Below, piece by piece: positions 1 to 64,000 of a stretch of 64,000 nucleotides of DNA; position 1 is the stretch's first letter; each line of letters begins with the position of its first letter. Made by a program: the position numbers and the translations under genes. A model generated the notes under the pieces. It saw nothing but the letters and a program-made list of their open reading frames with translations. It was not told where the DNA came from and made no database searches. Origin of the DNA: Polaribacter sp. (GTDB lineage Bacteria; Bacteroidota; Bacteroidia; Flavobacteriales; Flavobacteriaceae); contig DYMN01000005.1 in the NCBI GenBank assembly GCA_020740485.1, positions 1-64,000 of the forward strand, read 5' to 3'.

Positions 1-288
1 ATAAGGCATGCCAAACCCATAGTACGCTACTCCCGCCAATTCGAGGTCTCGATACGATTGAAAAAACTTATGGTTTTTTCAATCACTCGACCTGACGGAG
101 TTAGTACTGCCCGTCAGTTCGAGTAGTTCCGATGAGGCACGAATCGGAACGTATCGAGAACCAAGTAGTTCCTGACGCAGTCGGAACGTATCGAGAACAC
201 TCGACCTGACGGGGGTCATTTTTCTCGCTTTCAATAAATATCCAATCATTCCACAAAAAACACTATCTTGCGACCCATTTTATAGAGT
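1..288. repeat. Cluster of interspersed palindromic repeats upstream of lepA
   Basis: No gene is recognisable in this leading stretch. It is a mosaic of short repeats. An 18-base unit (TCGGAACGTATCGAGAAC) is present exactly at 144-161 and 181-198; a 15-base unit (CACTCGACCTGACGG) at 84-98 and 198-212; AGTAGTTCC at 122-130 and 164-172. Several parts can fold: 56-67 with 72-84 (A/T-rich stem), 87-98 with 111-122 (11 of 12 paired), and 126-133 with 143-150. Such GTATCGAGAAC/TCGA-type palindromes are familiar as intergenic repeats in flavobacterial genomes. The lepA promoter must lie at the right edge; TATCTTG near 264-270 is an imperfect -7 motif. Confidence 0.75.
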
Positions 289-2085
289 ATGAAGAACATA
301 AGAAATTTTTGTATCATCGCCCATATAGACCACGGCAAAAGTACGTTGGCGGATCGGCTATTGGATTTCACACATACCGTGACGGAGCGTGAAAAACAAG
401 ACCAATTATTGGATAATATGGATTTGGAGCGCGAGCGTGGCATCACCATAAAAAGCCATGCCATACAGATGGAATATGAACACAAAGGTGAGCATTACAT
501 CCTCAACCTCATTGACACGCCCGGTCACGTAGATTTTTCTTATGAAGTGTCACGTAGTATAGCCGCTTGCGAAGGGGCTTTGCTGATAGTAGATGCAGCG
601 CAAAGCATACAAGCACAAACTATTTCTAACCTTTATTTAGCATTAGAACACGATTTGGAAATTATTCCCGTGCTCAATAAAATAGACCTACCGAGTGCCA
701 ATCCCGAAGAAGTAACCGATGATATCATAGACCTTTTGGGATGCAAACGCGAAGATATTATTCCTGCTAGTGGGAAAACCGGTTTTGGGGTTGATAAAAT
801 TTTAGATGCTATTATTGACAAAGTTCCGGCACCCAAAGGTGATCCGAGCGCTCCTTTACAAGCTTTGATTTTTGACTCGGTGTACAATCCGTTTCGTGGC
901 GTTGAAACCTATTTTAGAGTAATCAATGGGGAAATTAGGACCAAGCAACGCATCAAATTTATGGCGACGGACAAAGAGTATTTTGCCGACGAAGTAGGGA
1001 CCTTAAAACTCAATCAAGTTCCCAAATCGGTAATAAAAACCGGAGATGTGGGCTATTTAATCACCGGAATAAAGGAAGCTCAAGAAATTAAAGTAGGCGA
1101 CACCATTACAGATGCCCTCAATCCTTCTAAAGTCAGAATTGATGGGTTTGAAGATGTAAAACCTATGGTGTTTGCCGGTATTTATCCCATAGAAACTGAG
1201 GATTACGAAGAATTGCGCCATTCGATGGAAAAACTAAAACTCAATGATGCTTCTTTGGTATTTTTGCCGGAGAGTTCTATGGCATTGGGCTTTGGCTTTC
1301 GTTGTGGCTTTCTCGGCATGTTGCACTTGGAAATCATCCAAGAACGCTTAGAACGCGAATACGATATGACGGTGATTACCACCGTACCTAACGTTTCTTA
1401 TCACGCTTATACCAAAAAAAATCCTGATACGCCTTTATTGGTCAATAATCCCTCCGACCTTCCGGATCCTTCGGGTTTGGATAGGGTAGAAGAGCCTTTT
1501 ATCAAAGCGACCATCATTACCAAGTCTGAATATGTAGGTCCGGTGATGTCACTTTGCATAGAAAAGCGCGGCGTGATTAAAAATCAAACTTACCTCACCA
1601 CAGATAGAGTCGAATTGCACTTTGATATGCCATTGTCGGAAATTGTATTTGATTTTTATGACCGGTTAAAAACGGTTTCCAAAGGGTATGCCTCCTTTGA
1701 CTATCATCCGCTTGGAATGAGAGAATCAAAATTAGTGAAAGTGGATATTTTGCTCAATTCACAACCGGTAGATGCTTTGTCGTCATTGATTCATACGGAT
1801 AACGCTTTCACGATTGGGAAAAAAATGGTGGAAAAACTGCGTCAACTCATTCCGCGTCAGCAGTTTGATATTCCTATTCAAGCAGCGATTGGCGCTAAAA
1901 TCATCGCGCGCGAAACCATTAAAGCGGTGAGAAAGGATGTAACTGCTAAATGTTACGGTGGCGATATCTCGCGGAAACGAAAATTATTGGAAAAACAAAA
2001 AGAGGGAAAAAAACGCATGCGTCAAGTGGGTAATGTAGAAATTCCGCAACAAGCGTTTTTAGCCGTACTCAAATTGAATGACTAA
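289..2085 (+). CDS. lepA: Elongation factor 4 (LepA), ribosome back-translocating GTPase
   Basis: LepA is a ribosome-bound GTPase that acts on stalled or mis-positioned elongation complexes and in initiation. The protein is 598 aa, the normal length. GTPase motifs are intact: P-loop AHIDHGKST at residues 11-19, RGIT at 50-53, DTPGH at 76-80 and NKID at 130-133, followed by EF-G-like domains and the LepA-specific C-terminal domain ending in a basic tail. The start at ATG 289 gives the standard MKNIRNF N-terminus. It stands alone, preceded by the repeat cluster and followed by a strong hairpin terminator it shares with the convergent gene. Confidence 0.97.
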
Positions 2086-2089
2086 ATGT

Positions 2090-2121
2090 AAAGCGCCACG
2101 ACCTGAAGGTCGTGGCGCTTT
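2090..2121. terminator. Bidirectional hairpin terminator between lepA and the 2128-3264 gene
   Basis: A perfect 14-bp GC-rich stem (2090-2103 with 2108-2121) closed by a TGAA tetraloop lies between two convergent stop codons; the stem begins with A residues and ends with T residues, so it can work on both strands. Confidence 0.85.
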
Positions 2122-2127
2122 AAGTTA

Positions 2128-3264
2128 TTATAAATCAAATCTCAATCCGGCGTAAACTATATTCTTGTTGTCTTCTTTAAAATACGTACTCAAATCGTAT
2201 TTGGCATATAAGGAAAGATTGCCGTAGCCTATTTGTGCACTCACGCCATAAATGAACGGATTGACATTGAAGCTGCCATAATTTTCTTGTTTTCTAAATT
2301 CAAAGTCTTTGAATTTGATGATTTCTTTGGTGTAATAATTGATGCCACCATAACCTCCAAAGCCCATTATAAATCCTTTTTTCACTTTGGCATCGTCCGT
2401 TTTTTTGGAAAAATCAAAGACAAAATCCAAAGGGATTAAAATTTGATAGGTGGTGAGTTTAGATTTTTTTAAGGTTTCAGGGTGTACGCTTATTTCAGTA
2501 ACTTCCCCTAAAATATTGTGGTACTTGTTGTCAAACAATTTGAGTTCGGCGTATTTAAAATCAATTCCGTATTTAAATTTAAATACATTTTCTGACAACG
2601 GAATGGTTTTGTTGATTCCATATTCAACAAAAATAGAAGCGCGCTCAGAATAAGGAGAATTTTCTAAGGTGTTAATATCATTGTTTATGATCCTATTGTT
2701 CCATCCAAAAGCGAATTTAACACCGACTTTGTATTTTGAATTTTTAAATAATTTAGGTTTGTAGGGATTAGAAGGAGCCTCTTGTTGGGTAGAATCTACG
2801 TCGATTTCAATGTTTTCAACCATTTCCTCCTCTGCGGTTATTCCAAATACAGCCTCATCAATTTCTTGTTTTTTGCTCCATAGATCGCTTATCTTTTCGT
2901 ATAAAATATCATCCAAAATAGAGGCGTAATCTTCTTTGGCTGCTTGTTGTAATGCAGTAGCTTCTTCTGCTGTAATTTCAGCATTCTGTAATCTTTGGTC
3001 TATTTGATTCAAATTTAATTCCAATGAATCGCGTTGCATTTTGATGCTTGCGTTGAGTGCATCGGTAACTTTTTGAATACCGGCTTCCGGCGTTTCTTGA
3101 CCCCAAGCCAAGCTATTGAAGAATAAGATGAGTGCCAATAAAGAATATTTAATATGGCTAAATTTTTTATTTTTTATAGGGGATGTTTCGGCAAGCTCAA
3201 CACAGGTATGGTGTTCGCTATTAGTCATACTTATAGGTGTTAAAATTAGATAGATTCGTTTCAT
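2128..3264 (-). CDS. Predicted outer-membrane beta-barrel protein with repeat-derived N-terminus
   Basis: This 378-aa secreted protein is not recognised by name. From the N-terminus it has a signal peptide (hydrophobic SLLALILFF then SLAWGQ, about residues 41-55), a charged helical stretch rich in Q/E (about 56-125), a short acidic/proline linker, and a C-terminal half of alternating strands ending in GLRFDL, which suggests a beta-barrel with a terminal aromatic/aliphatic residue. Residues 13-30 (around TCVELAETSP) match the reading of a flavobacterial interspersed repeat (see 3176-3228), so the mature protein probably starts after residue 55. ATG 3264 is used here; ATG 3228 is the other option. 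A perfect -7 motif sits at 3298-3305. Confidence 0.7.
   Translation of the reverse strand: MKRIYLILTPISMTNSEHHTCVELAETSPIKNKKFSHIKYSLLALILFFNSLAWGQETPEAGIQKVTDALNASIKMQRDSLELNLNQIDQRLQNAEITAEEATALQQAAKEDYASILDDILYEKISDLWSKKQEIDEAVFGITAEEEMVENIEIDVDSTQQEAPSNPYKPKLFKNSKYKVGVKFAFGWNNRIINNDINTLENSPYSERASIFVEYGINKTIPLSENVFKFKYGIDFKYAELKLFDNKYHNILGEVTEISVHPETLKKSKLTTYQILIPLDFVFDFSKKTDDAKVKKGFIMGFGGYGGINYYTKEIIKFKDFEFRKQENYGSFNVNPFIYGVSAQIGYGNLSLYAKYDLSTYFKEDNKNIVYAGLRFDL
3176..3228 (-). repeat. Interspersed repeat fragment inside a coding N-terminus
   Basis: The stretch around 3185-3207 (TTCGGCAAGCTCAACACAGG on the plus strand) has the look of the common flavobacterial repeat whose minus-strand reading gives CVELAET. 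Here it is in frame with, and upstream of, a signal peptide. Identification is from memory of the repeat type, not from a second copy in this window. Confidence 0.5.
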
Positions 3265-3297
3265 AATGTTAGTGTTTTAAATTAAATTTTTAATACG

Positions 3298-3305
3298 CAA
3301 ATGTA
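3298..3305 (-). promoter_or_regulatory. -7 promoter element (TACATTTG) for the 2128-3264 gene
   Basis: Perfect match to the Bacteroidota -7 consensus TAnnTTTG on the minus strand, 33 bases before ATG 3264. No convincing -33 TTG is seen. Confidence 0.6.
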
Positions 3306-3375
3306 GAATATTTTAATTAAATTAGGGGTTAACCAAAAATTAATGTGTCCGGTTTTCAATAGAGCATCGCTTGGT

Positions 3376-6057
3376 TTAAAACTTAAAATTCACACCCATA
3401 GTCCAATTTCGCTGTGGGCCGAAAAACACTTTATTGTTCACGTTGATGCCTTTCCAAACCGCCGAAGTGTCCGTAGCAGCTATATTAGTAGCCGATTCGA
3501 TGAGATAGGTGCTGTTGAACAAATTTTCTATGGCGAATTCTATGTTTAAATTCACTTTATTAAGGTCAAATGATTTTGTTTTCAGGTATAAATCCGTAGT
3601 AAAATAGGCAGGGAGTTCTAAAACCGCATTGGCATTTTGATTCATATTGAGGTTAGAGTACAATCTTCCGAAATATTGTTCCTGAAGGTTTATTTCCCAT
3701 TGATTTTTAAGTTGATAAATTAGTGAAAAGTGGGATTTCACTTGTGCGGCATTGCCTACTTTTACTCCGTTTAAATCAAGGTGTACAGAGCCGATATAGG
3801 TTTGTGCATAATCATAAGCATTGCCGGTGGCTTCACCGCGGTATTCCCAATTTCCTAAAGATAATGCCCATAGGGTTTTAAAATTTTCGCGCCATTTTTG
3901 TTGCCAAACCGACTCTAATCCTAAATGAATTTGGTGCACGTCATTCAGAAAAGCGGTTCCGGTTTGATGGGTTTCCGGATTTCCGTAAGCAAGCGTGGTA
4001 TATTTATTTTTCCAATCGGTGTAATATAAGTGTACGCTTAAAAACCCGTTTTTTTCATTGTATTGATAATTCAATTCGGCGGAAAACGCATTTTCCTGCT
4101 TCAAATGCGTATTGACATCATTTTTATAATTTAAAAATAATTGCTCAAACCGATTGGGTTTTTTAATTAAAGCACTATAGAGCGCCCAACTGTGTTGTTG
4201 TGTATTGAATTTGATACCCATAAGTCCGGCGTAGCCCCATTGATTGATTTTTTTTGACACCCTTTCCGGATTATCATACAAATAGTTAAAGAAATCAGTG
4301 CGTTGATTTTGTTGAAGATTCACATTGTATTGGGCAAATAAGGAGAAATTGTTTTTAAAATACGTAGTTTTTCCTGACAAGGAATGCAGCCCGATGTCCG
4401 ATTGGTAATGGAAATGCAGTTTGTCATAATGCGAAGGTTTTTGCAATAAATTCCAAGCGGATAAGATATTCACAGGATAGGTTTGGATGTAAATTTTTCC
4501 TACATTATTTTGATCGTAAAAACCCATAAACCCATCTGCGCCCAACAAATCTGCAAGGCGGTCAAAATTATCGGCGTGGGCGAAGCGGTAGTGGTATTCC
4601 AAATGGGTTTTCCAATGTTCATTCAAATCGCGATTGATTTTTAGCTTACCACCCAACCAATATTGTTTGTTCGTAAAAGCAATTTTCGTCAGTCCGGCAT
4701 TAAAAGGCATGTTGATGTATTGATAAGTGTCATTTTGGTCGGCACTTTGGTAGTAATTTCCGTCGGCTAATTCTACTCGATTGCCTTGATTGTAGGCTAT
4801 GATTTTATCCCACATCACAGCTCCGTTTTCGGGGTTTCTCCAACGGCGGTCAGCAGAAGTAATATATTCAGGGGTATTTCCGGCTTCGTAGCTGCCACCC
4901 CCGGTGCCGAAAGAGGCATATACATCAGAAGAAAGGGCTGTTTGCTCGTTGGGTTGCCAATTCCATTGCACTTGCATCAGGTTTTTATGAAAATAATTTT
5001 CAGTCCAATTCAGTTCTTTCCCGTTGAGATAACCGACATTGTAGTTGTAATCGGTTCCGTATTTTAAGTAATCACCCAGCGTTGCCATATGGTATTCGTA
5101 GGCAGAACGTTGTCCGTGTGCTTGAGGTGCTCCTAAGATAAAACCCTTGAAACGGTGTTTTTTAAAGTTTTTGACTATGTCAAAATAATAGGTATTTGAA
5201 ATAAATGAAGTTCCTTTTACGACTCCGTCTGAAGAAGTTCTATTGAGATAAAAACTGTAGGAAAGGTTGTTTTTATTGTCGGCAACGTGATGTAAAATGG
5301 AATTTTTTAGCAACAATCCACTTCCAAAAGCGGTTTTAAAATCAGAAAAAGATTTTTTGCTTTCGTTGATTGTGTTTAAGTTTATAGCACCACCAAAGGA
5401 GGTAACCGGTAAATTTTCATTGTAAATCCCGGAAAACAGATTGATGTTTTGGGTCATATCAGACATTCCGCTCCAATTGCTCCAATACACCCAGCCGGTT
5501 TCCATATCGTTGATTGGGATTTCGTTGATAAAAATAGAGGTTTGTGCCGGGTCAAAGCCACGCACACTTATTTTACCATCACCCATGCCTCCGCCTTGCG
5601 CACTTACATACACCGAAGGAACAGCTTTAAAACCTTTGGTCAGTTCACCTTGTAATGTAGTGGTAGCTAAACTTTTTAAAGGTAAATGTTGCCCAAAAAG
5701 AGCCGGGTTCTTGGGATGCTTCGCAACGCTGTTCAATTCCACTTCAGAGAGTTGAATAGGTTCCGGGGTTAATTGGATCCTTCCGAAATCTTGGGCTTGG
5801 TCGTAGCTTAATTTCAAGACAAAATAATTATCTTTTTTCAAAAGCAGCGTTCCTTTGGCATCAGGGAGTTTTATATTAAAATATCCGTTTTCGTCTGTAA
5901 AAAAGGTAACTTTTTTTGTTTTTTCGATGATGCTCACCTGGTCCAATCCGATGCCGCTATCCGCATTGATGATTTGACCTGTTAGGTGGGTTTGCGCAAG
6001 AAAACTTTGATTTAATAATAATCCGATTAAAAAGAGGAAAATTCGTGAAAACTGCAT
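3376..6057 (-). CDS. TonB-dependent receptor with carboxypeptidase-regulatory-like domain
   Basis: An outer-membrane, energy-dependent transporter of 893 aa; the substrate cannot be read from sequence. A signal peptide (residues 1-21, ending FLAQ) is followed by a CarboxypepD_reg-like beta-sandwich (about 25-105, HLTGQIINADSG...), a plug domain (about 115-235, with SVRGFDPAQTSIFINEIP) and a long beta-barrel ending in aromatic FKF, as barrels recognised by BamA do. The gene lies 42 bases downstream of prmA on the same strand and may be co-transcribed; no perfect promoter motif is seen in the gap. No SusD-like partner is adjacent, so this is a stand-alone receptor rather than a glycan-uptake pair. 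Confidence 0.9.
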   Translation of the reverse strand: MQFSRIFLFLIGLLLNQSFLAQTHLTGQIINADSGIGLDQVSIIEKTKKVTFFTDENGYFNIKLPDAKGTLLLKKDNYFVLKLSYDQAQDFGRIQLTPEPIQLSEVELNSVAKHPKNPALFGQHLPLKSLATTTLQGELTKGFKAVPSVYVSAQGGGMGDGKISVRGFDPAQTSIFINEIPINDMETGWVYWSNWSGMSDMTQNINLFSGIYNENLPVTSFGGAINLNTINESKKSFSDFKTAFGSGLLLKNSILHHVADNKNNLSYSFYLNRTSSDGVVKGTSFISNTYYFDIVKNFKKHRFKGFILGAPQAHGQRSAYEYHMATLGDYLKYGTDYNYNVGYLNGKELNWTENYFHKNLMQVQWNWQPNEQTALSSDVYASFGTGGGSYEAGNTPEYITSADRRWRNPENGAVMWDKIIAYNQGNRVELADGNYYQSADQNDTYQYINMPFNAGLTKIAFTNKQYWLGGKLKINRDLNEHWKTHLEYHYRFAHADNFDRLADLLGADGFMGFYDQNNVGKIYIQTYPVNILSAWNLLQKPSHYDKLHFHYQSDIGLHSLSGKTTYFKNNFSLFAQYNVNLQQNQRTDFFNYLYDNPERVSKKINQWGYAGLMGIKFNTQQHSWALYSALIKKPNRFEQLFLNYKNDVNTHLKQENAFSAELNYQYNEKNGFLSVHLYYTDWKNKYTTLAYGNPETHQTGTAFLNDVHQIHLGLESVWQQKWRENFKTLWALSLGNWEYRGEATGNAYDYAQTYIGSVHLDLNGVKVGNAAQVKSHFSLIYQLKNQWEINLQEQYFGRLYSNLNMNQNANAVLELPAYFTTDLYLKTKSFDLNKVNLNIEFAIENLFNSTYLIESATNIAATDTSAVWKGINVNNKVFFGPQRNWTMGVNFKF

Positions 6058-6099
6058 GGAATGATGATGTTTTTAAGAGCGGCAATATTTAGGAGGAGC

Positions 6100-6936
6100 T
6101 TAAGCTCTACTATATTGCAACCCTACCCATTTATTTCTTTCCGTTTTTGAAATCAGGTTTAATTGATATTCGCTTGCAAGCGCATCAATGGTAGGGACAT
6201 CTTCTGCATAAAATCCACTTAACAACAGTGTTCCACCGGATTTCAAAACTTTAACATAAGACGGAATATCGTTTAATAGTATATTACGGTTAATGTTGGC
6301 GATGATAACATCGTATTGTTGATGCGTCAAAAGAGTGGCATCGCCTTCATACACTTTGATGTGCATACATTGATTTCTTTCTACATTTTCAATGGAATTT
6401 TCGTAAGACCAAGGGTCAATGTCAATGGCATCAAGAGTTGTTGCACCCAATTTTTCAGCAAGTATAGCCAAAACAGCGGTGCCGCATCCAATGTCAAGCA
6501 CTGATTTGTTGTTCAACTCCAATTGCAACAAAAATTGTACCATCAAATGGGTGGTTTCGTGGTGTCCGGTACCAAAACTCATTTTAGGTTCAATGATGAG
6601 GTTGTATTTTAAATTGCCTTTTTCGTGAAATGGCGCTCGGATGCTCACCAAACCATCAATTTCAATCGGTTCAAAGTTCTTTTCCCACTCACTGTTCCAA
6701 TTGACCGGTTCTATTTCTTCTTTTTCGTAGAGTATGCTGAATTTTCCACTGTTGAGCACTTCTATTTTGTGTAAAACAAAGGGATTCCATTCGTTTTTTT
6801 GAATGTAGGCAGAAAGACCGGTTTCAGTTTCTACAAAACTTTCAAAACCCACTTCGGCGAGTTCCGCCACCAGAATATCGGTAGCCGGTTGTAAGGGTTC
6901 TATTTTAAAATGATAACCAATGTAGGTTGAAGCCAT
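6100..6936 (-). CDS. prmA: Ribosomal protein L11 methyltransferase
   Basis: PrmA uses S-adenosylmethionine to trimethylate ribosomal protein L11. The 278-aa protein has the family's small N-terminal substrate domain, the linker motif FGTGHHETT at residues 121-129, and the Rossmann SAM-binding motif DIGCGT at 148-153, followed by NINRN (about 215-219) where the acceptor-side motif lies. ATG 6936 is supported by a perfect -7 motif 20 bases upstream. Length and motif order are typical. Confidence 0.95.
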   Translation of the reverse strand: MASTYIGYHFKIEPLQPATDILVAELAEVGFESFVETETGLSAYIQKNEWNPFVLHKIEVLNSGKFSILYEKEEIEPVNWNSEWEKNFEPIEIDGLVSIRAPFHEKGNLKYNLIIEPKMSFGTGHHETTHLMVQFLLQLELNNKSVLDIGCGTAVLAILAEKLGATTLDAIDIDPWSYENSIENVERNQCMHIKVYEGDATLLTHQQYDVIIANINRNILLNDIPSYVKVLKSGGTLLLSGFYAEDVPTIDALASEYQLNLISKTERNKWVGLQYSRA

Positions 6937-6955
6937 AACTAAAAAATTAAGACTG

Positions 6956-6963
6956 CAAAAGTA
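6956..6963 (-). promoter_or_regulatory. -7 promoter element (TACTTTTG) for prmA
   Basis: Perfect TAnnTTTG on the minus strand, followed by C, 19 bases before the prmA start; predicts a leader of roughly 12 bases. Confidence 0.65.
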
Positions 6964-7034
6964 AGAAATCTAAAAGAATTTGTACTATACGGTATCATTT
7001 TTGATGTTACTCCTATAAATAAAAGTTATTTCTC

Positions 7035-7637
7035 ATGAACAAAAAGTTACTTACTCCGTTTCTATTTATTTCCTTTCTTTTTTATTTATCAAGTTGTTTC
7101 CCCTTGATACAAACTCATAAATTGAGCATAGAAAATGATGAGGTTAAAAAATCTACTCGTTATATATATGCTGCTTTTTACTCCGTTTTGGAAAAGAATC
7201 ATCCGGTTCTTTATTTCAAAAAAACTTTTTTTAAAGAAAAGGATAGTTTAGGTAATAATGATACAAAGGTATATGATGTGATTGAGTTGACTTCAAAAGC
7301 CGATAAGTTAGATTCAATAATTTATTTAATAACAGAGGCAAAAACATTCCCCGTTTTAATTAAAAATATAGAAAAAAATATAGAGAAAGAAGTTGATATC
7401 GATACAGAAAAAATAATGAAAGCAGATTCGACCACGGTGGAAGTCGTAACGGATTATGACGAATATTACTATCAAATTTTTAAATTTAATTATAAACTGA
7501 CAGATGAGATGATTCAAGAAATTTTGAAATCAAAACAAATTAAATTTAGATATTATTCCGGATTAAGTATGATAACAGTTGTAGTAAAAGATAAAGATTT
7601 TGAAAAAGTTAAAACTGGTATAATGAAAAATTACTAA
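7035..7637 (+). CDS. Orphan lipoprotein of unknown function
   Basis: I do not recognise this 200-aa protein. It has a lipoprotein signal: a hydrophobic run and lipobox LSSC with Cys at residue 21. The rest is lysine-, aspartate- and tyrosine-rich with about three alternating beta/alpha blocks and no cysteines or metal motifs. Codons are more A/T-rich than the neighbours prmA and ssb. It stands alone between a divergent prmA promoter region and ssb. It could be a lineage-specific surface lipoprotein; no function is offered. Confidence 0.75.
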   Translation: MNKKLLTPFLFISFLFYLSSCFPLIQTHKLSIENDEVKKSTRYIYAAFYSVLEKNHPVLYFKKTFFKEKDSLGNNDTKVYDVIELTSKADKLDSIIYLITEAKTFPVLIKNIEKNIEKEVDIDTEKIMKADSTTVEVVTDYDEYYYQIFKFNYKLTDEMIQEILKSKQIKFRYYSGLSMITVVVKDKDFEKVKTGIMKNY

Positions 7638-7849
7638 AACAATCAAAATTTTATTCAATCATAAAGATTTCATAAACACCTTATTATAAATGTTTTAAAT
7701 CAAAATAACCGACAACAAACGACAAAATACGAAAAATACCGAAAAACAACCGACTAAGATTTTACACTTGAAGTTACTTTGCATCGTCGAATTCAATTAA
7801 ACTGTTGATACGACAAAATCAAAATAATTTCATTTAAAATTTTATCAAA

Positions 7850-8191
7850 ATGAACTCATTAAGAAATCAAGTACAATTAATCGGAAATCTTGGAAACGAT
7901 CCTGAAATCTTCACTTTCGAAAACGGTAACAAAAGAGCCAAGATAAGCATTGCAACCAATGAAGTTTATCGCGACGCTAAAGGAGAAAAAGTAACCAAAA
8001 CAGATTGGCACACGGTCATATTCTGGGGAAAACCGGTAGAAATTGTAGAAAAGTACCTTCACAAGGGCAACGAATTGGCTATCAGTGGCAAACTAACTTA
8101 CCGCGAATACGAAGATAAAGACGGTATCAAACGTTATGTAACTGAAATCGTAGGCAATGAATTAGTATTACTTTCCGGTAAAAAGGAATAA
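7850..8191 (+). CDS. ssb: Small single-stranded DNA-binding protein, copy 1
   Basis: An OB-fold protein that coats single-stranded DNA. At 113 aa it is essentially only the OB domain (LRNQVQLIGNLG at 4-15, WHTVIFWGK near 53-61, KGNELAISGKL near 72-82); the usual glycine/glutamine-rich linker and the acidic C-terminal protein-interaction tail (DDDIPF-like) are absent and the protein ends in GKKE. Flavobacteria often carry such short SSBs besides a full-length replicative one. It is followed 101 bases later by a paralogue about 80% identical over 110 residues. Confidence 0.93.
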   Translation: MNSLRNQVQLIGNLGNDPEIFTFENGNKRAKISIATNEVYRDAKGEKVTKTDWHTVIFWGKPVEIVEKYLHKGNELAISGKLTYREYEDKDGIKRYVTEIVGNELVLLSGKKE

Positions 8192-8245
8192 GTTTTAAAG
8201 AAACTACGCTGTATTTAAAACAAACAATAAAAAATTAAAAATCAC

Positions 8246-8271
8246 GTCTCGACTTCGCTCGACGACCATTA
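8246..8271. repeat. Short TCGA-type repeat between the two ssb genes
   Basis: The stretch around GTCTCGACTTCGCTCGACGAC is much more GC-rich than its surroundings and resembles the TCGA/TTCGCTCGA interspersed repeats seen at the left edge of the window and near the tRNA gene. It occupies the spacer between tandem ssb copies. Confidence 0.45.
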
Positions 8272-8292
8272 AAAAAATCAAAATTTAATATC

Positions 8293-8625
8293 ATGAACAC
8301 TTTAAGAAATCAAGTACAACTCATCGGCAATCTTGGAAATGATCCTGAAATCTTCACTTTCGAAAATGGAAATAAAAAAGCAAAAATATTGCTCGCTACG
8401 AACGATTACTACAAAAACGACAAAGGAGAGCGCGTAGCGCAAACCGAATGGCACAACGTGGTTTTCTGGGGAAAACCTGTGGAAATTGTAGAAAAATACC
8501 TTCAAAAAGGCAAAGAAGTAGCTATCAGCGGTAAACTTACCTATCGTGATTATCAAGATAAAGAAGGAGTAAAACGCTATATCACTGAAATAGTAGGCAA
8601 TGAATTGGTCTTGTTAAGTAAATAG
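8293..8625 (+). CDS. Small single-stranded DNA-binding protein, copy 2
   Basis: A tandem paralogue of the preceding SSB, 110 aa, sharing its first 28 residues except one and about 80% overall by eye. The OB-fold core is kept (LRNQVQLIGNLG, WHNVVFWGK, KGKEVAISGKL) and again there is no acidic C-terminal tail: the protein stops at LVLLSK. Differences cluster at residues 29-57, including the region that lines the DNA-binding face. The gene is followed by a perfect hairpin terminator. Confidence 0.92.
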   Translation: MNTLRNQVQLIGNLGNDPEIFTFENGNKKAKILLATNDYYKNDKGERVAQTEWHNVVFWGKPVEIVEKYLQKGKEVAISGKLTYRDYQDKEGVKRYITEIVGNELVLLSK

Positions 8626-8642
8626 GGTAAAGACATTGTTTT

Positions 8643-8675
8643 AAGTTTGCCAAACTTCAAAAGTTTGGCAAACTT
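8643..8675. terminator. Bidirectional terminator between ssb copy 2 and the CYTH gene
   Basis: A perfect 15-bp stem (8643-8657 with 8661-8675) and a CAA loop lie between convergent genes, followed by a T-run on the plus strand; the stem ends one base before the CYTH stop codon. Confidence 0.85.
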
Positions 8676-8676
8676 T

Positions 8677-9156
8677 TTATTCCCAATTTACATAAGGGTT
8701 CGCAATCAAATTTGCGTTGTAATATTCCGGTTTTCCGGTGACTTCTTCGCCTAACCAATCCGGTTTTTCAAATTTGGTATCCGTTTCCGGCAGTTCTAAT
8801 TCCGCCACGACCAACCCTAGATTGTTTTCTTCGAACACATCAACTTCAAAGAACAACCCATTTTCAGTAGGTATTATATGTCTGGTTTTGATGATGATAG
8901 CTGCTTCGCAAAGTAAAAGGAGTTTTTGAGCAGCTGCCAAGTCTATTTCTTTTTCCCATTCAAATCGAGATAAACCTGCTGCATCTGATTTTCCTTTTAC
9001 GGTTAAAAAAGCAACTTCATTTTTAATGCGAATTCTCACGGTCTTATTGGGATCCGTAGATAAATAACCTTGTGTTATCTTAAAAGATTGGCTTGTATAA
9101 GGAAGAAAATCACCCTTAACTAAAAATTTTCGTTCTATTTCGCGATCGCTCATCAT
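8677..9156 (-). CDS. CYTH-domain phosphohydrolase/cyclase-like protein
   Basis: The CYTH family (triphosphate tunnel metalloenzymes) acts on triphosphorylated substrates such as inorganic tripolyphosphate, thiamine triphosphate or ATP. This 159-aa protein has the signature ERKFLV near its N-terminus, basic strand residues (TVRIRIKNEVAFLTVKGK about 40-57) and acidic strand pairs (FEVDVF, VAELELPE) that line the tunnel and bind metal. Which substrate is used cannot be read from sequence. Two ATGs occur in tandem at the start. A perfect -7 motif precedes it by 14 bases. Confidence 0.88.
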   Translation of the reverse strand: MMSDREIERKFLVKGDFLPYTSQSFKITQGYLSTDPNKTVRIRIKNEVAFLTVKGKSDAAGLSRFEWEKEIDLAAAQKLLLLCEAAIIIKTRHIIPTENGLFFEVDVFEENNLGLVVAELELPETDTKFEKPDWLGEEVTGKPEYYNANLIANPYVNWE

Positions 9157-9169
9157 AAAATGCTTTTAG

Positions 9170-9177
9170 CAAATTTA
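9170..9177 (-). promoter_or_regulatory. -7 promoter element (TAAATTTG) for the CYTH gene
   Basis: Perfect TAnnTTTG followed by C on the minus strand, 13 bases before the first ATG; a leader of only a few bases is predicted. Confidence 0.6.
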
Positions 9178-9211
9178 AGTATTTTTTAAAAGGTCATAGT
9201 GCTAAATTCTT

Positions 9212-9219
9212 TATTTTTG
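9212..9219 (+). promoter_or_regulatory. -7 promoter element (TATTTTTG) for the aminopeptidase gene
   Basis: Perfect TAnnTTTG followed by C, 16 bases before ATG 9236. Together with 9170-9177 it forms a compact divergent promoter region. Confidence 0.6.
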
Positions 9220-9235
9220 CTCAAATTTAACTTTT

Positions 9236-10627
9236 ATGCAAGTCAACTTACTAAAAAAACCTGTTTCCACCCAAAATTTGATTTTATTAACCGATCAAAT
9301 TCAATTTGTTTATCAAAATTTAGAGAAAGAAACGGCTCAATACTTTGAAAAAGAGTGGGAAAAAGAAGCTTTTCAATTTTTAAAAACCCCAAAGGGTTAT
9401 ACTTTTTTAGTAAAAATAGAGAAAAACAACAAAGATGCCGTGCGAAAAGCGGCGAATAAAGTTCACGGTTATTTGAGTCAATTGGAAAACGCTATCTTGA
9501 TTTCTGATCAAAATGCAATGACATTGCGTTTTATAGAAGGTTTATTATTATCCGATTATCAATTTATTAAATATCTTACCGAAGCAGAAAAGAAGAAATT
9601 CAAATTACAAAGTATAGATGTAGTTGCTCCAATTTCAAAATCTGAAATAGTTGAAATCCAAAATATAATTCAATCTGTTTACTGGGTCAGGGACCAAGTG
9701 AATGAACCTGCATCACATTTAAGTGCTGAAAAATTGGCACACGAAATCGAAAAATTATTTGAAAAAACTGAGGTAAAAGTCGAAGTATTGCATCAAAGTA
9801 AAATTGAAGCGCTCAAAATGGGTGGTTTACTTGCCGTAAACAAAGGTTCAATTGCGCCAGCCACTTTTAGCATTGTAGAATATAAGCCCAAAAAAGCTAA
9901 AAATGAAAAGCCTATTGTTTTAGTGGGTAAAGGGGTGGTGTATGACACAGGTGGACTCAATATTAAAACCGCAAATTACATGGATGGAATGAAAAGTGAT
10001 ATGGCAGGGGCAGCGGCTATGATTGGTGCTATAGACGCGTTACAAAAAAATAATATTCCTATTCACGTTATTGGATTGATACCGTCTACTGATAATCGTC
10101 CCGGAGGCGAAGCATTTGCATCGGGTGATATCATCAAAATGTACGATGGAACCACGGTGGAAGTACTCAATACCGATGCCGAAGGTCGTATGATCTTAGC
10201 CGATGCGCTGGCTTACGCCAATAAATACAAACCTGAATTAGTGATAGACGCCGCTACTTTGACCGGTTCTGCCGTTAGAGCATTGGGCAACAGAGTCTCC
10301 ATCAGTATGGGCAATGCCAAAGATAAGTATTTCAAGCAATTATACGATGCGGGAATAGAGACCCATGACCGCGTTTTTCGATTTCCTTTTTGGGAGGAAT
10401 GGGCAGAAGAAATGAAGTCAGATGTTGCAGATTTAAAAAATTTAGGTGGTGCTAATGCCGGAATGATCACAGCAGGAAAATTTTTAGAACATTTTGTAAA
10501 ATACCCTTATATCCACATGGACATTGCCGGTCCGGCTTATTTGGAGGCAGCTGATTCTTATAATGGAAAGGGTGGAACAGGAGCCGGTGTGAGATTGTTA
10601 TATCAATTTTTAAAGAATTTAAAGTAA
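9236..10627 (+). CDS. pepA: M17 leucyl aminopeptidase
   Basis: A cytoplasmic dinuclear-metal aminopeptidase that releases N-terminal residues from peptides. The 463-aa protein has a divergent N-terminal macro-like domain and the well-kept catalytic domain: VGKGVVYDTGGL (about 231-242, lysine and aspartate ligands), KSDMAGAAAM (about 254-263) and the family signature NTDAEGR at 312-318. It is slightly shorter than E. coli PepA (503 aa) because of the N-domain. It converges on the aspartyl protease gene with only 5 bases between stops. No signal peptide. Confidence 0.95.
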   Translation: MQVNLLKKPVSTQNLILLTDQIQFVYQNLEKETAQYFEKEWEKEAFQFLKTPKGYTFLVKIEKNNKDAVRKAANKVHGYLSQLENAILISDQNAMTLRFIEGLLLSDYQFIKYLTEAEKKKFKLQSIDVVAPISKSEIVEIQNIIQSVYWVRDQVNEPASHLSAEKLAHEIEKLFEKTEVKVEVLHQSKIEALKMGGLLAVNKGSIAPATFSIVEYKPKKAKNEKPIVLVGKGVVYDTGGLNIKTANYMDGMKSDMAGAAAMIGAIDALQKNNIPIHVIGLIPSTDNRPGGEAFASGDIIKMYDGTTVEVLNTDAEGRMILADALAYANKYKPELVIDAATLTGSAVRALGNRVSISMGNAKDKYFKQLYDAGIETHDRVFRFPFWEEWAEEMKSDVADLKNLGGANAGMITAGKFLEHFVKYPYIHMDIAGPAYLEAADSYNGKGGTGAGVRLLYQFLKNLK

Positions 10628-10632
10628 AAATT

Positions 10633-11967
10633 TTACAGTAAATCAACCATTTTGATTTCGTAATAATAAAGCATTCCCTTTCGTTCCACTTGAATTTTGA
10701 GGTCGTCATCTCTTTTTTCATAGAATAAATCTACGAGTTCTTCCATATTGAATTCGTAAGCAGGTTTGTTGTTTACTTTATACAACACATCATTTACTTT
10801 TAAACCAGCCAGATCAGCAGGTGAATTTTTTCTGATTCTGGCTATTCCATAAACGGGTTTGAAAAGATATTCGTAATTGATGATAAAATCAATTGGATTG
10901 CTATTCTGATTTTTAGAATAGGAGTCGGAACCGGAGCTTATTTTTTCTTTTTTCACCAAGGTTTTTCCGAAATAGGCTAATTCTATTCCGGCTCTATTGT
11001 AGTTAAATTCTTTCGGGAAACTTCTGTTTTTCTTAAGATACATTTTTTCTGCGGGATAGTCTAAAACAACGGAGAATTTGCTCAAAATTCCATTGCCGAT
11101 ACTTCCATTTCGTTCTTCATATAATTTTGCAAAAAGAGTACTAGTTGTATCTAAAAAAGCAGCAATGGGTTCTTTGAGTTCAATATTGAAAAACTTCAAT
11201 TTTTTTATTTTTGCTCTTTTACCCTCTATGCTGCCACTTAATCCCTCCCCGAGAAAATCGTCAAAAAAAGGTACCGGCGTTACAATTCCTTTTTTATAAT
11301 CTTCAAAAATCCACAAAGCATCACTGTTTCCGGTGTCAATCAGCATTTTTTCAATAGAGCTCTTTCCCTCATAAACAGTCAATTCACAGTCAATGTAGGG
11401 TTTATTTTGATAAAAATTTAAAGGGAGAACGTTGAATTTTTTCAATCTTTTAGGTAGGGTGCTTTCGGGTTTTGTAATTGTCAATAGCTTGTTATTAAAG
11501 TCAATTTTAATCCTGAAATTTTTAATAAATTCAAACCCTATGATTCCGTGAATTGTTTTCCCCATTCGGGAGGATATGTCCAATTCTTCGTCAAATACGA
11601 GAAATAAACTCTGCTGGATGCCCAATAGGTTTTTCCCGATTTGAATGGTATTGTTTTCAGAAAGAATAGCCTCTATGGGTTCGCCTAATCCCAAACCTTT
11701 TAATTCTACTTTTTTAGTGTTATTTAATGACAGCGAATCGCTTTCGCTCAAAGAAAAGATAATGGTTTTTGAAGCTCCTGTATCCAATATAAAATTTAAA
11801 GTAGTCTTGTTGATGGTCAACGGAATAACAATAAGATTATTGATAAGTTCAAATGGAATTTTCTCTTGCTCCACGCCATTCATTATCATCATTTTACTTT
11901 GGCTGAACAAAGAGACAGACCAAATAAAAAGAAATAATAGCGTCTTATGTTTTATATGGTTTTGCAT
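10633..11967 (-). CDS. Secreted aspartyl protease with C-terminal PDZ domain
   Basis: A retropepsin-like (clan AA) protease fused to a PDZ peptide-binding domain, a combination common in Bacteroidota; substrates are unknown. The start is set at ATG 11967 (444 aa) because it begins a clean signal peptide (MQNHIKHKTLLFLFIWSVSL) and a perfect -7 motif lies just upstream, inside the longer open frame. Catalytic motifs are FILDTGASKT (about 58-67) and a second MLIDTGNSD (about 205-213), so the two aspartates of a pseudo-dimer are present. The PDZ lies at the C-terminus (about 370-440; NSPADLAGLKVND). It probably acts in the periplasm. Confidence 0.9.
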   Translation of the reverse strand: MQNHIKHKTLLFLFIWSVSLFSQSKMMIMNGVEQEKIPFELINNLIVIPLTINKTTLNFILDTGASKTIIFSLSESDSLSLNNTKKVELKGLGLGEPIEAILSENNTIQIGKNLLGIQQSLFLVFDEELDISSRMGKTIHGIIGFEFIKNFRIKIDFNNKLLTITKPESTLPKRLKKFNVLPLNFYQNKPYIDCELTVYEGKSSIEKMLIDTGNSDALWIFEDYKKGIVTPVPFFDDFLGEGLSGSIEGKRAKIKKLKFFNIELKEPIAAFLDTTSTLFAKLYEERNGSIGNGILSKFSVVLDYPAEKMYLKKNRSFPKEFNYNRAGIELAYFGKTLVKKEKISSGSDSYSKNQNSNPIDFIINYEYLFKPVYGIARIRKNSPADLAGLKVNDVLYKVNNKPAYEFNMEELVDLFYEKRDDDLKIQVERKGMLYYYEIKMVDLL

Positions 11968-11972
11968 TGTAT

Positions 11973-11980
11973 CAAAAGTA
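11973..11980 (-). promoter_or_regulatory. -7 promoter element (TACTTTTG) very close to the aspartyl protease start
   Basis: Perfect TAnnTTTG on the minus strand with only five bases (ATACA) before ATG 11967. With a start site 5-7 bases past the element, the mRNA would be leaderless or nearly so. Confidence 0.55.
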
Positions 11981-12092
11981 ACAAAAAAAAACGTCAAAGT
12001 ATCTATATTTTCAAATGTTTTTTATTTTGATTTTTATCAATTTTTTTTGTAAAAAAAATCGCAAATTTGCAGTTCATCTAAATGAAATTAAT

Positions 12093-13286
12093 ATGCCAAG
12101 TATTTCTCAAAAAGGGCAAGCCATGCCGGCATCACCCATCAGAAGATTAGTCCCTTATGCAGAAAGTGCCAAGAAAAAAGGAATAAAAGTATATCATTTG
12201 AACATCGGTCAACCTGATATTGAAACCCCTGAGATAGCGCGCAATGCGGTTAAAAATGCAGATATCAAGGTGTTAGAATACAGTCGTTCGGAAGGAAGCG
12301 AACAGTACAGAACTAAATTGGCGGCTTATTACGCCAAACAAAATATTCAAATTTCGGCTCAAGATATTATCATCACAACCGGCGGATCGGAAGCCTTGCT
12401 TTTTGCGATGGGCACGGTGGCTGATGTAGGGGATGAAATCATCATACCGGAACCATTTTACGCCAATTACAACGGATTTGCCACGGCAAGTGGCTTGAAA
12501 GTAGTGCCCGTGGTTTCTAATTTAGAAACCGGATTTGCACTGCCCCCTATTGAGGATTTTGAAAAATTGATCACCCCTAAAACCAGAGCCATTCTCATCT
12601 GTAATCCCGGCAATCCCACCGGCTATTTATATTCTAGAGAAGAATTGGTAAAATTAAAAGAATTGGTGTTAAAACACGATTTGTTTATCATTGCCGATGA
12701 GGTATATCGCGAGTTTGTTTACGATGGAACGAAGCATTATTCTATAATGGAACAAGACGGATTAGACCAACATGCTATCATGATTGATTCTGTATCTAAA
12801 CGTTACAGTATGTGTGGTGCCAGAATCGGTTGTTTGGTTTCAAAGAATAAAGAGGTAATTGCCACTGCGCTCAAATATGCACAAGCTCGTCTAAGCCCCC
12901 CTACCTACGAGCAAATAGCTGCAGAGGCGGCATTAGAAACTACCGATGCTTATTTTAAAGAAGTAAATCAAGAATATACCTTGCGTAGAAACACCTTAAT
13001 AGAGGAATTGCAAAAAATTCCAGGTGTAAAAGTACCTAAACCCAAAGGAGCTTTTTACTGTGTGGTAGAACTTCCGGTGGCTGATGCAGACGATTTTGCC
13101 CGATGGTTGTTAGAAAAATTTCAAGACAAAGGCGAAACGGTCATGGTAGCCCCTGCTAGTGGTTTTTATACCAATCCGGAATTAGGAAAAAAACAAGTGC
13201 GTATTGCTTATGTTCTGAAAAGAGAGGATTTAATAAGATCAGTAGAAATTTTGGGGAAAGCTTTACGTCAATACAACCTAAATTAA
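12093..13286 (+). CDS. PLP-dependent aminotransferase, class I/II
   Basis: A fold-type I aminotransferase related to aspartate/aromatic aminotransferases; the amino donor is not certain. The open frame begins at 12015, but its first 26 residues are hydrophobic and lysine-rich and untypical, while ATG 12093 gives MPSISQKGQAMPASPIR, the usual N-terminus, and 397 aa, the normal length. Cofactor motifs: GGSEALLFA (about 94-102), CNPGNPTGYL (about 171-180), ADEVYREF (about 202-209), and the PLP lysine in DSVSKRYSMCG (about 232-242). The stop overlaps the next start as TAATG, which implies translational coupling. Confidence 0.93.
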   Translation: MPSISQKGQAMPASPIRRLVPYAESAKKKGIKVYHLNIGQPDIETPEIARNAVKNADIKVLEYSRSEGSEQYRTKLAAYYAKQNIQISAQDIIITTGGSEALLFAMGTVADVGDEIIIPEPFYANYNGFATASGLKVVPVVSNLETGFALPPIEDFEKLITPKTRAILICNPGNPTGYLYSREELVKLKELVLKHDLFIIADEVYREFVYDGTKHYSIMEQDGLDQHAIMIDSVSKRYSMCGARIGCLVSKNKEVIATALKYAQARLSPPTYEQIAAEAALETTDAYFKEVNQEYTLRRNTLIEELQKIPGVKVPKPKGAFYCVVELPVADADDFARWLLEKFQDKGETVMVAPASGFYTNPELGKKQVRIAYVLKREDLIRSVEILGKALRQYNLN

Positions 13287-13924
13287 TGCAATTCAATAAA
13301 ATTATTAGAGGACACAAACGCGAATCGAATAACGAGCAAGATTTATACGCCATCCTCGATGCCGGCACCCTATGCACCATAGCATTCACGCATCAAGGAC
13401 AAGCGATGTTACTGCCTACATCTTACGGTAGAAGGAATGATTTGCTCTATTTTCACGGAAGTCCGAATAATTTTATGCTGAATGAAATCGTAAATAATGA
13501 GCAAATAGGGGTTTCGGTTACTTTTCTCGATGGTTTGGTGTTGGCAAAATCTATATTGGATACTTCAGTGAACTATCGTTCGGTTATTCTATATGGCAAA
13601 GCCGAAAGGGTAACGAACCAAGAGGAACGATGGAGTGCCTTACAATGCATCACCGAACATATCATTCCGGGTAGGTGGAATGAAGTGCCTTTGGGGATGG
13701 AACGCAATGACAAAAGCCCTATCGTTGTAAAGTTTAAAATAGAAAGTGCATCTGTAAAAATAAGAACCGGTGGACCCGATGGCGATGAAGATAGAGCTAC
13801 TGACCAATGGAGTGGACATATCCCATTAAAAACTATTGCATTAGAGCCGGTATTTGATATTAAAAGAAAAGATAAGACCACTTTATCTATAAGTGTTGAA
13901 GAATTCCAAAAAAAATATTCATAA
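13286..13924 (+). CDS. Flavin split-barrel (pyridoxamine 5'-phosphate oxidase-like) protein
   Basis: A 212-aa member of the FMN/F420-binding split-barrel superfamily related to PNPOx and the nitroimidazole-resistance proteins. Supporting motifs are the N-terminal D-A-G-T-L-C-T-I-A strand, QAMLLPTSYGRRNDLLYFHGS (read as two parts around residues 38-58) and VTFLDGLVLAKS with SVILYGKAERV, typical of this family. Enzymatic substrate is unknown. It is sandwiched with one-base stop/start overlaps between an aminotransferase and murB, so the three are almost certainly one operon. Confidence 0.85.
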   Translation: MQFNKIIRGHKRESNNEQDLYAILDAGTLCTIAFTHQGQAMLLPTSYGRRNDLLYFHGSPNNFMLNEIVNNEQIGVSVTFLDGLVLAKSILDTSVNYRSVILYGKAERVTNQEERWSALQCITEHIIPGRWNEVPLGMERNDKSPIVVKFKIESASVKIRTGGPDGDEDRATDQWSGHIPLKTIALEPVFDIKRKDKTTLSISVEEFQKKYS

Positions 13925-14943
13925 TGTTACCTATTCACAAAAATTTTTCTTTAAAAGCTTATAATACGTTTCATATTGACGTTAAAGCTAAACAATTTTT
14001 AGAGGTGAGAAGCCTTGAAGAACTTAAAGAAATCGCTATAATTATTCAAAATTTTGATTTGAAATATATGATTTTAGGTCAAGGAAGTAATACCCTATTT
14101 ACACAAGATTTTGATGGGTTGGTGCTCTATATGAATATAAAAGGGAAGGAAATTATTCGTCAGAATGACAGGAAAGTGCTTATAAAAGCTTGTGCCGGAG
14201 AAGTTTGGCATGACTTTGTGCTATGGGCTTTGGAACAAGATTATTCCGGAATAGAAAATTTGGCACTGATACCGGGTAGGATTGGGTCAGCCCCTATACA
14301 AAATATTGGTGCTTACGGAGTTGAGATAAAGGATGTAATAGAATGTGTAGAAGTTTTTGATATGGAAACGCTCAAAACACGAAAAATAGTTAATCCCGAT
14401 TGTGCATTTGACTATAGAGATTCCATTTTTAAAAGAAATAAAGGTAAATTCATCATTACCGCCATCAATATGCAGTTGCAAAAAAATGTAAATCAGGTTA
14501 ATACATCTTATGGCACTGTGCAAAGTTATTTAGAACAAAAAGGGGTGATGACGCCTTCGCCTATGGATGTAGCTCAAGCGATAATTGAAATCAGACAATC
14601 GAAATTACCGGATTATAAGGTATTAGGAAATGCAGGAAGTTTCTTTAAAAATCCGTTAATTTCAAAAATTCAGTACGAGCAATTAAAATCTAATTCTAAG
14701 GATGTTCCCAATTTTGCAACATCAGATGAGATGGTCAAAATTCCTGCCGGTTGGTTGATTGAAAAATGTGGCTATAAAGGTAAAAAGATTGGAAATGTAG
14801 GAGTACACGAACACCAAGCTTTGGTATTAGTCAATTATGGCGGTGCGACCGGAAATGAGGTGCTGGCATTAGCTATAGAAATACAAAAAACGGTGAAAGC
14901 CCAATTTGAAATAGACTTGGAATTAGAAGTGAATGTAGTGTAA
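13924..14943 (+). CDS. murB: UDP-N-acetylenolpyruvoylglucosamine reductase
   Basis: MurB reduces UDP-GlcNAc-enolpyruvate to UDP-MurNAc with FAD and NADPH in the cytoplasm, the second committed step of peptidoglycan synthesis. The 339-aa protein matches the type I (E. coli-like) length. The FAD-binding domain shows LGQGSNTLF (about 56-64) and the motif LIPGRIGSAPIQNIGAYG (about 117-134); the catalytic serine region is GNAGSFFKNP (about 237-246), and KIGNVGVHEHQALVLVN near the C-terminus carries the conserved glutamate/histidine region. Start overlaps the preceding stop. Confidence 0.96.
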   Translation: MLPIHKNFSLKAYNTFHIDVKAKQFLEVRSLEELKEIAIIIQNFDLKYMILGQGSNTLFTQDFDGLVLYMNIKGKEIIRQNDRKVLIKACAGEVWHDFVLWALEQDYSGIENLALIPGRIGSAPIQNIGAYGVEIKDVIECVEVFDMETLKTRKIVNPDCAFDYRDSIFKRNKGKFIITAINMQLQKNVNQVNTSYGTVQSYLEQKGVMTPSPMDVAQAIIEIRQSKLPDYKVLGNAGSFFKNPLISKIQYEQLKSNSKDVPNFATSDEMVKIPAGWLIEKCGYKGKKIGNVGVHEHQALVLVNYGGATGNEVLALAIEIQKTVKAQFEIDLELEVNVV

Positions 14944-15001
14944 TTGATTTACTATTTTATGTTTCTTTTAAATTTGTAAAATAAAAGATTAGACCAGATT
15001 T

Positions 15002-17410
15002 TTATTTTTTATTTTTTATTATTTTCGGAGCAGGGACAATTGAAGGAATAATTTCATTTTTAGGTTTGAGAAAATTGTTTTTGATTGAATCTTCTGTTTT
15101 AAGGCAAAACAGCTTATAATTATTAGCAGCATCTTTGTCTCCCAGATTTTTGGCATTTTTTAAATCAGTACACCCTTTCAATTTATCGCCGATTTTAATA
15201 TAAACCAAACCTCGTAAGTTCAAAATCGCTTTATTGACTTGCGTTGACTTAGAGATTATCATATTGGCATCGGACAGCACTTCCTTATAATGACCTAACT
15301 GGTAATTTGAAAAGGCTCGTAACTCCAGCATTTTGGTGAATTCAGGAATTTTTTGAATTAAATTATTAGACAACTCTAAAGATTTTTTGTAATCCTTGCT
15401 CATAAAAGCTGCATCGGCTTCTTTGATTTTATCTTTAAAAGGTTCTATCATTTGGAATTTTTTGGCTTTTTCATATAATTCTAAAATTTTATGGTCATCT
15501 TGAAATTTCTTTTTTGCTTGTGTAGCATAAATTAATGCACTATTCCAATCTTCTTTGTTAATAAATGAATTTATAATTTCTTGATATGGTTTTGGATTAT
15601 CAGATTTTTTTTCAAGATACTTTTGCCATAAAACCACTGAAGAATCTAACTTTTTATCAGCCGTATATAAATTAGATAATTGTAAATTGGCAACGAAATA
15701 CAAAGGTTTTTTATCAATCACTTTTTTGAGCAATACATAGGCAGAGTCAATTTTATTTTGTCTCACACAGATGTTAGCCATTAAATAATCCTTAGTAGTG
15801 TAATAAGGATTTGCAGTTTCATTTTTCAACGTTTGCATAGCTAAGTTGAGCTTACCTTCATTGGTTAAATACTTGGCTTTTTGTATATTTAGAGGTTCGC
15901 CCATATGCGCTAAAGTGGGTATGGAAGGAAGTTGATTGTAAAGCGATACAATATTCATATCCTTTCTGCTAAGATTGCTTTTTTTGTAAATTATTTTTTG
16001 AAGTTTCAAAGATTTATAATTTTGATATAAAACATAAATTGAGGGAAGGGCTAAAAAAGACATCCCCAATATTAATGTGGTTTTCAAAAAAGAAGTTGAT
16101 TTTTTTATTGATTTTTCTTTCAAACTCAAAGATAGAGCTATTCCGAGGTAAAGGGCGAAGAGGGATTGTATTTCCGGTCGGTCATGCGGAAAATTAAAAA
16201 AAGCATCAGTAGCATAGGCTATTAGTCCAAAGGCCGGTAAAAGTAGGCAAGAAATATTTTTTTCACTTTTCCCTGCAATTATTTTATAAGAAATGTAAAA
16301 AACCGAACCGAATATAAGCAAGAATAACACTCCACCAATTATTCCGGTTTCAGCAGTTATTTCTATAAAATCGTTGTGGTTTTTATATGCCATTTGATCA
16401 GCATCGCGAAGGGTATCGTATTTAACACTTTCTATTTTCCAGTTTCCAATTCCAACTCCTAATAAAGGATGATTCTTGACCATATCGGCACTCCAATTCC
16501 AGTTTCTCAACCGGGCTTTACCAGTAGTAGATTCTGTGCTGATTTCTTCAATAGCATTGCTAATAACTGAATCATCTGAAGCGTTAAATAAAGCAAAAAT
16601 TGACGAATGAACTATGAAAGCCATAATAATAATCAAAGCAGAAAGAAGAATGTTCTTGAGCCCTTTGTTTCCATTGATTAAATAATAATAAGTCCAATAC
16701 AAAATAGTTATTACAGTCAATCCGAGATAAAATGTAGTACTTTTTAGGGTGATTACGGAAAGAATGGTTAAAAACACGACCAACCAAGTAAAATAACGCC
16801 AGTTTTTTGACCCATTCAATAATACATAAACTGCAAACGGTAGTTTAATAAAAAGAGCAGCTGAAAAAATATTTTTATTAGAATAAATGAATTTAATGAA
16901 TCCGACATTTAAAATTTTTCCTTTTGCCAAATCTATAAGACCCATAACCCCTTGTATCGCGTCTATAAACAACAAAATGGTCATTCCGTAGGCAATATAT
17001 AAGATGATTTTTTTATCTCTGGAAATAAAATATCCAATCAATAAAGAAGAAATAAAAACTTGACTTATCTTGCTGAATGTTAACCATGATTCTATAACAT
17101 TATAGGCTACGGTAAATGTAATTAAAGTCCAAATTACAAAAGCCAAATAAATTTTAAACAAAAAGGAAGAGGTCAACAATTGAGATAGATAGCTAATAAA
17201 ATCGTTTCTTTTTTGTAGTAATAGATAACTGACAATTAGAATATTGTAAACCGATAGTACCCAAAATTTAGAACCTGTAGCATCCATAGTAATCGCGTGA
17301 GGGGTAATCACCATTAGGTAAGGAAAAAGGAGAACAATTAAGGTGTTAAACCACGCTAATTCATTTGATGGTATTAAAGATTCAGTTTGGTTTTTTATTT
17401 TTTTTGACAT
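15002..17410 (-). CDS. O-antigen ligase-like membrane protein with TPR tail
   Basis: An 802-aa polytopic membrane protein: about twelve hydrophobic segments in residues 15-455, with the Wzy_C-type periplasmic motif (GKARLRNWNWSADMVKNHPLLGVGIGNW, read in parts at about 296-323, then HNDFIEITAETGIIG at about 343-357). This family joins glycan polymer to lipid A-core or polymerises repeat units. The remaining 340 residues are a series of TPR-like helical pairs (LAMQTLKNE..., SALIYATQAKKKF..., SLELSNNLIQ...). The gene is not in a glycan cluster. A perfect -7 motif lies 16 bases upstream. Confidence 0.85.
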   Translation of the reverse strand: MSKKIKNQTESLIPSNELAWFNTLIVLLFPYLMVITPHAITMDATGSKFWVLSVYNILIVSYLLLQKRNDFISYLSQLLTSSFLFKIYLAFVIWTLITFTVAYNVIESWLTFSKISQVFISSLLIGYFISRDKKIILYIAYGMTILLFIDAIQGVMGLIDLAKGKILNVGFIKFIYSNKNIFSAALFIKLPFAVYVLLNGSKNWRYFTWLVVFLTILSVITLKSTTFYLGLTVITILYWTYYYLINGNKGLKNILLSALIIIMAFIVHSSIFALFNASDDSVISNAIEEISTESTTGKARLRNWNWSADMVKNHPLLGVGIGNWKIESVKYDTLRDADQMAYKNHNDFIEITAETGIIGGVLFLLIFGSVFYISYKIIAGKSEKNISCLLLPAFGLIAYATDAFFNFPHDRPEIQSLFALYLGIALSLSLKEKSIKKSTSFLKTTLILGMSFLALPSIYVLYQNYKSLKLQKIIYKKSNLSRKDMNIVSLYNQLPSIPTLAHMGEPLNIQKAKYLTNEGKLNLAMQTLKNETANPYYTTKDYLMANICVRQNKIDSAYVLLKKVIDKKPLYFVANLQLSNLYTADKKLDSSVVLWQKYLEKKSDNPKPYQEIINSFINKEDWNSALIYATQAKKKFQDDHKILELYEKAKKFQMIEPFKDKIKEADAAFMSKDYKKSLELSNNLIQKIPEFTKMLELRAFSNYQLGHYKEVLSDANMIISKSTQVNKAILNLRGLVYIKIGDKLKGCTDLKNAKNLGDKDAANNYKLFCLKTEDSIKNNFLKPKNEIIPSIVPAPKIIKNKK

Positions 17411-17425
17411 CTATTTATTTTTTAA

Positions 17426-17433
17426 CAAAAATA
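17426..17433 (-). promoter_or_regulatory. -7 promoter element (TATTTTTG) for the O-antigen ligase-like gene
   Basis: Perfect TAnnTTTG on the minus strand, 15 bases before ATG 17410. Confidence 0.55.
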
Positions 17434-17692
17434 CAAAACTTGTTAGATTTGTAGTCAAGTAGTAGAAAATTAATACAGAATTGACTGTTGATTTGTAGTG
17501 TATAGATAATTTCAGCACTTTAGTTGCAAATTAAACAGATTAATTTGACAACTGTAGATAAGACAGTTTTTATGATGTTGTATTCAATCTATTGTATATT
17601 TAGGCTGTTTCTGTTTTTAAATTTGATTTTGTGATTTGGGTTAAATAATGTAAGTCTATTTGCAAGTAGATTATTTACTGCCATCAAAATAT

Positions 17693-17700
17693 TACCTTTG
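17693..17700 (+). promoter_or_regulatory. -7 promoter element (TACCTTTG) for DUF4286-rsmA
   Basis: Perfect TAnnTTTG followed by C, 57 bases before ATG 17758. Confidence 0.65.
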
Positions 17701-17757
17701 CAGACTTGAATTAGATTTTTCTTTTTAAAGCGTAAAGAATTTTTAAAAAATTATATT

Positions 17758-18078
17758 ATGTATCTTTACAATATTACCTACAATATAGACTATAAAGTGC
17801 ACCAAAGATGGTTAGAATGGATGCAAAAAACCCACATCCCTGAAGTATTGGCAAACAGCCCTTTTACACACGCCAAAATGATCCAAGTTATGCTAGAAGA
17901 GGAAATGGGTGGTTGCACTTATTCGGTACAATACCAAGTAGATAATAAAGAATATTTAGATTTGTTTTTGAATGAAAGTTCCTATAATTTATTTGCCGAA
18001 ATGCATCGAATGTTTCCCAATCAATTCGTAACCTTTAGCACAGAATTGCAAGTCATTCAAGAATTTACAAAACAATAA
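17758..18078 (+). CDS. DUF4286 family protein
   Basis: A small soluble protein of 106 aa with no assigned biochemical role. The family resemblance is in the opening Y-N-I-T-Y-N-I and [14 protein letters not shown] (about 19-32), then a ferredoxin-like alternation of strands and helices (SVQYQVDN..., [16 protein letters not shown]). It lies 2 bases upstream of rsmA, so both are translated from one message; the pairing suggests a link with ribosome maturation, but this is inference from position only. Confidence 0.85.
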
Positions 18079-18080
18079 TC

Positions 18081-18866
18081 ATGCAAGTAAAAGCTAAAAA
18101 ATTCTTAGGTCAACATTTTTTGAAAGATTTATCAATTGCTCAAAAAATTGCGGATACCTTGCAAGGTGAAGACTTTCAATTGGTGTTGGAAATTGGTCCC
18201 GGTATGGGCGTTTTAACCCAATTTTTACTTAAAAAAGAATATCCGGTAGAAGTAGTGGAAATTGACAGAGAGTCTGTGGCTTACCTCAATGAAAACTTTC
18301 CGGTTTTAAACGGAAAAATACACGGTACTGATTTTTTAAAAATGGATTTACGTCAATTTTTCAATGGAAAAACGATGGCAATTATTGGAAATTTCCCTTA
18401 TAATATATCAAGTCAAATATTGTTTAAAGCATTGGAATATAAAGAATTGGTTCCATTATTTTCCGGTATGTTTCAAAAAGAAGTAGCCCAGCGCATCACG
18501 GCAAAACCAGGCAATAAAACGTATGGAATCTTATCAGTTTTAACACAAGCATTTTATGATACAGAATATCTTTTTACGGTTTCACCACACGTTTTTAATC
18601 CACCCCCTAAAGTAGATTCAGGTGTAATCAGACTGATAAGAAAAAATGAATTCACGTTAAAGGTAAATGAAAAATTATTTTTTGAAGTGGTAAAAACCGC
18701 TTTTAATCAGCGCAGAAAAACCTTGAGGAATAGTTTAAAAAGCTACAATTTGCCTGAAAATATCACCAAAATGTCTATCTTTGCGTTGCGTCCGGAGCAA
18801 CTTTCCTATTCAGAATTTGAAGATTTAACGCTACTGATTGAAGGTCATTTGCAAGGTGGAATTTAA
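18081..18866 (+). CDS. rsmA: 16S rRNA dimethyladenosine transferase
   Basis: RsmA (KsgA) dimethylates two adjacent adenines in helix 45 of 16S rRNA late in small-subunit assembly, using SAM. The 261-aa protein has the opening KKFLGQHFL (6-14), SAM-binding EIGPGMG at 37-43, the catalytic NFPY at 104-107 and a C-terminal helical domain. Length is typical. Loss of this gene in other bacteria gives kasugamycin resistance. Second gene of an operon with DUF4286, followed 50 bases later by mgtE. Confidence 0.96.
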
Positions 18867-18916
18867 TTTTCAGACTCATTCAAAAATAAATTATTGAATT
18901 TTCTAAAACTGTCTGT

Positions 18917-20266
18917 ATGCAATTTGAAGTATCCAAAGAATTTATCCAAGACTTAGAACAATTGATTTCTGCTAACGATGAAGTAGCGGTAAACGATTTA
19001 TTAAACGAAATGCACCCTGCGGACTTAGCGGAAGTAATCTATGAATTGAGTTTTGAAGATTCAATTTACATCATGCGTCTTTTGGATAGTGAAACTACTT
19101 CCGGCATCTTGGAAGAGTTGGATGAAGAAACCAGAACTAAAGTTTTAGCCGAACTCACTCCGCACGAAATTGCGGAAGAAATCAATGAATTGGATGCTGA
19201 CGTTGCAGCGGACATTATTGCTGAACTGCCCGAACACAAAAAGGATATCGTAATTAAAGCCATTGATGACAAGGAACACGCCAGCGACATCGTAGAATTA
19301 ATGCGATATGACGAAGATACCGCCGGTGGTTTGATGGGTAAAGAAATGGTATTGGTCAATGAGAATTGGACTGTGCTTACCTGTGTGAAAGAAATGCGAA
19401 GACAAGCCCAAGAAATAGGTGAAGTTTTTATTGTTTATGTCGTAGATGATGATGAAATTTTAAAAGGAAGATTGTCTTTAAAGAGTTTACTTACTACCTC
19501 TACCAGAGCTTTAGTGAAAGATGTGTATGTAAAAAATATACATTACGTAACCACTTCCGATCACGCTGATGAAGTAGCTCAAATTATGCAAAAATACAAT
19601 TTGGTGGTCATTCCCGTGGTGGATGAATTAGGAAGATTGGTTGGTACAATTAATATTGATGATGTGGTAGATTACATCAAAGAAGTGGCTGACAGTAATT
19701 ACCAATTGGCATCCGGTTTAACCGATGACGTTGAAGCGGACGATACAATTATAGATTTGATAAAAGGACGATTGCCTTGGTTGGTTTTAGGATTATTTGG
19801 AGGCGTGCTGAGTGTTTTTATTTTAAATGGATTTGGAAATGCGGTTACTCATTTTCCTCAACTATTTTTCTTTGCGCCTTTAATAGCCGGAATGGCAGGA
19901 AATGCAGGTGTTCAATCTTCTGCTATCATGGTGCAAGGTCTTGCCAATAATTTGATAAAAGGAAGTGTTTGGCAAAGATTATACAAAGAGTTTAAATTAA
20001 GCCTTTTCAACGGAATAGTAGTTGCCTTAATGGTTTTTATATTCAGTATCATCATGAATTGGGGATTGTTATTTAGTTTTACCGTTGGATTTGCATTAGT
20101 AGCTGTCATTATTATTGCATCAATCGTGGGCACTTTTATACCCATATTTTTAGACAAAAAAGGCATTGATCCGGCTTTGGCAACAGGACCTTTTATCACC
20201 ACTACTAACGATATTTTCGGAACCTTAATTTATTTTTCATTAGCAAAATTAATCTTAGGTTTTTAA
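18917..20266 (+). CDS. mgtE: Magnesium transporter MgtE
   Basis: A dimeric Mg2+ channel of the inner membrane gated by cytoplasmic Mg2+. The 449-aa protein shows the full architecture: an N-terminal superhelical domain of acidic repeats (residues 1-130, e.g. HPADLAEVIYEL, ELDADVAADIIAELP), two CBS domains (about 135-255; TAGGLMGKEMV, LVGTINIDDVVDYI), the plug helix, and five membrane helices from about 285. The pore-region motif PLIAGMAGNAGVQSSA is at about 320-335 and DPALATGPFITTTND near 420. Follows rsmA on the same strand. Confidence 0.95.
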   Translation: MQFEVSKEFIQDLEQLISANDEVAVNDLLNEMHPADLAEVIYELSFEDSIYIMRLLDSETTSGILEELDEETRTKVLAELTPHEIAEEINELDADVAADIIAELPEHKKDIVIKAIDDKEHASDIVELMRYDEDTAGGLMGKEMVLVNENWTVLTCVKEMRRQAQEIGEVFIVYVVDDDEILKGRLSLKSLLTTSTRALVKDVYVKNIHYVTTSDHADEVAQIMQKYNLVVIPVVDELGRLVGTINIDDVVDYIKEVADSNYQLASGLTDDVEADDTIIDLIKGRLPWLVLGLFGGVLSVFILNGFGNAVTHFPQLFFFAPLIAGMAGNAGVQSSAIMVQGLANNLIKGSVWQRLYKEFKLSLFNGIVVALMVFIFSIIMNWGLLFSFTVGFALVAVIIIASIVGTFIPIFLDKKGIDPALATGPFITTTNDIFGTLIYFSLAKLILGF

Positions 20267-20302
20267 ACTAAGATATAAAAAACAATAAACACTAATAAAA
20301 AA

Positions 20303-21208
20303 ATGGAAACAGTTCTCATTGCGGGTGGCACCGGCTTAGTAGGAAAACATCTCATCTCTTTGTTGTTAGCAAACAATTATCGGGTTAGAGTGCTCAGTCG
20401 TCAAAAACAAAGTCATCCTGCAATAGAATATTTTCTCTGGGATTTAGATAAAGGATACATAGAAGAAAATGCACTAAAAGACGTTCAACATCTCATTAAT
20501 TTATCCGGTGCTAATATAGGGTCAGAGCGTTGGAGCGAAAAGCGAAAACAAGAAATTGTAAGTAGCAGAACCGAAAGTGCTCAATTGCTTTTTGACACCG
20601 TAAAAAAGGAAAAGATAGCTTTAAGAACCTATATTACTTCTTCTGCTGTGGGCTATTATGGAGGTGTAACCTCTGAAAAAATATTTACAGAATCCGACCC
20701 TCCTGCTTCAGATTTTTTGGGTAGTGTATGTCAAAAATGGGAAGAGAAATCATTGTTATTTGTGAAGGATAACATTAGAACTATTCAAGTGAGAATCGGG
20801 GTTGTTTTAGCTAAAGAAGACGGGGCTCTTCCCAAAATGTTAAAACCTATTCAAATGGGGTTTGGAGCAGTATTAGGAAGTGGAAGACAATACATTCCTT
20901 GGATTCATATTGATGATATCGTTAAGGTATTCTTATGGGTCTTGCAAAACCCAAGCGTTGCGGGAGCCTATAATGCTGTTGCTCCTAACCCTGTAAACAA
21001 CAAACAACTGACCCGATCTATTGCAAAAACAATAAACAAAAAAATCTTGTTGCCGGCTGTACCCGGTTTTATGTTGAAGTTAATATTAGGAGAAATGGCA
21101 GAATTAGCATTGGAAGGCAGTCGTGTATCAAATAAAAAGTTACTCGATACAGGAATTACTTTCCAATATAGTGATGTTGACGAAGCTTTAAATAATCTAC
21201 TGAAATAA
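20303..21208 (+). CDS. TIGR01777-type NAD-dependent epimerase/dehydratase
   Basis: An extended short-chain dehydrogenase of the YfcH/SulA-like family, of uncertain substrate. The 301-aa protein has the Rossmann motif GGTGLVGKHL (about 8-17), NLSGANIG (about 67-74), the catalytic-like TSSAVGYYG (about 112-120) and the C-terminal DUF1731 region (AVPGFMLKLILGEMAELALEGSRV, from about 252). It is 36 bases downstream of mgtE and converges with the next gene with 3 bases between stop codons. Confidence 0.9.
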   Translation: METVLIAGGTGLVGKHLISLLLANNYRVRVLSRQKQSHPAIEYFLWDLDKGYIEENALKDVQHLINLSGANIGSERWSEKRKQEIVSSRTESAQLLFDTVKKEKIALRTYITSSAVGYYGGVTSEKIFTESDPPASDFLGSVCQKWEEKSLLFVKDNIRTIQVRIGVVLAKEDGALPKMLKPIQMGFGAVLGSGRQYIPWIHIDDIVKVFLWVLQNPSVAGAYNAVAPNPVNNKQLTRSIAKTINKKILLPAVPGFMLKLILGEMAELALEGSRVSNKKLLDTGITFQYSDVDEALNNLLK

Positions 21209-21211
21209 AAT

Positions 21212-21559
21212 TTATTTTTCGTCTAAAAAAGAATATAAAATAGATTGTAAAACAGATAATACCACGCTAAAAAGTAGCGCTATCCAGAAACCTTTGACAT
21301 AAAATTCCGGAATTACATAACTCGCCAGCATTACTATTAAGGCATTGATTACCAACAAGAAAAGACCTAAAGTTACTATGGTAATAGGTAGCGTTAATAT
21401 AATCAATATAGGCTTTATAAAAATATTCAGTAATCCTAAAACTAAAGCTACTAAAAGAGCAGCTCCAAAACTATCCACCCTTACCCAATTATTAGGAAAG
21501 AGATAAGCTATAATTAACACAGCAAAAGTGGTCAGTAGAAGTTTTATTAGTGTTTTCAT
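21212..21559 (-). CDS. Small membrane protein of the YvlD/phage-holin-IV-like family
   Basis: A 115-aa protein with four hydrophobic helices, typical of the family often labelled phage holin family IV (DUF360). It is not evidence of a prophage; chromosomal homologues are widespread and their role in the membrane is poorly known. The run NIFIKPILIILTLPITIVTLG (about 45-65, read in parts) carries the recognisable N-x-x-I-K-P-I motif. Located just upstream of nothing on its strand; recO is the preceding gene, 30 bases away. Confidence 0.85.
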   Translation of the reverse strand: MKTLIKLLLTTFAVLIIAYLFPNNWVRVDSFGAALLVALVLGLLNIFIKPILIILTLPITIVTLGLFLLVINALIVMLASYVIPEFYVKGFWIALLFSVVLSVLQSILYSFLDEK

Positions 21560-21589
21560 TGGTTAAAATATAATTTGGGAGAAGCAAAG

Positions 21590-22306
21590 TTAGTCAAACA
21601 ATTCTTTTAAAACAACTATTGACTTTGGTTTTTTAAAATTTGGCAAATGTAATCCCATATATTGAATGATTCTTTCTAAAAGTTCATTACGCTGCTTTCT
21701 GTTGAATATCACTTCATTTTCATTGTAAGTATTTGAATATAAAATAGATACAAACCATTTTAATTCTTCATTTTCAATAAAAATTGTACTTATAGGTTGA
21801 TTTAAAAATTTTCCTTCCACCATATCAAATACTTTTGCGTTTTCTTCAAAAACAGGAGCAAAACCTAAATATTTAATCAAATTTACAACAAAATTCAAAT
21901 GAAAATTACTCACTTGATTCAAGTGGTCTAATTTTTGAAAAGATTCAACTAAAAAATCAAACAATTGCTCTTCGTGTAATTCTTCTTTTAAAGTTTGATT
22001 TAAAATTTCACTAATAAAAAGAACAATACTTTGTTTAAAAATATCAGTATGTAATGTGCGATAAGGTTGTAAAATTTGGGCTTCTTTTATTAAATTCAAT
22101 TGACCTTTGTTGTTATGAAAAGCCACTATTTCAAGCACATTCAAGGGAAGAAAATAGGATTTTTTGAGCTTTGATTTCTTCGTGTTTAATATCCCTTTGA
22201 GGTAATAGGATTTTAAGCCGAAATCTTTGGTAAAACAATGCACAATCAAGTCGGATTCTGCGTACTTTATAGCATGTATTACTATGGCATGTGTTTTTTG
22301 AATCAT
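21590..22306 (-). CDS. recO: DNA repair protein RecO
   Basis: RecO anneals single strands and loads RecA with RecR at gaps. The 238-aa protein has the N-terminal OB fold (THAIVIHAIKYAESDLIVHCFTKDFGLKSYYLKG, residues 5-38 in parts) and a helical C-terminal domain. The zinc-binding cysteines of some RecO proteins are absent, as is usual in Bacteroidota. It lies 21 bases downstream of the LptD-like gene, likely in the same transcript. Confidence 0.92.
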   Translation of the reverse strand: MIQKTHAIVIHAIKYAESDLIVHCFTKDFGLKSYYLKGILNTKKSKLKKSYFLPLNVLEIVAFHNNKGQLNLIKEAQILQPYRTLHTDIFKQSIVLFISEILNQTLKEELHEEQLFDFLVESFQKLDHLNQVSNFHLNFVVNLIKYLGFAPVFEENAKVFDMVEGKFLNQPISTIFIENEELKWFVSILYSNTYNENEVIFNRKQRNELLERIIQYMGLHLPNFKKPKSIVVLKELFD

Positions 22307-22327
22307 GGAGCTTTGAGAAGCTTATTA

Positions 22328-24946
22328 CTAGCGCAATCTTCTATCGGGTGGACTTTGTTTGTCGTACTTTAAGTCACTTAAAATACTTGATTTTACTCCA
22401 ATATAAAAGTAGTACGTTTGTCTGTAGCCAAAAGGCACCCAATTAAACGTCATTTGCCAACTATCAAGATCACGACCGAAATTTAAAGTGGTATAAGTAA
22501 CTCCTTTTCTTTTAAAATCATAACCGCTGGTATAGCCCACGGTCCATTTTGGGGTTAAATCTATATTTCCGTTGATTGTTAAAGAGTTTGATGAAATACC
22601 ACTTTGGGTAAATCCATTGTCAGCATATTGTAATGAGTACGAAATGTTCATCGTCCATGGAATATCAGCGTAATACAATCTTGTCTTCTTGGTCTTTGTT
22701 TCATTTGATGCTGAAGCATTCTTGATATTTCTTGTGTCACTTCCTTCAATCCCTGCATCATTTTTAGTTTCTGAGCTTTGATTATTGGGGCTCTTTTCTC
22801 CACTAAAAGTTTCATTAGACATGCTATAACTCATCGTCAGACCGGCATTAGTCATCCTGAAAAGACTTCCACCGTTTTGAATGTTGAATTTATCAATTCT
22901 CTTGCCACTAGCATTGATGGCATAAGGATCTAATGAAGCATTAGCATTGATGCGCATTTTTTTCTTTAATATATCTATTCCGGTAGTCATAGTGACGTTG
23001 GACCACCGCAGGGAATCAGCAGTGATATCATAGCCGGTATTAAAATTCAAGTTATTGAGTAATGGAATTATCTTGGGTTCCGTTTTTGTAGAATCTTTTT
23101 CCATGACCTTGGCTTCAAAATTATTTTGAATGCTAATTCCGATGTTATTTGACATACTTCGACTAGGGCTGCTATACAAAGCTGCCTCATAAGGAGAATA
23201 TTGCACATATTCGTTTTTTATCGGATTGTAATAGCTTTGATCATAGAAACTAAAATCAGGTCTATAATTATATGAGATGCTGGGCGTTATTGTGTGTCTA
23301 ATGGCTTTTAATCTTCCTTTTTTAAAATTAAAAGTACCATAAACATTGGTTGCAAGACTCATTCCTGTTGAAAAATCTCTAATGGCATTAAATCCCTGCA
23401 ACGTATCTTTTACTTCTTTATCCGTTACGATATCATATTGCTTTGAAATATAATCAAAGTACCAAAATTCATTAAAATTTGCAGAAGGCGAAAGTGTAAA
23501 GTAACTCAATACTTTCATATTGGTGCTCAAACTCATACTGTGTTTTAATCCTTTTCTTCCGGTTTCAAACATCTTTTTGGTAAAAAATTCAGAATCTGTA
23601 GTGTTTAGATCATATCTTCCATTTAAGTTATAATTTAAACTCAACCTATGCAATGCATTTTTTTTACTACCGTTTTTAGGCGCAAACGGATAGATTCTAT
23701 CCATATTGAGTACTAAAGTGGGCAGTGTCATGTTAATCTTTTTGGTATTTGTATTTTGCGAATGGGTTGCAGAAAGACTCATATTGAAAGGTGTGCCATA
23801 AAACCTTTTTGAATAAGAAATTGAAGAACTCAACGTATTGTTCAGATTGGCATTGGTGGTATATTCATTCAGCGACTCCCTATAATAAGTACTACTACCC
23901 AGATTTACAGAGGCAGATAAATTGGCATTTGGATTAGCCGAAGCATCTTGCCGGTGCGACCATCTTATGTTGTATAAAACACTTTTACTGTAATCATCAA
24001 AACCCCTAAGACTGTTGATGTTATTTTCATAATTAAAATCCAATGAACCTGAAAACTTATACTTTAATTTATAACTGCTTCCGGTACTAAATCCCCAACT
24101 GCCGTTGGTGTATAAATCTCCGGTCAAAGTCAAGTCAAAATAATCGTTTAAAGCTAAATAATACCCTCCATTCTGGAGAAAATAGCCTCTGTCGGCAGAT
24201 TCACCCCAAGTAGGTATCAGAATCCCTGAAGTTCTGGTTTTAGTCAATGGAAAGTAAGCAAATGGCATCACCGCTGGAGTAGGCACATCAGCGATATACA
24301 ATTGCGACCATCCTGCGATTATTTTTTTATTCGGAATGATTTTGGCTTTATTAATATCAATGTAATAATCCGGTCGCGGTTCTTTTTTTGAGGTTGTTAC
24401 AGATATGTCTTTGACATAAAGCGTAGAGTCATTCACCTTTTTACTGATAGCACTTCCTAAATAAATGCCACCTTCTTGCTCCGTTTTTAAGCCCCAAATC
24501 AAAGCTCTTTCTGTTTTGTAATTTACTAACAGTGAATCTTGAACTGATTCTTCACTTCCTTGCTTAAAATGCGGTAGTTGTCCATAGCCTAAACTATCGA
24601 CAATACCACGGGCTTTTATCAACTCATTTTTAAAATCAATGATGATGACTCCGGCTTCTAAATCAACATCTTGATAATGTAATTTAGCGTTATTGTAAAG
24701 CGTTGTGATGTTATTTTTCATATCAATGGAAATATAATCATCAGCGGTGTGCGTAACGATATCTTCTAACTTTTCTTTTTTTGTGCTTATTTTTAAGGTG
24801 TCGTTTACGACACTATCTTTTTTTACTAACAGGTTATCTGATTTTTCAGGCTCTTTCATAACAGTATCTTTTACTTGAGCATATTGATGTACAAGTAACA
24901 AAAAATTTAAAAAAGAGAATATTAATATTTTTTTATAAAAGGCCAA
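22328..24946 (-). CDS. lptD: LptD-like outer-membrane LPS assembly protein
   Basis: An 872-aa outer-membrane protein resembling LptD, the barrel that places lipopolysaccharide in the outer leaflet. Residues 1-24 are a signal peptide; about 60-210 form an LptA/OstA-like beta-jellyroll (IIIDFKNELIKARGIVDSLG, YIDINKAKIIPNKK); the remainder is a large barrel with many aromatic strands. The PFAYFPLTKTRTSGILIPTWG stretch (about 226-246, in parts) is the recognised LptD signature. The four cysteines that form disulfides in E. coli LptD are not seen. Followed by recO. Confidence 0.85.
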   Translation of the reverse strand: MAFYKKILIFSFLNFLLLVHQYAQVKDTVMKEPEKSDNLLVKKDSVVNDTLKISTKKEKLEDIVTHTADDYISIDMKNNITTLYNNAKLHYQDVDLEAGVIIIDFKNELIKARGIVDSLGYGQLPHFKQGSEESVQDSLLVNYKTERALIWGLKTEQEGGIYLGSAISKKVNDSTLYVKDISVTTSKKEPRPDYYIDINKAKIIPNKKIIAGWSQLYIADVPTPAVMPFAYFPLTKTRTSGILIPTWGESADRGYFLQNGGYYLALNDYFDLTLTGDLYTNGSWGFSTGSSYKLKYKFSGSLDFNYENNINSLRGFDDYSKSVLYNIRWSHRQDASANPNANLSASVNLGSSTYYRESLNEYTTNANLNNTLSSSISYSKRFYGTPFNMSLSATHSQNTNTKKINMTLPTLVLNMDRIYPFAPKNGSKKNALHRLSLNYNLNGRYDLNTTDSEFFTKKMFETGRKGLKHSMSLSTNMKVLSYFTLSPSANFNEFWYFDYISKQYDIVTDKEVKDTLQGFNAIRDFSTGMSLATNVYGTFNFKKGRLKAIRHTITPSISYNYRPDFSFYDQSYYNPIKNEYVQYSPYEAALYSSPSRSMSNNIGISIQNNFEAKVMEKDSTKTEPKIIPLLNNLNFNTGYDITADSLRWSNVTMTTGIDILKKKMRINANASLDPYAINASGKRIDKFNIQNGGSLFRMTNAGLTMSYSMSNETFSGEKSPNNQSSETKNDAGIEGSDTRNIKNASASNETKTKKTRLYYADIPWTMNISYSLQYADNGFTQSGISSNSLTINGNIDLTPKWTVGYTSGYDFKRKGVTYTTLNFGRDLDSWQMTFNWVPFGYRQTYYFYIGVKSSILSDLKYDKQSPPDRRLR

Positions 24947-25082
24947 TATGATGATAAAAAACTTGTTTCTGTAGGAAAATATAGTAATTTCGCATTATCG
25001 TTAAAGTCAAATTAATCTATGAATTACAATCAATTTGGCTTGATAATTGATTCTTTAAAAATCGGTCAAAAATAAGTAAAAT

Positions 25083-26288
25083 ATGCGGGTAAATTCCCAA
25101 GAAAATATTAAATATCTGAAATTATCTCCTAAATTAGTAGGCATGCTACTGGTTTTGTCGCTATTGTTCTTTTCCCCTTTTGATCAAGTAGCTCAAAATA
25201 AGAAATTCACCGTAGTATTAGATCCCGGTCACGGTGGTAAAGATTCGGGTACTATAGGTACCAAACGATACAAAAATTGGTATGAAAAAAATATTGTATT
25301 AGCTGTGGCACTCAAAGTGGGTGCTATTTTGAAGGAAGAAGCACATGATATAAATGTTATTTATACCCGAAACACAGATGTCTTTGTTGAGCTGCATAAA
25401 CGAGGTGAAATTGCCAACAAAGCAGATGCCGATTTATTTATTTCCATACACGTCAATGCGGCAAGTCCAAGTGCGAAAGGAACAGAAACTTATGTGCTCG
25501 GTGTTCATAGAAATGCATCAAATTTAGCCGTTGCTAAATTAGAAAATGACGTTATTTTGTTAGAAGACAATTATGAAAAACATTATTCTTACAATCCCAA
25601 TAATCCGGAGTCAATTATAGGATTGACCCTAATGCAAGAGGATTTCTTAGATCAAAGTATCAAAATGGCAAAAATTTTAGAAAAGAATTTTGTAAACGTG
25701 GGCGGTCGTACCTCAAAAGGAGTTAAGCAAGCAGGATTTGTAGTATTACACCAATCATATATGCCAGCCATATTAACTGAAATCGGGTTTTTGAGCAATA
25801 CCGGCGAAGAAGATTTTTTAAGAACGGATGAAGGGCAGGAAAAAATAGCTCAATCATTAGCAGCATCTATTATAAAATACAAAAATGAGTTAACGCAGAA
25901 TGGTTCTTCATCCGTTGAAATAGAAGATGTTACCTCTGAAAATAAAGTGGATGACCCAATAATTGACTCAACTGATACCTCTGAAAATAAGATAACGGAA
26001 CAAACTAAAGACAGAATTTTTGAAGGGGTTACATTTAAAATTCAAATAGCATCCGGAGTTAAATCCATTGAAACAAAGTCTCAAAATTTCAAAGGATTAA
26101 AAGGAATAGAACGCATAAAAACAGGTTCAACGTATAAATATTATTACGGCAAAACCTCAAATTATGACGAAATACTCAAGATGAGAGGAAAAGCTAAAGA
26201 AGTGGGTTATTCCGATTGTTTTATCGTAGCATTTAAAAATGGAGAAAAAGTATCTGTGACAGATGTCATAAATGAAAGAACAAAATAA
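25083..26288 (+). CDS. N-acetylmuramoyl-L-alanine amidase (Amidase_3)
   Basis: A zinc enzyme that cuts the bond between MurNAc and the stem peptide, releasing cross-linked peptides during cell separation. The 401-aa protein has an N-terminal hydrophobic segment (residues 18-30), then an Amidase_3 domain with Zn ligands His50 (DPGHGGKDSG), Glu68 and His123 (SIHVNA), and catalytic Glu233 (LTEIGFLSN). After an acidic linker, the last 85 residues look like a SPOR-type domain (FKIQIASG..., YKYYYGKTSNYDE), which binds denuded glycan at division sites. Next gene is an MCE protein 20 bases on. Confidence 0.93.
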   Translation: MRVNSQENIKYLKLSPKLVGMLLVLSLLFFSPFDQVAQNKKFTVVLDPGHGGKDSGTIGTKRYKNWYEKNIVLAVALKVGAILKEEAHDINVIYTRNTDVFVELHKRGEIANKADADLFISIHVNAASPSAKGTETYVLGVHRNASNLAVAKLENDVILLEDNYEKHYSYNPNNPESIIGLTLMQEDFLDQSIKMAKILEKNFVNVGGRTSKGVKQAGFVVLHQSYMPAILTEIGFLSNTGEEDFLRTDEGQEKIAQSLAASIIKYKNELTQNGSSSVEIEDVTSENKVDDPIIDSTDTSENKITEQTKDRIFEGVTFKIQIASGVKSIETKSQNFKGLKGIERIKTGSTYKYYYGKTSNYDEILKMRGKAKEVGYSDCFIVAFKNGEKVSVTDVINERTK

Positions 26289-26308
26289 CGAAGATAGTAC
26301 TTATAATT

Positions 26309-27277
26309 ATGAAAATAACCAGAGAATTTAAAATAGGGTTTGTCGCTATAACCGCATTAGCTTTATTTATATGGGGTTTTAATTTTTTAGACGGAAAAAA
26401 CTTATTGAAGCCTAAAGTGAAAACCTATTTTGCAGAATACAAAAATGTGCAAGGGCTCAATGGAGCAAGTCCTGTAACTATCAACGGATTTCAAGTAGGG
26501 AAAGTGCAGAATATAACCTTTAATCCTGACCCTAATAAAAAAGGGCAGTTGATTGTGGAGTTTAGCGCAGAAACTGATTTGCCTTTTTCTGTCAATTCTA
26601 TTGCTAAAATATACAGCGACGGTATTATGGGCGGGAAAGTTCTGGCTATAGTTCCATCCTATGAAGGCATTGTTGCCAAACCCGGGGATTACCTCAAGGG
26701 TGATATTGAATCCGATATTTTTTCTTCCGTTTCAGAAAAATTGAATCCGCTTCAAGCTAAAGTAGAAAGTATGATTGTACAAGCCGATTCGCTTTTGGTA
26801 GGGATGAATGACGTGTTAGATAAAAAAACAAGAACCGATTTAAAATCAAGTGTAGAACAATTGAATGCCACTATGGCTCACTTTAAGGAGGTCACTGAAA
26901 ATCTAAATCATTTATTAGCGCAAAACAAAAGCACAATAGACAAAACTTTAAAAAATGCGGAAACTGCAAGCGGAAAAATTAATACACTGACTGATAATCT
27001 AAATTCAGAATTGGAAAATGCTAAAATCGCAGCAACTATCCAAGAGTTAAAAAAAACGGTTGATAACATTAACCTTCTTGTGCAAGGATTAGATGCGGGA
27101 AATGGAAGTTTAGGAAAACTCATCAAAGACGAAGAAATGTATAATAACCTCACTAACGCCTCCAAGGAATTAGAGGAACTTCTCCAAGAGATGAAGGTAA
27201 ACCCAAAACGCTTCGTACATTTCTCCGTTTTTGGAAAAAAAGACAAGGGTTATCAACCCAATGACACCTTAAATTAA
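26309..27277 (+). CDS. MCE/MlaD-family lipid-binding protein
   Basis: A periplasmic, membrane-anchored MCE protein of the kind that moves phospholipid between inner and outer membranes. The 322-aa protein has one N-terminal helix (residues 9-25), the MCE domain (about 37-118; TYFAEYKNVQGLNGASPVTINGFQVGKV in parts) and a long amphipathic/coiled-coil tail to about residue 290. The ABC ATPase and permease partners (MlaFE) are not in the window. Its position after an amidase gene is the usual order in flavobacteria. Confidence 0.9.
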   Translation: MKITREFKIGFVAITALALFIWGFNFLDGKNLLKPKVKTYFAEYKNVQGLNGASPVTINGFQVGKVQNITFNPDPNKKGQLIVEFSAETDLPFSVNSIAKIYSDGIMGGKVLAIVPSYEGIVAKPGDYLKGDIESDIFSSVSEKLNPLQAKVESMIVQADSLLVGMNDVLDKKTRTDLKSSVEQLNATMAHFKEVTENLNHLLAQNKSTIDKTLKNAETASGKINTLTDNLNSELENAKIAATIQELKKTVDNINLLVQGLDAGNGSLGKLIKDEEMYNNLTNASKELEELLQEMKVNPKRFVHFSVFGKKDKGYQPNDTLN

Positions 27278-27348
27278 ACTATGTAAATAATTTAGTTTTA
27301 TCTTAATATTTATTCAATAACATTTTTACTTTATAAAAAAATTTGGTT

Positions 27349-27356
27349 TATTTTTG
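27349..27356 (+). promoter_or_regulatory. -7 promoter element (TATTTTTG) for the Fe-S protein gene
   Basis: Perfect TAnnTTTG, 25 bases before ATG 27382; separates this gene's expression from the MCE gene upstream. Confidence 0.6.
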
Positions 27357-27381
27357 TACAATCGAATCAAACGATTGAAAT

Positions 27382-28695
27382 ATGCATTACGTACCAAATT
27401 TGATTTTTGCACTGCTATTAACAGCGGGCATAGTTTATTTCTCAAAAAATGTAAAAAAAATAATCCGTAACATCAAACTCGGAAAAAGCTTAAACCGTTC
27501 TGACCAAAAAAATGAAAGATGGAAAACCATGTTGCTCGTGGCTTTCGGGCAATCAAAAATGGTTAAACGACCTATAGCCGCCATCCTTCACTTTATCGTT
27601 TACGCCGGATTTATTATTATCAATATTGAAGTATTGGAAATCATTACTGATGGGCTTTTCGGTACCCATAGGGCTTTTTCATTTTTTGGTGGACTTTATA
27701 ACTTTTTAATAGGTTCATTTGAAATATTGGCTTTTTTGGTTTTGGTGTCTGTTACGATTTTTTGGAGCAGAAGGATGATATTGAAAATCCCGCGTTTTTG
27801 GAGTAAAGAAATGACCGAATGGCCCCGACACGACGCTTTGAATATACTTTATTTTGAAATGGTATTGATGTCCTTATTTCTCATCATGAATGCAGCGGAT
27901 CAAAATTTACAAGTTTTAGGTCATGAACATTACAAAGAAGCAGGAAGTTTTCCGATAAGTCAATTTATAGCGCCTCTTTTACCTCAAAATATTACTTCGC
28001 TTATCATCATAGAAAGAACAGCTTGGTGGATACATATTTTTGGTATTTTAGTTTTTTTGAACTATTTATACTATTCCAAACATCTACACATTCTGTTAGC
28101 ATTTCCCAATACTTTTTTTTCAAATCTCAATCCTAAAGGACAATTTAACAATCTGGAATCCATTACTAAAGAAGTGAAATTAATGATGGACCCTAATGCT
28201 AATCCGTATGCAGAACAAGACCCCAATGCTGTTCCCGAAAAATTTGGCGCTAGTGATGTTACAGACCTAAGTTGGGTTCAACTTATGAATGCTTACACTT
28301 GTACGGAATGTGGACGTTGCACCAGTATGTGTCCGGCTAATCAAACCGGAAAACTGCTTTCACCACGTGCCATCATGATGAAAACCCGTGATAGAATTGA
28401 AGAAATGAGTAAGAATATTGATGCCAACGGAAGTTTTCAAGATGACGGCAAACAATTGTTAAACGATTACATCACACCGGAAGAACTATGGGCTTGTACC
28501 AGTTGTAATGCGTGTGTGGAAGAATGTCCTGTTTTGATTGACCCATTATCTATTATCATTGATTTGAGGAGATATTTAGTTATGGAACAATCGGCAGCAC
28601 CTGCTGAACTCAATACGACTATGACCAATATTGAAAACAATGGTGCTCCTTGGCAGTATAGCCAGATGGATAGATTGAATTGGAAAGACGAATAA
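27382..28695 (+). CDS. Membrane-anchored [4Fe-4S] oxidoreductase (HdrC/NarI-like)
   Basis: A 437-aa inner-membrane electron carrier. The N-terminal half has about five membrane helices resembling a cytochrome-b/NarI-type anchor, with histidines in helices (HFIVYAGF, HIFGILVF). The C-terminal half has two [4Fe-4S] motifs: C307-x2-C310-x2-C313-x3-C317-P and C372-x2-C375-x2-C378-x3-C382-P. In related flavobacteria this gene is normally followed by a cysteine-rich CCG-domain partner resembling HdrB; here only repeats and then a convergent gene follow. Donor and acceptor are unknown. Confidence 0.88.
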   Translation: MHYVPNLIFALLLTAGIVYFSKNVKKIIRNIKLGKSLNRSDQKNERWKTMLLVAFGQSKMVKRPIAAILHFIVYAGFIIINIEVLEIITDGLFGTHRAFSFFGGLYNFLIGSFEILAFLVLVSVTIFWSRRMILKIPRFWSKEMTEWPRHDALNILYFEMVLMSLFLIMNAADQNLQVLGHEHYKEAGSFPISQFIAPLLPQNITSLIIIERTAWWIHIFGILVFLNYLYYSKHLHILLAFPNTFFSNLNPKGQFNNLESITKEVKLMMDPNANPYAEQDPNAVPEKFGASDVTDLSWVQLMNAYTCTECGRCTSMCPANQTGKLLSPRAIMMKTRDRIEEMSKNIDANGSFQDDGKQLLNDYITPEELWACTSCNACVEECPVLIDPLSIIIDLRRYLVMEQSAAPAELNTTMTNIENNGAPWQYSQMDRLNWKDE

Positions 28696-28699
28696 GAAT

Positions 28700-28815
28700 A
28701 TTTACAAATTACGATTTACGAAATGCTTTAGCGTTCAACGAACGAATGTGAGTTAATTACTAATTGTGATTTATGACTCACAAATTACAGTTTAGCATTT
28801 ATTAAATTGATATTA
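28700..28815. repeat. Degenerate A/T-rich interspersed repeat
   Basis: Non-coding spacer between convergent genes containing related words such as AATTACGATTTACGAAAT (28708-28725) and AATTGTGATTTATGACT (28764-28780), then ACAAATTACAG. These look like decayed copies of a short intergenic repeat. No gene is seen. Confidence 0.4.
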
Positions 28816-28869
28816 AAGTGGCTAAATTTATAAAATGCAATAATAATTATTCGGTTTAATATTCTTTTT

Positions 28870-30018
28870 TCATACTTCTTGTATTAAGTTCTCCTCAATT
28901 ATTTTATATTTCCCAAATAATTTATTTTTGATATCATTCCATCCGTATTTTTTGTAAAGAATAAAAAATACGATAGGATAGATTACAAACAAAGGCACAT
29001 ACATCATGATCTCGAGATTGGGTTCTGACGTGTCTATAAACAAAGCATCGGTTTGAAATACCGTCCAGTTGGTGGTAATAAAGATAGCTGCCACCGCATT
29101 ATTAGCGGCATGAAGTCCTAAAGCCAACTCCAATCCTTCGTCAATCAAAGTAATAATGCCAAAGAAAAAGCCTGTGGCAATATAGTAGAGCAATAATATT
29201 TTTCCTAATTTTTCAACTTCCGGATTAAACCCGTGCAAAAGGCCAAATGCCACAGAAGTTACCGCCAAAGGAATCAGATAATTTCTAAATGTATTGGATA
29301 AAATTCGATAAAAAGAAGTAGCATAAATTTTATCTAATAATCCTTTCTCATCGATCAGCTCAAAGAAGAATCCCAAAATAATAAAAATCCCATATTTTAT
29401 TAAATTATGAAAATCTAAAAAATAGAGTCCAAAGCCAAGAGCTATATAGAATGTCCAGCGAAAAACAAAGCTTTTTTTAGTGCTCTCCTTAGCAATCGTT
29501 TGCAATAAGTAACCCCTAAACAGCACTTCTTCAAAAGTGGTTTGTAAAGGTAAAAACACAATGGAAAGCAACACCAAAATCAGAAAAGACTCTCCTTTGA
29601 AATTCCAGACAAAATCTTGCGGATGCATGTAATAATCTATGACCATCAACAGCAATGAAAAAAAAGTCCATATCAAAACGGCATAAAAAAATCGTTTCCA
29701 ATCAAAAGATGAACGAGAGGTTAAAACAGATAATATTCTTCTTTTATGCACTTTTTGAACGGATAGCAATAAAGAAATCAACCCTACTGCAAACATAAAA
29801 ATCATCAGAAAAAAATAGAGATTAGTAGGAATCCCCAATCCCATAAAATTATTGTTTGCCGCTTTGTCAAACGCACTTTCATCGTAACTGTACATCATGG
29901 CAACGGAAACCAAAGGCAGGACTCCAATCACTTGCCATCCTATCATCGTAAAAAATAGTGTTAATAGCGTTTGCCACCATTTATTTTTTCCTAATTGTGC
30001 TTGTTCTATAAAATTCAT
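28870..30018 (-). CDS. CPBP-family intramembrane metalloprotease
   Basis: A 382-aa protein with about eight membrane helices in the CAAX-protease/bacteriocin-processing (CPBP) family. The diagnostic motifs are present: EEVLFRGYL (about 163-171), FGLLHGF (about 258-264) and the later HAANNAVAAI (about 300-309), providing the glutamates and histidines of the metal site. The substrate is unknown. Its start overlaps the menC stop in an ATGA, so it is translationally coupled to menC; this neighbour pair recurs in flavobacteria. Confidence 0.9.
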   Translation of the reverse strand: MNFIEQAQLGKNKWWQTLLTLFFTMIGWQVIGVLPLVSVAMMYSYDESAFDKAANNNFMGLGIPTNLYFFLMIFMFAVGLISLLLSVQKVHKRRILSVLTSRSSFDWKRFFYAVLIWTFFSLLLMVIDYYMHPQDFVWNFKGESFLILVLLSIVFLPLQTTFEEVLFRGYLLQTIAKESTKKSFVFRWTFYIALGFGLYFLDFHNLIKYGIFIILGFFFELIDEKGLLDKIYATSFYRILSNTFRNYLIPLAVTSVAFGLLHGFNPEVEKLGKILLLYYIATGFFFGIITLIDEGLELALGLHAANNAVAAIFITTNWTVFQTDALFIDTSEPNLEIMMYVPLFVIYPIVFFILYKKYGWNDIKNKLFGKYKIIEENLIQEV

Positions 30019-31061
30019 TGTATTTGTTGGTATAAAGACGTGTTTGTAAAAGAGGTGTTGAATAATAAATTCCCTTTTTCAATAAACAATGGGCTTTCAA
30101 AATTATTGGTATAAAGTCCTCCGGTTCCTAAACCTTGTGGCACTGAAATCCCCAATTGATAAGTAAATTGAGCGATGGCATTCAACCCTAAATTGCTTTC
30201 CAATGCTGAGGTTATCCACCATCCTATTTTATGATTTTTGGCTATGGAAATCCATTCTTCACAACCTTTAAATCCACCGTGCAAAGCAGGTTTCAAAATA
30301 ATAAATTGCGGTTGAATTTGAGATAGCAATGCTGTCTTATCTTTAAAGTGATGTATGCCAATCAGTTCTTCATCCAATGCAATGGGAATTGGAGTTTGTT
30401 TACATAAAGTTTGCATCAATTGCCATTGTCCGGTTTTAACAGGTTGTTCTATGGAATGTATATCATACTTTGCCAAGGTTTGCAATTTGGTCATTACCTC
30501 TTTCTCTGTAAATGCACCATTGGCATCTAAGCGGATAGTGATGGTGTCTTTTGAGAAATTTTTTCGGATAAAGCGCAATAAGTCGATTTCTTTTTCAAAA
30601 TCAATAGCGCCTACTTTGAGTTTGATGGTATTGTAGCCTGATTCGATTTTTTGCACAATTTGTTGTTTCATAAAGTCGTAATCACCCATCCACACCAATC
30701 CGTTAATGGGAATACTTGTTTTCCCTTCCGTAAATTCCGATGGGAAGTACATAAAATCAAGCCCGTGTTGCAAATTCAAAAAGGCTTGCTCCACGCCAAA
30801 AAGTATAGAAGGATAAGTAACCAACTCGGTATAAAAAAAATTTAAACCTAAAGCAATATGCTCACAAACCCATTGCAATTTACTTTCATATTCAGGCACA
30901 TCATCCGAGCTTAGCCCTTTAAAAAGATTACATTCACCTATTCCCATTCTTTCATCATCTTCAATCACAATGAAATACGTATCTTTACTATGCAATACAC
31001 CCCTTGAGGTTCCGGCAGGCTGTTTGAAATTCAGTTGATATTTATAAAAATTTGCTCTCAA
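30015..31061 (-). CDS. menC: o-Succinylbenzoate synthase
   Basis: MenC dehydrates SHCHC to o-succinylbenzoate in menaquinone synthesis. The 348-aa enolase-superfamily protein has the catalytic K147-L-K149 pair, metal ligands Asp179 (RLDANGAF), Glu205 (EQP) and Asp230 (LDEE), and a second lysine at 257 (ILKPAL). The reading starts at a TTG codon (31059-31061); no in-frame ATG exists until well into the domain, and a perfect -7 motif lies 18 bases upstream, so TTG is the likely start. menE, often next, is not here. Confidence 0.92.
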   Translation of the reverse strand: MRANFYKYQLNFKQPAGTSRGVLHSKDTYFIVIEDDERMGIGECNLFKGLSSDDVPEYESKLQWVCEHIALGLNFFYTELVTYPSILFGVEQAFLNLQHGLDFMYFPSEFTEGKTSIPINGLVWMGDYDFMKQQIVQKIESGYNTIKLKVGAIDFEKEIDLLRFIRKNFSKDTITIRLDANGAFTEKEVMTKLQTLAKYDIHSIEQPVKTGQWQLMQTLCKQTPIPIALDEELIGIHHFKDKTALLSQIQPQFIILKPALHGGFKGCEEWISIAKNHKIGWWITSALESNLGLNAIAQFTYQLGISVPQGLGTGGLYTNNFESPLFIEKGNLLFNTSFTNTSLYQQIQ

Positions 31062-31079
31062 TTATAGAATGAAATATTG

Positions 31080-31087
31080 CAAATGTA
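31080..31087 (-). promoter_or_regulatory. -7 promoter element (TACATTTG) for menC
   Basis: Perfect TAnnTTTG followed by C on the minus strand, 18 bases before the TTG start. Confidence 0.6.
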
Positions 31088-31129
31088 GTATTTTTGTAAA
31101 ATATAGATGATGAATGTCGAGTGCGAGAT

Positions 31130-31236
31130 GTTATTTGTAAAACGTAATACATACGTTTCGGCTTCGCAACATCAAAACGTGAAACATAAAAATTGTGCTT
31201 CGGCTTCGCTCAGCAACCGTAACATGAAACTGTAAA
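31130..31236. repeat. Two degenerate copies of a TTCGGCTTCGC repeat next to tRNA-Arg
   Basis: TTCGGCTTCGC occurs at 31157-31167 and again at 31199-31209, each followed by related words (AAACGTGAAACAT and CCGTAACATGAAACTG). The 42-base spacing suggests a duplicated interspersed unit lying directly before the tRNA gene. Confidence 0.5.
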
Positions 31237-31237
31237 A

Positions 31238-31312
31238 GCCCTTGTAGTTCAACGGATAGAATAGAAGTTTCCTAAACTTTAGATCTAGGTTCGATTCCTA
31301 GCTTGGGTACCA
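31238..31312 (+). tRNA. tRNA-Arg (anticodon CCU), acceptor stem imperfect
   Basis: The 75-base sequence folds as a cloverleaf with encoded CCA (31310-31312). D-stem GTTC/GAAT, anticodon stem GAAGT/ACTTT with loop TTCCTAA and anticodon CCT at 31271-31273, and T-stem CTAGG/CCTAG with loop TTCGATT are all sound. The anticodon reads AGG arginine codons. The acceptor stem is unusual: G1.U72 wobble, three C-G pairs, then U5.U68 and U6.U67 mismatches and G7-C66. It is either a functional but weakened isoacceptor or one starting to decay. Confidence 0.88.
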
Positions 31313-31335
31313 ATTATTGTTTATTTTAGTACAAC

Positions 31336-32127
31336 CTAATATTTTAATCTAACAACATATCCCTCATGGCTTCGGATATTAAAAACGGTGCCATCAGTAA
31401 AAATGAGGTATTGTGCTTTTATTCCACTTAATATTCCTTCAAAAAATGGAGTTTTTTCTAAATTTAAGCTATTCACTTTAACAGGATATTGTTGAACAGG
31501 AAAATGTAAATGAGTTTCTTTTGTGTTGTCTAAAAAGTATTCCTTTACTTCTTGGGGAATGTATTTTTTTAGTTCATCGCGCCATTGTTGCAAATCCACA
31601 TCTTTAATTTGATTGGTAAGCATGGTCCGCCAATTGGTTTTGTCTTCTACATAGTTCTTGAGTGCTACTTCCGTTATACCTGCTAAATATCTATTGGGAA
31701 CTTCAACAATTTCCAATGCTTCGTGTGCTCCTTGATCTATCCATCGAGTGGGAATTTGGCTTTTACGCGTTACACCTACCTTTACATTACTTGAATTGGC
31801 TAAATATACGATATGCGGTTGCAATTGTACCTGCTTTTCATAAGCTAAATCACGGTCTTTTATATCTAAATGTGCTTTACTCAATTCAGGATGCATAATC
31901 CAGTCTGCTGTTTGAGGCATTTCAAAAAAGCATTTTTTGCAATGCCCTTGTCTAAAAATGGGTTCGTCACTACCACACGACAAACATTGATATCCTGCAA
32001 ATTCAATGCTTATTTTTTTTTCAATGAGTTGGTTTACTGCAACCAACTCTTCGTCTAACTCTAAATAATATCGAATGGGATCAGTAGCTTCTGTAACCAT
32101 TTTCTTTAAAACGCCTTTGAAAATCAA
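31336..32127 (-). CDS. DUF2797 family protein
   Basis: A 263-aa cytoplasmic protein of the DUF2797 family, of unknown role. A zinc-ribbon-like set of cysteines (C48-x2-C51 in YQCLSCG, and C63-x2-C66 in GHCKKC) comes first, then the conserved block VYLANSSNVKVGVTR (about 108-122), IPTRWIDQGA (about 125-134) and PNRYLAGITE (about 144-153), which resembles a GIY-YIG-type nuclease fold. It lies across from the tRNA gene and after an A/T-rich spacer; TATATTTA at 32155-32162 is a 7-of-8 -7 match. Confidence 0.85.
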   Translation of the reverse strand: MIFKGVLKKMVTEATDPIRYYLELDEELVAVNQLIEKKISIEFAGYQCLSCGSDEPIFRQGHCKKCFFEMPQTADWIMHPELSKAHLDIKDRDLAYEKQVQLQPHIVYLANSSNVKVGVTRKSQIPTRWIDQGAHEALEIVEVPNRYLAGITEVALKNYVEDKTNWRTMLTNQIKDVDLQQWRDELKKYIPQEVKEYFLDNTKETHLHFPVQQYPVKVNSLNLEKTPFFEGILSGIKAQYLIFTDGTVFNIRSHEGYVVRLKY

Positions 32128-32211
32128 TTTGTTGGATTTTAAAATTAAATTTTGTAAATATAGTTAAATAATTTTTTTGGCTAAAGCCTCAATTGAAGTT
32201 TTCAATAAGTC

Positions 32212-32256
32212 ACTACCCTAAAGGGTGGTCTAAAGGGTGGCGCAAGGGGTAGCAAA
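32212..32256. repeat. CCCTWWAGGG-type palindrome with tandem copy
   Basis: A small hairpin (32212-32219 with 32222-32229, two-base loop) centred on CCCTAAAGGG is followed by a second CTAAAGGGTGG (32230-32240). A similar palindromic word occurs after metK at 54342-54373. The rest of the 248-base spacer 32128-32375 has no gene. Confidence 0.45.
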
Positions 32257-32321
32257 GGTTAGTGAAGATGAATGGCTTTTTATTTTTTAGAATGGCATTA
32301 GACAAAAAATTTTTTTAAAAA

Positions 32322-32356
32322 AAATCCCAATTCAGTTCAGAACTAAATTGGGATTT
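32322..32356 (-). terminator. Hairpin terminator after the EF-G paralogue
   Basis: A 16-bp stem with one mismatch (32322-32337 with 32341-32356), three-base loop, followed on the minus strand by a long T-run, 20 bases past the stop codon at 32376. Confidence 0.85.
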
Positions 32357-32375
32357 GAAATAGTTGATTTTAAGT

Positions 32376-34502
32376 TTATTCTTCCTCTTTATTTTCAGCC
32401 GCATGTTTCTTCATTAATTCTTCCTGTACATTGGGTGGTGCCAATTGATAAATATCAAAGCTGGTTTTGAATGAACCGCGACCTTGTGTCATAGAGCGAA
32501 GTGAGGTAGAATATTTATACATTTCGGCTTGAGGTACTTTGGCATTAATGCGTTGGTAACGTCCGGCTCCTTCCATTCCCATCACTACTGCTCTGCGGGC
32601 TTGTAAATCGGTTATAACACTTCCCATCATTTCTTCAGGTACTAATACTTCAAGATTCAAAATAGGTTCCATCAGTTTTGGAGCAGCATTGAGAAATGCT
32701 TCTTTAAAGGCATGGGCTCCTGCCAATTTAAATGATAAGTCATTAGAATCTACAGGGTGCATTTTACCGTCAAAAAGCATTACACGGACGTCACGAGCGT
32801 AAGAACCGGTGAGTGGTCCTTGTTCCATGACTTCCATTACCCCTTTAAGTACTGATGGTAAAAATCTGGCGTCTATTGCACCACCAACGATGCAGTTATA
32901 GAAAACCAGTTTTCCACCCCAATTTAATTCTATGGTATCTACTCCGCGAATATTGAATCCTTGTGGGTCGGGAATTCCTTCGGTAAATGGTTCTATTTTT
33001 ATGTGAACTTCTCCAAATTGCCCGGCTCCCCCTGACTGTTTTTTATGACGATAACTGGTAGTAGCAGATCGTTGAATGGTTTCTCTATAAGCTACGCGAG
33101 GTTGTGTGTATTCGGCTTCTACTTTATACACATTTTTCAATAACCAATCTATCATTTGCAAATGTAACTCGCCTTGACAACCTAAAATATGCTGGCGTAA
33201 TTCGCTTGAATATTCTATGGTGCAAGTGGGGTCTTGAGAGTGAATCTTACGTAGGGCATCGTGTAACTTTTCTTCTTCTTTGGCATCCGCGGCGTGAACA
33301 GCTTTTTGAATACGATCAACAGGATACAAGATAGGTTTGATGGTGATTTGCTTCCCATCTGTATAAAGCGTATCATTAGTTTCGGTGAACTTTAACTTTA
33401 AAGTAGCACCAATATCGCCTGCGTTTAATTTTTCAACTTGTTCACGGTTTTTTCCATCCATGATAAACATTTGGTTTATCGTTTCAGTTTCACCATTTCT
33501 GGAATTGATTAATTTTGTGCCTTGTTTTAGTTCTCCAGCTTTTACTTTGAAAAAGGTAATTTTACCAAGATTAGGATCGTTTAAGGTTTTGAAAACAAAT
33601 AAGGTAGCAGGATCAGATGTTCTATTAACGGTATTGCCTTCCACGCTTTGCTCTTCATTGAGATCTATTGCGGCTGGGCATACATTGTCAATAAATCCCA
33701 TCAATCTGCCACTACCCATATCTTTTAAAGCAGAGATACAAAATACCGGAAACATTTCGTGGTTCAACATTCCTTTTTTGATTCCTTCTCTTAACTGATC
33801 TTCGTCAAGCGTTCCTTTTTCAAAAAACAATTCCATTAATGCTTCGTCATTTTCAGCTGCTTTTTCTACTAATTCATTGTGTAATTGTTCCGCTGTTTCT
33901 TTTTCAGCATCCGGAATGGGCAATTTTTCAGGTTTACCACCATTGGGCCCGAATTTATACATGGTCATTTTCAATATATCAATAATACATTGCGCACCAC
34001 CAATTGTTACAGGATATTGAATTTTTACGACATTTTTTCCGGCTAATTCTTTAAGGCTATTAAAACTTTGATCGTAGTTAGCTTTTTCGTGGTCTATTTG
34101 ATTGATAACAAATACAGTAGGTTTTGAATAGGTGTCTATGTAATTCCAAACAATCTCGGTACCTACCTCAGCACCGTGTTGCGCATTAATCATCATTACA
34201 ATAGTATCAGCCACGCGCATAGTAGAAGCTATTTCTCCTACGAAGTCGTCCGAGCCGGGTGTATCTATGATGTTGATTTTATAATTGCGCCATTCAGTGT
34301 GCAACGGTGTAGCAAAAATAGAAGCTTGTCTTTCTTTTTCAAGTTCGTGGAAGTCGGAAACGGTGTTTTTTTCTTCTACACTTCCACGGCGAGACAGAAG
34401 TCCGGCTTCAAAGAGCATTGTTTCAGCCAAAGTGGTTTTTCCACTATGATGTGCACCAACCAATGCAATGGTTTTAATGTGTTTGTCATCGTATTGTTTC
34501 AT
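32376..34502 (-). CDS. EF-G paralogue (EF-G2-like) with altered GTPase motifs
   Basis: A 708-aa protein with the full five-domain layout of elongation factor G, but its GTPase motifs depart from the canonical ones. The P-loop GAHHSGKT (16-23) is intact; switch I reads ERQAS (57-61) in place of ERGIT; G3 reads DTPGSDD (80-86), so the catalytic histidine of DTPGH is Ser84; G4 reads NQID (134-137) in place of NKxD. Domain IV keeps the G-G-A-G-Q-F-G segment (about 490-496). A Bacteroides EF-G paralogue (EF-G2) has been reported to act in translation without GTPase activity; this looks like the same class. It is monocistronic, with its own terminator; TACCTTTA at 34577-34584 is a 7-of-8 -7 match. 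Confidence 0.88.
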   Translation of the reverse strand: MKQYDDKHIKTIALVGAHHSGKTTLAETMLFEAGLLSRRGSVEEKNTVSDFHELEKERQASIFATPLHTEWRNYKINIIDTPGSDDFVGEIASTMRVADTIVMMINAQHGAEVGTEIVWNYIDTYSKPTVFVINQIDHEKANYDQSFNSLKELAGKNVVKIQYPVTIGGAQCIIDILKMTMYKFGPNGGKPEKLPIPDAEKETAEQLHNELVEKAAENDEALMELFFEKGTLDEDQLREGIKKGMLNHEMFPVFCISALKDMGSGRLMGFIDNVCPAAIDLNEEQSVEGNTVNRTSDPATLFVFKTLNDPNLGKITFFKVKAGELKQGTKLINSRNGETETINQMFIMDGKNREQVEKLNAGDIGATLKLKFTETNDTLYTDGKQITIKPILYPVDRIQKAVHAADAKEEEKLHDALRKIHSQDPTCTIEYSSELRQHILGCQGELHLQMIDWLLKNVYKVEAEYTQPRVAYRETIQRSATTSYRHKKQSGGAGQFGEVHIKIEPFTEGIPDPQGFNIRGVDTIELNWGGKLVFYNCIVGGAIDARFLPSVLKGVMEVMEQGPLTGSYARDVRVMLFDGKMHPVDSNDLSFKLAGAHAFKEAFLNAAPKLMEPILNLEVLVPEEMMGSVITDLQARRAVVMGMEGAGRYQRINAKVPQAEMYKYSTSLRSMTQGRGSFKTSFDIYQLAPPNVQEELMKKHAAENKEEE

Positions 34503-34625
34503 ACAAAATATGTTTAAGAATTTTACTTAAAATTAGTGTTTACTTTTTTTAATCTAAGTTAAGAAAAAGAAACATATAAAGGTACGAATAAAAAAATAAT
34601 AAATAATGACATTTATTAGTTTTTT

Positions 34626-36731
34626 TTAATTCAACATTCCGGCTCGTTTCAGTAAGGCATCTGCATTGGGCTCTTGTCCTCGGAACTCAATATATAATTT
34701 CATCGGTTTATCGGTTCCACCTTGCGATAGAACGTATTTTTTAAATTTATCTGCCGTAGCTTTATTGAATATTCCGGTTTCTTTAAAGTACTCAAAGGCA
34801 TCGGCGTCTAACACTTCTGCCCATTTGTAGCTGTAATAACCGGATGAATAGCCTCCTTGAAAAATATGTGAAAAGGCAGTGCTTGTACTACTATCTTCAA
34901 TCAAAGGATATAATTGAGTAGGCGCCATTGCTTTGGTTTCAAACGCTTTAACACGAATGCTGTTATCGGGAATTTGTCCGTGCCACGCCATATCAACCAA
35001 CCCGAAACTCAATTGTCTGAGTGTTGCCATTCCTTCCATAAAATTAGCTGATTCTTTTATTTTTTTCACATATTCCAATGGAATTAATTCCCCGGTTTGA
35101 TAATGATGTGCAAAAAGTTTTAGTGCCTCTTCCTCGTAAGCCCAATTTTCCATGACTTGGCTGGGTAATTCTACAAAGTCCCAATAAACGTCTGTGCCGG
35201 ATAAACTCGGATAGGTAGTATCAGCTAACATGCCGTGAAGTGCATGACCAAATTCGTGAAATAAAGTAGTTACCTCATTAAATGTCAATAGGGAAGGTTT
35301 GATGTTTGTAGGACTTGTGAAATTACAAACGATAGATACGTGCGGACGAGAATTTTCACCATTTTGTTTCCATTGATCTTTAAACGAAGTCATCCAAGCA
35401 CCTGCACGCTTGCCTTTTCTCGGGAAGAAATCAGTGTAGAATATAGCTACAAAATTGCCCTGTTCATCGGTAACTTTATAGGTTTCCACTTCGGGATGAT
35501 ACACATCAATATTGCTAATTTTTTCAAACTGTAATCCGTACAATTTGCCGGCTATGGTGAATACGCCGCTGAGCACATTTTCTAATTTGAAATAGGGTTT
35601 TAAAGCTTCATCGTCTAAATTGAATTTTTCTTTTTTCAATTTTTCCGCATAATAACTGCCATCCCAAGCTTGCAGTCGGTCTAAACCTTGAGCTTGAGCG
35701 GATTTTTCTAATTCTTTAAATTCTTGTTGGGCGAAAGGTTTTGCTTTGATCAATAAATCATTTAAAAATGTATTTACTTTTTCCGGATTTTCAGCCATAC
35801 GTTGCTCTAATACAAAATGTGCATGTGTATTATATCCCAACAAATTAGCCCGTTCATGACGTAGCTTTACTATTTCTTTTACGATATTTTCGTTGTTAAA
35901 ATCATTTTCATTAAATCCACGTTTAGCGTAAGCTTTTACTATCGTTTCTCTTAAACTTCTATTGTCAGCATATTTCACTACTGCTTGATAAATCGGGAAA
36001 TCTAAGGTAAATATCCAACCTTCTTTACCTTTTTGTTGAGCTAATTTTCGTGCGTTTTCAATGGTGTCTTCAGGTAAGCCCTTTAGATCTTCTTCATTGG
36101 TCACCAAGTATTCGTAAGCGGTAGTTTCTGCCAGCACATTTTCTCCGAATTTTAGACTTAATGTTGCCAATTCTTTATCTAATGCTCGTAGTTTCTGTTG
36201 ATCGGTTTCTGATAATAAAGCTCCATTTCTACTGAATTCTTTGAATTTTTTTTCTAACAAAGTCGTTTGTTCAGTATTCAAATTAAATTGCGCCTTATGG
36301 TCCCACACACTTTTGATACGTTCAAACAGCTTTTTGTTGAGGATGATGTCATTGTGAAAATCGCTTAACATAGGAGAAACCACTTTAGCTGTTTTTTGGA
36401 TTTCTTCATTAGTTTCTGCGGAATTCAAGTTGAAAAAAGCACTTGATATTCGATTTAGTTGACCTCCTGCAAAATCTAAAGTTTCAATGGTGTTGGCAAA
36501 AGTAGGTATTTCGGGACTGTTACTTATATTTTCAATTTCTGATTTTGCTTCAGCTATTGCTTTTTCAAAGGCGGGAACAAAATGTTCGGTTTTTATCTGA
36601 CTAAATGGTACGGTTTGGTAAGGCGTTTCAAAATTTGAAAATAGTGGGTTTTGTTGGTCTTGTGCTTGCATTTTAAATGTTAAAATAAGTAGTACGGTTA
36701 TGATTTTTGATGGAGTAATATGTGTTTTCAT
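34626..36731 (-). CDS. M3 family oligopeptidase / peptidyl-dipeptidase
   Basis: A zinc metallopeptidase of the Dcp/OpdA type that degrades oligopeptides. The 701-aa protein begins with a signal peptide (MKTHITPSKIITVLLILTFK, then MQAQ), so it is probably periplasmic. The zinc motif HEFGH has ligands His492, Glu493 catalytic and His496; the third ligand lies in a downstream EEAL-type glutamate region (about 516-522). It sits 26 bases downstream of lipB, as the last gene of a lipoprotein-lipB-peptidase operon. Confidence 0.93.
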   Translation of the reverse strand: MKTHITPSKIITVLLILTFKMQAQDQQNPLFSNFETPYQTVPFSQIKTEHFVPAFEKAIAEAKSEIENISNSPEIPTFANTIETLDFAGGQLNRISSAFFNLNSAETNEEIQKTAKVVSPMLSDFHNDIILNKKLFERIKSVWDHKAQFNLNTEQTTLLEKKFKEFSRNGALLSETDQQKLRALDKELATLSLKFGENVLAETTAYEYLVTNEEDLKGLPEDTIENARKLAQQKGKEGWIFTLDFPIYQAVVKYADNRSLRETIVKAYAKRGFNENDFNNENIVKEIVKLRHERANLLGYNTHAHFVLEQRMAENPEKVNTFLNDLLIKAKPFAQQEFKELEKSAQAQGLDRLQAWDGSYYAEKLKKEKFNLDDEALKPYFKLENVLSGVFTIAGKLYGLQFEKISNIDVYHPEVETYKVTDEQGNFVAIFYTDFFPRKGKRAGAWMTSFKDQWKQNGENSRPHVSIVCNFTSPTNIKPSLLTFNEVTTLFHEFGHALHGMLADTTYPSLSGTDVYWDFVELPSQVMENWAYEEEALKLFAHHYQTGELIPLEYVKKIKESANFMEGMATLRQLSFGLVDMAWHGQIPDNSIRVKAFETKAMAPTQLYPLIEDSSTSTAFSHIFQGGYSSGYYSYKWAEVLDADAFEYFKETGIFNKATADKFKKYVLSQGGTDKPMKLYIEFRGQEPNADALLKRAGMLN

Positions 36732-36757
36732 TTTTGTTTAATTATAGACTTAAAAAG

Positions 36758-37459
36758 TTATAGATTTGATGTAAATTCACACTCAAATACTTCTTCAAAC
36801 TTCTTCAAAATTATCTGTTTTAATTCATCTTCATCAATTTTTTTTCCTAATTCTTTTTCTAATGAGGTAACCCCTTTATTTAAAATACCGCAAGGAATGA
36901 TTCCATCAAAATATTTAAGGTCTGTATTGATGTTAAGCGCGAACCCGTGCATAGTTATCCAGCGCGAAGTGTGAACTCCCATGGCACAAATTTTTCTTGC
37001 CGTTATTTTTCCAACATCTAACCAAACGCCGGTTTCACCTTGGCTTCTTTCTCCTTTCAGCCCGTATTCAGCTATGGTTTTGATGATGACCTCTTCGAGA
37101 TGGCGCATATATAAATGAATATCAGCATGGAAATTATCCAAATCTAAAATAGGATAACCTACAATTTGCCCCATACCGTGAAAAGTGATGTCACCTCCAC
37201 GATTGGTCTGAAAAAATGAAATATTTCTTTCTTTTAGTTCGTTTTCTGAAAATAATATATTTTCAAAATTCCCATTTTTCCCCATGGTATAAGTAGGCGA
37301 ATGGGTTACAAAAAAGAAAAAATTCGGGGTTGGTTCTTGCAATCCCGAATCTCTATTTTTCAATTTAATGTTTTTAATCTTTTCAAAATGCTCTATTTGT
37401 ATATTCAAAGCACTTTGATAGTCTAAAATTCCTAAATCTCTTAATTGAACTTGACGCAT
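36758..37459 (-). CDS. lipB: Octanoyl-[acyl-carrier-protein]:protein transferase
   Basis: LipB moves octanoate from acyl carrier protein to apo-lipoyl domains, the first step of lipoate attachment to 2-oxoacid dehydrogenases and GcvH. The 233-aa protein has RGGDITFHGMGQIVGYPI (about 87-104) with the conserved substrate-binding residues, Lys156 in ARKICAMG and catalytic Cys190 in the motif PCGI. The gene starts 2 bases after the stop of the upstream lipoprotein gene, so it is tightly coupled. LipA is not in the window. Confidence 0.95.
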   Translation of the reverse strand: MRQVQLRDLGILDYQSALNIQIEHFEKIKNIKLKNRDSGLQEPTPNFFFFVTHSPTYTMGKNGNFENILFSENELKERNISFFQTNRGGDITFHGMGQIVGYPILDLDNFHADIHLYMRHLEEVIIKTIAEYGLKGERSQGETGVWLDVGKITARKICAMGVHTSRWITMHGFALNINTDLKYFDGIIPCGILNKGVTSLEKELGKKIDEDELKQIILKKFEEVFECEFTSNL

Positions 37460-37461
37460 CT

Positions 37462-38190
37462 TTAAAATTTCACTTCTAATTCTAAGGATTTAGGCTCGTT
37501 AATTGCTTTTTCAAAATCAACTTCATACGTTACTGTTTTTTGGTCTTCACTGATGACAGCCTCTTTTTGATTTACTTTTTTAATTTTTTTAGGGAAAGTG
37601 TATTTGAGTTTATATTTGCTTCCTGCCATAAACATAGCGTACTGCGCATTGTTTTCATCAAATTTCTTTTGTTCTTCTGCCGACAGTTTTATCAATTCTA
37701 CTTTGCGTTTGAACAGCTTTTTGGTGTATTCAAAGGTCACTTTTTGATTGGTCGGGGCTTCACTGAGTTGGTCGGATTGTAAGCTTTGGGCTTTAGCAAT
37801 GACTTCATTGATGTTTTGAATTTCGTTAATATTTTTGAAGTCCATAAACATATCCATAAGGAATAAACCCTCAGCTTCATCCATTTGCATGCGCATTTTC
37901 ATATTTTTGAGGGATTCAATAACCATTTTCGATTCTTCACTCATCGTGTCGATTTCGACTTTGTTTTCCTCAATCAAATCTTTAAAGTTAATAAGGGTAT
38001 CTTTTTTTTCCATTGCATTAGCTTGCGTAGAATCTTTCATAGAGCCCATCATTGCGGTCATAGCACTCATATCCATATTCAAATTATAGGTTCCACTTCC
38101 ATCTTTATTGAAAGTGAGTTCTTCAGTAAAGGAGCAAGATGCCAGTAATAAAGTTGAGAAAATGATTAGAAAGAGTTGAAGTGTTTTCAT
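37462..38190 (-). CDS. Lipoprotein of unknown function upstream of lipB
   Basis: A 242-aa predicted lipoprotein: hydrophobic signal and lipobox LLASC with Cys at 19. The body has an opening strand pair (LTFNKDGSGTYNLNMDMSAM), methionine-rich helices and a C-terminal beta region (KYKLKYTFPKKIKKV, TVTYEVDFEKAIN). It resembles the uncharacterised flavobacterial lipoproteins with an N-terminal EELTFNxDGSG motif; function is not known. Perfect -7 motif 23 bases upstream. It heads the operon with lipB and the M3 peptidase. Confidence 0.8.
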   Translation of the reverse strand: MKTLQLFLIIFSTLLLASCSFTEELTFNKDGSGTYNLNMDMSAMTAMMGSMKDSTQANAMEKKDTLINFKDLIEENKVEIDTMSEESKMVIESLKNMKMRMQMDEAEGLFLMDMFMDFKNINEIQNINEVIAKAQSLQSDQLSEAPTNQKVTFEYTKKLFKRKVELIKLSAEEQKKFDENNAQYAMFMAGSKYKLKYTFPKKIKKVNQKEAVISEDQKTVTYEVDFEKAINEPKSLELEVKF

Positions 38191-38212
38191 TATGATTAAT
38201 GGTTGTTAGTCG

Positions 38213-38220
38213 CAAAAGTA
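38213..38220 (-). promoter_or_regulatory. -7 promoter element (TACTTTTG) for the lipoprotein-lipB-peptidase operon
   Basis: Perfect TAnnTTTG followed by C on the minus strand, 22 bases before ATG 38190. Confidence 0.65.
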
Positions 38221-38239
38221 CGCAAATAATATTTTTTCA

Positions 38240-38392
38240 TTAATTTTTGTTTAAAATAATTAATGCCGCAATAACCCCCGGAACCCATCCGGCTATGGTT
38301 AATAAAAAAACAATGAGAATACTACCGCAACCTTTGTCAACTACAGCTAAAGGAGGAAATAAAATTGATAAAATTACTCGAAGTAAACTCAT
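38240..38392 (-). CDS. YqaE/Pmp3 family small membrane protein
   Basis: A 50-aa reading frame encodes two membrane helices with the hallmark of the YqaE/Pmp3 (UPF0057) family: MSLLRVILSILFPPLAV, then a polar turn with K-G-C-G, then SILIVFLLTIAGWVPGVIAAL and a short polar tail. The FPPLAV and T-x-x-GWxPGxIxAL elements are diagnostic. Members are stress-linked proteolipids that modulate membrane potential in yeast and plants; the bacterial role is unclear. It is too short for ordinary ORF thresholds. It lies between the divergent lipoprotein and gldA. Confidence 0.88.
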   Translation of the reverse strand: MSLLRVILSILFPPLAVVDKGCGSILIVFLLTIAGWVPGVIAALIILNKN

Positions 38393-38443
38393 AATTATTT
38401 GACGTTTAATACGCAGTAAAGTTACGCAAAATTAAAAAAAACA

Positions 38444-38451
38444 TATCTTTG
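38444..38451 (+). promoter_or_regulatory. -7 promoter element (TATCTTTG) abutting gldA
   Basis: Perfect TAnnTTTG followed by C, only four bases before ATG 38456. A leaderless transcript is predicted. Confidence 0.6.
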
Positions 38452-38455
38452 CAGC

Positions 38456-39352
38456 ATGTCAATTCAAGTAACCAATCTGATTAAATTTTACGGTTCACAA
38501 CCCGCAGTTGATGATGTAAGTTTTTCTTTACAAAAAGGAGAAATAGTCGGTTTTTTAGGTCCCAATGGAGCGGGAAAATCTACGGTGATGAAAATATTAA
38601 CCTCCTATCTGAAAGATTATCAAGGGGTAGTAAAAATTAATGATATAGACGTAATTGAAAATACATTAGTTACCCAGAAGTTAATCGGTTATTTGCCGGA
38701 GCACAATCCTTTGTATTTAGAAATGTATGTTCGAGAATATTTGGGATTGCACGCTGATATATACAAAGTAGAAAAAAATGAGATTGAAAATATAATTAAG
38801 GAAGTAGGGCTTACCTCGCATGCGAATAAAAAAATCAATGAACTGTCAAAAGGATTTCGCCAGAGAGTGGGTCTTGCGGCGGCTCTTCTACACAATCCCG
38901 AAGTGTTAATTTTGGATGAACCCACAACAGGACTTGACCCCAATCAATTAGTAGAAATAAGAGAGCTTATAAGAAAATATGGAAAAAATAAAACGGTTCT
39001 GTTTTCAACCCATATTTTGCAAGAAGTAGAAGCAATATGCGATAGGGTAATTATCCTAAATAAAGGAAAAATTGTAGCGGATGAAAAATTAGAGAGTTTA
39101 AGAAAAAAAGCACTACAGATTATTGAAGTAGAATTCGATGTAAAAGTGGAAAGCCGGTTTTTAGAACAAATGGCAAGTTTAAAAAATCTTCACAATGTTT
39201 TTGATACTACTTGGCAATTGACTTTCGATACTCTTGAAGATATGCGACCCCAAGTATTTGATTTTGCACAACAAAATGGCTTGAAGATCCTAAATATGAA
39301 TCGTCAAAATAAGAGTTTAGAGCTATTATTTAAAGAGTTGACACAAAGTTAA
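38456..39352 (+). CDS. gldA: ABC transporter ATPase GldA
   Basis: GldA is the ATPase of the GldA-GldF-GldG transporter tied to gliding motility in flavobacteria. The 298-aa protein has Walker A GPNGAGKST (35-43), signature LSKGFRQ (130-136) and Walker B LILDEP (151-156), with the H-loop in FSTHILQEVEA. A C-terminal regulatory extension of about 85 residues is typical of GldA. The gldF and gldG genes are not adjacent, as in Flavobacterium johnsoniae where gldA is separate. The stop codon overlaps the stop of the convergent gene by 4 bases. Confidence 0.9.
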   Translation: MSIQVTNLIKFYGSQPAVDDVSFSLQKGEIVGFLGPNGAGKSTVMKILTSYLKDYQGVVKINDIDVIENTLVTQKLIGYLPEHNPLYLEMYVREYLGLHADIYKVEKNEIENIIKEVGLTSHANKKINELSKGFRQRVGLAAALLHNPEVLILDEPTTGLDPNQLVEIRELIRKYGKNKTVLFSTHILQEVEAICDRVIILNKGKIVADEKLESLRKKALQIIEVEFDVKVESRFLEQMASLKNLHNVFDTTWQLTFDTLEDMRPQVFDFAQQNGLKILNMNRQNKSLELLFKELTQS

Positions 39353-40086
39353 TTAAAAATCAACTTTCCGGTATAGTGCTGTGTAATGTTGACTGTATCA
39401 GGATGATTGAAAGATAGAAGATTGCCAACGGAATAAATATTTCCAATTAAACTTTGAACGGGGAATATTTTTAATGTGTTTTCTCCTCGGTGAAAAACTT
39501 CAACGTGTTGAGCCATTAGATTTTGTCCTTCAAACTTGCCACTACCACTGTAATAACCCAAAGAGAGTGTATGGGTCTTCCCTTGAATGAAAAAATTGGA
39601 AACGCCGTTGCTGATTACGTTAAGTCTGTCATTGTCTACTGACACTTGAAAATCTCCTATATTTGAATAAGCAAGATTTTGAAAGTTTTCTGAAATTAAG
39701 GTTAACTGAGGATACGTCAGCGTGTTTTCGGAAAAAATTGGGTAGGATCCCGCATTTCTCAAATTAAACAAACTTGGATGAGTAATATAAACTTTAATGG
39801 GCTCATAGTTCGCGTTGTAAATACATTCTTCTTCGGTTGTGATTTCTAAGGTTTCGCCATATATTTTGAATGTAAGCTGATCCAATCTGTTTTCTCCGGT
39901 TTTTACAATCACTTTTTGAGAAGATCCATCTATAATGTGAAGTTCAATTCCTGAATACACCGTAATATTCGAAAAAGGTTCAACTTCAAATTCTTGTTCA
40001 ATCCAATTGCCATAATCAGCCAAGCATTCTTTGTTGCAATGGGTAAAGTTGAAAACAATGAAAAAGAAAAATATAATTTTCTTCAT
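39349..40086 (-). CDS. DUF2807 (head-GIN domain) lipoprotein
   Basis: A 245-aa lipoprotein (signal FFFFIVFNFTHC, Cys at 17) with a DUF2807/putative auto-transporter adhesin head-GIN domain: a right-handed repeated beta structure (FSNITVYSGIELHIIDGSSQKVIVKTGENRL in parts, TLEITTEEEC, then ISNGVSNFFIQGKTHTLSLGYYSGSGKFEG). Such proteins are cell-surface or periplasmic and of unknown role. Its start overlaps the stop of the upstream PagL-like gene as an ATGA, so the two are translated together. Confidence 0.85.
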   Translation of the reverse strand: MKKIIFFFFIVFNFTHCNKECLADYGNWIEQEFEVEPFSNITVYSGIELHIIDGSSQKVIVKTGENRLDQLTFKIYGETLEITTEEECIYNANYEPIKVYITHPSLFNLRNAGSYPIFSENTLTYPQLTLISENFQNLAYSNIGDFQVSVDNDRLNVISNGVSNFFIQGKTHTLSLGYYSGSGKFEGQNLMAQHVEVFHRGENTLKIFPVQSLIGNIYSVGNLLSFNHPDTVNITQHYTGKLIFN

Positions 40087-41183
40087 GGAGAGATTTGGTA
40101 TTGAATGGAAAAATAAGTGTGATCAGCCTTGAAAAAATGTGTTTTTAGACCGAGACCTGCAGAGAATCGACTGTGGTTAAAACGATAGTTCATATTCAAA
40201 TGTTCATAAATAGAAGCTTCGAATTTTAATGGATCATATATATAATACCCAATGTTGCCATCTATTGAAATGCTATTAAAAAATTGTTCGTATCCTACAA
40301 AAAGTCCAATTTTTTTAAAATCCTTGTTTTGAGTTGATGCATTGTAACCGGATTTTATCATAAAATTAGCCTTTTCTTTTGCATCAAGGGAATAAAATAA
40401 TTCGACTCCACTTTGCACACTTGCCATTTTTCTAATTTTTTTAAACCCTTTAAATCCGATCGTCCCAACCGATCTTGTCCCTAATCCGGGATAGGTTTCG
40501 TGAAAACCTAAGCGAAGATAAGTAGCTAATTGAGGTTTAGAAGCGTCTGTTTTTTGAGATTTTACTCTTGAAGGATATTTGAATAAGTTTTGTTTTTCAA
40601 TGTATTGAAGCCCTAAATGAGCAAATACAGAATTGATGCCATTATTAGGATTATAAAAACTTGCATTTGAAAAATGGGAAAAAGTAATTCCGGTGTTTAT
40701 ACTGAAATGTTTTAAAATAACCGGAGATACGTACTTTATTTTGAGGTATTGATTATAGGTCAATGAGCTGGAAACGGACGAATTTTTGTTGTTCGTGTCA
40801 AAATTAAAATGAGTGTCGAATAAAGATAATCCAAATCCGAGTTCCAAATTGAGTTGATGTTTTGCATTTCTATTCAAGAGATAGTGGTCGGTAAAATAGC
40901 TCAGTCCGATATTTTGTCCTAATATATCATTTCCAAAATTTTGATGCCATAAGGATATTCCTGCGTCGGGATAATTGAAGTGCTTTTTCCATTGGCTTGT
41001 CGTATCAGAAGTCTTCGACCAAGATAATTGATACAAGTAAGGATGATTCGTTACCAAGTGCCCCATGTTTAATTTGTGCTTAATAACACTTCCATAGCCA
41101 TAGGTTACATTCCATTGCGTCAATTGTTCTTGACTAAATGAGTTAACAGTTAGCAGTAAAACAATTATAAATATTCTATACAT
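40083..41183 (-). CDS. PagL-type lipid A 3-O-deacylase (acyloxyacyl hydrolase) family protein
   Basis: An outer-membrane barrel protein of the PagL/acyloxyacyl hydrolase family, which removes an acyl chain from lipid A. ATG 41183 (366 aa) is chosen over 41225 because it opens a standard signal peptide (MYRIFIIVLLLTVNSFSQ). The active-site region HFSNASFYNPNNGINS (about 180-195) carries the His-Ser pair and the N-P-N-x-G-x-N element typical of Bacteroidota members. The size exceeds Pseudomonas PagL (about 150 aa), as expected for this branch. Followed in coupled fashion by the DUF2807 lipoprotein. Confidence 0.8.
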   Translation of the reverse strand: MYRIFIIVLLLTVNSFSQEQLTQWNVTYGYGSVIKHKLNMGHLVTNHPYLYQLSWSKTSDTTSQWKKHFNYPDAGISLWHQNFGNDILGQNIGLSYFTDHYLLNRNAKHQLNLELGFGLSLFDTHFNFDTNNKNSSVSSSLTYNQYLKIKYVSPVILKHFSINTGITFSHFSNASFYNPNNGINSVFAHLGLQYIEKQNLFKYPSRVKSQKTDASKPQLATYLRLGFHETYPGLGTRSVGTIGFKGFKKIRKMASVQSGVELFYSLDAKEKANFMIKSGYNASTQNKDFKKIGLFVGYEQFFNSISIDGNIGYYIYDPLKFEASIYEHLNMNYRFNHSRFSAGLGLKTHFFKADHTYFSIQYQISP

Positions 41184-41226
41184 ACATTTTTTAAATATAT
41201 GGTTGTCTAATATAGAAAATTTCAAT

Positions 41227-41253
41227 AAAAAACCGCCACAAGGGCGGTTTTTT
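41227..41253 (-). terminator. Hairpin terminator after the T9SS subtilisin gene
   Basis: An 11-bp stem (41227-41237 with 41243-41253) with a GC-rich core CCGCC/GGCGG and a five-base loop, flanked by A and T tracts, lies just past the stop at 41261. Confidence 0.85.
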
Positions 41254-41260
41254 TAATAAA

Positions 41261-44200
41261 TTAATTTTTAATAAATTTCTGAGAACTTTCCGATAGGTCT
41301 TTTTTGACTAATGTCATATAGTATAGACCGGAAGAAAGTTTTGAAATGTCAACCGTAGTCTCAAATTTTTGTTCAAGTACAAATTGCCCTGAAATTGAAT
41401 AAATTCTGATTGTTTCTGGGTTTTCAAAATTAGTACTAATGTTCAATACATCCGTTGCCGGATTAGGATATAATTTAAAGAATTGTTCCGTAATTTCTTT
41501 TGTATTATCTTCTTCAAAACTACTAGTAGCGGTAGCAGAAATGTTTATATTATAATCTTCTACTTCGCCATGAGAGAATGTTTCACAAGAAGTGGGGTAG
41601 GCATTGTATTTCATGGAAACTCTCATTCTTGTAGCACCTGTTAGAGCTGTAGTTGGTACTTTAAAACTGCCGCTTACGGGAGATGTCGTACTTCTGGCTT
41701 TTGAATACACTTGTTCTCCAGTATCTGCAAAATCGCCGTCATGGTTGTAATCTATCCAAACTCTGTAGGCTTCTTTGTATTTGGTAGCAGTCCATCCTGG
41801 AGTAATCGTTACAGTATAGGTAGTTCCTTTCACTAAGGTTGTAGAAAGATTGGTATAATCTTTATAACCGCTATTATTACCCGATGTGTTTACAATATTG
41901 CCTAATTGAACTTTATTAATCCATTCATCTGCTGTACTGTTCCCTTTGGATGTACAATAAGTAACACTACTCGCTAAGGTGGTTACACTTACTGCATTGC
42001 TCGCGGCAGAAAGATTTCCGGCAGCATCTTTGGCTTTTACCGTGAAACTGTATGTTGTACCCGCAGTTAATCCGGTTAAATTAGCAGTTGCTCCTGTAAC
42101 ACTTGTAAATAAGGTTGCGCCTGAATACACATTGTAACCTGTAACCCCCACATTGTCAGTGGAAGCAGTCCAAGTTAAAGTCGCCGTAGTTTGTGCGATA
42201 TTGGATGCGGCTAAATTTGTGGGAGCAGTCGGAGCTTGTGTATCTACACTTTGAGTGGTTACACTTACTGCATTGCTCGCAGCTGAAAGATTTCCGGCAG
42301 CATCTTTGGCTTTTACCGTGAAACTGTATGTTGTACCGGCAGTTAATCCGGTTAAATTAGCAGTTGCTCCGGTAACACTTGTAAATAAGGTGGTGCCTGA
42401 ATACACATTGTAACCTGTAACCCCCACATTGTCAGTGGAAGCAGTCCATGTTAGCGTTGCGGTTGTTTGAGTAATATTGGTAGCGGCTAAATTAGTCGGT
42501 GCAGTCGGAGCTTGTGTATCAGGCGTACTTGCACCAAGAACAACCGTATAATCTTCTACTTCACCATAAGAAAATGCTTCGCAAGAAGTTGGAATCGCAT
42601 TGTATTTCATCGAAACACGCATACGGGTTGAAGCTGTTACAGCACTTGTCGGAACGGTGAATGATCCTGAAACGGGTGTTGCAGTAGTGGCAGCCAATGA
42701 CCAAACTTGCTCACCGCTATCACCAAAATCACCGTCTTTGTTGTAGTCTATCCATACTGAGTATCCTTCTGCATAAGCAGTACCGGACCAAGTGGGAGTT
42801 ACTGTAATCGTGTAAGCATTGCCTTTGGTTAAATTAGTGCTTATGGAGGTATAATCAGCATAACCACTAGTAGCACCCGAAGCATTATTAATGGTATTCA
42901 ATTGCACTTTTCCGATGTATTCGTCCGATACACTATTTCCTTGAGATGCACAATAACTCAATTGGGTTTCCGTAGTTGTAAATTGAATAGGACTTGTAAA
43001 TTCAGAGGTTGAACCGCTTGCACATTTGCTTTGTACTTGTGCTTCATAATTAGTTTGGGAAGTTAATCCGCTTAATGTGGTGGTGTTTCCACTCACATTA
43101 ACATTTGTCCAAGTAGAAGTGCCCACCACTCTGTATTGCAGTATATAAGTAGCATTTTGTACCGTTGACCAAGAAAGCGTTGCTGTACTAGAACCCACAT
43201 TGGACGCTGCAAAATTTGTAGGAACGGTTGCAGTACAAGAAGTGTTATTGGTAATTCCTGTTACTATCAAAGAGAAGTTTTGACTTCCACCACTCAATGT
43301 TCCTTTGTGTGAAATGGTAATAGTATAAGCACCCGAAGCACTAGAAACATCCACTCTTTCAAAATTATCGCGAATGTTATCTCCTTTTGTGTTTGTATTT
43401 ACACCGGTAAGCATCCAAGGATAGTAAGTAGTTCCATTTGAAACTCTTACATCCAAATCGTTTACCAATTTAGGGGTGTTGCTATTTAAAGTAGTGGTAG
43501 CTGTACCAGCCGGATCCGTCCAACAAATAGAAGCTAATAGTGGATTGGAATTATCACTATTTACATTGATAGTAATGGTTTGACCTTGTGCAAGGTTTAA
43601 TTCTTGAACAGAAGCATAAGTTCCGTTATTTGTTATAGTTTCGGCTGCTTTTTTGGCGTTTAATAAACCCCAACCAAAATTAGCATCAGGTCCTGCAGCT
43701 CCGGCGTCATCTGCGGTATGCATAGCTAAGCCTTTCAAAGTGGCAGAACGCATATAATTTCCGTTTACATTATTAGCGTGTTGTTGCAAAAGCACTAAAG
43801 TCCCGGTAACGTTAGGCGAAGCCATAGAAGTTCCGGTAATACTATTATAAGCAGTATCGCTAGAGTCGTAAGTAGAATAGACAGAAGTACCGTTTCCGGT
43901 TACATCCGGTTTGATTCTCAAATCATCTGTTGGTCCTTGACTACTTGAAGAATTGATAGTAACAGAAGTCAAATTTCCATTGGCATCCACACTCGCATCA
44001 TTGGCATTAGCTATCACCAAATTGTTTTTAGAAGTAGCATGTCCGGTCAACTTATCGTATTGTGGGTAAGATGAATTCAACGGACTGCCGTTATAATTGG
44101 TTGAACCGTCATTTCCTGCGGCAACAACCATTAAATAATAAGGAGCATTGTACATCAATTGATCCCAATCTTTGGAGTCGGTAATATAAGCCCCAAAATA

Positions 44201-44893
44201 ATAGTCAGGAACTTGAGAAGAATCATACCCATAGGAATGATTGGATAATAACATGCCATTCGAAGCGGCGGTTGTAGCTTCTGCTAAATCGTCGTTCCAC
44301 ATATATCCTTTTACTTTAGATTGAGGTGACATACCTTTGGCATTGGCCACGACTCCTGATGCACAGATTGTTCCGGTAACGTGAGCAGAGTGAAAATTTA
44401 ATTGCGTGCCTCCTTCAGAAGCTGCATCTTCTATCGTTACACGGTTTGTTCCACCGGCACCATCATATTCTTGGTGACTTACTCTGGCATGTCCACCATC
44501 CCAAACGTAGGCAGTCATATTTTGTCCGTCTAATGCAAGACCCAGAGAACCACCTGAGTTCAGATGATTGGTTCTAGTTGATAAGGCAGCATTGACGTTG
44601 AAAGTTCTGTAATAAATCATAGAACCATCCGGATCAACTCTTTGCAATTCAGCATAGCCACCATCTTCTAATTCCACTTTGGTAGGTAGCGATCGCATTT
44701 TGGCAATTTCTAAGGCTTCTTTTTTCTGAAGCTGTTTGGTTACACTAAAATTCTCTTTTAAATTTTGTAACATCGAAGTGTTGTTTTTAGCAACAATTTT
44801 TTGTATTTCACTTGGGGTTTGAGCAACAATTTGCAGTGAAAAAAGGGACAGTAGCAATGTCAGGGCAAGTACTGAATGTAAATTTGTTTTCAT
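41261..44893 (-). CDS. Secreted subtilisin-like protease (S8) with FN3, GEVED and T9SS sorting domains
   Basis: A 1210-aa type IX-secreted protease. The start is ATG 44893, which opens the signal peptide ([20 protein letters not shown]); the longer frame from 44938 has no role. Order: signal, prodomain, S8 catalytic domain with triad Asp132, His171 and Ser356 (GTSMASP), a P/proprotein-convertase-like beta domain, one divergent FN3 (about 545-640), a GEVED domain (about 650-800, [10 protein letters not shown]), two nearly identical FN3 repeats (about 805-985), a second GEVED domain ([10 protein letters not shown]), and a C-terminal T9SS type A sorting domain ([15 protein letters not shown]). 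It is probably surface-bound or released and degrades external protein. Confidence 0.93.
41979..42530 (-). repeat. Tandem 276-bp repeat encoding two FN3 domains
   Basis: Two adjacent units of 276 bp (92 codons) encode FN3 domains differing at only about three of 90 residues; the word GGTTACACTTACTGCATTGC starts at 41981 and again at 42257. The near identity points to recent duplication or ongoing gene conversion. Confidence 0.9.
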
Positions 44894-45024
44894 AAAAATT
44901 AGCTTGAAAAGATTAAATGTTAAAAAAATGTTATGCAATACTAAAAAAAATAATTTAATAATTATATATATTTCAAAAATAATTTAAAAAAATTGACAAA
45001 TTCTTTTTTAATTAAGGTTCAAAT

Positions 45025-45057
45025 AAAAAAAAGTCGACTTAAAGTCGACTTTTTTTA
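45025..45057 (-). terminator. Hairpin terminator after valS
   Basis: A stem centred on AAGTCGACT/AGTCGACTT (45031-45039 with 45043-45051), extended by A and T tracts, lies 19 bases past the valS stop. Confidence 0.85.
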
Positions 45058-45075
45058 AAATAGGTTTAATAAGTG

Positions 45076-47703
45076 CTAAAGTGATTTTAGACTATTTTCC
45101 AAAGTTTCGATTTTAGCTAATGTATCTGCTTCTTTGTTGCGTTCATTGGCTACCACAGCTTCGGGTGCAGAGGAAACAAATTTTTCATTATTTAACTTGA
45201 TACGCACTGATTTAAGAAAACCTTGTTGGTAGATAAGCTCCTGTTGAATTTTGGCTTTTTCAGCTTCAATATCGATATTTGCGCTAAGCGGAATGAAATA
45301 TTCATTCGTTTTAACACGGAAACTCACCGCTCTGTTTACTTTTTCGTTAACATATTTTACATCATTTGTATTCCCCATTTTTTGAACCACGCTATCGTAT
45401 TCAGTAGATAAATTAAGGTTGTTGATAATATAAAAATCAATTTTATCTTTAAAGGCGATATTTTGTTCTTTTCTAGAAGTTCGAATGCCGGAAATAATTT
45501 CTTTAGTGATTTCAAAATGATCAATCAACCCTTGATCAAATGGTTTTTGAACAGGGTATTGTGCAATAATTAATGCTTGTTCCGGTGTTCTTTGGGCGAT
45601 GTATTGCCAAATTTCTTCCGTTAAAAAAGGCATAAACGGATGCAAAATTTTCAAGTTATCTTCAAAGAAACAAATTGAAGCATTATAGGTTGTTTGATCC
45701 ATTTTTTCGCTATACGCCGGTTTTATCATTTCCAAGTACCAAGAAGAAAAATCATCCCATAATAATTTGTAAATACTCATCAGAGCTTCACTGATACGGT
45801 ATTGTTCAAAGGATTTCTCCACTTCAGTCAACACTTGTTGAAAACGGGCTTCGTACCATTTTACAGCCATTTTTGCAGCTTCCGGTTGTGGTAAATTGGC
45901 GTCTGTTTGCCAACCGTGCACCAATTTGAATCCATTCCAAATTTTATTGGCAAATCCGGTTCCTTGTTTTACTAACTCTTCATCGTAAAGTAAATCATTG
46001 CCGGCAGCCGAAGAAAGTAATAAGCCACAGCGTACGCCATCGGCGCCGTGTTGGGCTATTAGGTCTAAAGGGTCGGGTGAATTTCCCAATTGTTTTGACA
46101 TTTTTCTGCGTAAATGGTCGCGAACGATTCCGGTAAAATAGACATTGCTAAAGGGTTTTTCGTTGCGAAACTTATATCCGGCAAAAATCATTCGGGCAAC
46201 CCAAAAGAAAATAATATCGGGCGCAGTAACCAAGTCATTGGTAGGATAATAATATTTAATTTCTTCATTTTCAGGATTTCTAATGCCGTCAAATACGGAA
46301 ATAGGCCACAGCCAGCTGGAAAACCAAGTGTCTAAAGCATCGTTGTCTTGCTTTAAATCGGAAAGGGATAGTGATGGGTTTGCTGTTTTTTCTTGAGCTA
46401 ATTTTAAAGCACTTTCTTTGCTTTCAGCAACCACAAAATCTTGGATGCCTGTTCCATAAAAGTATGCCGGTATCTGATGTCCCCACCACAATTGGCGCGA
46501 AATATTCCAATCTTTAAAATTTTCTAACCAATGTTTGTACGTATTGACAAAACGCTTGGGGTGGAATTTGATATCACCGTCTAATACTGAGTTTAGTGCC
46601 GGTTTCACCATTTCTTCCATTTTCAAAAACCATTGTACCGAAACTTTGGGTTCGATAATGGCTTTAGTTCTCTCGGAAATTCCTACCTTGTTGGCATAAT
46701 TTTCTATTTTGTGTATGAATCCTTTTTGTTGTAATTCATCTACAATTTCGGTTCTAACTACAAAACGATCTTTTCCTTGATAATGAAGTCCGTGAGCGTT
46801 TAAGGTAGCATCGTCATTGAAAATGTCAATCACTTCCAAATTGTGTTTTTCGCCAATAATTTTATCATTGGGGTCGTGTGCCGGCGTAATTTTCAAACAA
46901 CCGGTTCCAAATTCCATATCTACATAGTCATCTTGAATGATAGGTATTACACGGTTGGCAAGCGGCACTATCACCTTTTTCCCTTTGAGATGTTGAAATC
47001 GTTCATCGTTTGGATTAACACAAATTGCGGTATCACCCAAAATAGTTTCAGGACGTGTGGTGGCTATGGTTACAAATTCAGTAGCATTTTCAATCGGATA
47101 TTTTAAATAGTAGAGTTTTCCTTGTTGTTCTATATATTCTACTTCTTCATCACTTAGTGTGGTTTTGGCTTCGGGATCCCAATTAACCATCCTGTAGCCG
47201 CGATAGATGAGCCCTTTGTTGTATAAATCAACAAAAACTTTTTTTACCGCTTCGTTCAGGTCATCATCCATTGTAAACTTGGTACGTTTCCAATCGCACG
47301 AAGCACCGAGTTTTTTCAATTGTTCTAAAATAATGCCGCCGTGTTTATGTGTCCAATCCCAAGCGTGTTGTAGAAATTCTTCACGTGTTAAGTCGGATTT
47401 TTTTATACCTTCTGTTGCTAATTTGGCAACCACTTTGGCTTCTGTTGCAATAGAGGCGTGGTCGGTTCCGGGCACCCAACAAGCATTATATCCTTTCAAA
47501 CGCGCACGGCGTATCAAAACGTCTTGAATGGTGTTATTCAGCATGTGTCCCATGTGCAATACGCCGGTAACATTTGGGGGTGGAATGACTATAGTATAAG
47601 GCTCCTTTTCGTTGGGCTTGGAATAAAAATAACCGTTGTTCATCCAGTAGTCGTACCACTTGTCTTCTACATTTTTGGGAATATATTTATCCGGAATTTG
47701 CAT
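45076..47703 (-). CDS. valS: Valyl-tRNA synthetase
   Basis: ValS charges tRNA-Val with valine and edits threonine. ATG 47703 gives 875 aa starting [20 protein letters not shown], the usual N-terminus; the open frame from 47790 is 29 residues longer but a perfect -7 element lies within that extension. Class I motifs are present: HMGHM ([20 protein letters not shown] about 45-60) and KMSKQ (KMSKS, near residue 535), with the CP1 editing domain ([15 protein letters not shown]) between. An anticodon-binding domain and a C-terminal coiled coil ([19 protein letters not shown]) close it. Confidence 0.97.
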
Positions 47704-47733
47704 TTTGGTATAGTTTTTGAATTCAATAGTGTG

Positions 47734-47741
47734 CAAAAGTA
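47734..47741 (-). promoter_or_regulatory. -7 promoter element (TACTTTTG) for valS
   Basis: Perfect TAnnTTTG followed by C on the minus strand, 30 bases before ATG 47703; it decides against the longer frame. Confidence 0.65.
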
Positions 47742-47799
47742 CAATTATAAAAAGAATATTAAAATTTAACCATATTTTTTTGTAACTCAATTTTATTAT

Positions 47800-47807
47800 T
47801 ACTTTTG
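47800..47807 (+). promoter_or_regulatory. -7 promoter element (TACTTTTG) for the DUF1573 gene
   Basis: Perfect TAnnTTTG followed by C, 35 bases before ATG 47843. Confidence 0.65.
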
Positions 47808-47842
47808 CTTAAATTTTTTCAACATTTAATATACTCAAAACA

Positions 47843-48307
47843 ATGAAAAAACTTTTTACTTTAGTTCTATTTTTAGCCGCTTTTGCCGGATATTCACAAA
47901 ATGCGCAAGTACCAGCAACTGTTAAACAAATTGATCCCAACGCAGCTGTGATGACCGTTGAAAATGAAACCATAGATTACGGTGACGTAGAAAAAGGAAA
48001 AGACGACGGTATCAGAAAATTCAAATTTAAAAACACCGGAAAATCACCATTAAAATTGGTAAACGTGAAATCTTCTTGTGGTTGTACCGTTCCTGAATAT
48101 CCAAAGACCGATATTATGCCCGGTGATTCGGCAGAAATTACTGTAAAATACAATATGGGTGTAGGTCGTTTCAGTAAATCTATCACTGTAACAACCAACG
48201 GAAATCCTGAAACCATAATTTTGAGAATCAAAGGAAATGTAACAGATCCTAATGCTCCGGCTCCGATTCAACAACAACAAAACATGATGTCTACTCAACA
48301 AAAATAA
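47843..48307 (+). CDS. DUF1573 periplasmic protein
   Basis: A 154-aa exported protein (signal peptide MKKLFTLVLFLAAFAGYSQ) with one DUF1573 immunoglobulin-like domain: IDYGDVEKGKDDGIRKFKFKNTGKSPL in parts, then VNVKSSCGCTVPEYPKTDIMPGDSAEITVKYN, with the two conserved cysteines of the SCGCT motif (about 74-77), and a Pro/Gln-rich tail. The family is widespread in Bacteroidota; its function is not established. Followed by a terminator hairpin. Confidence 0.88.
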   Translation: MKKLFTLVLFLAAFAGYSQNAQVPATVKQIDPNAAVMTVENETIDYGDVEKGKDDGIRKFKFKNTGKSPLKLVNVKSSCGCTVPEYPKTDIMPGDSAEITVKYNMGVGRFSKSITVTTNGNPETIILRIKGNVTDPNAPAPIQQQQNMMSTQQK

Positions 48308-48332
48308 ATTTTGTTACCAATAAAATAGTAAA

Positions 48333-48360
48333 AACTCCAACCTGAAAAGATTGGGGTTTT
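48333..48360 (+). terminator. Hairpin terminator after the DUF1573 gene
   Basis: Stem 48333-48340 with 48351-48358 (one G.T pair, ten-base loop) followed by a run of T residues, 25 bases past the stop. Confidence 0.75.
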
Positions 48361-48458
48361 TTTATTGCTGTAATGTGCTTTTTTTTCTTAACTTCGTAAG
48401 CCATTCAAAGAAAGAGTAAATTTAATTCAAATCATTTAAAGATAATACATTAACTCAT

Positions 48459-49829
48459 ATGGGTGCTAAAAGACAAATTCTCATCATCGGCGCAGGTCGT
48501 TCTGCTACTTCTTTAATCCAATATTTATTAGACCAATCGGAAAAAGAAAATTTGCACTTGGTTGTAGCAGATATGTCTTTAGATTTAGCCCAAAATAAGA
48601 TTAAAAATCAATCCAATGCAATTGCAGTAAAGTTAGATATAAAAGACACAGCACAACGCAGGGAACTTATAAAACAAAGTGATATTGTTATTTCTATGTT
48701 GCCGGCAGCTTTGCACTTGGAGGTAGCTAAAGACTGCATTCTCTATGGAAAAAGTATGGTTACGGCTTCTTATGTTTCTCCCGAAATGCAAGATTTAGAT
48801 GAACAAGTTAAAGCCAAGAATTTAGTTTTTATGAATGAGATAGGCTTAGATCCCGGAATAGACCACATGAGTGCAATGCAAATTATTGACCGCATCAAAG
48901 CAAATGGTGGGAAAATGATTTTGTTTGAATCCTTTACCGGTGGATTAGTAGCACCGGAAAGTGATGATAATTTGTGGAATTACAAATTTACTTGGAATCC
49001 GCGCAACGTAGTAGTAGCAGGACAAGGCGGGGCTGCCAAATTTATTCAAGAAGGAACTTATAAATACATTCCTTACCAAAAATTGTTCAGAAGAACGGAA
49101 ATACTCAATATTGATGGTTATGGTAAATTTGAAGGATTAGCTAATCGAGATTCTTTGAAATACAGAGAAATATATGGATTAGATGCTATTAAAACCATGT
49201 ATCGCGGTACGATTCGTAGAGTAGGCTATAGCAAAGCATGGAATGTGTTTGTTCAATTGGGAATGACGGATGATACTTATGAAATGGAAAACACCAAAGA
49301 AATGTCCTATCGGGATTTTACCAATTCTTTCTTGCCTTATCATCCTTATGATTCAGTAGAAATCAAATTGCGACATTATTTACACATTGACCAAGACGAT
49401 ATAATTTGGGATAAATTACTCGAATTAGATTTGTTTGATGCTACTAAAAAGGTAAATATGGAACAAGCAACACCGGCTCAAATCTTGGAAAAAATTTTAT
49501 CTGAAAAATGGACTTTAAAACCGGATGATAAAGATATGATTGTTATGTTACACAAGTTTGGGTATGAACTGAATGGAGAAAATAAGCAAATTGAAAGCAG
49601 CATGTTAATCAAAGGAAAAGACCAGCACTTTACCGCTATGTCCGATACGGTAGGTCTTCCCGTTGCAATGGCTACTTTAAAAATATTAAATGGGGAGATC
49701 ACAAAACCAGGGGTTCAAATTCCTATCATTAAAGAAGTATATGAACCCATTTTAAAAGAACTAAGGGAACACGGCATCATTTTTCAAGAAAAAGAAGTAC
49801 CTTATTTGGGCTATAAATCAATGAGCTGA
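48459..49829 (+). CDS. Saccharopine dehydrogenase-like oxidoreductase
   Basis: A 456-aa NAD(P)-binding oxidoreductase of the saccharopine reductase/LYS9 family. The Rossmann motif IIGAGRSATSLIQYL starts at about residue 8, followed by SMLPAALHLEVAKDCILYGK (about 79-98) and the catalytic-domain stretch EIGLDPGIDHMSAMQ (about 127-141). In Bacteroidota this enzyme is annotated variously as saccharopine dehydrogenase or a polyamine-related enzyme; the substrate is uncertain. TAACTTCG at 48389-48396 is a 7-of-8 -7 match. Converges on the flippase gene. Confidence 0.88.
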   Translation: MGAKRQILIIGAGRSATSLIQYLLDQSEKENLHLVVADMSLDLAQNKIKNQSNAIAVKLDIKDTAQRRELIKQSDIVISMLPAALHLEVAKDCILYGKSMVTASYVSPEMQDLDEQVKAKNLVFMNEIGLDPGIDHMSAMQIIDRIKANGGKMILFESFTGGLVAPESDDNLWNYKFTWNPRNVVVAGQGGAAKFIQEGTYKYIPYQKLFRRTEILNIDGYGKFEGLANRDSLKYREIYGLDAIKTMYRGTIRRVGYSKAWNVFVQLGMTDDTYEMENTKEMSYRDFTNSFLPYHPYDSVEIKLRHYLHIDQDDIIWDKLLELDLFDATKKVNMEQATPAQILEKILSEKWTLKPDDKDMIVMLHKFGYELNGENKQIESSMLIKGKDQHFTAMSDTVGLPVAMATLKILNGEITKPGVQIPIIKEVYEPILKELREHGIIFQEKEVPYLGYKSMS

Positions 49830-49856
49830 AGTTTTGATTTAGAGAAAATGATATTG

Positions 49857-51314
49857 CTAATTTAACTTTTTAAAATCTAATTGAATCTCTTTGCGTAGGG
49901 TTATAAATAGAATACTGCTATAAAAAACAATTAGGATTAATGACAACCACAAAGGTGGCTTGTAAAGATAGAAAAATAAAAAGGAAATGGCGGTTGATGT
50001 GATTAAAATAGCTGTAATACGCAATAAATCATAGGGAATAGGGTAGTTCTTTTGTCCGTATAAAAAGGACAGTAAACTCATGGTGCCGTAAGCTACCAAA
50101 GTAGCCCAAGCCGCTGTCATATAGCCGTATTCTTTGAGAAAGAGCACATTAAGTACAATGGTCAATACAGCACCCACCAGAGAAAACCACATACCATAAC
50201 GGGTTTTATCTTGCAATTTGTACCAAATACTCAGATTGTTGTATATGCCCATAAAGAGATTGGCAAGTAGTACAACGGGAACAATATTCAGTGCTGTCCA
50301 ATAATCAGGATTGATCATGTGTTTGAAAATATCAATAAACAGCACTACGCCCACTAAAGCTATACTGCCGATGCTGACAAAATATTTCATGATTTTGGCG
50401 TACATGAGTTGAGCATCTTTTTGGACGGAAATTTTAAAGAAAAAAGGCTCAGCACCCAATCTAAATGCCATAATATACAGGTTCATAAATATGGCTAATT
50501 TGTATGCTGCTGCATAAAACCCTTCCGTTTCCTTGTCAATATATTCCCCAATCAGCCATTTGTCTAAATTTTCATTGATAGCATAAGCCAATCCGGCAAT
50601 TACAATGGGATAAGAATATACTAACATTTTTTTGAGCAAATCTTTGTCAAAAATCCATTTCGTTTTTGTTATATAGGGCAATATTAACATAAAACTCATT
50701 GCACTTCCTAAGAGATTTGATAAGAAAATGTTATCAACCAACGGTATTTTGTGGTAAGCGGTCATTAACCCAACGGGTAGTTCTGTCCCGTTGGCATGTC
50801 CATTGGGAATCCAACGTAAGGTGATGAGTTGAAGGATAACTATAACAAAGACGTTGATTAATTTTATCATAGTGTAGCGAATGGGACGATTGATGGCTCT
50901 CAAATAGGCGAAGGGAATCATTGCCAATGTGTCTAAAGCCATTATAGCTATAAACATTTGTAAGCGCAAATCATGTCCTTCAAAGTGAAAACAGGTTTGA
51001 ATGGGTCTAAAAAACAGACTAAATACCAAAATAAAGACAACAATTCCTGCGCTTATGGTTAGAAAAGACGTTGCAATTAATTTATCTTTATAGTCCGGTT
51101 CTTTAAAGAAACGAAAAAAAGTAGTTTCAAATCCCAGCGTAAGCACTATGGAAATAAGGGCCGCCCAAATATAAAAGTCTGTATTGATGGCATAAGCAGC
51201 TGCAGGTAACGCATCAGTGTGCAAACGAACCATCAAAAAATTGATGATTCTCGGTAACACGGCAGCAACCCCGTATATTAAGCTGTCTTTAAAAAATCTG
51301 TTTAATGAAGACAT
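49857..51314 (-). CDS. Polysaccharide/LPS flippase (Wzx/MurJ-like MOP superfamily)
   Basis: A 485-aa protein with twelve to fourteen membrane helices, of the polysaccharide-biosynthesis (PF01943/PF14667) branch of the MOP flippases. The opening SSLNRFFKDSLIYGVAAVLPRIINFLMV (in parts) is typical. It likely flips a lipid-linked glycan across the inner membrane; which glycan is not shown. It follows the DUF58 gene by 30 bases on the same strand and may be co-transcribed. No glycosyltransferases surround it, so it is not in a surface-polysaccharide cluster. Confidence 0.88.
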   Translation of the reverse strand: MSSLNRFFKDSLIYGVAAVLPRIINFLMVRLHTDALPAAAYAINTDFYIWAALISIVLTLGFETTFFRFFKEPDYKDKLIATSFLTISAGIVVFILVFSLFFRPIQTCFHFEGHDLRLQMFIAIMALDTLAMIPFAYLRAINRPIRYTMIKLINVFVIVILQLITLRWIPNGHANGTELPVGLMTAYHKIPLVDNIFLSNLLGSAMSFMLILPYITKTKWIFDKDLLKKMLVYSYPIVIAGLAYAINENLDKWLIGEYIDKETEGFYAAAYKLAIFMNLYIMAFRLGAEPFFFKISVQKDAQLMYAKIMKYFVSIGSIALVGVVLFIDIFKHMINPDYWTALNIVPVVLLANLFMGIYNNLSIWYKLQDKTRYGMWFSLVGAVLTIVLNVLFLKEYGYMTAAWATLVAYGTMSLLSFLYGQKNYPIPYDLLRITAILITSTAISFLFFYLYKPPLWLSLILIVFYSSILFITLRKEIQLDFKKLN

Positions 51315-51344
51315 TAGGTGAATTTTGTTTCAGGTATAAGTGCT

Positions 51345-52268
51345 TTACATCATACTATTTCGTTTAATCAAATAAGCAGAAAGCACTTCTCTAAATCCGT
51401 TTTGTATATCTATCGGTACATAATCTATATTGTATTGTAAGCACTTCATCTCTAATTCGCTAAAATATTTTTTTACAGCTTGTTGGTAATTATCCTGAAT
51501 ATTTTCAGCATATAGATTGATGCTTTCGCCGGTTTCAACATCCACAAATCGCTTAGGTTGATTGTCAAAATCAAAATTTAATTCGGTCACACTGTCAAAA
51601 GTATGAAACAAAACCACTTCGTGTTTGTTGTATTTCAGATGGCGTAAGGCTTCAAATAATGCTTCTTCTTCAGCATCGGCTTGCCAAAGATCCGTAAACA
51701 AGAAAACCAAAGATCTTCGGTGTAAACTCTCGGCTATTTCATGCAAATATTTATAAGTATCCGTTCCTTTTTGCGTGGGTGTTATTAATACCTTTTCCAA
51801 TGCTTCCAAAATACGCCTATGGTGTCTTTCGCTGCCTCTTTCACCGGTGTAAAATTCGTAGGAATCTGAGTAAATACTCAAGCCCACCGCATCACGTTGG
51901 CGTTTGAGAATGTTCATTAATGCAGCACTTGCTACTACAGAAAAACCGATTTTATTGAGAGAGGACAGATTGTTATTTTTTGATTCAGGATAATGCATAG
52001 ATGCCGAATTGTCAATGATAATATGACAACGCAAATTAGTTTCTTCGTCATAACGTTTTACATAGAGTTTGTCCGTTTTAGCATAAATTTTCCAATCGAT
52101 ATGACGTGTACTTTCACCGGAATTATAAAGACGATGCTCAGCAAATTCTACAGAAAAACCGTGAAATGGACTTTGGTGCATCCCGGCAACAAAACCCTCG
52201 ACCACTTGACGGGCTAATAATTCAAAATTATCAATAGGTTCGGAATTTTTAAGCTGGTCTATTAACAT
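51345..52268 (-). CDS. DUF58 domain protein
   Basis: A 307-aa DUF58 protein with the conserved opening LARQVVEGFVAGMHQSPFHGFSVEFAEHRLYNSGESTRHIDWKIYAKT (about 20-67, in parts), then a von Willebrand factor A-like fold whose metal-site motif is DNSASMHY (about 109-116). Such proteins accompany MoxR ATPases and BatA-type proteins, but no MoxR gene lies here. ATG 52268 is preceded by a perfect -7 element that sits just beyond the trxA terminator, so it starts a new transcript. Confidence 0.9.
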   Translation of the reverse strand: MLIDQLKNSEPIDNFELLARQVVEGFVAGMHQSPFHGFSVEFAEHRLYNSGESTRHIDWKIYAKTDKLYVKRYDEETNLRCHIIIDNSASMHYPESKNNNLSSLNKIGFSVVASAALMNILKRQRDAVGLSIYSDSYEFYTGERGSERHHRRILEALEKVLITPTQKGTDTYKYLHEIAESLHRRSLVFLFTDLWQADAEEEALFEALRHLKYNKHEVVLFHTFDSVTELNFDFDNQPKRFVDVETGESINLYAENIQDNYQQAVKKYFSELEMKCLQYNIDYVPIDIQNGFREVLSAYLIKRNSMM

Positions 52269-52291
52269 AGAAAGTTATGTGAATCAAAAAT

Positions 52292-52299
52292 CAAAAATA
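52292..52299 (-). promoter_or_regulatory. -7 promoter element (TATTTTTG) for the DUF58-flippase genes
   Basis: Perfect TAnnTTTG on the minus strand, 23 bases before ATG 52268 and immediately downstream of the trxA terminator. Confidence 0.6.
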
Positions 52300-52302
52300 A
52301 AA

Positions 52303-52331
52303 AAAAGGTTTGACTAATTGTCAAACCTTTT
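52303..52331 (-). terminator. Hairpin terminator after trxA
   Basis: A perfect 12-bp stem (52303-52314 with 52320-52331) with a five-base loop, followed by T residues on the minus strand. Confidence 0.85.
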
Positions 52332-52389
52332 ATAAAAGTTACATTTCTGTTGACCAAATTGTAATTTGGTGGTTTATTTTGAAATAAAA

Positions 52390-52710
52390 TTATCTAAGGG
52401 CTTCTTCTAATTTTTCTACATACAATGATTTAGGAGCCACTCCCACTTGTTTGTGAAATATTTCTCCGTTTTTGATCAAAAGAACGGTTGGAATGTTTCT
52501 GATGCCATAATCAGCGGCGTATTTTTGATGATGGTCTACATCTACTTTAGCAACTATGGCTTTCCCTTCATATTCATTACTAATTTCATCCATTATAGGA
52601 TGAATCATTCTACAAGGTCCGCACCAAGCAGCCCAAAAATCAACAAAAACGGGTTTGTCTGATTTTAATACTAATTCTTCAAAGTTAGCATCTGTTACTT
52701 CAATTGCCAT
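52390..52710 (-). CDS. trxA: Thioredoxin
   Basis: A 106-aa cytoplasmic thioredoxin that reduces protein disulfides. The active site is WCGPC with Cys30 and Cys33, and the cis-proline is in NIPTVLLI. Length is normal and there is no signal peptide. A perfect -7 element lies 53 bases upstream; the gene is monocistronic because of the terminator after it. Confidence 0.97.
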   Translation of the reverse strand: MAIEVTDANFEELVLKSDKPVFVDFWAAWCGPCRMIHPIMDEISNEYEGKAIVAKVDVDHHQKYAADYGIRNIPTVLLIKNGEIFHKQVGVAPKSLYVEKLEEALR

Positions 52711-52762
52711 AATGTAAAAGTTTTAATTTTATTGGATTAACGAGTTGAATTTATTGTGGGTG

Positions 52763-52770
52763 CAAAGCTA
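52763..52770 (-). promoter_or_regulatory. -7 promoter element (TAGCTTTG) for trxA
   Basis: Perfect TAnnTTTG followed by C on the minus strand, 52 bases before ATG 52710. Confidence 0.65.
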
Positions 52771-52918
52771 TTAAAAAATAAGAACTACGAAATAGGTTTG
52801 TATTGAATTTTATGATAGTTGAATTTTATTTTTTTATAGTGTTGATAATCAATTTGTTTAGATTTTAAATATATTTGGATATATATAAAATTAAATTTCC
52901 TATTTCAAATAATAGTAT

Positions 52919-52926
52919 TATTTTTG
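52919..52926 (+). promoter_or_regulatory. -7 promoter element (TATTTTTG) for metK
   Basis: Perfect TAnnTTTG. A start 5-7 bases beyond it (about 52932) puts the riboswitch-like aptamer at the very 5' end of a metK leader of about 147 bases. Confidence 0.65.
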
Positions 52927-52936
52927 TCCCACTTTT

Positions 52937-52981
52937 CAGGGAAAAATTTGGCTGATTGCAACCCTTACAAAATGCTAAAGC
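52937..52981 (+). ncRNA. SAM-II-like riboswitch aptamer in the metK leader
   Basis: The segment fits the H-type pseudoknot of SAM-II riboswitches. P1 is AGGG (52938-52941) with CCCT (52962-52965). The loop carries ATTTGGC then GATTGCAA directly before the P1 3' strand, as in known SAM-II RNAs (TTTG..C and TTGCA). A loop segment TTTGGC (52947-52952) pairs with GCTAAA (52974-52979), the hallmark 3' element, with A-rich ACAAAAT between. It lies about 100 bases before metK, whose product makes SAM. P1 is short (4 bp), so confidence is held below certain. Confidence 0.72.
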
Positions 52982-53078
52982 AGTATGCTATCATTTGCCA
53001 TTACTTTTTTCTAAAAGACAATTTTAATTTTAGTTTTAGCGTTTATTTAAACCTTAAACTTTAAACTTTAAACCATTT

Positions 53079-54332
53079 ATGTCATATTTTTTTACATCGG
53101 AATCCGTTTCCGAAGGCCATCCTGACAAGGTAGCCGATCAAATTTCAGATGCTTTAATTGATCATTTCTTAGCTTATGATTCCAATTCCAAAGTGGCAGT
53201 GGAAACATTAGTTACTACGGGTCAAGTAATACTCTCCGGAGAAGTAAAAACTGAAACTTTTCTTGATGTGCAATCTATAACACGCGACGTCATCAATCAA
53301 ATTGGTTATACCAAGAGTGAGTATATGTTCGATGGCAATTCGTGTGGAATTTTATCCTCTCTACACGAACAAAGTTCAGACATTAACCAAGGAGTGGAAC
53401 GCAGCGAACCGGAAGAGCAGGGCGCAGGCGATCAAGGAATGATGTTTGGTTATGCCACCAATGAAACCCAAAATTTTATGCCGTTGGCTTTGGATATTGC
53501 CCATGCTTTGCTAGTAGAATTAGCCTTTTTGCGTCGAGAGAGCAAAGAGATTAAATACCTCAGACCTGATGCTAAAAGTCAGGTTACTTTAGAGTATTCT
53601 GACGACAATAAACCTTTGAGAATTGATACCATTGTCGTTTCAACTCAACACGACCCGACTGATGAACAAGGAGAATTGACTTCAGAAAGAATTAAAAATG
53701 ATTTAATTCAATATTTAATCCCTCGAGTAGAAGCACGCTATCCGCAATATGCCCACTTTTTCAACAGCGGAATTAAATATTATATAAATCCAACCGGAAA
53801 ATTCGTTATTGGAGGACCTCACGGAGATACAGGTTTGACCGGTAGAAAGATAATTGTAGATACCTATGGTGGAAAGGGCGCGCATGGCGGTGGTGCATTT
53901 TCAGGCAAAGACCCCAGTAAAGTAGATAGAAGTGCCGCTTATGCTACGCGTCATATTGCCAAAAATTTAGTAGCTGCCGGATTATGTGACGAAGTACTGG
54001 TTCAAGTGAGCTATGCTATAGGAAAAGCTGAACCTACGTCTATTTATGTAAATACATTTGGGACATCTAAAGTGAATTTATCGGACAGCAAAATTGGTAT
54101 AAAAGTGGCTCAATTGTTTGATATGCGTCCTTATTACATAGAAAAAAGATTGAAATTGAGAAATCCGATTTATGCTGAAACAGCAGCTTACGGACACATG
54201 GGCAGAAAAAATGAAGTAGTGTCCAAAACTTTCAACAAAGGAAAATTCAATGAGAAAACGCTGGATGTTGAATTGTTTACTTGGGAAAAATTAGATTTTG
54301 TAGCTACTATAAAAAAAGAATTTAATTTGTAA
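53079..54332 (+). CDS. metK: S-adenosylmethionine synthetase
   Basis: MetK makes SAM from methionine and ATP. The 417-aa protein has the opening [19 protein letters not shown] (about 7-25), the ATP-loop [15 protein letters not shown] (about 117-131), and the P-loop-like [21 protein letters not shown] (about 248-268, in parts) followed by [19 protein letters not shown]. It is slightly longer than the E. coli enzyme, as in other Bacteroidota. The leader holds a SAM-II-like aptamer, which would give feedback control by the product. Confidence 0.97.
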
Positions 54333-54341
54333 ATTTATTAG

Positions 54342-54373
54342 CTTCGCCCTTAGCTCAGACCTTTAGGGCGGAG
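54342..54373. terminator. Possible shared terminator or palindromic repeat between metK and rodA
   Basis: Nine-base arms (54342-54350 with 54365-54373, one G.T pair, 14-base loop) lie between convergent genes. There is no strong T-run, and the word CCTTTAGGGCGG resembles the palindromic repeat at 32212-32256, so it may be a repeat acting as terminator. Confidence 0.4.
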
Positions 54374-54385
54374 TAAAATATACCA

Positions 54386-55681
54386 TTAAAAATCATCCAA
54401 TCGGGTGCCATCTAATTTTATAAAGATAAACAGTAAAATGGTAAATCCCCAAAGTGATGAGCCCCCGTAACTGAAAAAGGGAAGGGGAATGCCCACAGTG
54501 GGAAGTAAATCTAATACCATTCCTATATTGACGGCAAAATGTACAAAGAAAATAGAAGCGACACTATAGCCGTAATATCGGGCAAATTTTGACTTTTGCA
54601 TTTCAGCTTTGTAAACCAATCTTAAAATAAGAATCATAAACAGAATCACTACCAAGGCACTACCTAAAAAGCCGAACTCTTCTCCTACAGCACTGAATAT
54701 ATAGTCTGTATATTGAGCCGGCACAAATTTTCCATTGGTTCTATCCCCTTGTAAAAAACCTTTTCCTGCAAAACCACCCGATGCAATAGTTTGGATAGAC
54801 TGATTGTTATTATAGCCGTAGGTTTGTTTTAATTCTCTGATTTTTTCAGGGCTTTTCTCTATTCTTAACCAGAGATGCAATCTATCCTTATGGTGAGGTT
54901 CCAAAATATTAGAATAGGCAAACGAACTTAAAAATATCAATAAATTCACACTTACAAAAGTGGTAATTACCATAACCATATTTTTTCTAAAAAATAAAGG
55001 TTGTTTTTTTGTAGCATAAATGAAAAATCCGATAAGGAGTAAATTCAATATAATCAAGGTTGGACTTAAACCTAATTTAATTGTACTTATAAATAAAAAT
55101 GCAATGCCAAACATAATCCAAAAAAATTGAATAGAAAGACCTTTACGCAAGAGTACAAAGATAAAGGAGAAAAACACTAAGGCAGAGCCCACATCCTTTT
55201 GCAATACAATGATGACAATAGGGACGAACAACAATAGTGCAACAATTCTTAAATCTTTGAACTTTTTTAAATCAAAAAGATTGTCTCCGAGAAGAGACGA
55301 TAAAGCTAAAGCAGTTGTAACTTTAACAAATTCAGATGGTTGTATAGTGAAAGAGCCAAAAGCATACCAATTGGTTTGTCCATTGATGTTTTTTCCGAAG
55401 GCAAACAAGCCTAACAATAAGAGGATTGAAATAATATAAAAAACGCCGGAATATTGTTCATAAAATTGATTCTCTATGGATAAAAGAATCGCAATAAGCA
55501 TAAAACTGAAGCCTATAAATATAAGCTGTTTTCCATAAGACTCTTTGAAATTAAAAATATCAATAAACGTATCCGGTCCTGTAACGGCAAAAATGGTCAG
55601 CCACCCAAATGTAACTAATAACAGATAGGTAAGTACTAAAACCCAATCTACATGTAAACTATTTTTGTTGAAGTGTGCCAT
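54386..55681 (-). CDS. rodA: Peptidoglycan glycosyltransferase RodA (SEDS)
   Basis: RodA polymerises lipid II into glycan strands in the elongation machinery, paired with PBP2. The 431-aa protein has about ten membrane helices and SEDS signatures: TNWYAFGSFTIQPSEFVKVT (about 104-123), the QKDVGSALVFFSF region (about 160-172) whose aspartate is catalytic in the family, and LDLLPTVGIPLPFFSYGGSS near the C-terminus. The start overlaps the end of mrdA by 23 bases. Last gene of the mreB-mreC-mreD-mrdA-rodA operon. Confidence 0.95.
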   Translation of the reverse strand: MAHFNKNSLHVDWVLVLTYLLLVTFGWLTIFAVTGPDTFIDIFNFKESYGKQLIFIGFSFMLIAILLSIENQFYEQYSGVFYIISILLLLGLFAFGKNINGQTNWYAFGSFTIQPSEFVKVTTALALSSLLGDNLFDLKKFKDLRIVALLLFVPIVIIVLQKDVGSALVFFSFIFVLLRKGLSIQFFWIMFGIAFLFISTIKLGLSPTLIILNLLLIGFFIYATKKQPLFFRKNMVMVITTFVSVNLLIFLSSFAYSNILEPHHKDRLHLWLRIEKSPEKIRELKQTYGYNNNQSIQTIASGGFAGKGFLQGDRTNGKFVPAQYTDYIFSAVGEEFGFLGSALVVILFMILILRLVYKAEMQKSKFARYYGYSVASIFFVHFAVNIGMVLDLLPTVGIPLPFFSYGGSSLWGFTILLFIFIKLDGTRLDDF

Positions 55682-57563
55682 TGAGTCCTAACAAAGTTTT
55701 TTTGTGATTATATTGCTCTTTATACAAATCTATATCGTGAATGGTTTGCGCTTTTACCGGATTTTGTATTGAATCATTCAAATATTTGTCAATCATCAAG
55801 CTGGCAATTGGAGCAGCAATTCGCGAGCCAAATCCTCCGTTTTCTACAAAAACAGCAATAGCTATTTTGGGATTTTCGCGTGGAGCAAATGCTATAAAGA
55901 TGGAATGATCTTCTAATGTTACTTTTTTACCGTTTACTTTTATAAAATTTTCAGCAGTTCCTGTTTTTCCACAGAGATGAACACCTTTCAATTGAGACCA
56001 ATAGGCGGTTCCTCCTGGGCTCTCAAATACCATTTGCATTCCGTCGATTACGGGCTCAAATAAAGTGGGGTCAATTCCGGTTTCTTTTTTGGTTGTATAT
56101 TTTGGGTTTGTTATAGGTTTTCCATCAATTTTTTTCACCACATGAGGGGTTATGTAAAAACCTCTATTAGCTACGGTAGCCACCATATTGGCTAACTGAA
56201 TGGGTGTAGTTAAAATTTGTCCTTGCCCTATAGCATTTGAAATGGTAGTGGAGGCGCGCCAATTCTTTTGCGGATACCAATGATTGTAGTATTCTGCGTC
56301 GGGAATAAGTCCTTTTTGTCCTATGGGTAAATCTACACCGAGAAATTCCCCCATTCCAAATTTTTTAACAGTATTGCTCCATTGGTTTAAGCCTTCTTGC
56401 GGATTAGTAAAATGCTCTAAAGACCTTTTATAAGTGGTTGCAAAATAGGAATTACACGAGCGGAAAATACCTTCTCTAATAGCTATGGGTCTGCCGTGCG
56501 TACCACAGTGACAAGCCATAAAATCATTTGGACCTCTACCGTAACGGTATCCTCCATGGCAAGTTGTAGTGGTTTCCGGTGTCATAGCCCCTAAATGTAA
56601 GGCTGCTAAAATATTGACAATTTTAAATGTGGAACCCGGTGGATATTGTGCCTGTAATGCCCTGTCAAACAAAGGTTTGCTAAACTTATCGTTGTAAAGC
56701 ACATTGAAGTTTTTTGATCTTTCACGACCAACCATTATATTAGGGTCATAATTTGGGGCTGTAACCAATGCTAAAATTTCACCGCTTGAAGGCTCAATAG
56801 CAACAATTCCTCCCCATTTGTTGTTCAATAACCATTCGCCGAACTGTTGTAACTCTAGGTCTAAAGTTAAGGTCAAATCTTTTCCTGGAATGGATAAGGT
56901 GTCGTATTTTCCACCTTTATATGATCCCACCTCTATGTTGTGAATATTTTTATTTACAAAACGCACCCCTTTTTTGCCGCGAAGTTCTTCTTCATATTGC
57001 TTTTCAACTCCTTGTGTTCCTGTTAATTCCCCCATCTGATAGTAGGGGTTCTTTTCTATCGTAGCTTCATTTACTTGACTTATATATCCTAATACATTGG
57101 CAGATGTAGGATGTGGATACATTCTGAGCATGCGCTTTTGAATGTAAAAGCCTTTGAATTGAAACATCTTTTCTTGCAAAGCCGCATAATCTTCTTTTGA
57201 TAATTGATCTGCAAATATAGAAGGCCTGATGGGTGAATACTTTCTTGCTTTTTCCATTTTTTTGATAAAAAAATCTTTATCTTCTTCTAACAATTCACAA
57301 AAACTCGCCGTGTCAATTTCTTTTACTTCTCGCGGAATGACCATCACGTCGTAAGAAACGAGATTATTTACCAATAATTCTCCATTTCTATCATAAATAA
57401 AACCACGATTGGGATATTCATATTTTGTAGCTACAGAAGAATTATTCATAGGATTATTTCTGTAAGAATCATCAATTACTTGCAGGTAAAACAATCTTAC
57501 GAGAAAGAGTAAGCCACTTAGGATTGTAAATATAAATAATATGCTTCCTTTTTTACCAAACAT
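55659..57563 (-). CDS. mrdA: Penicillin-binding protein 2 (transpeptidase)
   Basis: The class B transpeptidase of the rod-shape elongasome. ATG 57563 gives 634 aa beginning MFGKKGSILFIFTILSGLLF, i.e. a short cytoplasmic tail then the single membrane helix; the ATG at 57596 adds 11 unusual residues and deeper overlap with mreD. A pedestal dimerisation domain follows (RGFIYDRNGELL about 50-61). The transpeptidase domain has SxxK with Ser311 (PPGSTFKI), SxN in SCNSY (about 376-380) and KTG in CGKTGTAENF (about 540-549). Operon member. Confidence 0.95.
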   Translation of the reverse strand: MFGKKGSILFIFTILSGLLFLVRLFYLQVIDDSYRNNPMNNSSVATKYEYPNRGFIYDRNGELLVNNLVSYDVMVIPREVKEIDTASFCELLEEDKDFFIKKMEKARKYSPIRPSIFADQLSKEDYAALQEKMFQFKGFYIQKRMLRMYPHPTSANVLGYISQVNEATIEKNPYYQMGELTGTQGVEKQYEEELRGKKGVRFVNKNIHNIEVGSYKGGKYDTLSIPGKDLTLTLDLELQQFGEWLLNNKWGGIVAIEPSSGEILALVTAPNYDPNIMVGRERSKNFNVLYNDKFSKPLFDRALQAQYPPGSTFKIVNILAALHLGAMTPETTTTCHGGYRYGRGPNDFMACHCGTHGRPIAIREGIFRSCNSYFATTYKRSLEHFTNPQEGLNQWSNTVKKFGMGEFLGVDLPIGQKGLIPDAEYYNHWYPQKNWRASTTISNAIGQGQILTTPIQLANMVATVANRGFYITPHVVKKIDGKPITNPKYTTKKETGIDPTLFEPVIDGMQMVFESPGGTAYWSQLKGVHLCGKTGTAENFIKVNGKKVTLEDHSIFIAFAPRENPKIAIAVFVENGGFGSRIAAPIASLMIDKYLNDSIQNPVKAQTIHDIDLYKEQYNHKKTLLGLNGTLQQK

Positions 57564-58071
57564 TGGATTTTTTGTTATTAAATAACTGCATTCCAAAAAT
57601 AAGTAATAAACTTGTTAAAATACTTGTTAAAATTGTTTTTAAAAGCACCTGTCCCAATAAATGAAAGTTAAATTGTTCTAAGAGAAATACAATAAAACTA
57701 TAGATAAAAGTAACAATTGCAATCCAAAAAACCATTACCAAATTTTCAAGATGTTTGATGTCAATTTCATCTACATCGTCGAAGGATACTCCTCTTATAA
57801 ATTTAAGAATTGTTAATCGGAAATAAGCTATAAATACAAGGGCAAAAGCATTAATTCCGTTGTCATTGCTCAAAAAATCAATAGATAAACCCAAGATAAA
57901 AGCAAATAGAAGTATCCAGGTTTTGTTTTTATAAACCGGAAATATAAAAACAAAAACAATAAAAATAGTCGGATTTACATAGCCAAATAAATTGATATTG
58001 TTAAATATCATTTCCTGTAAAACAGGCAACAATAAAAGCAAAAATATGTATTTTAAAATCTCTTTACTCAT
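57553..58071 (-). CDS. mreD: Rod-shape-determining protein MreD
   Basis: A 172-aa inner-membrane protein with about five helices, linking MreC and the cytoskeletal MreB to wall enzymes. Identification rests on hydrophobic profile, weak similarity (NINLFGYVNPTIFIVFVFIFP about 25-45, in parts; ILGLSIDFLSNDNGINAFALVF) and its place between mreC and mrdA. It overlaps mreC by 8 bases and mrdA by 11. Confidence 0.88.
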   Translation of the reverse strand: MSKEILKYIFLLLLLPVLQEMIFNNINLFGYVNPTIFIVFVFIFPVYKNKTWILLFAFILGLSIDFLSNDNGINAFALVFIAYFRLTILKFIRGVSFDDVDEIDIKHLENLVMVFWIAIVTFIYSFIVFLLEQFNFHLLGQVLLKTILTSILTSLLLIFGMQLFNNKKSNVW

Positions 58072-58897
58072 GATTCATTTGTGATTCACTTTTATCTTCA
58101 AGTTCCTTTTGTTCGTCTTTAAATTTGTTTACTACTACATAAACAGAGTGCAAAGCACTTAAATCTTCGAATAATTGAACGTCAATTCGTTCATAGTTTC
58201 TGTTTTTAACTTCAATTTTGGATACGATTCCAATGGGAATTTGTTCAGGAAAAAATATAGATTGACCACCACTCACAAGGGTATCGCCCACTTTTAGATT
58301 GGATTGGGTGGGAATATCCAATAGTTGAGCCGTTTTATAGGTTTTCCCATTCCATTGCAAACTACCAAAATGCTTGTTCTTTTTTAATTTAACATTGATA
58401 CTGGTTTTAGAATTGAGAATGGAAACTACCGTTGAGTAGTGTTCTGATACATTTATTGTAATGCCCACAATTCCTTGGGGTAAAATTACACCCATATTAG
58501 GCTTAACGCCATCTAAGGTGCCTTTGTCTAAGGTTAAAATATTGTCTCTTTTGTGATAAGAATTTTTAATAACATTGGCTGATACAAATTTGTACTTTCT
58601 AATCGTGTCAACAGAAAGCATACTCACCGGTCTATTCAACTGTTTTAAACGCTCTAATTCATTTTTCAAGATTACATTTTCAAGAACCAAGTCATTATTT
58701 TTTTCTTTTAGTCCAAAATAAGATTTGATATTATGAGATTTAGTGATTAAATATCCGGAAAGACGATTGGTAGAGGTAATATATTTACTTTGGTGATAGG
58801 AGTGAGAGCGAAAAATAAAAACCAATGAAACAAACTCCAGAAATAGAAATAACAAGATAGATTTGTTATTTGAAAAGAATCTAAAAATTTGAAACAT
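58064..58897 (-). CDS. mreC: Rod-shape-determining protein MreC
   Basis: A 277-aa bitopic periplasmic protein: cytoplasmic start, one membrane helix (about 13-31), a coiled coil (EKNNDLVLENVILKNELERLKQ, about 64-85, in parts) and the paired beta-barrels (DKGTLDGVKPNMGVI, about 125-139; LKVGDTLVSGGQSIFFPEQIPIGIV, about 202-226). It forms the scaffold for PBP2-RodA. Follows mreB by 43 bases. Confidence 0.94.
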   Translation of the reverse strand: MFQIFRFFSNNKSILLFLFLEFVSLVFIFRSHSYHQSKYITSTNRLSGYLITKSHNIKSYFGLKEKNNDLVLENVILKNELERLKQLNRPVSMLSVDTIRKYKFVSANVIKNSYHKRDNILTLDKGTLDGVKPNMGVILPQGIVGITINVSEHYSTVVSILNSKTSINVKLKKNKHFGSLQWNGKTYKTAQLLDIPTQSNLKVGDTLVSGGQSIFFPEQIPIGIVSKIEVKNRNYERIDVQLFEDLSALHSVYVVVNKFKDEQKELEDKSESQMNHE

Positions 58898-58940
58898 AGT
58901 TCATTATAGTTGCAAGGTTCATTAGTAAAATAGAGAGAAT

Positions 58941-59966
58941 TTAGATTAATATACTTGCATATTTTTCTCTCTCTTTAAGAGCAATCCCTGTTCCGCGCAC
59001 CACGGCTCTTAAAGGGTCTTCAGCAACGTACACCGGTAAGTCGGTTTTGCGGGAAAGGCGTTTGTCTAAGCCTCTAAGCATAGAACCGCCACCCGCGAGA
59101 TAAATTCCTGTATTGTATATATCGGCAGCGAGCTCAGGTGGTGTTTGCGATAAGGTTTCCATCAATGCGTCTTCTATACGAACAATGGATTTGTCAAGTG
59201 CTTTGGCAATTTCACGATAAGAAACGTGAATTTGCTTTGGTTTCCCACTTAATAAATCTCGTCCTTGAATATACATATCTTCTGGCGGATTGTCCAAACT
59301 TTCGGTGGCAGCTCCAATTTGAATTTTAACCAATTCCGATGTTCTTTCTCCAATATAAAGATTGTGTTGTGTTCTTAAATAATATGCAATGTCATTGTTA
59401 AAGACATTTCCTGCAACTTTGATAGATTTATCGACCACAATTCCCCCCAAAGCAATTACAGCAATTTCAGTGGTACCACCACCGATATCTATGATGAGAT
59501 TTCCTTTGGGTTGCATTACGTCAATTCCAATCCCAATGGCAGCCGCCATAGGTTCGTGAATTAATTTTACCTCTTTTCCTTTCATTTTTTCGGCTGAGTT
59601 GTAAACTGCTCTTTTTTCAACTTCAGTAATTCCGGACGGGATACAAATTACCATGCGCAATGAAGGTTGAATAAATTTATCTTTGATGGCAGGTATATTT
59701 TTGACAAATTCGCGAATCATTTGTTCCGAAGCATCAAAATCAGCAATAACGCCGTCTTTTAAGGGCCAAATGGTCTTGATGTTTTCATGTGTTTTCCCTT
59801 GCATTAGTAAAGCATCTTTACCGGAGGCTAAGATTTTTCCGGTTGTGCGATCTTTAGCAACAATAGAGGGGCTGTCCACTACTACTTTTCCGTTGTGAAT
59901 AATTAAAGTGTTTGCTGTGCCTAAATCAATGGCTATCTCTTCTGTCAAAAAATCAAAAAAACCCAT
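58941..59966 (-). CDS. mreB: Actin-like cell-shape protein MreB
   Basis: MreB polymerises at the inner membrane and directs wall synthesis along the rod. The 341-aa protein has the actin-fold nucleotide motifs: phosphate-1 DLGTANT (15-21), phosphate-2 IDIGGGTTE (about 160-168), and adenosine GIYLAGGGSMLRGLD near 288-302. First gene of the five-gene elongasome operon; a perfect -7 element lies 57 bases upstream. Confidence 0.97.
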   Translation of the reverse strand: MGFFDFLTEEIAIDLGTANTLIIHNGKVVVDSPSIVAKDRTTGKILASGKDALLMQGKTHENIKTIWPLKDGVIADFDASEQMIREFVKNIPAIKDKFIQPSLRMVICIPSGITEVEKRAVYNSAEKMKGKEVKLIHEPMAAAIGIGIDVMQPKGNLIIDIGGGTTEIAVIALGGIVVDKSIKVAGNVFNNDIAYYLRTQHNLYIGERTSELVKIQIGAATESLDNPPEDMYIQGRDLLSGKPKQIHVSYREIAKALDKSIVRIEDALMETLSQTPPELAADIYNTGIYLAGGGSMLRGLDKRLSRKTDLPVYVAEDPLRAVVRGTGIALKEREKYASILI

Positions 59967-60300
59967 TTGTTAATTGAAGTTGGTCTTAAAAATGTTAAAT
60001 TTACTGTAACTTGAGGTAACTCGCAAATCTAATTAAAATAATAATAGATGCAACGAGTCTCCTATTTTTTTTCTAATTCAAAATCAAATATTTACTTTTT
60101 ATGTTTTTAAAACGTAAAGTTGTGTATTGTAGTATATTGAATTATACTCAGTAAAACACATTCAAACGTTAATTGTTATTTCTGTTAGTATTTGTTTGTA
60201 TAATTTTAAAAATAGCTTTCTTTTTCCTTAATTCCTTCCAAAGATGGCTTCTTTTTGCCTTCACATAGCATATCGAAATACAGAAGTACTTCTTTCGCTT
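59967..60300. other. Intergenic region between mreB and prfA
   Basis: These 334 bases hold the mreB promoter motif (60023-60030), a 12-base perfect palindrome AGAAGTACTTCT (60282-60293) and, at 60206-60325 on the minus strand, a protein-like open stretch without a start codon (see findings). No complete gene or known RNA is seen. Confidence 0.6.
60023..60030 (-). promoter_or_regulatory. -7 promoter element (TAGATTTG) for the mre operon
   Basis: Perfect TAnnTTTG followed by C on the minus strand, 56 bases before the mreB start. Confidence 0.65.
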
Positions 60301-61377
60301 TTAAAAAGTATCTCTGATATCTTTGAGTTTTTCAGTGTTTTCAGCTAATTGTAGTTCTTCTATGATCTTAAAGATGTTTCCATTCATCACGCTGTCCAAA
60401 TCATAAATGGTCAGATTGATGCGATGATCTGTAAAACGTCCTTGCGGATAATTGTAGGTTCTAATTTTAGCCGAACGGTCCCCACTGCTGACCAAAGTTT
60501 TTCTCTTCGCTGCCTCTTCCTCTTGGCGTTTTGCCAATTCTCTTTCGTATAAACGGGAGCGTAAGACTTGAAATGCTTTATCTTTGTTTTTGTGTTGTGA
60601 TTTTTGATCTTGACACTGAGCTACTAAACCCGTAGGGATATGTGTGAGTCGAACCGCAGAGTAAGTTGTATTTACCGACTGTCCACCCGGGCCTGATGAA
60701 CAAAAATAGTCAACACGTACATCTGCCGGATTGATTTCCACATCAAATTCTTCCGCTTCCGGAAGAACCATTACAGTTGCTGCCGAAGTATGAACCCTGC
60801 CTTGGGTTTCGGTTTGAGGTACCCGTTGCACTCGATGCGTGCCTGACTCAAATTTCATAATTCCATAAACATCTTCTCCGGTAACACTGAAAATAACCTC
60901 TTTAAATCCGCCGGCTGTCCCTTCGTTTAAATCTACTAATTCAGTTTGCCAACCTTGAGCCGCACAGAACTTTGTGTACATTTTATATAAATCACCCGCA
61001 AAAATACTGGCTTCATCACCACCGGTTCCGGCTCTGATTTCAATCATTACATTCTTAGCATCTTCCGGATCTTTTGGGATTAACAAATATTTAATCTCGT
61101 CTTCTAATAAAGGGATTTTGGACTGAGCATCTTCTATTTCACTTTTCGCCATTTCAATCATTTCCGCATCTGATTCAGTTTTGATGATGTCTTTTGCCTC
61201 TGAAATTACATTGATAAGTGATTCGTATTCTTCAATTTTTTTTATGATTTTACTTAAATCTTTGTATTCCTTATTGATTTCAATATAACGTTTTTGATTA
61301 GAAATAATATCAGGCTGAATGATTAAATCTGATACTTCATCAAAACGCTGTTTTACTATTTGCAACTTATCTAACAT
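60301..61377 (-). CDS. prfA: Peptide chain release factor 1
   Basis: RF1 recognises UAA and UAG stop codons and triggers peptide release. ATG 61377 gives 358 aa, the normal length, beginning [15 protein letters not shown]; the frame from 61407 is 10 residues longer but the -7 motif lies 20 bases before 61377. The stop-codon recognition motif PxT appears as PQT (187-189) and the catalytic GGQ at 231-233 within SGPGGQSVN. It is unlinked to prmC here. Confidence 0.97.
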
Positions 61378-61396
61378 ACTCCAAAATTTGAATGCG

Positions 61397-61404
61397 CAAA
61401 AGTA
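61397..61404 (-). promoter_or_regulatory. -7 promoter element (TACTTTTG) for prfA
   Basis: Perfect TAnnTTTG followed by C on the minus strand, 19 bases before ATG 61377; it decides the prfA start. Confidence 0.65.
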
Positions 61405-61564
61405 CAATAATATATCAAACTGTCAAGTGTTTAAAATGGTCATTTACTTAAATAAAACACAATATTTTCAGCCAAAATTTGTTATTTTAGTTGATCAATT
61501 TTAAGTGTCTGATGCTATTTCTCAAGATAATCCTAAATTGAATTAAAAAAACGAAGAATTTCAA

Positions 61565-61572
61565 TACATTTG
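61565..61572 (+). promoter_or_regulatory. -7 promoter element (TACATTTG) for the DUF6089-uppS-bamA genes
   Basis: Perfect TAnnTTTG followed by C, 107 bases before ATG 61680; predicts a leader of about 100 bases in which I see no known RNA motif. Confidence 0.6.
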
Positions 61573-61679
61573 CAAACTTGTTACATAAGATGAAATGAGC
61601 ATAACAAAAAGTTAACATCAACCGAAAATGATTATAGCGAATTCCATGTGACCATTATAAAACAAACAATTATGAACAC

Positions 61680-62357
61680 ATGAAACAATTAATTTTAACA
61701 TTTTTTTTTATAAATTTTATACCGGTTAATGCGCAATATCTCAATGAGATAGGATTTTTTGTTGGAGGTTCAAATTACAGTGGTGATATTGGTAGAGAAA
61801 CTTACATTTATCCAAATGCTTTAGCGGGGAGTGTTATTTACAGAAGAAACCTCAATGAGAGATTGACAATAAGAGCCACTTTCAGCCACTATAGAATCTA
61901 TGACGATGATAAATTCTCTTCAAATCCGGTACGGAGGGCAAGAGCAATTACTTTAACTAATGGTTTGAATGAAGTGGCTGCGGGTATTGAGTTTAATTAT
62001 TGGAGTTACGATGTAACGAAGCAGCGCACGTATCACACACCCTATTTGTTTTTTGAAGTAGCCGGTTTTAGCAGTAAAGTAGCATCAAGTGTTGCAAACG
62101 GGAGAACTAATTTTACTACTGAAACTGCCTTTGCCATTCCTTTAGGAATAGGTTACAAGTCTCGAATCACAAGAAGGTTAAGCTATGCTGTAGAGTTAAG
62201 AGCACGTTATGCCCTGAGCGATAAAATTGACTATACGGATCAAAACATTCCAGAGTTAAATATTGGGAATCCAAATACTAACGATTGGTATTTTTTTACC
62301 GGTATTGGTTTGACCTATTCATTCGGTCGTCCACCGTGTGCTGTGCCAAGATTTTAA
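61680..62357 (+). CDS. DUF6089 outer-membrane beta-barrel protein
   Basis: A 225-aa exported protein with signal peptide (MKQLILTFFFINFIPVNAQ) and an eight-stranded-looking barrel, placed in the DUF6089 family by its opening NEIGFFVGGSNYSGDIG (about 22-38) and YRRNLNERLTIRATFSHYRI (about 53-72). It lies 6 bases upstream of uppS and ahead of bamA; the order DUF6089-uppS-bamA is typical of flavobacteria. The role is unknown, perhaps in outer-membrane assembly by association. Confidence 0.87.
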   Translation: MKQLILTFFFINFIPVNAQYLNEIGFFVGGSNYSGDIGRETYIYPNALAGSVIYRRNLNERLTIRATFSHYRIYDDDKFSSNPVRRARAITLTNGLNEVAAGIEFNYWSYDVTKQRTYHTPYLFFEVAGFSSKVASSVANGRTNFTTETAFAIPLGIGYKSRITRRLSYAVELRARYALSDKIDYTDQNIPELNIGNPNTNDWYFFTGIGLTYSFGRPPCAVPRF

Positions 62358-62363
62358 TATAAA

Positions 62364-63104
62364 ATGAATATAGAATTAGATAAAAATAGACTACCGAATC
62401 ACGTTGCCGTTATCATGGACGGTAATGGAAGATGGGCCAAGCAAAAAGGAAAACTTAGAGTCTTCGGACATAAAAATGGAGTGCATTCAGTCAGAGAAAC
62501 CATTGAAGCAGCAGCTGAAATTGGAATTAATGTTTTAACTTTATATGCGTTTTCGACCGAAAATTGGAAAAGACCTAAAACCGAAGTGGATGCTTTAATG
62601 AACCTTTTAGTGTCTTCTTTAGAAAATGAATTAGAAACCCTTCAAAAAAACAATATCAGGCTTAACACGATAGGCAATATTACGCTATTACCTTTAAAAG
62701 CACAAAAGGGATTAAATAAAGTAATGGGCTTGACAATTGGTAATGATAGAATGGTTCTAAATTTAGCTTTGAATTACGGTTCGCGTTCTGAAATTTTAGA
62801 AGCTGTTAAGACTATTTCTAAAAAAGTTGTTAATAATGAACTTGAAATTGAAAATATTGACGAAAATACTATAAATAATCATTTATATACTTTTTCTTTG
62901 CCTGATGTAGATTTTTTAATCAGAACCAGTGGGGAACAAAGAATAAGTAATTTTTTACTTTGGCAAGCAGCTTATGCAGAATTGTATTTTACAAATACCC
63001 TTTGGCCCGATTTTAAAAAAGCTGATTTTTACAATGCAATTGCAGAATTTCAAAACAGAGAACGAAGATATGGTAAAACAAGTGAACAAATTAAAACTAC
63101 TTAA
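62364..63104 (+). CDS. uppS: Undecaprenyl pyrophosphate synthase (isoprenyl transferase)
   Basis: UppS builds the C55 lipid carrier used for peptidoglycan and surface glycans by adding isopentenyl units in cis. The 246-aa protein has the diagnostic VAVIMDGNGRWAKQ (about 14-27, catalytic Asp19), LTLYAFSTENWKRP (about 59-72) and LIRTSGEQRISNFLLWQAAYAE (about 190-211, in parts). Length is normal. Its last 35 bases overlap the bamA start, so the two are coupled. Confidence 0.97.
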   Translation: MNIELDKNRLPNHVAVIMDGNGRWAKQKGKLRVFGHKNGVHSVRETIEAAAEIGINVLTLYAFSTENWKRPKTEVDALMNLLVSSLENELETLQKNNIRLNTIGNITLLPLKAQKGLNKVMGLTIGNDRMVLNLALNYGSRSEILEAVKTISKKVVNNELEIENIDENTINNHLYTFSLPDVDFLIRTSGEQRISNFLLWQAAYAELYFTNTLWPDFKKADFYNAIAEFQNRERRYGKTSEQIKTT

Positions 63105-64000
63105 AGCTTTTCAATATTGCTTGATGCTTATTGCCCTCTTTTTTGGCAATTTTGCTGTTAATGCACAAGATGTCAATGTGATGGTTAAAGATTCTATCTT
63201 ATATCATCCCGGCAAAGAATACATCTTAGGCGATTTTAAAATCAACGGATTAGATCGGTTTAGTGAGCAAACGGTAAAAGTGCACTCCGGCTTAATTGTA
63301 GATTCGCCCATTAAATTACCCGGTGATAAATTGACAAGTGCCATCAAAAGATTGTATGATACCAAACAATTTAGTAAAGTAGATGTTTTCATCGCCAAAG
63401 TGGAGGATGGAAAGGTGTATTTGGAATTTGATGTTACTGAATTGCCTCAATTAGATAAAATGGAATTCCCCGGCGAACGCGCTTCAAAAGCAAAAACGCT
63501 ACAAGACGAAGTTAAAATTAAGGCTGGAGATATGGTCAATGATAATCTTATGGTTACCACTAAAAACTTCTTTCAAGACAAATATAAAAAAGAGGGTTAT
63601 CTGAATGCAAAAGTGACAGTCGATACCAAACCATCTGAAAAGCCAAATGCAGTTGATTTAATGGTATATATTGACAAAGGACAAAAAGTGAAGATTAATA
63701 AAATTAATTTTCACGGAATTGGACAATTGTCTGAAAAAAAATTAGAGAAACAAATGAAAAAAACCAAAGAAAAATTCTTTGGAAGAATATGGAAAAAATC
63801 TAAATATATTGAAACCGATTATAAAGAAGATTTACAGAATATAATAGATGCTTACAGTGAAAAAGGCTTAAGAGATGCTATCATCACAGATGAAAAAATG
63901 ACGGTCAATGCAGATAATACCATAGATTTAGACTTATACATAAACGAAGGAAAAAAATATTATTTTGGTGATATTGACTTCATTGGCAACACCGTTTACA
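63070..64000 (+). CDS. bamA: Outer-membrane assembly factor BamA, N-terminal part (runs off window)
   Basis: The open frame from ATG 63070 runs to the window end, giving 310 residues of BamA, the barrel insertase of the outer membrane. A signal segment (LMLIALFFGNFAVNAQ, about 18-33) is followed by POTRA domains: YILGDFKINGLDRFSEQTVKVHSGL (about 52-76, in parts), KVDVFIAKVEDGKVYLEFDVTE, VKINKINFHGIGQLSEKKLEKQM, and YYFGDIDFIGNTVY at the edge, which opens another. The C-terminal barrel lies outside. ATG 63070 is inside the uppS end; a later ATG at 63124 would cut into the signal peptide. Confidence 0.9.
   Translation, partial: MVKQVNKLKLLKAFQYCLMLIALFFGNFAVNAQDVNVMVKDSILYHPGKEYILGDFKINGLDRFSEQTVKVHSGLIVDSPIKLPGDKLTSAIKRLYDTKQFSKVDVFIAKVEDGKVYLEFDVTELPQLDKMEFPGERASKAKTLQDEVKIKAGDMVNDNLMVTTKNFFQDKYKKEGYLNAKVTVDTKPSEKPNAVDLMVYIDKGQKVKINKINFHGIGQLSEKKLEKQMKKTKEKFFGRIWKKSKYIETDYKEDLQNIIDAYSEKGLRDAIITDEKMTVNADNTIDLDLYINEGKKYYFGDIDFIGNTVY

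Follow-up and report, generated by a model that had tools for sequence, protein, structure and literature searches.

The window, a 64,000-nt stretch of Polaribacter sp. contig DYMN01000005.1 (positions 1–64,000), carries metK on the forward strand at 53079–54332. The gene encodes a methionine adenosyltransferase of 417 aa (TIGR01034, 507 bits; cut-off, 309.4), and its ATG at 53079 was checked in the letters. A scan of the window with Rfam at gathering scores returned two matches, a tRNA at 31238–31309 and a forward-strand SAM-II aptamer of the long-loop type (RF01726) at 52932–52988. The aptamer scores 53 bits with cmscan (gathering score, 44), with an E-value of 2.6e-7 over the 64-kb window. 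Upstream on the same strand lies TATTTTTG (52919–52926), a −7 promoter element TAnnTTTG of the Bacteroidota primary sigma factor. The original prediction was that the metK transcript begins with a SAM-II-like riboswitch. Covariance model, conservation, gene context, and promoter position agree with it, and its positions for the −7 box, P1, TTTGGC, GATTGCAA, GCTAAA, AGCAGTATGCT, and the ATG are all correct. The covariance model that it named, RF00521, gave no match at E ≤ 10 within 52700–53200, which sets the window apart from the alphaproteobacterial SAM-II family; RF00521 is the older model, and the match came from RF01726.

P1 pairs AGGG (52938–52941) with CCCT (52962–52965), as placed by the Rfam match, the letters, and alignment A1 of relatives' leaders. 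The P2 pseudoknot joins TTTGGC (52947–52952), read from the letters and conserved in the columns of alignment A1, to GCTAAA (52974–52979), whose columns are invariant there, through six pairs, one of them G-U. The word GATTGCAA (52954–52961; letters and alignment A1) we take to be the ligand-loop word by analogy with known SAM-II structures. We likewise take the RF00521 architecture to be P1, a U-rich strand, a TTGCAA loop, and GCUAAA, in the same order as in the window. P1 occurs across alignment A1 as GAGG/CCTC, GTGG/CCAC, and AGGG/CCCT, which are compensatory changes, and the window's AGGG/CCCT differs on both strands from GAGG/CCTC, the form commonest among relatives. The covariation sought in related leaders is therefore present in P1, and it says little about P2 because both P2 strands are nearly invariant. 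Judged by its sequence, the window carries a real SAM-II riboswitch, ordinary as an aptamer, that would bind SAM as its family does. The small hairpin AGCA-GTA-TGCT (AGCAGTATGCT, 52979–52989) of the original prediction is present as letters, but folding of the leader 3′ of the aptamer does not surpass that of shuffles (z −0.36). The TGC of this hairpin fits better as the beginning of the anti-aptamer strand described below.

The position of the promoter was examined across 78 leaders. An exact TAnnTTTG lies 5–45 nt 5′ of the aptamer model in 71/78, where 200 mononucleotide shuffles gave 2.8 expected and at most 8. Of the 75 occurrences counted, 68 fall at −20 to −11. A further 22 held-out leaders have the box at −12 to −21 in 20 cases. 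Because the sigma-A box of Flavobacterium psychrophilum is placed at −12 to −5 in the available text of the source (PMC9723704), transcription is predicted to start at 52931, one base before the model start. The aptamer is therefore predicted to be the extreme 5′ end of the mRNA. From the predicted +1, the window's metK leader is 148 nt, which is long by comparison with the median of 24 nt given for F. psychrophilum in that text. Five Rfam cis-regulators were confirmed as expressed in that species (PMC9723704).

RF01726 was found at 53 places in 52 of 60 genomes, the window's own genome included with one copy. Scores span 45–73 bits, so that the window's 53 bits fall in the lower part. metK lies 3′ of the aptamer at 51/53 places (30/31 and 21/22). 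Both exceptions are in one genome (G007), where the aptamer precedes an O-acetylhomoserine sulfhydrylase-like gene (L004) and a small membrane protein followed by a MetH-like homocysteine methyltransferase (L132), as the names were read from sequence. Named metK loci, taken as the best 80 of 595 so that clade frequencies are biased, match a model built from 30 aptamers in 47/80 cases, and 20 of the 80 were re-scanned with Rfam. The labels of the matching loci among these 80 are Flavobacteriaceae, Weeksellaceae, several Bacteroidales families, and Sphingobacteriaceae; no model match came from the 5 loci labelled Chitinophagaceae or the 8 labelled Prevotellaceae. One leader (L033) that matches our own aptamer model and falls below the Rfam cut-off was kept among the 78. 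Clade labels for leader groups were assigned by hand. The original prediction noted that SAM-II is best known from Alphaproteobacteria. The case is less unusual than this implies, as RF01726 is described as the SAM-II of Bacteroidetes and marine sequences, with long loops, in the accessible text of Weinberg 2010 (PMC2864571), SAM-II in Bacteroidetes is already mentioned in the part seen of a 2007 paper (PMC2258182), and metK is its usual partner in the genomes searched.

Leaders set side by side show that words complementary to the aptamer recur 3′ of GCUAAA and change along with it. Examples are GATTTGGC with GCCAAATC (L015), GATTTGAC with GTCAAATC (L023, L049, and L058), GGAAGGATTTGA with TCAAATCCTTCC (L078), ATTTGTATT with AATACAAAT (L088), and ACTGATTGCA with TGCAATCAGT (L079). 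As a test, in silico duplexes between the downstream leader and the 5′ half of the aptamer, from GG to TTGCAA, were compared with dinucleotide shuffles, which were used throughout except for promoter and terminator counts (mononucleotide). Platform length was limited to 140, 90, or 70 nt depending on the test, and a fixed 190-nt stretch was used for the G007 place without metK (L132). Over the 78 leaders, the mean z is −2.26, with p < 0.05 in 48 and the remaining 30 missing that level. Controls gave mean z −0.27 (p 0.056) for the 60 nt upstream, +0.07 for 33 metK leaders that the model does not match, each entered twice and paired with a random aptamer, and 0.00 for reversed leaders. By group, 18 Bacteroidales-type leaders have mean z −1.97 (11 below −1.64) and 57 leaders that are neither Bacteroidales nor Sphingobacteriaceae have mean z −2.39 (39 below −1.64); the signal of the 3 Sphingobacteriaceae leaders is not significant (mean z −1.44, p 0.13). 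At the two places in G007, a strong anti-aptamer strand accompanies the sulfhydrylase-like gene (z −3.55), and none was detected in the stretch tested before the membrane protein gene (z +0.98).

Specificity was assessed with a duplex matrix of all aptamers against all leaders, double-centred and tested by permutation. With row and column effects removed, native aptamer–leader pairs are 2.88 kcal/mol more stable than swapped ones (−2.88 kcal/mol; permutation sd 0.27; 0/5000), and the excess is −3.03 kcal/mol among 55 dereplicated leaders (0/5000 permutations). Exact complements of at least 8 nt occur in 27/78 leaders, against 5.7 for shuffled sequences and 10.4 (maximum 17) when leaders are swapped. 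The paired part of the aptamer varies between genomes. The energy-swap rank of single leaders is weak (mean 0.28; 9/78 at ≤0.05), we think because many aptamers are near identical, and the double-centred matrix was used as well. Since the anti-aptamer idea arose from the 78 leaders, the 22 held-out places were tested. These come from families of the same 60 genomes and are phylogenetically non-independent of the 78; they gave mean z −2.06, p < 0.05 in 8/22 (14 missing that level), and 1/5000 permutations. Kinship among leaders partly remains in the tests, yet alone it creates no complementarity. Anti-aptamer complementarity in the group is conserved and co-varies with the aptamer. A local anti-P2 hairpin, GCTAAAG...CTTTAGC, was also looked for in the 57 leaders outside Bacteroidales and Sphingobacteriaceae. 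Six-pair complements occur in 25/57 against 8.5 expected, and the local fold has mean z −1.11.

In the window, the anti-aptamer strand is placed at 52986–53017 (forward strand) on the basis of duplex energy, fold, and relatives, and is predicted to pair with 52932–52960 in the SAM-free state. The minimum-energy fold holds 24 pairs between these segments, two of them G-U, with six further pairs inside the loop. The duplex has −15.4 kcal/mol (p 0.026–0.034), or −19.2 kcal/mol (p 0.009; 0.015 with 200 shuffles) when the full 5′ aptamer strand is used. The fold of 52932–53020 reaches −18.3 kcal/mol (z −1.46), which 15 of 200 shuffles equal, and the longest exact aptamer complement is 6 nt. The window's aptamer ranks 3rd of 78 for its leader, and its leader 14th of 78 for its aptamer. 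Two leaders of the same genus do not exceed shuffles in the duplex test (L029, z +0.43; L031, z +0.35). The anti-aptamer platform is well supported for the group; for the window's copy it is likely, short of certain, because the copy's own signal is modest and the two congeners lack one. A possible anti-P2 word, TTTTAGC (53034–53040, forward strand), is complementary to GCTAAA (p 0.025). The signal is weak (p < 0.05 in 8/78 leaders in the same test) and the window's local fold has z +0.63, so a local anti-P2 hairpin is not claimed there.

The low place of the window's 53 bits in the 45–73 range over 53 places, and the two congeners' leaders without an anti-aptamer strand by test, would fit a decayed aptamer that has lost its function. 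Such decay is very improbable, as both helices and the core words are retained, P1 has changed on both strands relative to most relatives, and the promoter box and metK are intact. We instead favor, with a probability of roughly 0.7, a SAM-II OFF-switch on metK in which the anti-aptamer strand competes with SAM. SAM binding and the OFF direction are suggested by the family and by the gene's function. The metK mRNA would begin with the long-loop riboswitch, over its first ~50 nt. When SAM is scarce, the leader would refold during its synthesis so that 52986–53017 pairs with 52932–52960, which would disrupt P1, the ligand loop, and the 5′ half of P2 at once. Bound SAM would instead lock the P1/P2 pseudoknot before the anti-aptamer strand invades, and the strand would stay single-stranded. 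Abundant SAM, the product of metK, would thereby turn metK off.

Several output steps were considered for this switch. Simple pattern scans detected no intrinsic terminator on the + strand of 52700–53200 and a single terminator-like site on the − strand. Such sites are not enriched across the group (3/78 leaders; 2.0 expected from mononucleotide shuffles). A ribosome site inside P2 does not apply, as the last base of P2, 52979, lies 99 nt ahead of the metK ATG, in line with the spacing of about 100 bases first reported. Occlusion of the start codon was also rejected, modelled start-region openness being 0.536 free and 0.550 bound (p 0.25). The suggestion in the original prediction that switching may be unusual is borne out, as no terminator or start-site platform was detected and a co-varying anti-aptamer strand, which it had not seen, is present.

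The output that we tentatively propose, at somewhat below even odds, is loading of Rho on the SAM-released leader, rich in C over G, followed by premature termination. It is favored because of this composition and because a Rho RNA-binding domain is present in 25/26 genomes, among them all three congeners; the exception is the window's own genome, 85% complete, in which Rho was not detected. Over the first 60 nt of the platform, the leaders together contain 996 C and 508 G, with C > G in 74/78, and the platform minus the anti-aptamer strand and last 25 nt still has C:G 506:304. The 33 metK leaders without a model match have C:G 555:551 from −120 to −25. Some of the overall C excess is not peculiar to riboswitch leaders, because these leaders without a match are also C-rich (141:70) in the last 30 nt before the ATG. 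The window itself is weakly C-rich, with 14 C and 6 G in the whole platform and 8:6 in the first 60 nt. That the leader is more open when modelled as SAM-bound is imposed by the model constraint.

The same aptamer and anti-aptamer strand could instead act on translation, with the SAM-bound pseudoknot or the released strand reducing ribosome loading on metK. This is possible though rather doubtful. Ribosomes would then enter by a standby or S1-type route, as initiation in Flavobacteria does not depend on Shine-Dalgarno sites. The anti-aptamer strand ends at a median of 27 nt before the ATG (platform of at most 140 nt), a review as available classes SAM-II with riboswitches that directly occlude the ribosome site (PMC10907184), and the accessible account of the Sinorhizobium meliloti metA riboswitch has SAM-II controlling a start 74 nt downstream (PMC9373788). 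Against a translational output, start-region openness is equal in the two modelled states, and average complementarity to the start region is absent over the 78 leaders for the anti-aptamer strand (mean z −0.14, p 0.35) and the released leader (mean z −0.22, p 0.15), though 9 and 12 of the 78, respectively, have z below −1.64. An effect on mRNA decay, in which the SAM-free hairpin seals the 5′ end and SAM exposes that end and the AU-rich leader to RNases, is improbable. The window's SAM-free helix does begin at +2 of the predicted transcript, but SAM-bound conditions stabilised the mRNA in S. meliloti, as far as that account goes (PMC9373788). Regulation through an upstream reading frame that begins at an AUG overlapping GCUAAA is highly unlikely. 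That AUG is found in 65/78 leaders, with GUG in 5 more, and an AUG is also close to the SAM-II aptamer of S. meliloti metA; the resulting frames vary from 3 to more than 40 codons and share neither a length nor a frame relative to metK, and the nearby AUG1 in S. meliloti is not the start in use according to the text available (PMC9373788). The upstream frame was rejected on these grounds.

With Rho as the proposed output, the metK switch would resemble the Rho-dependent riboswitches of E. coli, whose leaders present a Rho site once the ligand binds. For metK, this step is proposed from composition. Compared with RF01726 as published (PMC2864571), the window shares aptamer sequence, P1, and phylum and lies above the gathering cut-off; an expression platform is proposed here and none is described in the part of that account available. 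In the alphaproteobacterial metX structure, as given in the accessible text of PMC10907184, the ribosome site lies in P2, whereas P2 here is ~100 nt before the ATG. SAM-II in Alpha- and Betaproteobacteria is mostly linked to predicted terminators in the available part of PMC2258182, and none was detected here. The S. meliloti metA and metZ riboswitches, so far as described in the text seen (PMC9373788), share a distant start and predicted alternative SAM-free folds with the metK leader. They differ in gene, and terminators and a Shine-Dalgarno element act there; neither was detected here.

The openly accessible literature searched, which took in PMC2704228, PMC12121620, and PMC13273304 besides the papers cited above, yielded no expression platform for Bacteroidota SAM-II. 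The aptamer is one more member of its family, and the switching strand is without a description found in that literature. Riboswitch action is little known in Bacteroidota, where initiation does not depend on Shine-Dalgarno sites. There is perhaps one chance in three that much of the phylum (Flavobacteriales and Bacteroidales) shares a single SAM-II platform with a co-evolving anti-aptamer strand and a Rho-loading leader as output. If so, this platform would replace the terminator or Shine-Dalgarno site, the anti-aptamer strand would compete directly with the ligand pocket, and a phylum without Shine-Dalgarno initiation would have a general riboswitch solution. The arrangement suggests that the SAM-II class can work without a ribosome site in P2. 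A concrete co-varying switching strand before metK makes compensatory-mutation tests possible.

In the MetK tree, the window's protein groups with that of one congener (L031), near Flavobacterium and Sphingobacteriaceae. Elsewhere in the tree, further proteins of its family f1 are interspersed with those of named Flavobacteriaceae, which makes a metagenome-assembled genome of Flavobacteriaceae the probable source of the window. The leader of this congener has 345 nt from aptamer to ATG, ~200 nt more than the window's, and carries an inverted repeat, CCCGATA...TATCGGG, near its 3′ end. The metK of another genome of the window's genus (L029, genome G003) shares 66% identity with the window's and occupies a long branch of its own in the tree, through either gene transfer or a misplaced contig. 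A MetK from a metagenome-assembled genome (MAG) labelled Verrucomicrobia (L042) falls inside Bacteroidota, adjoining the window's, and is possibly on a misplaced contig. In three Sphingobacteriaceae aptamers (L033, L041, and L046), an insertion that looks like a hairpin by eye separates the P2 5′ strand from the TTGCAA word, which is a structural variant of the aptamer. Five Flavobacterium aptamers (L032, L036, L039, L040, and L045) have an insertion in the P1–GCUAAA linker with two repeats that are hairpin-like by eye. In a Bacteroidetes MAG, a SAM-I/IV aptamer (RF01725, 53.1 bits; L055:1327–1432) lies 5′ of metK instead of SAM-II, so that another riboswitch class precedes this gene in a member of the phylum.
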